Below, one piece after another: positions 1-27,453 of a stretch of 27,453 nucleotides of DNA. A program made the position numbers and the translations under genes. Location of the stretch: positions 1 through 27,453 of the IMG/VR virus record IMGVR_UViG_3300012012_000250. One strand, written 5' to 3'. The notes below the pieces were generated by a model. That model was not told the DNA's origin. It did no database searches and worked only from the letters and a program-made list of their open reading frames with translations. This DNA comes from a virus. Position 1 is the first letter of the stretch, and every line of letters starts with the position of its first letter.

Positions 1-702
1 GGACAGCCCGACATGACCACCATTAATCAAGCCAACGAAGTGGGCGAAGTGTTGAACGATGTGACCGTGGGTGAATACGATGTTGTGATGGACACTGGGC
101 CGGGCTTCCAAACCAAGCGCCAACAGGCAGTAGAGGCCATGATGCCCTTGCTTACCAGCAACCAAGAACTGTTTAACATTGCTGGCGACTTGGTGTTCAG
201 GAACATGGATTTCCCCGGCGCTGACGTAATTGCAGACCGCCTTGCATCAATGAACCCAATGGCGAACATTGATGAGAAATCTGACATTCCACCCGAAATT
301 CAAATGCGCTTGGCACAGTCGGAAAAGCAATTGCAAGAGATGCAGCAGCAGTTACAAGCCGCACAGTTGGAAATCAACAATCGTGGTCAAGTTGCACAAA
401 TCAAAGAAGAAGGCGCAAACAAACGCAAACTTATGGATGTGACGCAACGGGCGCATTCCGCAGAACTTATGAACGAAAGCATTGTCAACCAAGTTAATGT
501 GAAAGCCGTAACAAGCCAAAACAAGACTGAGATTGACGCAATCGTTGAATTGTTAATTCACCGCATGGACACTGACCGCCTCATGCAAGAAATTGACAAG
601 CGCAACCTTGACCAAAATGAATTTACATCTTTTGCATCGCAAGACGTTGCCGACAAATCCAGCCCGTTTTTAGACGAACAGCAACAGATGCCAATGCAGT
701 AA
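1..702 (+). CDS. P22-type portal protein, C-terminal part (cut by window start)
   Basis: The frame is open from base 1, so this is the last 233 residues of a longer gene; the ATG at 13 is internal. The portal is the dodecameric ring at one capsid vertex through which DNA is packaged and ejected. The segment beginning VGEYDVVMDTGPGFQTKR and the following helix-rich part with FPGADVIADRL match what I know of the C-terminal region of P22-like portals. The tail (about residues 95-150) is glutamine-rich and looks like a coiled coil (EKQLQEMQQQLQAAQ), as in the barrel and tail helices of this family. Scaffold and P22-type coat follow directly, the order found in P22. A second portal of another family lies at 23628, which is unexpected in one phage. 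Confidence 0.88.
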   Translation, partial: GQPDMTTINQANEVGEVLNDVTVGEYDVVMDTGPGFQTKRQQAVEAMMPLLTSNQELFNIAGDLVFRNMDFPGADVIADRLASMNPMANIDEKSDIPPEIQMRLAQSEKQLQEMQQQLQAAQLEINNRGQVAQIKEEGANKRKLMDVTQRAHSAELMNESIVNQVNVKAVTSQNKTEIDAIVELLIHRMDTDRLMQEIDKRNLDQNEFTSFASQDVADKSSPFLDEQQQMPMQ

Positions 703-721
703 TTGACGGCTACCAAATTTC

Positions 722-763
722 GTGGTAAAAACCACAAAACCTTACCAATTGGGTCAATTGGGT
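722..763. repeat. Small hairpin and tandem 9-base repeat between portal and scaffold
   Basis: A perfect 5-bp hairpin, GTGGT-AAAA-ACCAC (722-735), is followed by two adjacent copies of CAATTGGGT (746-763). No T-tract follows the hairpin, so it is not an obvious terminator. It lies in the 79-base gap ahead of the scaffold gene and may be an mRNA processing or stability element; function unknown. Confidence 0.5.
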
Positions 764-781
764 TAATTCTTAGGGAAACCT

Positions 782-1687
782 ATGGCAGATTTAGCAGAGA
801 GACTTGCAGCCAATGTGGTGACAAGTGAAAATTTAGCAGACTTTAATGCGAAAAGAATGGGTTTAGCCGAACCTGCGGAAGTTGTCGAGGCTGTGAAAAC
901 AGAGCCGACCCCCGATGTGGAAAGCCGGAGTGAGCCAATTGAAGCAAGCGATGATGCGACAGCAACAGAGGATAGAAAACAAAATCCTAAGTTGGAAAGA
1001 CGGTTCTCTGAAATTACCAAGCAACGTGAAACCGCACGGGCAGAAGCCCAGCGGGAACGGGAAGCAAGGGAAGTTTTAGAAGCCAAGGTAAGGGATTTGG
1101 AAGCCAAAGCAACGCCTAGCGCCGAGCCAGTAGCAGACCAAGAACCATTGCCGGAGCAGTTTACCGATATGTACGAATACGCCAAGGCGTTGACGGACTA
1201 CCGGGTTGACCAGCGAATGAATGAGGAAAAGCAAAAGGAAGTGCAAGCGAAAGCAGCCGCCGAACGGGACAAAGTAATAAATGTTTGGGCCGACCGGGTT
1301 AAGGCAGCGAAAAGCGAGATTCCTGATTTTGATGACATGGTTGGGTCTGCTGACGTTACGGTAAGTAACGAAGTGCGGGACGCAATCTTTGAAAGCGAAG
1401 TCGGGCCTCGTATCTTGTACCACCTTGCTGAGAATCCTGAAGTCGCTACAAAACTGCAAGGCATGACCTTGACATCCGCTTTGCGACATATTGGGAAATT
1501 GGAAGCGCAGTTTGAAAAGACTGAGCCTCAGACAAAGCCTGTTGTTGGGAAAAGTAAAGCCCCCTCACCGATAAACCCAATTCGGTCTGCGGCTAACGGG
1601 CGTGATGTAAACCTCACCAGCGATGGTGAATTTCATGGTTCATATCAGGCTTGGAGAGCCGCTAGATTGGCTGGGCGAATTCGGTAA
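782..1687 (+). CDS. Capsid scaffolding protein (P22-type head module)
   Basis: 301 residues, start preceded by TAGGGA. No catalytic motif is visible. The protein is highly charged: an acidic N-terminal third (AVKTEPTPDVESRSEPIEASDDAT), then a long predicted coiled coil (about residues 65-110, many E/K/R/A), an EQFTDMYEYAKALTDYRV segment typical of phage scaffolds, and a basic C-terminus (AWRAARLAGRIR). Size is close to P22 gp8 (303 residues), whose basic C-terminal helix-turn-helix binds coat. Position between P22-type portal and coat supports the call. It would act inside the procapsid and leave on DNA packaging. The family is inferred from context and architecture rather than from diagnostic residues. 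Confidence 0.8.
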   Translation: MADLAERLAANVVTSENLADFNAKRMGLAEPAEVVEAVKTEPTPDVESRSEPIEASDDATATEDRKQNPKLERRFSEITKQRETARAEAQREREAREVLEAKVRDLEAKATPSAEPVADQEPLPEQFTDMYEYAKALTDYRVDQRMNEEKQKEVQAKAAAERDKVINVWADRVKAAKSEIPDFDDMVGSADVTVSNEVRDAIFESEVGPRILYHLAENPEVATKLQGMTLTSALRHIGKLEAQFEKTEPQTKPVVGKSKAPSPINPIRSAANGRDVNLTSDGEFHGSYQAWRAARLAGRIR

Positions 1688-1711
1688 ACCCATTCTTTTA
1701 AGGAAATTATT

Positions 1712-2959
1712 ATGTCTAACAATCTTCTGACGGTATCGATGATTACCAATGAAGCGTTAATGGTTCTTGAGAACTCATTGACATTTTCGAGCGAAGTCGA
1801 ACGCAACTATGACGACCAATTTGCCGTCACTGGTGCAAAAATCGGTGCTACCCTGAACGTCCGTAAACCCGGTCGTTTCATCGGTACTACTGGCCCTGCT
1901 TTGAACGTTGAAGACTTCAACGAGACAAGCGTACCCGTAACCCTGTCCACTCAATTCCACGTTGACACACAGTTTACTAGCCAAGACTTGACCCTTTCGC
2001 TTGATTCGTTCAGCGACCGTGTTTTGAAACCCGCTATTGCTGCTATTGCCAACAAGATTGACTTTGACGGTCTGACTATGGCGAAAAACAACACTGCTAA
2101 CATTGTTGGCACTGCTGGTACACCTCCAACTGGCCTTATCACCTACTTGACCGCTGGTGCATATTTGGACAGCGAAGGCGCACCTCGTGATGGTCGCCGT
2201 TCTTGCATCGTTGAGCCGTTTACTGGCGCAACCATCGTTGACAGCCTGAAAGGTTTGTTTGTTCCCTCTGACAAAATTGCTGCTCAATACAGCAACGGTT
2301 TGATGGGCAAAGACTCCGCTGGCATGAACTGGCGCATGGATCAGAACGTTATTTCACAAACTTTCGGTTCTTATGCAACCGCAACTTTGTCTTGCGCTAC
2401 CACGACTGCAACAGGCTTCTTGACAACTGGCTGGGCTTCAACCTCCACCATTGCCTTGACCGCTGCTACTGCAACCGCTGGCTTGAAACAAGGTGACGTG
2501 ATTCAGATTGCTGGCATTTACGCAGTCAACCCACAGAACCGTCAAGCCTACGGCAGCAACAAGTTGCGTAACTTTGTAGTGACTTCCAACGTAACCGTGG
2601 CAACTTCAGGCACAACTTCTGTGACCGTTAGCCCTGCCATCATTACCGCTGGTCAGTTCCAAAACGTTAACTTGGCTTCCACCAGCGCTTCTGCTGTTGT
2701 AACTCCATTCAACAACACTGGCACTGTGTCTGCACAGAACATCGTGATGCACAAAAACGCATTCACCTTGGCTTGCGCTGACTTAGAGTTGCCTAGCGGT
2801 GTAGTGTTTGCAGGTCGCAGTTCTGATAAAGAACTCGGTTTGTCCATGCGTATTGTCCGGCAATACACAATTAACAACGATTCGATTCCGACTCGTGTTG
2901 ATGTGTTGTATGGCTGGGCCCCGCTGTACCCTGAACTCGCTTGCCGAGTAGCAGCCTAA
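1712..2959 (+). CDS. P22-type major coat protein
   Basis: 415 residues, near P22 gp5 (430). The start has a good Shine-Dalgarno (AAGGAAATT). The N-terminal MSNNLLTVSMITNEALMVLEN, the early segment VRKPGRFIGTTGPAL and the STQFHVDTQFTSQDLTL segment are typical of the P22 coat family (HK97 fold with an inserted domain). The middle (about residues 225-325) is rich in Thr, Ala and Ser and probably holds the inserted surface domain. The C-terminal part (VRQYTINNDSIPTRVDVLYGW) also fits. It forms the icosahedral shell with the scaffold at 782. A second, unrelated major capsid gene begins at 26927. Confidence 0.92.
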   Translation: MSNNLLTVSMITNEALMVLENSLTFSSEVERNYDDQFAVTGAKIGATLNVRKPGRFIGTTGPALNVEDFNETSVPVTLSTQFHVDTQFTSQDLTLSLDSFSDRVLKPAIAAIANKIDFDGLTMAKNNTANIVGTAGTPPTGLITYLTAGAYLDSEGAPRDGRRSCIVEPFTGATIVDSLKGLFVPSDKIAAQYSNGLMGKDSAGMNWRMDQNVISQTFGSYATATLSCATTTATGFLTTGWASTSTIALTAATATAGLKQGDVIQIAGIYAVNPQNRQAYGSNKLRNFVVTSNVTVATSGTTSVTVSPAIITAGQFQNVNLASTSASAVVTPFNNTGTVSAQNIVMHKNAFTLACADLELPSGVVFAGRSSDKELGLSMRIVRQYTINNDSIPTRVDVLYGWAPLYPELACRVAA

Positions 2960-2966
2960 TGGTCTA

Positions 2967-2986
2967 GGGGGGTGTAAAAGCCCCCC
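2967..2986 (+). terminator. GC hairpin after the coat gene
   Basis: GGGGGG (2967-2972) and CCCCCC (2981-2986) form a 6-bp stem with an 8-base loop, 7 bases after the coat stop codon. The following GTTCTTAAACTTTT is only partly T-rich, so termination may be partial, lowering expression of downstream genes relative to coat. Confidence 0.5.
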
Positions 2987-3013
2987 GTTCTTAAACTTTT
3001 AAAGGAAAATATC

Positions 3014-3253
3014 ATGGCAAATCCCGGCCCAGCAACCACAGTAACCGCAAACTACATTTTCAATGGTGATGCAAGCGGTGGTGTCCTACTCGGTGGCGCT
3101 GCCACCAATTTGGTAGGCTTTCACGGCGCAACCCCTGTTGCCCAAGCCGCAACGATTGCAGCAATCGGTAACAGCGCCACTGGCACTGAAATCGCAACTG
3201 CTGTAAATGCAATCATCACCGCATTGAAAAACAAAGGCTTAGTTGCCTCTTAA
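3014..3253 (+). CDS. Small virion-like protein, possibly head fibre or decoration
   Basis: 79 residues, start preceded by AAAGGAAAATATC. The middle motif VGFHGATPVAQAATIAAIG followed by a helix ending in ALKNKGL is a pattern I associate with small phage proteins encoded near coat or fibre genes and often annotated as head fibre or structural; I cannot name the family with certainty. No signal peptide, membrane segment or catalytic motif is seen. It lies between coat hairpin and terminator, so it probably shares the coat transcript. A decoration or head-fibre role is inference from position. Confidence 0.6.
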   Translation: MANPGPATTVTANYIFNGDASGGVLLGGAATNLVGFHGATPVAQAATIAAIGNSATGTEIATAVNAIITALKNKGLVAS

Positions 3254-3270
3254 TTCCATGCGGAAATGAC

Positions 3271-3301
3271 AAAAAGCCACTCTCAAAAGGGGTGGCTTTT
3301 T
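3271..3301 (+). terminator. Intrinsic terminator after head module
   Basis: Perfect 10-bp inverted repeat AAAAAGCCAC (3271-3280) and GTGGCTTTTT (3292-3301), loop of 11 bases, with the T-run inside the right arm. It ends the coat transcript and could work in both directions because the left arm begins with five A. Confidence 0.85.
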
Positions 3302-3314
3302 CTCTTTGCGGGTC

Positions 3315-3320
3315 TATAAT
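3315..3320 (+). promoter_or_regulatory. Promoter -10 box for the fibre operon
   Basis: A perfect TATAAT lies 14 bases after the terminator and 26 bases before the ATG at 3347; no good -35 is seen at the usual spacing (TGGCTT at about 3293-3298). The transcript would contain the ribosome site AAAGGA at 3334-3339. The terminator-then-TATAAT layout recurs at 26316-26351. Confidence 0.55.
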
Positions 3321-3346
3321 TCACCAAACTTCCAAAGGACTGAAAA

Positions 3347-3685
3347 ATGGTCAACGTCTCAGTTATCCGTGTGTCAGGTCGTACATACGCACTCAATCTC
3401 ACAACGTCCGCAAGTGCTGCGCTTTTAATTGAAGCCACCACTAACGACCAAGCCAATTACGTTCACTTGCTTAACACCGGAACTGGCGTTGCTGCTGTGG
3501 AGTTTTCTAACTCTGACACAGTGACTACCCCTACCGTTGCAAGCACAGGCACTAGCGGTTCTTACGTTCTGCCAGCCGCAATGAATTACCCTTTGATTAT
3601 TGCTGTGCCTAAAGCGCCGTTTTACATGAAAGCAATTAGTTCAGGTACGAATACACTCTACATCACTGCCGCTCAAGCGGGTTAA
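3347..3685 (+). CDS. Hypothetical small beta-rich virion-like protein
   Basis: 112 residues, start with AAAGGA 8 bases upstream. The sequence alternates hydrophobic and Ser/Thr residues throughout (ASAALLIEATTNDQANYVHLLNTG, TLYITAAQAG), suggesting a compact beta-sandwich. No membrane helix, cysteine or catalytic motif is visible. It is the first gene after the TATAAT at 3315 and lies 12 bases upstream of the fibre gene, so it is probably a virion or fibre-associated component. I do not recognise a named family. Confidence 0.65.
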   Translation: MVNVSVIRVSGRTYALNLTTSASAALLIEATTNDQANYVHLLNTGTGVAAVEFSNSDTVTTPTVASTGTSGSYVLPAAMNYPLIIAVPKAPFYMKAISSGTNTLYITAAQAG

Positions 3686-3697
3686 AAGAGGGGCGCT

Positions 3698-6139
3698 ATG
3701 TCCGAAAATCAAACCGCAGTTACCTCAACGGTTAACTTTGTACCCGTTCAGGGAACGTTTCAACCTGCGCCCGGCTTTGAGTTAATCTCATTGATTGGCC
3801 CTGCGGGAACGCCGTTTTATGCCAGTATTTCGCCTGACCAATCCGGCTTAAACATCACCAACAGCACCATAAACAGCACAACCATTGGGGCGACAAGCCC
3901 GTCAACGGCTGCTTTTACTGCTGGAACGGTGGCTGCTGCGCCCACGGCGGCAACTGACATTGCGAACAAACAGTACGTTGACTATTACGCTGCTGGTTTA
4001 AGTTGGAAAGCGCCCGTCACTGCTGCGTCAATGGCGAACATTGCAACCCTTTCGGGGCTTTTGACTGTTGACACGGTAACGCTGGCGGCTGGTGAGACGG
4101 TATTGGTTAAGAACCAAACTAATGCGGCGGACAACGGAATTTATGTTGTATCGGCTGGCGCATGGACACGTTCAATTGGCGCTGACGTTTGGGAAGAATT
4201 TATTGGCGCAATTGTTTTCATTGTTGAAGGCACACAAGGCGGCTCGGCTTGGTATTGCACGGCGCAACCGGGCGGCACTTTAGGCGTTACCGCAATCAAT
4301 TGGTCAAGTTTCACGGTTTCGGCAACTTATTCGGCTGGCACAGGGTTAACCCTTACAGGCACAGTATTTAGCATTACGCCCGTGGGAACTGCTGGAATTT
4401 ATGGCTCGGCATCGTCTGTGCCTGTTTTGACCACCAACGCATCGGGTCAAATATCTTCCGTTACCAATACAGCCATCGCAATCGCAAATACGGCAGTTTC
4501 AGGGCTTGGCACTATGTCAACCCAAGATGCTAATGCTGTGGTAATCACTGGCGGCACAATTAACGGGGCAACGGTGGGAGCGTCCACAGCAGCCGCAATC
4601 ACCGGGACTACCATCACTGCCAACACGCAGTTTACAGGCGCAGGAACAGGGCTTACAGGCACGGCAAGCAGCCTTTCCATTGGTGGGAATGCGGCTACAT
4701 CCACAAGTTCTACAACTGCGACTAATCTTGCTGGTGGCGGCGCTGGTTCTTTGCCTTACCAAAGCGCAACCTCTACAACTGCAATGTTGGCTGCTGGCAC
4801 GAATGGGCAGGTTTTAACGCTTGCGGCTGGCCTACCATCATGGTCAACATTATCAGCAGGAACGGTTTCATCGGTAAGCGGCACAGGCACAGTTTCGGGT
4901 ATTTCCCTGAGTGGAACTGTTACCAGCACAGGAAGTTTGACCTTGGGTGGTTCGCTGGATTTGTCCAGCCCTCCTGCAATTGGCGGCACAACCCCCAATA
5001 CGGCTAAATTCTCCACTGGATTAGTGGGCACAAACGCAAACTTTACCGACTTCCCTAATGCTCAATTTATAGGCAGTCAAGCCAACACTGGTAGCGCACA
5101 CATTTACAACATCGGCGTTGCTGGTGAAGGTGTTGCAACCGATGTGGTCGGCGCTGGTCAATGGGGTGTCGGTGTTTATGGCACAGGCGCAACAGCCGGG
5201 GCAACCCGTGGCATTGGTGTTGTTGGTGACGGTCATGTGAGCAACACTGCCGACACTGCTGCCGCAATTGGTGTTCGTGGCTATGCGACAGGCACACACG
5301 CTGGCGGTCAGAACATCGGCCTATATTCCCAAGCCACTGGCGGCGCATCAAACTACTCGCTGTTTATGGCAAGCGGGAACATCTATTCCGCTGTGACCCA
5401 AACATGGGCTTTGCCTGACAACGAAGCATCGGCACTGAGCATTGATGCAACAGGCAAGGCTGGAATTCTCAAAATTATCACCACCGACAGCGCAGAGGGT
5501 ATATCGACAAGCGGTAAATTGGATGTAACTGGCGCAATCGGTCTTGGCTCTAGTCCGTCTTACGGTACAACAGGGCAGGTTTTGACTTCCGCTGGCACAG
5601 GCGTTACGCCTACATGGACAACGCTAGGTTACGCCACCATAACTGACGATACAACAACAAACGCAACTCGTTACCCGTTGTTTGCGTCTGTTACTACTGG
5701 TGATTTAACAGCCACATTTGCCAGTTCGACCAAGTACCAGTTCAACCCGTCCACAGGTTATTTGACTGTCACAGGATTAACCAGCCCAATTATCAATAAC
5801 CCAACGGTTACCAACTATGTTGAAAGCGTGGTTGCAATTGGCACAGTGACCACTGCATCTACTTTGTCGTTGACCAACGGTACGGTACAGACTGCGACCC
5901 TTACAGCATCCACAGCTTGCACATTTACAATGCCTACCGCTACGGCTGGTAAGTCTTTTGTGTTGCTACTTAAACAGGCAGCAGCTACAGGTAACGGTAC
6001 AGCAACATTCACAGGTGTTAAGTTTGGTTCGGCTGGTGCGCCAACAATCACAGCAACCGCTGGCAAGATGGATATTTTGACTTTTATCGCTGACGGCACA
6101 AACTGGTACGGTTCGGCTGCACAAGGGTACACACCATAA
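3698..6139 (+). CDS. Large tail fibre protein
   Basis: 813 residues, very rich in Thr, Ser, Gly and Ala, with GGCGCTATG as ribosome context. About residues 75-210 contain a module common in phage fibres: PTAATDIANKQYVDYYAAGL, then LAAGETVLVKNQTNAADNGIYVV and a GSAWYCT strand. The middle has many short degenerate repeats (TNASGQISSV, GTVSSVSGTGTVSG, TGQVLTSAGTG) expected of a trimeric beta-helical shaft. The C-terminus (FKFGSAG-like strand, then DILTFIADGTNWYG) is a frequent end of freshwater phage fibres. No S74 auto-cleavage peptidase motif is visible. It should extend from the tail and touch the host surface; its stop overlaps the start of the adhesin gene by one base (TAATG). Confidence 0.85.
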   Translation: MSENQTAVTSTVNFVPVQGTFQPAPGFELISLIGPAGTPFYASISPDQSGLNITNSTINSTTIGATSPSTAAFTAGTVAAAPTAATDIANKQYVDYYAAGLSWKAPVTAASMANIATLSGLLTVDTVTLAAGETVLVKNQTNAADNGIYVVSAGAWTRSIGADVWEEFIGAIVFIVEGTQGGSAWYCTAQPGGTLGVTAINWSSFTVSATYSAGTGLTLTGTVFSITPVGTAGIYGSASSVPVLTTNASGQISSVTNTAIAIANTAVSGLGTMSTQDANAVVITGGTINGATVGASTAAAITGTTITANTQFTGAGTGLTGTASSLSIGGNAATSTSSTTATNLAGGGAGSLPYQSATSTTAMLAAGTNGQVLTLAAGLPSWSTLSAGTVSSVSGTGTVSGISLSGTVTSTGSLTLGGSLDLSSPPAIGGTTPNTAKFSTGLVGTNANFTDFPNAQFIGSQANTGSAHIYNIGVAGEGVATDVVGAGQWGVGVYGTGATAGATRGIGVVGDGHVSNTADTAAAIGVRGYATGTHAGGQNIGLYSQATGGASNYSLFMASGNIYSAVTQTWALPDNEASALSIDATGKAGILKIITTDSAEGISTSGKLDVTGAIGLGSSPSYGTTGQVLTSAGTGVTPTWTTLGYATITDDTTTNATRYPLFASVTTGDLTATFASSTKYQFNPSTGYLTVTGLTSPIINNPTVTNYVESVVAIGTVTTASTLSLTNGTVQTATLTASTACTFTMPTATAGKSFVLLLKQAAATGNGTATFTGVKFGSAGAPTITATAGKMDILTFIADGTNWYGSAAQGYTP

Positions 6140-7197
6140 TGTTTGCCGCTAAAAACTTCTTCTTAGCGGGGGGTGCGCCCCCTTTTAGTTTCAACCTAAC
6201 TACTGGGTCGAACTTAAATCTGCGGACGCAAGCGGTAGCGGCTGGCTGGAGTGGTTTTGGAAAAGTAATTGCAACCGTTCCCGCTGCAAACACGATCAGC
6301 GGCACTGGGTCTAGCACGGCGTTAACCATTAATGGCTCATTCCCCGATGGTGTAGAACTAATAAACAACGGGCTGATCCAAGGATTTACAGGCGCTACTG
6401 GTTCAACTGGTACTACGGGTACTACGGGTACAGCAGGTACTGCTGGTGCAAAAGGGTCTACGGGAGCAACGGGTACTAATGGTGCAGCAGGAACTGGCGG
6501 TGCAAGGCCCACGCTTGGTTCTCCTAATGGCAAACCGGGTAGCGCAGGTGGGGCTGCGGGTAATGGGGCTACGGGTGGTACAGGTACTGCTGGTACTGCG
6601 GGTGGTACAGGTGGTACAGGGGGCACAGGCGGTGCAGGGGGCACAGGTGGTCTTGCTATCCTTGCTTCTGTTGCTGTTTCTATTAACAATCTAGCCACAA
6701 TTTCAGGCGGAACCGCAGGTTTTGGAGGCAGTGGCGGTACAGGTGGGGCAGGCGGCACAGGTGGAGCAGGCGGTGCGGGCGGTAATGGTGGTGCGGCTGG
6801 TACACGATCCGGCGGTGGCGGCGGTTCAGGTGGCGGTGAGATTTTTAAAACTGACTTTTATCCCGGCGGCGCTGGTGGAAGGGGATACAGTGTTGCCACT
6901 GGTGCGGCGACTGCTGGCGGGACAGCTACTGGTGGCGCAGGTAATGGCGGGGCGGGTGGTGCGTCAGGAGTAGCAGGATCAGCAGGATCACCTGCTAGTT
7001 ATGCAGGTGGTGCAGGTGGTGCAGGTGGTGCAGCAGGTTCTGCTGGCGCTACAGGCGCTACGGGTTCTGCTGGTGGAACAGGCGCTACGGGTACGACAGG
7101 CGCTACAGGATCAGCAGGGTCTATTGGGGCATACATTTCAGGTAATTCAAACGTAACGTGGATAGCATTTGGAACAAGAAACGGAACAGCATCATGA
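6139..7197 (+). CDS. Glycine-rich collagen-like receptor-binding adhesin
   Basis: 352 residues. Residues 1-80 form a compact head containing SNLNLRTQAVAAGW and ALTINGSFPDGVELINNG, a motif pair seen in phage fibre-tip proteins. Residues 82-120 are Gly-X-Y collagen-like triplets. Residues 140-335 are dominated by GGTGG, GGAGG and a GGGGGSGGG stretch, broken by two non-glycine insertions (about 172-190 and 234-241). Such arrays in T-even gp38-type adhesins form a bundle of polyglycine II helices that present variable loops; that fold is inferred here. The last residues (AYISGNSNVTWIAFGTR) are a common fibre-tip ending. It probably binds the fibre encoded at 3698 and recognises the receptor. Confidence 0.78.
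   Translation: MFAAKNFFLAGGAPPFSFNLTTGSNLNLRTQAVAAGWSGFGKVIATVPAANTISGTGSSTALTINGSFPDGVELINNGLIQGFTGATGSTGTTGTTGTAGTAGAKGSTGATGTNGAAGTGGARPTLGSPNGKPGSAGGAAGNGATGGTGTAGTAGGTGGTGGTGGAGGTGGLAILASVAVSINNLATISGGTAGFGGSGGTGGAGGTGGAGGAGGNGGAAGTRSGGGGGSGGGEIFKTDFYPGGAGGRGYSVATGAATAGGTATGGAGNGGAGGASGVAGSAGSPASYAGGAGGAGGAAGSAGATGATGSAGGTGATGTTGATGSAGSIGAYISGNSNVTWIAFGTRNGTAS
6391..7122 (+). repeat. Short tandem DNA repeats inside the adhesin gene
   Basis: The gene holds many near-copies of GGTACAGGT, GGTGGTACA, GGCGCTACGGGT and GCAGGTGGTGCAGGTGGT, densest at about 6573-6650, 6724-6800 and 7000-7110. The 9-base unit keeps the reading frame, so slippage or recombination could lengthen or shorten the glycine array without frameshift. 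Confidence 0.8.
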
Positions 7198-7559
7198 ATT
7201 TAAAATACAAAATTATTGAAACTGACACAGCGCAGCATTCAATTGTTGTGCGGTACTACACAGACGTTGTTACAGAGACAATACTGGCAACAGACATTCT
7301 TGACGGAACTATTCGCAGATGCCGTACAGATTACTCTTTTGAATTACCTGTACCTGCACCAACAGGCACAGCACTGCAAGATTTTATTACTGCTAGAGCG
7401 CCTATTGATTGGTTAAAACTTCAAGAGGATGTGCTTAACCCTAGTGTAGACACTTCTTTGTCAGCGGTAATCCCTTTAGTTGGAGTTGAAACAGCTTTTG
7501 TAGAGCCTACTGTAACGGCGGTACGTAAAACAATGGTCTTAAACCAAATTACAGTATGA
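7194..7559 (+). CDS. Hypothetical fibre-cluster protein
   Basis: 121 residues from the ATG at 7194, chosen because it overlaps the adhesin stop (ATGA); an in-frame ATG at 7158 lies inside the adhesin gene and is less likely. The N-terminal half (YKIIETDTAQHSIVVRYYTD) looks like beta strands, and the rest (APTGTALQDFITARAPIDWL) is mixed. The position directly after a fibre-tip gene is where phages often encode fibre chaperones or assembly factors, but no known chaperone signature is seen. The gene is more AT-rich than the adhesin. Function unknown. Confidence 0.65.
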   Translation: MNLKYKIIETDTAQHSIVVRYYTDVVTETILATDILDGTIRRCRTDYSFELPVPAPTGTALQDFITARAPIDWLKLQEDVLNPSVDTSLSAVIPLVGVETAFVEPTVTAVRKTMVLNQITV

Positions 7560-8065
7560 AATCGACAAACTACACTGTCTTTGGTTGGTTGTTTACCAAA
7601 AGTGTTCTTGTTGATGGGGAAGAACTATCGGTTATTTTTCCTAGAGATACCCCTATGGATATTTCTGCAAATTGGGTTTTTTGGACTAAAGGTGCAAGGG
7701 AAATAACAACTTACCCAGAAAACCTTAACGATGTTTTTGTTACTCAACAGCGCGGTAAATTTTTAAGTAAAAATACTTTTGCTGGGCGTACCTACAAAAA
7801 AGGTAACTACATTTTCACAGCGGTTGGGGACACCGAGTTTTGGTGTTTAGACTACTTAATAAATGGTAAAGATGCGCCGGACTTAGAGTTTGTCTTGTTA
7901 GCGGCGGGTCAAACTTACGCAATTTCTGTAGGCCAGTTAATTTTAATTGCATCAGGGCAAACTAATCTTGGGGCTGAGCCTACGCCTTTGGAAATAGCTT
8001 CCGAAAATACGGTTATCACTGCAACCACTGATGCCTCATTAATTATTTTTTCAAGGAGCAAGTAA
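7556..8065 (+). CDS. Hypothetical protein, possible cupin-like beta barrel
   Basis: 169 residues; ATG overlaps the preceding stop (ATGA). It has alternating strands with FVLLAAGQTYAISVGQLILIASG near residues 120-143, which resembles a late strand pair of a jelly roll, and a KGNYIFTAVGDTEFWCLDY strand before it. No HxH metal motif is present, so an enzymatic cupin is unlikely. The stop overlaps the next ATG by one base, so it is translated together with the cupin-like protein at 8065. It could be a virion or host-interaction factor. Not recognised. Confidence 0.6.
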   Translation: MKSTNYTVFGWLFTKSVLVDGEELSVIFPRDTPMDISANWVFWTKGAREITTYPENLNDVFVTQQRGKFLSKNTFAGRTYKKGNYIFTAVGDTEFWCLDYLINGKDAPDLEFVLLAAGQTYAISVGQLILIASGQTNLGAEPTPLEIASENTVITATTDASLIIFSRSK

Positions 8066-8784
8066 TGCTGTTTGCAATGTTTGACTACGTTATGCAAAAA
8101 TTAAATAGGAAGTATGCTTTTGTTGACGTGTACGGCACTGTTTTGTTTTACAGATATTATGTTTTCTTCATGGAAAACAAAACCGCTAAGACGTGGAAAG
8201 ACAAGTATCTGCCAAATATGTTTGTGCATCATTTTATTGGTGCAGAAAATAAACAATGGATTGATAACGAAGTTGCACATACGCATCCTTGGAACAGCGT
8301 AAGCATAGTGATTAAAGGCGGCTATATTGAAGAAGAAGATTATAACAAAACAGCTAAAGAAATAACTGCCCCTGCCATAGTTCTAAGAAGTTGGAAAACA
8401 AGTCATAGATTTAGGGAAATGACCCCCGACACTTGGACGCTGTGGTTTCATGGTATTCGTAAGAAAACTGGAAAATGGGCTTTTGATATTCAACCGCACG
8501 ATGTTGTATGCCCTGCTTGTGTTAAGTACAACAATGGCGTTTGTATGAACGTAATGGAGAAAAAAGAATTTACTGACCCCAAGCCAAAATCTACCCAAAA
8601 CTATAAATGGCGTGAGCCTACTTGGATGAAATGCGACGCGGAACTTGAAAATGTTATAGCAGAGCGCAAAAAAGTTCTTGCTAGAGCAAAAACGTATATT
8701 CCAGCCACAATTAGCGAACGATATGAAGTGGCTAAAGTAACTTTAATAAAAGAACTTGCCAGTAAAAAAACCGAAACAATGTGA
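8065..8784 (+). CDS. Cupin-like protein with C-terminal cysteine cluster
   Basis: 239 residues, with AAGGAG 6 bases before the start. Residues 72-89 read HTHPWNSVSIVIKGGYIE, which resembles cupin motif 1 (H72, H74, then G..Y.E), and a later His follows at 114 (SHRF). Residues 149-160 contain C-P-A-C and another Cys (C149, C152, C160), a possible metal site. The N-terminal 35 residues are hydrophobic (FVDVYGTVLFYRYYVFFM) but interrupted by charge. Cupins bind a metal and act as oxygenases, isomerases or sugar-modifying enzymes; no substrate can be inferred. The gene ends a cluster of four coupled genes after the fibres. The two-His pattern is incomplete, so the catalytic role is uncertain. Confidence 0.55.
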   Translation: MLFAMFDYVMQKLNRKYAFVDVYGTVLFYRYYVFFMENKTAKTWKDKYLPNMFVHHFIGAENKQWIDNEVAHTHPWNSVSIVIKGGYIEEEDYNKTAKEITAPAIVLRSWKTSHRFREMTPDTWTLWFHGIRKKTGKWAFDIQPHDVVCPACVKYNNGVCMNVMEKKEFTDPKPKSTQNYKWREPTWMKCDAELENVIAERKKVLARAKTYIPATISERYEVAKVTLIKELASKKTETM

Positions 8785-8896
8785 TTGATTTTTTTCAGTC
8801 GATATAGGCACGTTTGAGACTCTGGTGTCCTTGGCGGTATCGCTTTTTGGTATTTTATTTGCGATTTTTGTTTTTAAAAGTACAATGCCGAAATAA
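8781..8896 (+). CDS. Possible frameshifted 38-residue single-TM peptide
   Basis: From GTG 8781 (overlapping the previous stop as GTGA) frame 0 reads VIDFFQSI then stops. At T-TTT-TTT (8789-8795), in the phase of a canonical slippery heptamer, a -1 shift gives VIDFF-SVDIGTFETLV followed by a hydrophobic stretch (LAVSLFGILFAIFVF) and KSTMPK, stop at 8896. The result would be a one-helix membrane peptide next to the lysis cluster. Alternatives are a homopolymer sequencing error, or a short version starting at GTG 8825. No good ribosome site is seen before 8781. Confidence 0.35.
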
Positions 8897-8910
8897 TCTA
8901 AAGGCGTAAC

Positions 8911-9147
8911 ATGAACCAATCCGAACGCGCTGAACTCGTTGCCGATATTGCTGCGGCGATTAAAGCATCATCTACTCTGTCTGAAGATGAGGTGCGTTGG
9001 GTCAAACTTGCCATTGAAAAGCAGGAGCAGTCAATCAAACTTCGCCAAGCCATCATCGAGAAGACACTAGGCGGCTTGGTGTGGGCTGCATTGGCTGGGC
9101 TGGCTTACATTGTGTTCGACTTTGCAAAGAATCATGGGTTCAAGTGA
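8911..9147 (+). CDS. Small single-TM protein, lysis-cluster type
   Basis: 78 residues, with AAAGG 7 bases before the ATG. The N-terminal 50 residues are charged and helical (ELVADIAAAIKASSTLSEDEVRWVKLAIEKQEQS), followed by one membrane helix at about residues 54-70 (LGGLVWAALAGLAYIVF) and a short FAKNHGFK tail. This layout occurs in phage small membrane proteins near holins and also in some tail-associated proteins. It starts a chain of overlapping genes leading to holin and endolysin, so a role in lysis or membrane is plausible but unproven. Confidence 0.6.
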   Translation: MNQSERAELVADIAAAIKASSTLSEDEVRWVKLAIEKQEQSIKLRQAIIEKTLGGLVWAALAGLAYIVFDFAKNHGFK

Positions 9148-9317
9148 TTGACTTACTTGCATCAGCACAGATACCGTGGCCCAACACAGAACAGAAAATT
9201 GTGTTGGTGTGCCGCGTTGTGCTGCCGCAAGAAAAGTATGGAGCCAATGAGTTTTTAGACAAAGACGGGAGGGTTTGCAGGTGGGTTTTGGAAGTTAAAA
9301 ATGATAGACCCAATTAG
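9144..9317 (+). CDS. Small hypothetical protein with GTG start
   Basis: 57 residues from GTG 9144, which overlaps the previous stop as GTGA; an ATG at 9081 in the same frame lies inside the previous gene and is unlikely. The protein (IPWPNTEQKIVLVCRVVLPQ, then DKDGRVCRWVLEVKN) is short, beta-rich and has two cysteines. No membrane segment is present. It overlaps the next gene by 17 bases. Function unknown; support is the tight overlap at both ends. Confidence 0.45.
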   Translation: MIDLLASAQIPWPNTEQKIVLVCRVVLPQEKYGANEFLDKDGRVCRWVLEVKNDRPN

Positions 9318-9774
9318 CGCTTTTGCTATAGCCCAAGGAGCCATTAAAGGCATTCAGGCAGCTATCAAAATGGGCAAGGATGTCCAAGGCATCACAAACG
9401 ATGTGATGAAGTTTTTTGATGCCAAGGATAAGGTAGCCAAGGAAGCAGTTAAGGACCCAAAGAAAAAGTACAGCTCCGACACCAGCCAAGCGATGAGCAC
9501 GGTCATGCAACTGCATGAGCTGAATAAGGCTGAAGAGGAATTGAAATGGCACTTTATCAACCAAGGCCACAGCCAGCTTTGGAGTCAGATTGTTTTAGAG
9601 CGCAACGCGATTGTGCAACGCAGACGAACGCAAGAGATATTGGATGCTAGGGCGGCAAAGAACCGCAAGCAAGAGATAGACGAAGCCATCACAATGGGGC
9701 TTTGCATACTGGTTGCCGCTGCCATTATTTTCTTGGTGGCTTGGGGTGTAATTGAAATGAAAGGCAAGCTGTGA
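9301..9774 (+). CDS. Hypothetical coiled-coil protein with C-terminal TM helix
   Basis: 157 residues. The first 30 residues are Ala/Ile/Gly-rich and amphipathic (PISAFAIAQGAIKGIQAAIKMG), followed by charged helices and a central coiled coil (ELNKAEEELKWHFI, RNAIVQRRRTQEIL). One membrane helix lies at about 133-150 (MGLCILVAAAIIFLVAWGV) with a short basic tail. I have the impression that similar proteins occur beside phage lysis genes, with no assigned function. The stop overlaps the next GTG start. It could be an inner-membrane component of lysis or DNA entry. Confidence 0.65.
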   Translation: MIDPISAFAIAQGAIKGIQAAIKMGKDVQGITNDVMKFFDAKDKVAKEAVKDPKKKYSSDTSQAMSTVMQLHELNKAEEELKWHFINQGHSQLWSQIVLERNAIVQRRRTQEILDARAAKNRKQEIDEAITMGLCILVAAAIIFLVAWGVIEMKGKL

Positions 9775-10388
9775 GCGAAGAAACTTTAAATGCCAATTCG
9801 ACCCTTGACAAAGTTCTGGGGTATGTGGATTCACCGTTTAAACTTATCGCTATCCTTGTTATGGGCGTAGTTGCTTTCGCTGGCTACTTTGTGTACACAA
9901 ACCAAGACCTGCTTATTGGCGCTTACAAAGAGTCCAAGAAGATACCCAGCATTGCCGAAGACAGGGTTGAAGATGCCTCTGCCCACCTGTTCAAGACCAC
10001 CAACGCCACTATCGTTGCAGTGTTCAAAGTCAACCCAATGTTCGGGACTCGTGTGCTGTACCGAGCCTACGCCAAGGATGGGCGAGACAAAACCAATGAC
10101 GGGCTGGATGTAGGGCTGTTCACGCAGAACGCGGCAAACAATGCTGACGTTGTGAAGCTGATGGCAAACGAAATTCCTTGCGGTGAGTACCGCACAGCGC
10201 AGTCTGAAATGGGTATTTGGTACATCAACAAGGGCGTTACCTATACTTGCAGAATCAGTGTTCCACCAGAGCCGGGGCGGTTTGTGGGGCAGATAACCGT
10301 GGGATGGGAAACCGAACCCGAAAACTTAGAATCAGCACGAACCATGCTGAGTATTGCCGCAACTATGTTATCTAGGAGTAAACAATGA
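9771..10388 (+). CDS. Conserved-looking phage membrane protein, GTG start
   Basis: 205 residues from GTG 9771 (GTGA overlap with the previous stop; AAGG 7 bases upstream). An N-terminal region (LDKVLGYVDSPFKL) precedes one membrane helix at about 26-44 (IAILVMGVVAFAGYFVY); the remaining 160 residues should face one side of the membrane and include TNATIVAVFKVNPMFGTRVLYRAY and PGRFVGQITVGWE, a mixed alpha/beta domain. The pattern is familiar from hypothetical proteins next to 3-TM holins in aquatic phages, with no known function. Coupled by ATGA to the holin, so lysis control or host membrane sensing is plausible. Confidence 0.7.
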   Translation: MSEETLNANSTLDKVLGYVDSPFKLIAILVMGVVAFAGYFVYTNQDLLIGAYKESKKIPSIAEDRVEDASAHLFKTTNATIVAVFKVNPMFGTRVLYRAYAKDGRDKTNDGLDVGLFTQNAANNADVVKLMANEIPCGEYRTAQSEMGIWYINKGVTYTCRISVPPEPGRFVGQITVGWETEPENLESARTMLSIAATMLSRSKQ

Positions 10389-10801
10389 CCTTGAGTGACC
10401 TAAACCCACTTGCCGCTATTGGGGGCAAACTCATTGACCGTTTTTTGCCTGACCCGATTGCTGCTGAAAAGGCCAAAGCTGAACTGTTTCAGATGCAGCA
10501 AAACGGTGAACTGGCGAAGATGGCAAACGAGACCGAGATGTTCAAAGCAGAGCAGCAAAACACCACAGATCGCTGGACTGCTGACATGGCTTCGGATTCG
10601 TGGCTGTCTAAAAATGTGCGCCCAATGACCTTGGTGTATATCCTGACCGCTTACCTTACGCTAGCTATTTTGGACGGCTTCGGCTTTAAGATTTCCGAGT
10701 CTTACGTTACGCTACTTGGGCAGTGGGGGATGCTTGTAATGGGTGCGTATTTTGGCGGCAGAACGCTTGAGAAATTAGCCGATATGAGGGCTAAGAAATG
10801 A
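10385..10801 (+). CDS. Holin, 3-TM type
   Basis: 138 residues. After an N-terminal amphipathic part with PLAAIGGKLIDRFLPDP and a QQNGELAKM helix come the TDRWTADMASDSWLSKNVRP motif, two hydrophobic helices at about 82-98 and 108-124, and the C-terminal GGRTLEKLA. This order matches the family called holin of 3 TMs (first described from gene-transfer-agent clusters). It would accumulate in the inner membrane and form lesions that free the endolysin. The ATG overlaps the previous stop, and the endolysin ATG overlaps its own stop (ATGA), giving a coupled holin-endolysin pair. Confidence 0.82.
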   Translation: MTLSDLNPLAAIGGKLIDRFLPDPIAAEKAKAELFQMQQNGELAKMANETEMFKAEQQNTTDRWTADMASDSWLSKNVRPMTLVYILTAYLTLAILDGFGFKISESYVTLLGQWGMLVMGAYFGGRTLEKLADMRAKK

Positions 10802-11322
10802 AAGAAAACTTTGAATCAGCTCTGGCCGCAGTGCTCCACCACGAGGGTGGCTTTGTAAACCACCCATCAGATCCCGGCGGCATGACCAACCTTGGCTGCA
10901 CCAAAGCTGTGTGGGAGAGCTGGGTTAACCACCCGGTCAGCGAGGCCGACATGCGTGCGCTCAAGCCTGCTGATGTGGGGCCGCTTTACAAGGCCAAGTA
11001 TTGGGACAAGGTTAACGGTGATGAGCTGCCAGCTGGCGTGGACTACGCCGTGTTTGACGCAGCCATTAACTCTGGTCCGGGCCGCGCAGCCAAGTGGCTG
11101 CAGGAGGTGGTTGGAGTGGCCGCTGATGGTGCCATTGGGCCCGGCACCATGAAGGCTGTGCTGGCCATAGAGCCCGGTGAGCTGGTGTCTGCTTACTCAT
11201 TCAAGCGCATGAGCTTCTTGCAGGGTTTGAATACTTGGCCAACCTTTGGTAAGGGGTGGGGCCGCAGGGTGACTGAGGTGGCAAGTGCTGCTGGCTCGAT
11301 GGCCAACAGCACGCTTGCTTAA
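10798..11322 (+). CDS. Endolysin, GH108 N-acetylmuramidase
   Basis: 174 residues. The N-terminal motif VLHHEGGFVNHPSDPGGMTN carries the catalytic Glu of the GH108 family (E16 in EGGF) and the DPGG.TN signature; a C-terminal peptidoglycan-binding-3-like part includes LQEVVGVAADGAIGPGT (about 100-116) and the TFGKGWGRR end. It hydrolyses the glycan backbone of peptidoglycan at lysis. No signal peptide or SAR helix is visible, consistent with release by the holin just upstream. The gene abuts the convergent recT stop with no spacer. Codon use here is visibly more GC-rich than upstream genes. Confidence 0.9.
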   Translation: MKENFESALAAVLHHEGGFVNHPSDPGGMTNLGCTKAVWESWVNHPVSEADMRALKPADVGPLYKAKYWDKVNGDELPAGVDYAVFDAAINSGPGRAAKWLQEVVGVAADGAIGPGTMKAVLAIEPGELVSAYSFKRMSFLQGLNTWPTFGKGWGRRVTEVASAAGSMANSTLA

Positions 11323-12342
11323 TTACTGAGCCGCGCCCAATGCTGCGATCCGCTTGGAGTACGCAGCTGTATGCCTGATCCGCTCGACAGAATCAACCCG
11401 CTTGAGAGTCTCTTCGTTGACATTCTTGAGCTCCTTGAGAGCAGTCATGCGCTCGCGTGCAGGCCGCTTACCAGCTCGCGCAGTCTTGTCCGCAATGGAC
11501 TCATAGGCATCTTGCCACTCTGCAAGCGTAGCGTGAGCAGAATGCGCCTGCTCTTTACCCGGAAGCAGTAGCTTGAATTCCCCAGCATCTTCAAACGCTG
11601 GGTAGTCATTGGCCTCACTGTAGTCTGGCATTGCCTGTGGCACTTCAACCATCTGCGATATTTCGACCACATCTGCGGCCTCTTGGTCTTGTGCAAATGC
11701 CTGCTCGATGATGGCCGGATCATTGGTAACCGCTGGGATCTCCACCGGGGCTGGCTTGGTCAGCATGTCCAGCGGATTGCGTGGAGTGATGTCTTTTGTT
11801 GGCCGTGGCTTGGCCTCTTCAGGATAGTCCTGCGCCTCTTCTGCGGTGATCATACCCTTGAGTACGTCTGGAAACGCATCACGCAAAGCAAACCCGCGAG
11901 CTCGCATCTGCATCATGCGTTTGGGGTACGCTGACCACGGTCCCTGCTTGCCCCACAGGCCAGCTCGTTTGGCATCCTCAACTGAGAACCTAGATGTAAC
12001 TGGGTTGCGTCCCTTGCGCTTGGCCACACACACGGCCACCGGGTTGGGTGTGCCTTCGTGCTCAAAATACTCCTCGACATCCTCGCACACTGGGCTGGCT
12101 TGGACCAGCGCCATGGCAGCATCACCGTAGACCGATGGCTTGCCATTGATCACTGCGATATTTTGCAGAGCCTGCATTGGTGCCAGCCCCATCTCCATGC
12201 CCCACTGGACACACACTAGGATGTCTTGGGGTTTGCCTTGGTACTGCTTGGGCACCATGTTGCTGCTGGCCAGCATGTCTGAGAAGGTCATGGCCTCAGT
12301 GAGGGTGGTGGGGGCAAAGCCCCGGTTAGTGGTTAATTGCAT
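11323..12342 (-). CDS. recT: RecT-family single-strand annealing protein
   Basis: 339 residues. The region PKQYQGKPQDILVCVQWGMEMGL, then INGKPSVYGDAAMALV and finally GPWSAYPKRMMQMRARGFALRD (about residues 135-155) is the RecT core; the C-terminal 170 residues are acidic and low complexity. RecT proteins anneal complementary single strands left by an exonuclease, giving phage recombination. The partner exonuclease is two genes upstream (12511). The ATG is preceded by GAGGAAGAG, and the gene overlaps the 62-residue gene by 17 bases. It is the last gene of the minus-strand operon. Confidence 0.9.
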   Translation of the reverse strand: MQLTTNRGFAPTTLTEAMTFSDMLASSNMVPKQYQGKPQDILVCVQWGMEMGLAPMQALQNIAVINGKPSVYGDAAMALVQASPVCEDVEEYFEHEGTPNPVAVCVAKRKGRNPVTSRFSVEDAKRAGLWGKQGPWSAYPKRMMQMRARGFALRDAFPDVLKGMITAEEAQDYPEEAKPRPTKDITPRNPLDMLTKPAPVEIPAVTNDPAIIEQAFAQDQEAADVVEISQMVEVPQAMPDYSEANDYPAFEDAGEFKLLLPGKEQAHSAHATLAEWQDAYESIADKTARAGKRPARERMTALKELKNVNEETLKRVDSVERIRHTAAYSKRIAALGAAQ

Positions 12343-12514
12343 TTTTCTCTTCCTCGGTTAAGTAAGTCTTCATTGTTGTAAAAATAAGATCAGCCATTGC
12401 GTCAACAAACGCTTCAGCCTCGTGGTCTTGTACGTCTGGAGCACAGATATCTAATAGCCGATCAACTGCACGGTCATACGCGCTTTTAATTGCGGGTCTA
12501 TTCGGTAGGTTCAT
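12326..12514 (-). CDS. Small acidic protein between exonuclease and RecT
   Basis: 62 residues, helix-rich and acidic (AYDRAVDRLLDICAPDVQDHEAEAFVDAMADLIF). The start overlaps the exonuclease stop (ATGA) and the end overlaps recT by 17 bases, so translation is coupled to both. No DNA-binding or membrane motif is visible. Position between the two recombination proteins suggests an accessory role, for example an adaptor or nuclease inhibitor, but this is only inference. Confidence 0.6.
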   Translation of the reverse strand: MNLPNRPAIKSAYDRAVDRLLDICAPDVQDHEAEAFVDAMADLIFTTMKTYLTEEEKNAINH

Positions 12515-13464
12515 GACATCTCTTTGATTGACAGGACCGATTGACGCACAGAGTAGGCATCCTTTGCCGGAACCAAGCGCTCTGCAGCTGCCTTGTAATT
12601 CCGCATTGGCCAGCTGATCACGTAGCTACCAACCCGGCCACGCTCGGCTTGGCCAAGCTCTTCTTTGATCTGCTTCTCTGCCTCTTCAATGTCGGACTCT
12701 GCAGCTCGGATAACTGCCTTGCTGGCCAAGATGGACTGGGCCAGAAAGGACGTTTCAACACTGAGCTCAACCTCATCCTTCACTGCGTTTGGGTAGATCC
12801 GGTCCAGCTCCTTGCTGCTGGCTGGTGGGTACCAATCTATCTCTGTAGTCTCGCGGTACTTGTCCAGCTTGGACTCAAACTCTTTAACAGCCTCATAAAT
12901 CGCAGATTGGGTACCTTTGTGTGGCGCGTACAAAAAGATGCGGAGCTCGATGCCTTGGTACAGCACACACACAGCGCCCCACTTGTGGCCAGTGACCAGC
13001 ATCTGACCCTGCAGCTGGATAGGGCCACGCGCAAGGTGGGGGGTGTCTTCCGGCATGGTCTTGGTGACCTTGGCCTCAAGCACTCCGGGACCATCCAACA
13101 CGATAGAGTCTTGGCCAACCACAAAGATGCCCTTGTCTGGGTCCGAGTAGATCTCTTGGCCAGTGCCGTAGCCCACGCCATCGAGAGAGCACGCAAGCGC
13201 AATGTCTGGGTGTTTGTATGCCTGACCAATTTGTGTGTCAAATTCGGCCACTTTAAGCCGCTTGGCAGACTCTATGAGCACCACTGGCTCAAGCGTATTG
13301 CCCCAGCCCATGGCCTCGTTGCCAATGTCTGGCCGTTCTTTGCCATCAATGGCATTGATGCTGAACTGCAACTCATCATTTGGTGTGCTGTACTTGCTGT
13401 ACCCCATCAAGCCCGGCAGCCGGGAAGCACTCATCTCTTTGTCATCGGTTAATTTTCCAGCCAT
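12511..13464 (-). CDS. YqaJ/lambda-type recombination exonuclease
   Basis: 317 residues. SASRLPGLMGYSKY near the N-terminus, GNTLEP (E59), LACSLDGVGYG (D95), VLEAKVTK (E130, K132) and IQLQGQML (Q150, Q154) reproduce in order the YqaJ fold: substrate Ser/Arg, the metal-binding Glu-Asp-Glu-x-Lys of the PD-(D/E)XK core, and the following Gln helix. The family digests one strand of linear duplex DNA and hands the tail to RecT. All core residues appear present. A C-terminal helical extension (about 210-317) includes a charged stretch, ESDIEEAEKQIKEELGQ. Coupled by ATGA to the 62-residue gene. Confidence 0.88.
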   Translation of the reverse strand: MAGKLTDDKEMSASRLPGLMGYSKYSTPNDELQFSINAIDGKERPDIGNEAMGWGNTLEPVVLIESAKRLKVAEFDTQIGQAYKHPDIALACSLDGVGYGTGQEIYSDPDKGIFVVGQDSIVLDGPGVLEAKVTKTMPEDTPHLARGPIQLQGQMLVTGHKWGAVCVLYQGIELRIFLYAPHKGTQSAIYEAVKEFESKLDKYRETTEIDWYPPASSKELDRIYPNAVKDEVELSVETSFLAQSILASKAVIRAAESDIEEAEKQIKEELGQAERGRVGSYVISWPMRNYKAAAERLVPAKDAYSVRQSVLSIKEMS

Positions 13465-13467
13465 GAT

Positions 13468-13770
13468 TTACTCCTGTGATAAACAATAAACACGCACGAT
13501 TCTCGCGTGCGCTTCTGGGTGTGCGGCCTCGGTGTAACCGATCCGCTTAAACTGCTTGGTGCGGAAGACCGCGCCCAAGACAGATGGGTGGACACCCGGC
13601 GGCACCTCGATAATCTGCCGGATGTCGTTGATGGATACTTGGCCAGCCTGCTTGGCCACCAGCACAGCCAGAGCTCGGCACCGTGCCAAGAACTGGTGGT
13701 CTGTGTGCTCAAAGATGTCCAGCTGGCGGTCCCGCATGGCCCGGCCCAGCTCTAGGTTTGCTGCTGTCAT
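13468..13770 (-). CDS. Small winged-helix-like phage protein
   Basis: 100 residues starting at MTAANLELGRAMRDRQ (ATG at 13770); an earlier in-frame ATG at 13827 lies within the 37-residue gene and gives an implausible N-terminus. The body includes an LARCRALAVLVAKQAGQVSI helix, NDIRQIIEVPPGVHPSVLG and VFRTKQFKRIGYTEA, then HARIVRVYCL. The helix-turn-helix-wing order and the GYTEA turn suggest a winged helix. I have seen this pattern in phage hypothetical proteins. DNA binding would fit its place in the recombination operon, but is not shown. Confidence 0.6.
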   Translation of the reverse strand: MTAANLELGRAMRDRQLDIFEHTDHQFLARCRALAVLVAKQAGQVSINDIRQIIEVPPGVHPSVLGAVFRTKQFKRIGYTEAAHPEAHARIVRVYCLSQE

Positions 13771-13774
13771 ACGG

Positions 13775-13888
13775 TTACCCCAAGAAAAGTAGGACTGCAA
13801 TAAACAGCACAAAGGCCGCAGCTGCAAGGGTTTTTTGGCCAGCGGTCTCGTGACGTTCTGGCGTGTAATTTTGACGGTAGTTGCTCAT
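13775..13888 (-). CDS. 37-residue single-TM peptide
   Basis: A short gene from ATG 13888 to TAA 13775, preceded by AAGGAGATCT, a strong ribosome site. The product is MSNYRQNYTPERHETAGQKT followed by a hydrophobic helix (LAAAAFVLFIAVLLFLG) running to the C-terminus: a tail-anchored inner-membrane peptide. It ends 4 bases before the ATG at 13770. Such small hydrophobic peptides near early genes sometimes affect host membrane or superinfection; function here unknown. Confidence 0.6.
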   Translation of the reverse strand: MSNYRQNYTPERHETAGQKTLAAAAFVLFIAVLLFLG

Positions 13889-13924
13889 AGATCTCCTTTG
13901 GTTAACGCCCAGACCGGGCTAAAT

Positions 13925-13940
13925 ACACTACAGGTAGTGT
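13925..13940. other. Palindrome beside the recombinase stop: possible crossover site
   Basis: ACACTAC-AG-GTAGTGT: two perfect 7-base arms around a non-palindromic dinucleotide, ending on the first base of the recombinase stop codon. Small serine recombinases cut at a central dinucleotide between inverted half-sites, so this has the right geometry. A related but degenerate version on the minus strand, ACACTAC-GTCT-GTGT, lies at 14821-14835, upstream of the operon. It could instead be a short mRNA hairpin. Confidence 0.4.
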
Positions 13941-14590
13941 TAGTTGATGCGGGACAGCAAGTTGGAGACCTGTGTAGGACCCCAGTTGGTGTTACCGCGT
14001 GGTGTTTGAATACCGCGTGCTTCAAGTGCAGCTGCGATGTCGCGCATGGTGGTGGCACCAGACTTCGTGATGATCTCGCGCACGATTGGGCCAACCCGGC
14101 TGGCGTAGTTGTCAGCCTTGGCGATGACTACCTTGGTGCCTGCAACGCTGCCAATCTGTGGGGCTGGGCTGCCAAGGACCTTGCCCTGCAGTTTGAGCTG
14201 GGCCAGAGCTGACTTGGTACGCTCGGAGATCTTGCGTGCTTCCCACTCGGCAAACACGGCCATCATCTGCAAGAAAGTGCGGTCTGCTTCCGGCATATCG
14301 GCACAAACAAACTGCACGCCGGACTCAAGCAGGCCAGAAATGAAGTGCACGTTACGTGCGAGGCGGTCCAACTTGGCAATGACCAAGGTGGCCTTGGCCT
14401 TCTTGGCAGCAGACAAAGCTGCAGCCAGCTGCTGGCGGTCATTCTTGCGGCCGGACTCCACCTCAGTGAACTCGGCCACCAGCTCGGCCGCACCAATGTG
14501 CTTGGCCACAGCTGCACGCTGGGCATCGAGGCCAAGACCTGATTGGCCTTGGCGGTCAGTGGATACACGGTAGTAGGCTACGTATTGCAT
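13940..14590 (-). CDS. Small serine recombinase (resolvase/invertase family)
   Basis: 216 residues from ATG 14590 (GAGG 6 bases upstream); an ATG at 14605 overlaps the previous gene and adds only five residues. The motif YYRVSTDRQGQSGLGLDAQ contains the catalytic Ser (S10) with R8; VIAKLDRLARN carries the second arginine cluster and FAEWEARKISERTK starts the long E helix. The C-terminal about 60 residues end in a helix-turn-helix (TMRDIAAALEARGIQT, then WGPTQVSNLL) like the recombinase-domain end. Such enzymes invert, resolve or integrate DNA. The length is that of resolvases, not of large serine integrases. A 16-base palindrome lies at its 3' end. Confidence 0.85.
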   Translation of the reverse strand: MQYVAYYRVSTDRQGQSGLGLDAQRAAVAKHIGAAELVAEFTEVESGRKNDRQQLAAALSAAKKAKATLVIAKLDRLARNVHFISGLLESGVQFVCADMPEADRTFLQMMAVFAEWEARKISERTKSALAQLKLQGKVLGSPAPQIGSVAGTKVVIAKADNYASRVGPIVREIITKSGATTMRDIAAALEARGIQTPRGNTNWGPTQVSNLLSRIN

Positions 14591-14592
14591 GA

Positions 14593-14787
14593 TCAAGCCT
14601 CGCACTGGTCAAGCAATGCGTCCAGCTTTTTGTTGAGCAAGTCAACTTTGCGCTGTGCTGCAGGCTTTAAAAAGGTTTGATGGCCAGAGTGGTAGGCTTT
14701 GTCGCCACCAATGTAGTTGGCAGAGGTGTGCTCGATGCGAGCGATCTGCAACTCAATGCTGTGGATCTGTTGGGCTAGTAAGGTCAT
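14593..14787 (-). CDS. Small helical protein, first gene of the minus operon
   Basis: 64 residues, with GGAGTTAAAC before the ATG. Two helices (LLAQQIHSIELQIARIEHT and AAQRKVDLLNKKLDALLDQ) flank a NYIGGDKAYHSGHQTF linker, suggesting a short helical hairpin or coiled-coil dimer. It lies 2 bases from the recombinase start and is probably coupled to it. It might modulate the recombinase, but no family is recognised. Confidence 0.6.
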   Translation of the reverse strand: MTLLAQQIHSIELQIARIEHTSANYIGGDKAYHSGHQTFLKPAAQRKVDLLNKKLDALLDQCEA

Positions 14788-14830
14788 GTTTAACTCCTTT
14801 GCGCTTTATCTGCGCGTTGAACACAGACGT

Positions 14831-14861
14831 AGTGTAGCATGGTTTGTATATCGCCTGTCAA
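14831..14861 (-). promoter_or_regulatory. Promoter of the minus-strand recombination operon
   Basis: On the minus strand TTGACA (14861-14856) is a perfect -35, and TACACT (14836-14831) preceded by TG one base further is an extended -10; the 19-base spacer is long. A TATATC half-site of the operator palindrome (14847-14852) lies between them, so the regulator of the plus-strand promoter may also act here. The leader runs about 38 bases to the ATG at 14787. Confidence 0.6.
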
Positions 14862-14891
14862 CTAGGTGTTTTCCCTTGGTTTTCAACTTAT

Positions 14892-14921
14892 TTGCAACAG
14901 GCTATATCGGCGTGATATATT
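14892..14921 (+). promoter_or_regulatory. Promoter of the rightward early operon, probably leaderless
   Basis: TTGCAA (14892-14897), 18-base spacer, TATATT (14916-14921). The expected RNA start, about 7 bases on, falls at or just before the ATG at 14930, and no Shine-Dalgarno is present (TCGCAGCCC precedes the ATG). So the first gene is probably read from a leaderless message. Confidence 0.6.
14903..14919. promoter_or_regulatory. Operator palindrome over the early promoter
   Basis: TATATC-GGCGT-GATATA, perfect 6-base arms with a 5-base spacer. It covers the spacer and most of the -10 box of the rightward promoter, where a bound protein would block RNA polymerase. The same core ATATC-N5-GATAT recurs at 21891-21907, and I find no third full copy in the window. 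The ribbon-helix-helix protein encoded just downstream is the obvious candidate binder. Confidence 0.6.
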
Positions 14922-14929
14922 CGCAGCCC

Positions 14930-15130
14930 ATGACCACACCTAAACTTAAACCCTTCCTGATGCGCTTGCACCCGGCCACACGCGAGCTGCTTGATAAGGC
15001 AGCTGTTGACCAGCGGCGCAGCATCTCATCCTTGATTGACCAATCTGTGCGAGACCAGCTCTCACCGCGCTACGGTGGGCTGCAGTCCCGGCTGGATCGG
15101 TTTGTGTCCCGGGTGGTAACCAATGACTGA
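14930..15130 (+). CDS. Ribbon-helix-helix (Arc/CopG-type) regulator
   Basis: 66 residues from ATG 14930; an ORF start further left lies in the divergent control region. An N-terminal strand (KLKPFLMRLHP) followed by helix A (ATRELLDKAAVDQRR) and helix B (SISSLIDQSVRDQL) is the ribbon-helix-helix order, in which a dimer inserts a two-strand sheet into the major groove. The C-terminal tail (LQSRLDRFVSRVV) is helical. As first gene after the operator palindrome it is probably an autoregulator of the divergent region. It overlaps the resolvase gene by 8 bases. Confidence in the fold is moderate; the target is inferred. Confidence 0.68.
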   Translation: MTTPKLKPFLMRLHPATRELLDKAAVDQRRSISSLIDQSVRDQLSPRYGGLQSRLDRFVSRVVTND

Positions 15131-15584
15131 TACCGTCTTGGCACTAGACCTTGGCACCACCACTGGCTGGGCATGCAGGCCATTGGACAACAACATAGCC
15201 CACGGCTGGGTCAGCTTCAAGCCCGGCAGGTACGAGGGTGGCGGCATGCGTTACCTGCGTTTCAAACAATGGCTGACAGAGCTCAAAGGCACCATAGGCG
15301 GCGAGATCAATGCCGTGTACTTTGAAGAGGTACGCAGGCACGCCAGCACCGACTCAGCTCATGTGTATGGCGGCTTGATGGCCACTCTCACTGCGTGGTG
15401 TGAGCACCACAAGATCCCATACCAAGGCGTGCCAGTGGGCACCATCAAGAAGCATGCAACAGGGAAGGGTAACGCTGGCAAAGACCAGATGATCGAGGCC
15501 ATGCAGCTGCGTGGTCACCCAGTAACCGACGATAACGAGGCAGACGCTCTGGCGCTGCTGCACTGTGCATTGGAGACACTATGA
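15123..15584 (+). CDS. RuvC-like Holliday-junction resolvase
   Basis: 153 residues. VLALDLGTTTGWA supplies the first catalytic Asp (D9), AVYFEEVRRH the Glu (E68/E69), and TDDNEADALALLHCA the C-terminal acidic cluster (D136, D137, E139, D141), with a GTIKKHATGKGNAGKDQ basic loop between. This is the RNase H-like RuvC family used by many phages to resolve branched DNA before packaging. All expected acidic residues are present and the length is ordinary. It follows the regulator with an 8-base overlap and is coupled by ATGA to the next gene. Confidence 0.85.
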   Translation: MTDTVLALDLGTTTGWACRPLDNNIAHGWVSFKPGRYEGGGMRYLRFKQWLTELKGTIGGEINAVYFEEVRRHASTDSAHVYGGLMATLTAWCEHHKIPYQGVPVGTIKKHATGKGNAGKDQMIEAMQLRGHPVTDDNEADALALLHCALETL

Positions 15585-15787
15585 GCAAGATAAAAATCCA
15601 ACTGGTAGAAGACGAAGAAACCCCTACCGTGTTTGAGAGGTTTTGGGACAACTTGATGACGTTCGCTAAGTGTGTTGGCGCGTTTGCGTTTATCTGCTTT
15701 GCCATTGGGTACTTTAGTGATACCAAAGCGCAAACTAAACAATGCGAACCCAGTAAAACAGTTTTAGCAAGGAGCATATTCAAATGA
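15581..15787 (+). CDS. Small single-TM protein
   Basis: 68 residues, starting on the ATGA overlap with the resolvase stop. An acidic N-terminus (IKIQLVEDEETPTVFERFWDNL) precedes one hydrophobic helix at about 31-46 (VGAFAFICFAIGYF) and a polar tail with lysines. Probably an inner-membrane protein with the short N-terminus in the cytoplasm. Ends with an ATGA overlap into the next gene. Function unknown. Base composition here and in the next genes is closer to the left part of the window than to the flanking genes. Confidence 0.6.
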   Translation: MSKIKIQLVEDEETPTVFERFWDNLMTFAKCVGAFAFICFAIGYFSDTKAQTKQCEPSKTVLARSIFK

Positions 15788-16014
15788 ACCAAGAACTAAT
15801 TGACATGGCTAAACAGGCTGGATGGCAATATGCACACGGCGACAGTGGATATGAGCCATTGTGGAAGTTTGCCGCCCTAGTAGCAGCAGCCGAGCGTGAG
15901 CGCATTACAAAAATGTTGAATTACCTAGACATGAAGGCGCAACCGTATCATAACTACTACAAACACGCCGCAATTGAAATCAACCGGCCAGATGGAGAAG
16001 GGGAATTGATATGA
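15784..16014 (+). CDS. Small hypothetical protein
   Basis: 76 residues, preceded by AAGGAGCATATTCAA. The segment EPLWKFAALVAAAERERI is often seen in small early phage proteins of no known function, which supports that the frame is real. The remaining residues are polar (MDMKAQPYHNYYKHAAIEI-like tail). No membrane or metal motif. Coupled at both ends by ATGA overlaps. Confidence 0.6.
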   Translation: MNQELIDMAKQAGWQYAHGDSGYEPLWKFAALVAAAERERITKMLNYLDMKAQPYHNYYKHAAIEINRPDGEGELI

Positions 16015-16688
16015 CGCCGCTAATCAAAGACATGGTGAAACTCGTGCTGGTTTCTCAAATTGACCCAACGCAGATGCAATGGTTTGACGTGACTGGCGTA
16101 AGCAAGACGCACCCTGATGCCGAGCCAAAGAAATACCTGCTGCATCCAGCCCCATACAAGAACATGATGTTGTGTGGTAGGACAGATGCGGGGAACTATA
16201 TGCTGTCAGTGCTTGTGGAGAAAAACACAACCATCGTGACGGGTTGGATTATGAAGCCGTCAGGGTACAAGAGCATGGGGTCATTTCTCTTTGCCGAGCA
16301 CAATGGGGAACCAAAGTGGGGCGATGTTGATAAACCGATTGACCCCAAAGACCAGCAAATGATGGTTAGCATTGTTGCTATGTTTTATGCCTCGCTTGAT
16401 ATGGCGATACAAGCGTATGTGCCGACAGCAAAAGACACATTCACAAACCGCCGCAAAATTAAAGAAGGCAAACTGCCAACATACGACTGGAACACGGTAG
16501 TAATTGAGCCATCACACGCAAAGCAAAAACATCAAGGCGGCACACACGCAAGCCCACGCAGGCATCAGGCCCGAGGTCACTGGCGAAATTACAAGTCCGG
16601 CAAGCGAGGTTGGGTTGCTGATTGTTGGAAGGGTGACGCAAGCAAAGGCACGGTATTTAAAGATTACAGCATAGGAGAAACAAAATGA
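16011..16688 (+). CDS. Hypothetical protein with basic His/Arg-rich C-terminus
   Basis: 225 residues, start on an ATGA overlap. The N-terminal part (about 1-140) includes SKTHPDAEPKKYLLHPAPYKNM and SLDMAIQAYVPT and looks like an alpha/beta domain. The C-terminal part is strongly basic: VIEPSHAKQKHQGGTHASP, RRHQARGHWRNYKSGKRGWV and ADCWKGDASKGTVFKDY. A similar H-x-SP-R-x-H-x-R-x-GHWR segment occurs in several phage hypothetical proteins, which I recognise only as a pattern. It may bind nucleic acid. Coupled by ATGA to the next gene. Confidence 0.55.
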   Translation: MTPLIKDMVKLVLVSQIDPTQMQWFDVTGVSKTHPDAEPKKYLLHPAPYKNMMLCGRTDAGNYMLSVLVEKNTTIVTGWIMKPSGYKSMGSFLFAEHNGEPKWGDVDKPIDPKDQQMMVSIVAMFYASLDMAIQAYVPTAKDTFTNRRKIKEGKLPTYDWNTVVIEPSHAKQKHQGGTHASPRRHQARGHWRNYKSGKRGWVADCWKGDASKGTVFKDYSIGETK

Positions 16689-16897
16689 ACCACATTAAAC
16701 AATCATGGCAGTGGCTAATCAACCACTGGGTTATGCCAACCCCTGCGGAGTTAGTGGCAGAGGAACTGATACATGCACAGCGCAGCAAGTTGCGCCATCA
16801 ATCGGCACAGGAATACCACGCAGCCATTGTTGCCTACAACGTGGCAAGAATTAAACGCTTAGAACAATTGACCGCAAAGCAGGAGGTGGTGGAATGA
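16685..16897 (+). CDS. Small helical hypothetical protein
   Basis: 70 residues, start with AGGAG 8 bases upstream and an ATGA overlap. It has a Trp-rich N-terminus (KQSWQWLINHWVMPTPAELVAEEL) and a long charged helix ending in AKQEVVE. The TPAELVAEEL...AQRSKL pattern is typical of short phage early proteins of unknown function. No metal or membrane motif. Confidence 0.55.
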   Translation: MNHIKQSWQWLINHWVMPTPAELVAEELIHAQRSKLRHQSAQEYHAAIVAYNVARIKRLEQLTAKQEVVE

Positions 16898-17157
16898 AAC
16901 TAGCAGCAGGAAATCCAAACCTCATGCGGGTAAACCGTCAAGCCACTTTAGGCGAGTTTGCACGGCCTGAGAAGACCACTTACCGCTATGGGCAAAGCGC
17001 TGTCTACGTGCCAATAGTACGCACGGCTGACATGGCCCAGCCCCGCACCTTCAACCACATGAAGGATGGCCAGCTCTACACCGGACCAAAGCATGACCCA
17101 GTAAGATCCGGCGCACTGGATGCAATGGCCATCAAAAGCCGGGGCTACCCAACATGA
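16894..17157 (+). CDS. Small hypothetical protein
   Basis: 87 residues, preceded by AGGAGGTGGA, a strong ribosome site. The sequence contains TTYRYGQSAVYVPIVRTADM and ends KHDPVRSGALDAMAIKSRGYPT. Mixed composition, no membrane segment, no recognisable domain. ATGA overlaps at both ends place it in the early operon. The TGGCCA hexamer, absent in the previous 1.4 kb, reappears inside this gene. Confidence 0.55.
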   Translation: MKLAAGNPNLMRVNRQATLGEFARPEKTTYRYGQSAVYVPIVRTADMAQPRTFNHMKDGQLYTGPKHDPVRSGALDAMAIKSRGYPT

Positions 17158-17375
17158 TGATCAGCTACGTCAAGCTATTCCGAGCCGATGATGGCACCGT
17201 GCTTGACACCCAAGAGGCTAACGGAGAGATCCGGCAGCTCAACCATCGGATCGCCGTGCTCAAGGAAGCGCTGGAGATCGAGATGGACAACGTAGCAGAC
17301 CTGCGTGAGCTGCTGGCCGAGGTAAGAAAACTTGCATACGATCTCAATGAAGAGATCCTGAAGGACCGTGAATAA
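17154..17375 (+). CDS. Short coiled-coil protein
   Basis: 73 residues, start on ATGATG, either of which could be used. After VKLFRADDGTVLDTQEAN the protein is one long heptad-like helix (LNHRIAVLKEALEIEMDNVADLRELL and following), strongly acidic, suggesting a dimeric coiled coil. No DNA-binding or membrane motif. It overlaps or abuts the zinc-ribbon gene. Function unknown. Confidence 0.55.
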   Translation: MMISYVKLFRADDGTVLDTQEANGEIRQLNHRIAVLKEALEIEMDNVADLRELLAEVRKLAYDLNEEILKDRE

Positions 17376-17376
17376 G

Positions 17377-17541
17377 ATGATCTGCCCCACATGCAGGACT
17401 TGGACCCAAGTCTTGGAGACACGCCAGCGCCCGGACAACAGCGCCTACAGGCGCTATGAGTGTGCCAATGGCCACAGGTTCACCACCAACGAGCAGGTCA
17501 TCTTGAAGGTTAACCGTAAGGTTGCCAATGCTAAAGCGTGA
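17377..17541 (+). CDS. 54-residue zinc-ribbon protein, NrdR-like
   Basis: ATG 17377 to TGA 17541; a GTG at 17368 in the same frame overlaps the previous stop and could also start it. The protein has CPTC at residues 3-6, then QVLETR, YRRYEC and CANGHRF: four metal ligands (two Cys, then Cys and His) around a short arginine-rich segment. The CPxC...ETR...RRYEC...RFTT order resembles the N-terminal zinc ribbon of NrdR repressors, without the following ATP-cone. It would fit a small DNA- or RNA-binding regulator. It overlaps the next gene by 14 bases. Confidence 0.6.
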   Translation: MICPTCRTWTQVLETRQRPDNSAYRRYECANGHRFTTNEQVILKVNRKVANAKA

Positions 17542-17764
17542 GTGGAAGCCATGGTACCCAAAGCACAAAGGCCCAGTAGAGCCAGACCGGACTATCTTGG
17601 AGATGGCTGTAGCACGCGAGCTGCTGGCCACATGGGCTGTGATCAAGGACAAGGCGCTGGTGGACAGGCACCTTGCAGCTGTAGACAAGCGCTATGGGGC
17701 TGGGGCAGAACAGAGAGTCAGGCAACACATGAGAAAAATAGCAAAGGATGAATGTCATGTTTAA
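17528..17764 (+). CDS. Small hypothetical protein
   Basis: 78 residues from ATG 17528, which overlaps the zinc-ribbon gene; a TTG at 17522 is less likely. It opens with a proline- and aromatic-rich stretch (MLKREWKPWYPKHKGPVEPD), followed by helices (TILEMAVARELLATWAVI; AAVDKRYGAGAEQRVRQHM) and ends IAKDECHV. Basic, without metal cluster or membrane segment. It might be a small nucleic-acid-binding protein. Overlaps the GIY-YIG gene by 8 bases. Confidence 0.5.
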   Translation: MLKREWKPWYPKHKGPVEPDRTILEMAVARELLATWAVIKDKALVDRHLAAVDKRYGAGAEQRVRQHMRKIAKDECHV

Positions 17765-18299
17765 CGCAACACACCACATGCAAAACAAAACGGCAGAAGA
17801 GAGAAAGGCAATAGCCTTAAAAGCTCACGCCACACGCCGCCGCAACAAAGAGGAATCTGATCGCCTGAGAGCCAACGCAATCATCTATAGGGATGGCCTG
17901 TACGACAACATTCGCGTTCTTGAAGAGAACCGTGATCGCTTGGAAAGGATGGAACTGTTAAGCAAAAGAGCTGTAGAACTGACAAACAAAACACTGCTAT
18001 CGGAGCAGGAAATTGTGGACTCTGCATCCAAATGGAAGCGAGCCACAGGTGTTTACTTTCTAGTTAAGGGCGATAAGGTTGTCTATGTTGGCCAGTCAGT
18101 GAATGTTTACTCTAGGATCGCCCAGCACCAAGACAAAGACTTTGATCGGTTTGCCTTCGTAGCCTGCGATAAGGGTTTGCTTGATAACTTGGAGTCACTC
18201 TACATACACGTACTCAAGCCAGAGCTAAACGGCAACATCTCTGATGTCAGGAAGCATGCACCATTTACTTTAGACAAAGTGTTGCAAGGCGTGAGATGA
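17757..18299 (+). CDS. GIY-YIG endonuclease
   Basis: 180 residues from ATG 17757, chosen because AAGGA (17744-17748) sits 8 bases upstream; an in-frame ATG at 17748 overlaps that site. Residues 1-90 are a charged helical region (EERKAIALKAHATRRRNKEE, coiled coil to about 80). The nuclease domain follows: GVYFL (98-102), VVYVGQS (109-115), NVYSRIAQH with Arg120, NLESLYI with Glu146, and KPELNGN with Asn158, the usual catalytic residues. Such proteins are free-standing homing-type nucleases or host DNA-degrading enzymes. Compositionally it is less GC-rich than the genes around it, as for recent entry. Confidence 0.78.
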   Translation: MFNATHHMQNKTAEERKAIALKAHATRRRNKEESDRLRANAIIYRDGLYDNIRVLEENRDRLERMELLSKRAVELTNKTLLSEQEIVDSASKWKRATGVYFLVKGDKVVYVGQSVNVYSRIAQHQDKDFDRFAFVACDKGLLDNLESLYIHVLKPELNGNISDVRKHAPFTLDKVLQGVR

Positions 18300-19240
18300 A
18301 CGCCATGCTTGAACCAATTGCCTTTGCGCTGCCAAAGAAGCCGCGCATCATTGAGAAGGAAGCGCTGCCAGACCAACGCAGGCTGGCCGTGATCCCAATC
18401 CGTGCGTGCACTGACAGCACGCTGACACTGGGCATGATGAGAGCTCTGGTCCTGATCTGCAGCTATGCGAACAGGTCTGGCATCACTTGGGTGAGCCAGA
18501 AGGCACTCGCAGACAAGCTAGGAGTGACCCAGCAGGCCATCAGCAAGCACTTGGTTAAGTTGACCAAGGCCAAGTACATAGAGGTGCTCAAGCGGCCTGT
18601 GCCGGGCTACTCACACACCACTTGGAGAGTGATATATGACCCATCAGTGAGTGCAGAGGATGCAGTCAGCATCACCAGCGCCATTGAGGATACGAGGGCA
18701 CCATACATGAAGGAGCAACAGATGAGAGAGCAGGAAGAGGTAGACAGAGAGGGCCAACGCAGAGTCGCCCAAGCAATCAGCAAAGCACTCAAGCAACAAC
18801 CAACGAGGATCAACACCATGCCAAAGCATGACGCAACTAGAACAGTCAAGGAGATGAAGTCAATGACCCAGAAGAGCAGACCCAAAGGCACTCACGCACA
18901 ACCTCTGAAGGTTGTACCACAGCCACAACCACAGCCTGTGGATAACTTTCCTCTCGCACAACCAAATGACGTTGGTGGCACAACCATACAAGGTTGTACA
19001 GAACGGGGGGAACACAGTATTAAGGAGTTATGTATTAAAGAAGGTTATTTAAATACAAGATATCTAAATACAGTTCTAAACAACTTGGAAGTTGAAAGTC
19101 TAATGCGCGAAGGAATTGCAGTTGAGGCTATCGAACAAGGGTTAGAGACTCTGATGCCGCTGTACCAGAGCGAGGGCATCACACCCACATCCGCGACCCT
19201 GATGGCAGGGATCAGGCAATTGCAGATGGATGCGTCATGA
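18296..19240 (+). CDS. Winged-helix replication or regulatory protein
   Basis: 314 residues. Residues 44-115 form a winged helix-turn-helix: LGMMRALVLICSYANRSGI, then WVSQKALADKLGVTQQAISKHL as the recognition pair and YIEVLKRPVPGY as the wing. The middle (about 120-230) is charged, Gln/Pro-rich and probably disordered; the C-terminal 80 residues are again helical (EGIAVEAIEQGLETLMPLY). This layout resembles phage O-like replication initiators that recruit a host helicase, and no helicase or polymerase gene is seen nearby. A repressor is an alternative. Position before the SSB-like and terminase genes fits a replication role. The gene is followed by a 340-base gap that could hold its target. 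Confidence 0.6.
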   Translation: MNAMLEPIAFALPKKPRIIEKEALPDQRRLAVIPIRACTDSTLTLGMMRALVLICSYANRSGITWVSQKALADKLGVTQQAISKHLVKLTKAKYIEVLKRPVPGYSHTTWRVIYDPSVSAEDAVSITSAIEDTRAPYMKEQQMREQEEVDREGQRRVAQAISKALKQQPTRINTMPKHDATRTVKEMKSMTQKSRPKGTHAQPLKVVPQPQPQPVDNFPLAQPNDVGGTTIQGCTERGEHSIKELCIKEGYLNTRYLNTVLNNLEVESLMREGIAVEAIEQGLETLMPLYQSEGITPTSATLMAGIRQLQMDAS

Positions 19241-19579
19241 TCCAATGCCATTTAAACGCACAGGATGGCACCAACAAGCCACGATCTGGACATGGGTGGT
19301 ACATGGGTAGCCAACAGACCCTAAAGCCTGCTGTAGGCCCTTGTATCAACCGTGTCAAATTGCCATACCAACGTATGGGTTCTGTACAGAGGGGTGTCTG
19401 CCTAGAGGCGACCCTACATATAGTAGGAATGCCAGCATGCAGGGCATCAAGGGTGCGTCCATGGACTGTTCAAAATGCGACCCCTTCCCCCCCGCCCCCT
19501 ACCGTAGCGTTGGGGGGCCCACTCCGAAATTTTCCCTACTTTTTCAACCTAAACGATAATCAACCTAAAGGAAACTAAG
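19241..19579. other. 339-base region without a confident gene, candidate origin
   Basis: No recognisable gene. It contains a C-run/G-run pair (CCCCCCCGCCCCC at about 19487-19499 and GGGGGG about 19513-19518) that could form a hairpin, a palindromic GCATGC, and repeated ACATGGGT. One cysteine-rich frame (19311-19559) is open. Its place just after the winged-helix gene would suit an origin or regulatory site, but no clear iterons are seen. Confidence 0.35.
19437..19559 (+). CDS. Possible 40-residue CxxC peptide
   Basis: From ATG 19437 with AGGA 8 bases upstream to the stop at 19559. The peptide begins MQGIKGASMDCSKCDP and continues with a proline-rich stretch (FPPAPYRSVGG). The only support is the ribosome site and the CxxC pair. 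A competing frame, starting at 19237 and ending at 19578, is also open over the same bases, so this is weak. Confidence 0.25.
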   Translation: MQGIKGASMDCSKCDPFPPAPYRSVGGPTPKFSLLFQPKR

Positions 19580-19891
19580 ATGACATACGGCAAACCATAC
19601 GAGATGAGAGCTGGCCAAGGCAGCCTGTTTAAGAATGACAACAAGACCGAAGAGCGCCAGCCCGGCCTCAAGGGCAAGGTCATGCTGCCCAATGGTGAGG
19701 TCAGGTGGATTAGTGGGTGGACCAAGACCACCGCAGCTGGCAACAAGTGGATATCACTGAGCATTGGTGACCTTGTACAGCAGCAGGGCCAGCCAGCGCC
19801 TTCTGGTGGCTATGGCCAGCCATCCTACCCAGCCCCGGTCCGGCAGGCACCCGCTCCGCTTGAGTTGTCAGATGATGACATCCCATTCTGA
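19580..19891 (+). CDS. SSB-like single-stranded DNA-binding protein
   Basis: 103 residues, with AAAGGAAACTAAG before the ATG. After GSLFKNDNKTEERQPGLKGKV comes a short beta-rich core (GEVRWISGWTKTTAAGNKWISLSIG) that could be a reduced OB-fold, then a Gln/Pro/Gly-rich linker and the acidic end SDDDIPF, the hallmark of SSB C-terminal tails that recruit replication and repair proteins. It is shorter than host SSB (about 170 residues). It should protect single strands during replication and RecT-dependent annealing. The start of the terminase gene directly overlaps its stop. Confidence 0.68.
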   Translation: MTYGKPYEMRAGQGSLFKNDNKTEERQPGLKGKVMLPNGEVRWISGWTKTTAAGNKWISLSIGDLVQQQGQPAPSGGYGQPSYPAPVRQAPAPLELSDDDIPF

Positions 19892-20334
19892 TGGCCACTA
19901 GACAGCCTAAACCGTCTGCGGTGATCCCTCCCCTGACCAACTGGGGCGGGGTTCGGTCTGTTCAGCGCAGGCTGGACCGCAGCACTACCTTGGTGGCCAA
20001 CAAGGAGGCGGTGGCTTACGCGCTGCTTTCTATGGCCAACACTAAGCTGACCGACATCATGACTTGGGACGACCAAGGCAACGTCAAAGTCAAGGCCAGC
20101 CACGATATACCTGAGCACGCGCTGCATGCGATCAAGTCGATCAAGGTCAACACCCGCAAGGACGCAGACGGTAACGCCTTCTCCACGCTGGACATTGAGC
20201 TGTACGACAAGGTTGGGGTGTTGCGGCTGTTGGCCAAGGCCAGTGGACTGCTAGACAGCCCCGATGACAACGATAAACCGAGCGTGATTGACATTAACGT
20301 GGTGCCGCCAAGGCCACTAGAACCGAAAGACTAA
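19891..20334 (+). CDS. Terminase small subunit
   Basis: 147 residues. The middle and C-terminal parts (VAYALLSMANTKLTDIMTWD, HDIPEHALHAIKSIKVN, IELYDKVGVLRLLAKASGLL) are a familiar end of phage small-terminase proteins, where helices form the oligomerisation and DNA-recognition ring. The N-terminal 30 residues are basic and proline-rich. No helix-turn-helix of the usual small-terminase N-terminal type is obvious, so DNA recognition may use another part. It lies one base upstream of the large terminase gene. The small subunit selects phage DNA and regulates the motor. Confidence 0.75.
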   Translation: MATRQPKPSAVIPPLTNWGGVRSVQRRLDRSTTLVANKEAVAYALLSMANTKLTDIMTWDDQGNVKVKASHDIPEHALHAIKSIKVNTRKDADGNAFSTLDIELYDKVGVLRLLAKASGLLDSPDDNDKPSVIDINVVPPRPLEPKD

Positions 20335-20335
20335 C

Positions 20336-21889
20336 ATGTCCAAAACCAAAGAGCAGTCAGACAAGAGCGTGCCTGTCGCCGGGTTGAACCTCGACTTCAG
20401 CGACTCGCCTGTCATCTATGACTTCATCCAGTCAAAGAACTTTGTGCAGGGCATCATGGGCCCGGTGGGGTCCGGTAAGAGTTATGGGTGCGCGGCCAAG
20501 ATCTTTATCAAGGCCGTGCAACAGAAACCGTCTGCCATTGACAACATCAGGTACACGCGCTGGGCAATCGTGCGAAACAGCTACCCCATGCTGAAGACAA
20601 CCACCATCAAAACGTGGCTGGACCTGTTCCCAGAGGCTACCTTTGGGCCCATGCTTTGGACACCACCCATCACCCACCACATCCGGCTGCCGGCGCGTGG
20701 TGATGCCGCCGGCATAGACTGCGAGGTGATCTTCTTAGCGCTTGACCAGCCCAAAGACGTTCGCAAGCTGCTGTCCCTTGAGCTCACTGGCGCTTGGGTC
20801 AACGAGGCGCGTGAGCTGCCCAAGGCTGTGATTGACGGACTGACCCACCGGGTTGGCCGCTACCCTACCAAGCGGGACGGTGGGGCCACGTGGCACGGTA
20901 TCTGGATGGATACCAACCCGATGGATGATGACCACTGGTGGCACCGGATGGCTGAAAAGGAAAAGATGACCGGGCCATACGCTTGGAAGTTCTTTAAGCA
21001 GCCCGGTGGCGTGGTCCCGGTGGATGTTGAGAACCTGCCAGACATGCCAGAGGCCAACGATCATGTCCTTGCGTCCGGTAAGTGGTGGAAAGTCAACCCC
21101 AAGGCTGAGAATATCCACAACCTGCCGGGTGGCTACTACCAGCAAATGCTGATGGGCAAGAATTTGGACTGGATTCGCTGCTACGCCGGGGGTGAGTACA
21201 CCTATGTGCAGGAGGGCAGGCCAGTCTGGCCAGAATATGAGGACTCAACCATGTCTGGCGACACCGATATTGACCCCAATACGCCCATTCAGGTGGGGCT
21301 GGACTTTGGATTGACCCCTGCGGCCACGATTGGCCAGCGTTTACCCAATGGTAGGTGGGTCATACATCAGGAAATTGTCACCTTTGACATGGGGCTGGAG
21401 CGCTTTGGCACCCAGCTGTTGGCTGAGCTCAACCAGCGGTACCCAAACCACCAAGTAATGATCTGGGGCGACCCGGCTGGTATGGCCAGAGATGCCATCT
21501 ACGAGGTGACCGCCTTTGATTACCTGAAAACACTGGGGCTGAGAGCCCAGCCTACGGCCAGCAATGACTTTAAGGTGCGCCGGGAAGCCTCCGCAGCGCC
21601 CATGCAGCGGCTGATCAACGGCAAGCCCGGTCTTATTGTGAACAGGGAGTGCAAGCTGCTGAGAAAGTCTCTGGCCGGGGGCTACCACTTCAAACGTATA
21701 GCGGTTGGTGCCGGGCAGGAACGGTTCCGGGACGCGCCAAACAAGAACGAGCACTCACACATTGGCGATAGCTTTGGCTACCTGATGCTGGGTGGTGGTG
21801 AGTACAACCGGATGACCCGGACCCACCAGCTTGGCGGCAGACCCATGGGCCAGTCAAACGCCAATACGGAATTTGACGTATTTGCATAG
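20336..21889 (+). CDS. Terminase large subunit (packaging ATPase and nuclease)
   Basis: 517 residues. Walker A is GPVGSGKS (42-49), and the Walker B/catalytic region is ELTGAWVNEARE (149-160, E157 as catalytic Glu). The C-terminal nuclease shows VGLDFGLTPAA (D323), MIWGDPAG (D379) and HIGDSFGYL (D478), the acidic triad of the RNase H-like headful-type nuclease. It translocates DNA into the prohead through the portal and cuts it. The sequence style matches terminases that neighbour T7-like connector portals in aquatic phages. It is the only large terminase in the window, though two different portals are present. Confidence 0.93.
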   Translation: MSKTKEQSDKSVPVAGLNLDFSDSPVIYDFIQSKNFVQGIMGPVGSGKSYGCAAKIFIKAVQQKPSAIDNIRYTRWAIVRNSYPMLKTTTIKTWLDLFPEATFGPMLWTPPITHHIRLPARGDAAGIDCEVIFLALDQPKDVRKLLSLELTGAWVNEARELPKAVIDGLTHRVGRYPTKRDGGATWHGIWMDTNPMDDDHWWHRMAEKEKMTGPYAWKFFKQPGGVVPVDVENLPDMPEANDHVLASGKWWKVNPKAENIHNLPGGYYQQMLMGKNLDWIRCYAGGEYTYVQEGRPVWPEYEDSTMSGDTDIDPNTPIQVGLDFGLTPAATIGQRLPNGRWVIHQEIVTFDMGLERFGTQLLAELNQRYPNHQVMIWGDPAGMARDAIYEVTAFDYLKTLGLRAQPTASNDFKVRREASAAPMQRLINGKPGLIVNRECKLLRKSLAGGYHFKRIAVGAGQERFRDAPNKNEHSHIGDSFGYLMLGGGEYNRMTRTHQLGGRPMGQSNANTEFDVFA

Positions 21890-21890
21890 G

Positions 21891-21907
21891 CATATCACTT
21901 TGATATA
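21891..21907. promoter_or_regulatory. Second copy of the operator palindrome
   Basis: CATATC-ACTTT-GATATA, core ATATC-N5-GATAT identical in layout to the site at 14903-14919. Here it lies just before the -35 box, centred about 50 bases upstream of the expected RNA start, a position more often used by activators than repressors. A double role for the ribbon-helix-helix protein is possible. Confidence 0.55.
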
Positions 21908-21912
21908 CAAGG

Positions 21913-21940
21913 TTGCATTTAGTACAAAACCCAATAGAAT
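21913..21940 (+). promoter_or_regulatory. Promoter of the cupin gene, probably leaderless
   Basis: TTGCAT (21913-21918), 16-base spacer, TAGAAT (21935-21940). The -10 ends 9 bases before the ATG at 21949, so the RNA should start at or within a few bases of the start codon; no Shine-Dalgarno is visible (CCTTTACC precedes ATG). The same geometry occurs at 14892-14930. Confidence 0.55.
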
Positions 21941-21948
21941 CCTTTACC

Positions 21949-22425
21949 ATGAGCACAACCATCATTGAAATGCCAAAAGCAAATCTTCCTGCGCCAATTG
22001 CGCGGCAGAAGATCATGGCCATTCAGATGGCGTGCCAAGCATTGCCTGATGGTGAACGAATGGATGAGTCACCGCCTGTTAAGAACTGGCTGGCACCCGG
22101 CATTTATGCGCGTGAGATCCACTTGCCTGCTGGCACTGTGGTAGTTGGCAAGATCCACCGCCACCGCCACTTCAACATCATCAGCAAGGGCAGCATCACT
22201 TGCTACACCGAGTTTGGATTGGAAACGCACAGCGCCCCGGCATCGTTTATATCGGAGCCGGGGACTAAGCGAGTAGTGCACACCCATGAGGATGCAATCT
22301 GGACAACCATTCACTCCAACCCCACTGATGAAACAGACATCGAGACATTAGAAAAAATGTTTACTGCGTTGGAGTATCACGAACTGGGAATGGATGTTTT
22401 TGAAATTAAGGAGGTAATCGAATGA
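21949..22425 (+). CDS. Cupin-domain protein between terminase and virion genes
   Basis: 158 residues from ATG 21949. A TTG start at 21913 would lie inside the promoter, so it is rejected. The cupin core has GIYAREIHLPAGTVVVGKIH with HRHRH (H70, H72, H74), then ISKGSITCYTE; the second motif is RVVHTHEDAIWTTIHSNP (H111, H113). Three or more metal-ligand His are therefore present. The C-terminal about 35 residues are helical and acidic. Possible roles are a metal-dependent enzyme or a regulator of host metabolism; no substrate can be named. It has its own promoter and operator, unusual for the head region. Coupled by ATGA to the next gene. Confidence 0.7.
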   Translation: MSTTIIEMPKANLPAPIARQKIMAIQMACQALPDGERMDESPPVKNWLAPGIYAREIHLPAGTVVVGKIHRHRHFNIISKGSITCYTEFGLETHSAPASFISEPGTKRVVHTHEDAIWTTIHSNPTDETDIETLEKMFTALEYHELGMDVFEIKEVIE

Positions 22426-22871
22426 GCTATTTTATTTCTGGTGCAATTCTTCTTGGCTCTGCCTACAACGCAAGTGAAGCTCGCAAATCACGAGATCAGG
22501 CAGAGAGAGATCAGCAAACAGCATTGCAACAGCAATCAGCTGACCAAGCCGCCATGCGTTTTGAGTTGTCCCGGCAGACTGCTGAGTACGCAAAGCAAAG
22601 CGCATCACTTGAGCAGCAGGCCAACACTGCGCGTGAGCAGTTCCAAGCATCGCAGACCAACTACGCAGCCAACAAGCTGGAGATGGAAAGCAAAGCCAAG
22701 GAAGTGCAGGCTGCTGCAGATGAAGAGAGAAAGAAGGCTGCAGCTGCTGAAGCATCAGCGTTAAAAGCTCGCACTCGCGGTGGCCGGAGATCACTTCTTT
22801 CTGCTGAACGTATGGATGCAGAGCTGGGCATGCCAATTGATCTTGGCAGCGGCGGGATGAGGATTCAATAA
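22422..22871 (+). CDS. Coiled-coil virion-like protein with N-terminal TM
   Basis: 149 residues. A hydrophobic N-terminus (SYFISGAILLGSAYNASEA) is followed by a long Gln/Ala-rich coiled coil (about residues 20-115: AERDQQTALQQQSADQAAM and later KAKEVQAAADEERKK) and a basic GGRRSLLSAE end. The layout is seen in internal virion or ejection proteins encoded near phage portals. The ATG overlaps the cupin stop. Direct role in DNA delivery is inferred from position and shape, not from a motif. Confidence 0.6.
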   Translation: MSYFISGAILLGSAYNASEARKSRDQAERDQQTALQQQSADQAAMRFELSRQTAEYAKQSASLEQQANTAREQFQASQTNYAANKLEMESKAKEVQAAADEERKKAAAAEASALKARTRGGRRSLLSAERMDAELGMPIDLGSGGMRIQ

Positions 22872-23467
22872 TGGCTACGTTGCCACAATTTACGCAGCGC
22901 AAGATAGCGCGCCGTAGCACTTCTGATATTGGCCGATTGGCAGAGCAGTACAAAAGCAACATTGCTGGTATTACTGGTGACTACCAAAAATCTTTCCAGA
23001 CGTACCAAGCTGGTGTGGCTGAAAAGATGCAGCCATACGAAGCACAGATTGCACAGTACAAAGATGTGGCAGTGCCAACGTATGAGTCACAGAAAGCAGC
23101 CTACCAAACCAAGCTGGACCAGTACAACAAAATTGTTGAAGGCATTAAAGCTGACCCAATCACTGTAAGTACAGCGTACAGAACCCAAAAGAAAACAAAC
23201 TACCAAGGCTGGCTATTTGGTGAAACAGAGCAAATCCCATACGAGGTCTACACACCCAAAGTCATCCCTAGATTTGCAGAAGTTGCGCCAGTTGCACCAG
23301 ACATTCCTGTCGCGCCTGACGTTGAGGGCTTTGATCAGACAGCGTTTGACGAAAAGCGCAAAGAAGCAGAGGGTAGCTTTAAGCGTGAAGTTGGTGAGCG
23401 CAAGTCTGCGCGTATTAGTGCGGTGTCTCGCAAGTCAGCTAGACCACTTTTATCAGGAGCAGCGTAA
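22871..23467 (+). CDS. Hypothetical coiled-coil virion-like protein
   Basis: 198 residues. The N-terminal 90 residues are helical (QYKSNIAGITGDYQKSF; VPTYESQKAAYQTKLDQYN), the middle includes NYQGWLFGETEQIPYEVYTP, then a proline-rich stretch (APVAPDIPVAPDVEGF) and a basic end (RKSARISAVSRKSARPLL). Lacks enzyme motifs. It sits between the preceding coiled-coil gene and the portal, so it is probably an internal virion or head-tail component. The one-base TAATG overlaps at both ends support translation. Confidence 0.6.
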   Translation: MATLPQFTQRKIARRSTSDIGRLAEQYKSNIAGITGDYQKSFQTYQAGVAEKMQPYEAQIAQYKDVAVPTYESQKAAYQTKLDQYNKIVEGIKADPITVSTAYRTQKKTNYQGWLFGETEQIPYEVYTPKVIPRFAEVAPVAPDIPVAPDVEGFDQTAFDEKRKEAEGSFKREVGERKSARISAVSRKSARPLLSGAA

Positions 23468-23625
23468 TGAAAGAAGTTTGGGACAAGCCACGGCCTAAAG
23501 ATTTGGGTAAGCCAAAAGAGCTCTCCTCACAAGAGAAGCGCAACGCGATGCGTCGCGCCGCCAAAGCAGGCAGACCCTATCCCAACCTGATCGACAACAT
23601 GGCAGCAGCCAGAAAGAAGAAGTGA
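23467..23625 (+). CDS. Small basic protein before the portal gene
   Basis: 52 residues from ATG 23467, overlapping the previous stop by one base (TAATG), to TGA 23625. Very basic (KDLGKPKELSSQEKRNAMRR and AKAGRPYPNL, end AAARKKK). This kind of short basic protein precedes the connector-type portal gene in related aquatic phages as I recall; it may be a small virion or DNA-binding protein. Confidence 0.6.
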   Translation: MKEVWDKPRPKDLGKPKELSSQEKRNAMRRAAKAGRPYPNLIDNMAAARKKK

Positions 23626-23627
23626 TC

Positions 23628-25247
23628 ATGGAATACGACAAGAACACACCCGGCGGTATGCGCCTGACACCAGAGCAGATCATGAAGCGTCAGGCTGCAG
23701 CTCAATCAAAGAAGGATGAGTTTCAGCAGCTGTACCAAGATGCCTACGAATTTGCTTTGCCACAGCGCCAGCTCTATGGCGTGTGGGAAGGTGGAGCTAC
23801 TGGATCAAAAAAGATGCAACGTGTCTTTGACTCGACTGCTATCAATTCAACCCAGCGCTTTGCCAATCGGCTGCAGTCTGTAGTGTTCCCGCCCCAGCGT
23901 AAGTGGGCCAAGCTAGAGGCTGGATCAGACATCCCGGCAGATCGTAAGCAACAGGCGCAGGCAGTGCTTGAGGTCTACCAAGACAAGATGTTTACCATGC
24001 TGAACCAGTCTAATTTTGACATCGCCATGGGCGAGTTCTTGTTGGATTTGGCTGTGGGCACCGCCTGCATGATGGTTCAGCCCGGGGATGATATCCAGCC
24101 CCTTAACTTTATCCCTGTGCCACTGTTCTTGGTGAGCTACGAAGAGGGAGCCAACGGCCAAGTGGATAACGTGTACCGCCGCATGCGAATGAAGGGTGAG
24201 TCCATCCAGCGCCAGTGGCCAGATGCTGAAATTCCACAGGACATTCAGCGCCGGATTGAACAAAAGCCAACAGATGACATCGAGCTGCTTGAGGCCACCA
24301 TCTATGACCACAAGCGCGGGGACTATTGCTACCACGTGATCGACAAAGTGACCAAGCAGGAGCTGGTTTACCGCCGCCGCAAGATGAGCCCTTGGGTTAT
24401 TTCGCGCTATATGAAGGTGGCTGGTGAGATCTACGGCCGTGGCCCATTGATGACTGCTTTGCCAGACATTAAGACGCTGAACAAGACCATTGAGTTGATG
24501 CTAAAGAACGCATCTTTGGCTGTGGCTGGCGTATATACAGCTGCGGATGATGGCGTGCTTAACCCCAACACAGTAAAGATTGTGCCGGGTGCCATTATCC
24601 CAGTGGCTCGCAATGGTGGATCACAAGGCCCAGCCCTGTTGGCATTGCCACGGTCCGGTGACTTTAATGTCAGCCAGCTGATCATCAGTGACATGCGCGG
24701 CAACATTAAAAAGATCTTGTTGGATGAGTCTTTGCCGCCTGACAACATGAGCGCACGGTCTGCCACGGAGATTGTTGAGCGCATGAAAGAGCTGGCCCAA
24801 AACCTTGGTTCTGCTTTTGGCCGACTGATCAATGAGACCATGATTCCTATTACATCCAAGATTTTGGAAGTGATGGATGAGCGCGGGATGATTGACATGC
24901 CACTGCGTGTCAACGGTTTAGAAGTCAAGGTTACCCCTGTGGCACCGTTGGCTATGGCGCAGAACATGGAAGAGGTTAACTCAATCATGCAGTTCATGCA
25001 ACTTAGCCAGAACCTAGGCACCGATGGCCAGCTGGCGCTCAAGATGGACGTTATGGTGGACTATCTGGCCGACAAGCTGGGTGTGCCTGCCTCGGTCCGT
25101 AACACAGCCCCAGAGCGTGCAGTACTTATGGAAGAGATGCGTAACGAACAACAGAAACAAGCCATTGGCCAAGCCATGATGATGCAAGCCCAAGCACAAG
25201 GTGGCGCTCCGGGTGGCATGCCAGCCCCAGAAGGTATGCCAGCATGA
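23628..25247 (+). CDS. Portal protein, T7-like head-to-tail connector family
   Basis: 539 residues from ATG 23628; a GTG at 23622 overlapping the previous stop is also possible. QLYQDAYEFALPQRQLYG, QRFANRLQSVVFPPQRKW, KRGDYCYHVID and MSPWVISRYMKVAGEIYGRGP are connector-type features, and the C-terminal AERAVLMEEMRNEQQ tail is helical, then Gln/Met/Gly-rich. This family forms the twelve-subunit gate at the capsid vertex. It is unrelated in sequence to the P22-type portal at the left end. It is followed by a Bbp19-like gene, scaffold and capsid, a coherent head module. Confidence 0.9.
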   Translation: MEYDKNTPGGMRLTPEQIMKRQAAAQSKKDEFQQLYQDAYEFALPQRQLYGVWEGGATGSKKMQRVFDSTAINSTQRFANRLQSVVFPPQRKWAKLEAGSDIPADRKQQAQAVLEVYQDKMFTMLNQSNFDIAMGEFLLDLAVGTACMMVQPGDDIQPLNFIPVPLFLVSYEEGANGQVDNVYRRMRMKGESIQRQWPDAEIPQDIQRRIEQKPTDDIELLEATIYDHKRGDYCYHVIDKVTKQELVYRRRKMSPWVISRYMKVAGEIYGRGPLMTALPDIKTLNKTIELMLKNASLAVAGVYTAADDGVLNPNTVKIVPGAIIPVARNGGSQGPALLALPRSGDFNVSQLIISDMRGNIKKILLDESLPPDNMSARSATEIVERMKELAQNLGSAFGRLINETMIPITSKILEVMDERGMIDMPLRVNGLEVKVTPVAPLAMAQNMEEVNSIMQFMQLSQNLGTDGQLALKMDVMVDYLADKLGVPASVRNTAPERAVLMEEMRNEQQKQAIGQAMMMQAQAQGGAPGGMPAPEGMPA

Positions 25248-25507
25248 GCTGGGATGAGCTAGATGCCATTGGCCAGCCAAGCGATATCCGCGAGGTTGAC
25301 CAAAAGCGCGAAGACTTGGCCCGGCTTACCCTGCGAGTGTTTGGGTCAGAGGATGGCCAGAAGTTGCTTCAGTGGCTGCGCGACATGTATGTGAATGTGC
25401 CCATCGCCGTACCGGGCACAGACCCCTCATACGCATTCTTTTCCGAAGGGCAAAGAACGGTGGTGAGGGACATCGAGGTACGGATTAACACAGCAAGGAA
25501 ACTATGA
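25244..25507 (+). CDS. Bbp19-like small protein
   Basis: 87 residues, start on the portal stop (ATGA). LARLTLRVFGSEDGQKLLQWL in the middle and YAFFSEGQRTVVRDIE near the end resemble the small protein encoded after the portal in Bordetella BPP-1-like phages (Bbp19 family). Function is not established; the conserved position suggests a head or packaging accessory. Its stop overlaps the scaffold start. Confidence 0.7.
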   Translation: MSWDELDAIGQPSDIREVDQKREDLARLTLRVFGSEDGQKLLQWLRDMYVNVPIAVPGTDPSYAFFSEGQRTVVRDIEVRINTARKL

Positions 25508-26289
25508 CCGACACAGCAACCGTTGAGCCCGGAACCTCCGGCCTACTTGACAACGTGCAAGTGAATGAGGAAACCAAACCAGAAAATCCACAAGCGGTTG
25601 AAATAGACCACAAGGCCAGCACAGCAGCTGTACCAGCTGTGGCCGCAACTGAGGAGCCAGCAGAGCGCCCAGACTTCTGGCCAGAGAACTTCTGGAAGAA
25701 AGATGCCAACAAGCCAGACTTGGAAGGCATTGCCAAGAGCTGGACAGACCTGCGGAAGCAGATCTCCCAAGGCAAACACAAAGCCCCAGCCGATGGGAAG
25801 TATGACTTAAAGCTCTTTGGCGAACAGGCTGAAACCAATCAAATGGCTGGAACACTGTCCAGCTGGGCCAAGGACAATGGCCTGTCTCAGGCAGCGTTTG
25901 ATGACTTGGTTGGCAATCTGCAGACTCAGGCCAAAGAAATTATGACTGGTGAAATGGTTGACCCGGTAGCTGAAATGAAGCAACTGGGGCCAAATGGTGG
26001 TGCCATTGTCAATGGTATGGTGGACTGGGCCCGGGGGCTGGTCAATAAAGGTGTCTGGTCCAAAGATGACTTTGAAGAGTTTAAGATCATGGGTGGTACA
26101 GCTCGCGGGATCACAGCTCTAATGAAGATCCGTGAGTCCTATGAGGGCCGGGTGCCAACCCAGAGTATGCAGCTTGAAGGGGCACCCAGCAAGGATGACT
26201 TGTACCAGATGGTCAATGATCCTAAGTACAAGACTGATGCCGGGTACAGAAACAAAGTTGAAAAAATGTTTCAATCCCAGTTTAAATAA
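25504..26289 (+). CDS. Capsid scaffolding protein (second head module)
   Basis: 261 residues, with AAGGA before the ATG. The N-terminal 60 residues are acidic and low complexity; then PDFWPENFWKKDANKPDLEG, IAKSWTDLRKQI and GKYDLKLFG resemble T7 gp9-type scaffolds. The C-terminal part ends in a basic helix (AGYRNKVEKMFQSQF), the usual coat-binding end. It would build the procapsid with the coat at 26927 and is not related to the scaffold at 782 beyond general design. A strong terminator follows 26 bases after the stop. Confidence 0.8.
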   Translation: MTDTATVEPGTSGLLDNVQVNEETKPENPQAVEIDHKASTAAVPAVAATEEPAERPDFWPENFWKKDANKPDLEGIAKSWTDLRKQISQGKHKAPADGKYDLKLFGEQAETNQMAGTLSSWAKDNGLSQAAFDDLVGNLQTQAKEIMTGEMVDPVAEMKQLGPNGGAIVNGMVDWARGLVNKGVWSKDDFEEFKIMGGTARGITALMKIRESYEGRVPTQSMQLEGAPSKDDLYQMVNDPKYKTDAGYRNKVEKMFQSQFK

Positions 26290-26315
26290 TTCTCCTTGGT
26301 AAGCAGTTGCCAATT

Positions 26316-26342
26316 GACCCAGTTTCGGCTGGGTCTTTTTTT
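26316..26342 (+). terminator. Intrinsic terminator after scaffold
   Basis: GACCCAG (26316-26322), loop TTTCGG, CTGGGTC (26329-26335), then seven T. A textbook rho-independent terminator. It separates the scaffold operon from the structured RNA and capsid transcripts. Confidence 0.92.
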
Positions 26343-26345
26343 GTG

Positions 26346-26351
26346 TATAAT
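26346..26351 (+). promoter_or_regulatory. Promoter -10 box of the structured RNA
   Basis: Perfect TATAAT, preceded by TG one base off the extended position (TTTGTG). No clear -35 exists; the terminator stem occupies that place. RNA start is expected near 26358. Confidence 0.5.
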
Positions 26352-26458
26352 TTAATTGTTGCTGTAGCAAGTGACAAAGTTAGGCCGTTTACACATGCAT
26401 CTTGCCCTTGGGTTCTCCCCGGGGTTGCTACCAAGGTGCAGTTGTAAACGGCTTTTTT
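26352..26458 (+). ncRNA. Candidate structured small RNA with own terminator
   Basis: After the TATAAT at 26346 comes a short hairpin (TTGC-TGTA-GCAA, 26359-26370) and then a 69-base rod: outer helix GCCGTTTACA (26384-26393) with TGTAAACGGC (26443-26452), 2x2 internal loop, second 9-bp helix TGCATCTTG (26396-26404) with CAAGGTGCA (26432-26440), and an inner C/G-rich hairpin (GGG-TTCT-CCC, 26410-26419, flanked by CCC/GGG). The outer helix is followed at once by six T (26453-26458). No protein-coding frame explains it. It could be a free small RNA or a long-loop attenuator. The start point is inferred. Confidence 0.55.
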
Positions 26459-26757
26459 GTTTTCTATGCCAACCGTACTCCACACGATAGCAAGCACCTG
26501 CATGGGTGGCGTGGAAGTAAACACCGGACTTGGCCACACCTCCAAGCATTTCGATTAGCCTGTCAGCGAGGGACTAAGGTAGGTATTGGTACATGGGTGG
26601 GACAAGCCAATACCGGATGAATCGCTGCCTCATGGGGTTACTGGGATGGTTGGTTTTAAGGGGTAGTTTGTTGAGTAACTACCCTGTAAAGCATGACCCT
26701 CTGGGTAGGGCTGGGAGCCTTGGCTACCACCCTTGGGGGACCTATGCCTAAAAATAG
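26459..26757. other. 299-base stretch with two strong hairpins, no gene
   Basis: No convincing gene on either strand. Two perfect 8-bp inverted repeats are visible: GGTATTGG/CCAATACC (26582-26589 and 26607-26614, 17-base loop) and GGGTAGTT/AACTACCC (26661-26668 and 26677-26684, 8-base loop). AGCCTTGGCT (26716-26725) is a short palindrome and ACATGGGTGG (26591-26600) is unexplained. Neither hairpin has a T-tract. This may be part of a larger structured leader before the capsid gene. Confidence 0.45.
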
Positions 26758-26788
26758 TTGACCTAATAAGAAAAATGGTATATATAAT
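26758..26788 (+). promoter_or_regulatory. Promoter of the major capsid gene
   Basis: TTGACC (26758-26763) and TATAAT (26783-26788), spacer 19; with TATATA at 26781-26786 the spacer is 17. The A/T-rich spacer and consensus boxes suggest strong transcription, as expected for a coat gene. The leader would be about 130 bases and contains GCTGG-CGCAA-CCAGC. Confidence 0.6.
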
Positions 26789-26906
26789 GTTAGCAAGGCA
26801 TATCTGGCAACAGACCCTTACCGCAGCGGATGCTGACGAGTGGCTGGCGCAACCAGCAAGTAATGGCCCTGTTTTCAGGCTCACCGATGCGAGAACCCTG
26901 TATTAA
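26787..26906 (+). CDS. Possible 39-residue leader peptide
   Basis: ATG 26787 to TAA 26904-26906 encodes a peptide with QQTLTAADADEWLAQPAS and FRLTDARTLY. The same frame is open upstream to about 26709. There is no Shine-Dalgarno, and the ATG lies within the -10 box of the capsid promoter, so that promoter cannot supply its message. It may be chance. Confidence 0.25.
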   Translation: MLARHIWQQTLTAADADEWLAQPASNGPVFRLTDARTLY

Positions 26907-26926
26907 TAACCAATGAGGTAAATCAA

Positions 26927-27453
26927 ATGAGCGTTTCACTATCCAACGCCTTTGTTACTCTTTTTGACGCGGAAGTAAAGCAAGCCTACCAAGGTAAAGC
27001 AATGCTTGTTCCGGCGGTTCGCCAGCGTCGAGGAGTCGAAGGTTCTACTGTTAAGTTCCCTAAAGTGGGCAAGGGTGTTGCAACCCTGCGTGTACCACAA
27101 ACTGATGTCACCCCTCTCAACGTAGCATTCAGCACTGTCACTTTGACTCTTGCTGATTACAACGCTGCTGAATACTCTGACATTTTCTCCCAAGCTAAAG
27201 TCAACTTTGATGAGCGTCAAGAGCTCGTTCAAGTTGTTGCTGGTGCTATGGGCCGCCGCCAAGACCAAATGGTCCTTGATGCTCTCGCAAATTCAAGCAC
27301 TAGCTTGACAGTTGCAAACAGCATTGGTGGTGCAACTACCAACATGAACATTGCTAAGCTCCGCGAAGCAAAACGCCTGTTGGACAAAAACAACGTAGCG
27401 CCAGATGGCCGCCACATTGTTATCCATGCAAACGGCTTGGCCAACTTGTTGTC
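26927..27453 (+). CDS. Major capsid protein of the second head module (cut by window end)
   Basis: 175 residues are visible, with GAGG 8 bases before the ATG. The N-terminus (SVSLSNAFVTLFDAEVKQAY), VEGSTVKFPKVGKGVATLRV, NAAEYSDIFSQAKVNFDERQ and MGRRQDQMVLDAL match what I know of major capsid proteins that follow T7-like connector portals and scaffolds in aquatic podovirus-like phages; HK97 fold is inferred. It is unrelated in sequence to the P22-type coat at 1712. The rest of the gene lies outside the window. Confidence 0.85.
   Translation, partial: MSVSLSNAFVTLFDAEVKQAYQGKAMLVPAVRQRRGVEGSTVKFPKVGKGVATLRVPQTDVTPLNVAFSTVTLTLADYNAAEYSDIFSQAKVNFDERQELVQVVAGAMGRRQDQMVLDALANSSTSLTVANSIGGATTNMNIAKLREAKRLLDKNNVAPDGRHIVIHANGLANLL

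Follow-up and report, generated by a model that had tools for sequence, protein, structure and literature searches.

Control of incompatibility by RNA is known from RNA I/II of ColE1 and from the C4 antisense RNA of phages P1 and P7, and in phage HK022 the put RNA, like other leader attenuators, is a structured leader transcript adjacent to a terminator. GOLLD and ROOL are ornate non-coding RNAs of phages and prophages, several hundred nucleotides long and often located near tRNAs (PMC12286853). Here we analyzed a structured RNA (sRNA) located on the plus strand between the scaffold and capsid genes (26346–26458) of a viral contig of 27,453 bp, IMG/VR record IMGVR_UViG_3300012012_000250, hereafter the window. 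The sRNA resembles RNA I/II and C4 in being a predicted terminated structured RNA of ∼100 nt with an allele-specific loop code, encoded by a promoter–terminator unit near a longer structured transcript. It differs from them in that antisense overlap with a target is absent and the complement lies in the same molecule. Like put, it is a structured phage RNA adjoining a terminator, but here the terminator consists of the structure itself, and a second conserved RNA comes after it. With GOLLD and ROOL it shares a phage origin, the lack of an assigned function and a loop–loop pairing backed by covariation (PMC12286853), whereas its length of ∼100 nt, its own terminator and its pairing with a second RNA set it apart. 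Genes for tRNAs are found ∼100–250 nt upstream of the cassette in three relatives (L222, L230 and L233).

At the gathering cut-off, the covariance models of Rfam release 15 gave 0 matches in the window, and a permissive scan over the sRNA region returned only chance matches far below the threshold. No Rfam family matched the sRNA of the scanned relatives, and the GOLLD and ROOL models did not match it either. The model of RF02932 (Betaproteobacteria-1 RNA), a catalogued candidate sRNA matched over ∼120 nt, is absent from the window and hits the downstream RNA of some relatives only; the sRNA is a separate fold upstream of this partner. The sRNA is not described in the literature we searched, which did not include the source paper of the RF02932-type candidates. 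The preliminary description of the locus had called the RNA undescribed and proposed an Rfam search, the outcome of which is consistent with that claim. Judged by its sequence, the sRNA is a new RNA family among the phage structured RNAs.

The cassette opens with a −10 box, TATAAT (26346–26351), which places the predicted start at ∼26357–26358, the first base of the 5′ hairpin P1 (26358–26375). In the predicted fold the stem of P1 pairs GTTGC (26358–26362) with GTGAC (26371–26375) around a loop at 26363–26370, and these pairs are kept in 111 members of the family. A 69-nt rod follows (26384–26452), identified by folding, pair counts and alignment covariation. Its outer helix of 10 bp (GCCGTTTACA/TGTAAACGGC, 26384–26393/26443–26452) is separated by a 2×2 internal loop from an inner helix of 9 bp with one G-U pair (TGCATCTTG/CAAGGTGCA, 26396–26404/26432–26440), and the rod is capped by an apical hairpin within 26405–26424. 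Together with the rod, the tract of six T (26453–26458) reads as an intrinsic terminator; the T run is kept in nearly all relatives. A search for 7-nt complements revealed a pseudoknot between GTAGCAA in the P1 loop (26364–26370) and TTGCTAC in a bulge on the 3′ side of the rod (26425–26431). A terminator scan placed the terminator of the scaffold gene (GACCCAGTTTCGGCTGGGTC followed by T7; 26316–26342, hairpin 26316–26335) outside the cassette. The fold of the sRNA has an energy of −46.9 kcal/mol (z = −5.4), and none of 200 shuffled sequences folded as well. The promoter, the hairpin, the 69-nt rod with helices of 10 and 9 bp, the T6 tract and the separate upstream terminator had all been correctly read in the preliminary description; the loop–bulge pseudoknot, the hairpin's partner beyond the terminator and the second structured RNA had been missed. 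The predicted product is an RNA of ∼95–101 nt extending from the start of the hairpin to the end of the T tract.

We collected relatives of the sRNA from IMG/VR. A scan with the exact outer helix and an interior of 45–60 nt recovered 27 stretches, all with the same anatomy, and a wider rod pattern added at least ∼100 further members among the matches listed. Loci fetched via the scaffold and capsid proteins contributed additional members with differing rods. In total there are at least 111 distinct relatives that share the −10 box, hairpin, rod and T tract, and the RNA occurs in more than a hundred other uncultured phages. The majority of the 111 came from a search pattern in which the rod core TTACWCATGC/GCAGTWGTAA was fixed, and conservation there is partly a product of selection by the search; the loop–bulge test and the flanking helix pairs are free of it. 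Members reached via the scaffold and capsid proteins or via the downstream RNA have different rod sequences and the same topology.

In 107 of the 111 distinct members the rod contains an exact complement of the 7-nt segment of the P1 loop, compared to 0.2% when loops are dealt to members with a different loop. There are 31 distinct loop sequences among the 111 (counted for the standard hairpin), and in at least three of the four members failing the test the hairpin search pattern was mis-registered. Six pairs of the outer helix form in all 111 members and the first four pairs of the inner helix in 99–100%, most of them with several compensatory or pair types. In an alignment of 30 sequences, 21 pairs change on both sides, as against 9.4 ± 1.7 in shuffles, and 91% of cells pair compared to 37–50% in slid controls. 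The covariation score of this alignment is 0.366 (shuffled, 0.163 ± 0.009; slid, at most 0.137). In the pseudoknot columns of this alignment some rows are out of register, so that the 66% pairing seen there is an underestimate. The covariation, together with the fold statistics, confirms the earlier claim that the pairing of the helices is unlikely to be due to chance, and it is near certain that the structure of the sRNA is real. Two longer variants, in L208 (1587–1654) and L266 (3652–3720), show additional pairing between linker and rod on otherwise different contigs.

A −10-like hexamer ends 6–7 nt 5′ of the hairpin in 103 of the 110 upstream regions of relatives, and 27 of the 110 carry a perfect TTGACA 16–18 nt further upstream; the window's own upstream sequence contains no clear −35 element. 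Independent transcription of the sRNA is likely on these signals. The preliminary description's view of a self-contained unit agrees with the presence of a −10 box and terminator and with the covariation behind the fold.

Three partners compete for the hairpin strand. Two of them are its own stem and the bulge of the rod, and the third is a segment immediately after the terminator. This segment, P1′ (GTTTTCTATGCCAAC, 26459–26473, plus strand), can re-pair with the hairpin strand in read-through RNA. Across the relatives, duplex energies of P1 with its own P1′ beat those of mismatched pairs (Mann–Whitney p = 8e-13), and three control offsets gave no such complementarity signal. The bare P1:P1′ duplex of the window is weak (−5.7 kcal/mol); the minimum-energy fold of 26358–26480 contains the P1:P1′ helix. 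In swapped alleles (for example, L023) P1′ matches P1 poorly. Because the P1:P1′ helix excludes both the hairpin and its docking, the modelled pairings suggest that the RNA is likely to adopt two mutually exclusive states.

The sRNA constitutes the 5′ half of an insert of ∼400 bp (∼26344–26746, ends approximate, plus strand) that is missing in most sister phages. The insert starts at the T tract of the scaffold-gene terminator, and sister phages L003, L083 and L009 have the same terminator and no insert. L003, with an identical scaffold protein, keeps the terminator and the capsid promoter without ∼26344–26746. Among 101 distinct scaffold–capsid gaps of relatives, 13 are filled (586–713 nt) and 88 are empty (131–271 nt); the filled ones hold the sRNA and a downstream RNA. 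The other half of the window's insert is a second structured RNA of ∼274 nt on the same strand (26473–26746), ending in CACCCTTGGGGGACCTATG. It was delineated from an alignment of 25 sequences, the window and 24 relatives, in which 22 of 31 consensus pairs show compensatory changes on both sides. Its conserved 3′ end reads CACCCTTGG...ATG, and in the window it has no match in Rfam. The structured RNA proposed for the scaffold–capsid gap is thus present as described, but it is not a stand-alone feature of that gap, being part of a larger insert that also occurs elsewhere. We found no excess complementarity or identity of the sRNA loop to the second RNA or to the upstream flanks that would point to guiding.

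A second structured RNA follows the sRNA nearly always, and other cassettes carry downstream RNAs of other types. In at least six relatives (L191, L197, L202, L232, L254 and L284), RF02932 lies just downstream of the sRNA, with scores of 83–104 bits in the phage contigs. When a viral collection was searched by two downstream-RNA motifs, without use of the sRNA, the sRNA unit was automatically detected upstream in 42 of 53 places; several of the 11 misses are contig edges or near-misses. The type-C downstream RNAs of L167, L187, L189, L190, L203 and L225 (e.g. L167:7450–7800) contain an internal 8–9-nt copy of their own 3′ flank; the copy sits after GGCTCC, and the flank follows CACC near the ribosome-binding region of the next gene. 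A comparison of these copies, as a possible internal guide, with a null was confounded, as members of RF02932 share conserved sequence. Extra hairpin modules are seen between the sRNA and the downstream RNA in L190, L201, L198 and L348, where the cassette looks modular.

In the window the start codon following the second RNA meets a stop within a few codons, so that the cargo open reading frame is absent from an intact cassette; the scaffold–capsid copies are likewise structurally intact without it. Maintenance thus probably concerns the RNA as such.

All 26 long phage records hold one copy of the sRNA on the sense strand, second matches being the near-palindromic opposite strand of the same copy. 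Across phages the cassette occupies at least five unrelated sites, among them positions after Cro-like, replication-type, terminase-type or methyltransferase genes, and the genes 3′ of it fall into 59 clusters, 40 of which are singletons. In the window the following gene is the major capsid gene. A specific role in capsid expression or packaging, as had been suggested for the RNA, is not supported: most sister phages lack the insert and still have the promoter and leader that belong to the capsid gene, and the RNA occurs at unrelated sites in other phages. Among the products of the window are the large subunit of a terminase (phrog_2, PF04466) and a capsid assembly protein of the T7 type. A packaging RNA of the phi29 type is encoded by phi29-like phages, in which the motor has no conventional terminase, and was rejected on account of these two genes. 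A type III toxin–antitoxin RNA (ToxI-like) would need an adjacent toxin endoribonuclease, and was discarded since the neighbour is a capsid gene here and varies at other loci. The position of the insert at a T tract raised the possibility of a group II-C-intron-like insertion, which was also rejected: Rfam intron families are unmatched, and a terminator is missing in front of many copies. The window contains a left head module with a phrog_8865 scaffold and a phrog_283 major head protein (782–2959) and a right head module with the T7-type capsid assembly protein and a Phage_capsid_2 capsid protein (23622–27453); with two unrelated head modules, the contig may be chimeric or the phage a mosaic.

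A nucleotide search of 50,697 phage records found no match to the window's own cassette; a family copy was present in one of these records, the metagenome-derived MW202484. Of 301 genomes from a host family of Comamonadaceae type, one contained the RNA, which is therefore not a chromosomal RNA. As hints to the probable hosts, two matches lie on contigs of betaproteobacterial genome bins, and a Methylophilales phage is the closest relative with a name when capsids are compared.

In seven pairs of close phages, the sRNAs are 70–87% identical, whereas the 200-nt upstream flanks are 92–100% and the ∼260 nt after the sRNA 93–100% identical. Between the window and L008, identity is 96% upstream, 77% within the sRNA and 100% downstream. 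Change is concentrated in the structured RNA, and the fold is kept: the pairing code differs between near-identical phages while the shape of the RNA stays the same. This local change fits an exchange of alleles through recombination as well as selection of new codes.

The occurrence of one copy per genome, the changing site, the cassette's own signals and the variable code are in keeping with a non-coding 'moron' that acts in an allele-specific way. In agreement with the definition of a moron, the cassette is an extra unit between genes that are contiguous in relatives, with its own promoter and terminator as read from the DNA. Our preferred explanation, held tentatively and at somewhat less than even chance, is an autonomous promoter–terminator non-coding moron with a diversifying self-pairing code, most likely a self-recognition RNA, with an anti-defence or host-directed RNA as the near alternative. 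Host RNA polymerase would start at the hairpin and mostly stop at the T tract, releasing an RNA of ∼100 nt in which the loop has docked with the rod. In the smaller share of transcripts that read through, the post-terminator segment would then displace the docked hairpin and the second RNA would be made. The pairing code would provide the allele specificity of the moron, and the terminated sRNA would act on transcripts with a like code, in the manner of RNA-controlled incompatibility or of superinfection control. The near alternative would place an anti-defence or host-directed role of the sRNA in the setting of an arms race. This explanation is supported by the covarying helices and pseudoknot, the fixed −10 spacing, the T tract, the P1:P1′ pairing, the covarying second RNA and its linkage to the sRNA, as well as by presence and absence among phages, the variable site, the single copy, the local hypervariability and the intact cargo-free copies. 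Against it, the code changes that preserve pairing could be neutral compensatory drift and recombination rather than selection, our search found no trans target of the sRNA, P1′ fits P1 poorly in swapped alleles such as that of L023, and in some relatives the second RNA is immediately followed by a real gene, which also fits a leader or attenuator. A related formulation, which we consider doubtful, is a new class of mobile RNA-only phage element with two parts, a hypervariable self-docking sRNA with a 7-nt identity code and a second structured RNA, serving protein-free self/non-self recognition or anti-defence.

The gene following the second RNA in some relatives makes a mobile leader or attenuator the main rival, although an unlikely one. 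Promoter, attenuator and structured 5′ UTR would travel together and control the next gene, the sRNA being the attenuated leader transcript. The second RNA indeed ends at a Shine–Dalgarno-like stretch and an ATG, where a real open reading frame starts in several phages, and the partners of P1 on the two sides of the terminator exclude one another. Yet the window has an intact cassette despite the early stop, the following genes are as diverse as the clusters above indicate, and the hypervariability is left unexplained. Quite unlikely as well is a trans-acting RNA for anti-defence or host takeover, which would inhibit a nuclease or RNA-binding protein of the host or serve as its decoy, and whose code would vary to escape counter-adaptation. 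An optional, single-copy, self-contained unit that is swapped between phages, changes rapidly in one place and is almost confined to phage contigs would suit such a role; on the other hand, a target was not identified, and no link to a known defence system was found in the searches run, none of which was dedicated to defence genes.

We regard as very unlikely a non-autonomous mobile DNA element that has P1 and P1′ as its imperfect inverted repeats, with the RNA fold secondary. The discrete insert, the empty sister phages, the several insertion sites and the inverted complementarity of P1 and P1′ are what such an element would produce, but P1 and P1′ are internal to the insert rather than at both its ends, there is a single copy per genome with no transposase beside it, and the −10 box, T tract and loop–bulge pseudoknot remain unexplained. 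An ordinary strong intrinsic terminator that folds well by chance, as the GC-rich stem base before T6 might suggest, has next to no probability and is refuted by covariation, since a terminator needs neither the pseudoknot nor the compensatory changes throughout, and another terminator already sits just upstream.

Phage non-coding RNAs are poorly catalogued, and diverse uncultured phages each carry the sRNA in a single copy. Its fast evolution with the fold kept is unusual for a bacterial or phage RNA. RF02932, a candidate RNA of no known function, gains a consistent upstream partner. The competing pairings lead to precise predictions, and the differences between alleles make a putative specificity system based on phage RNA testable.
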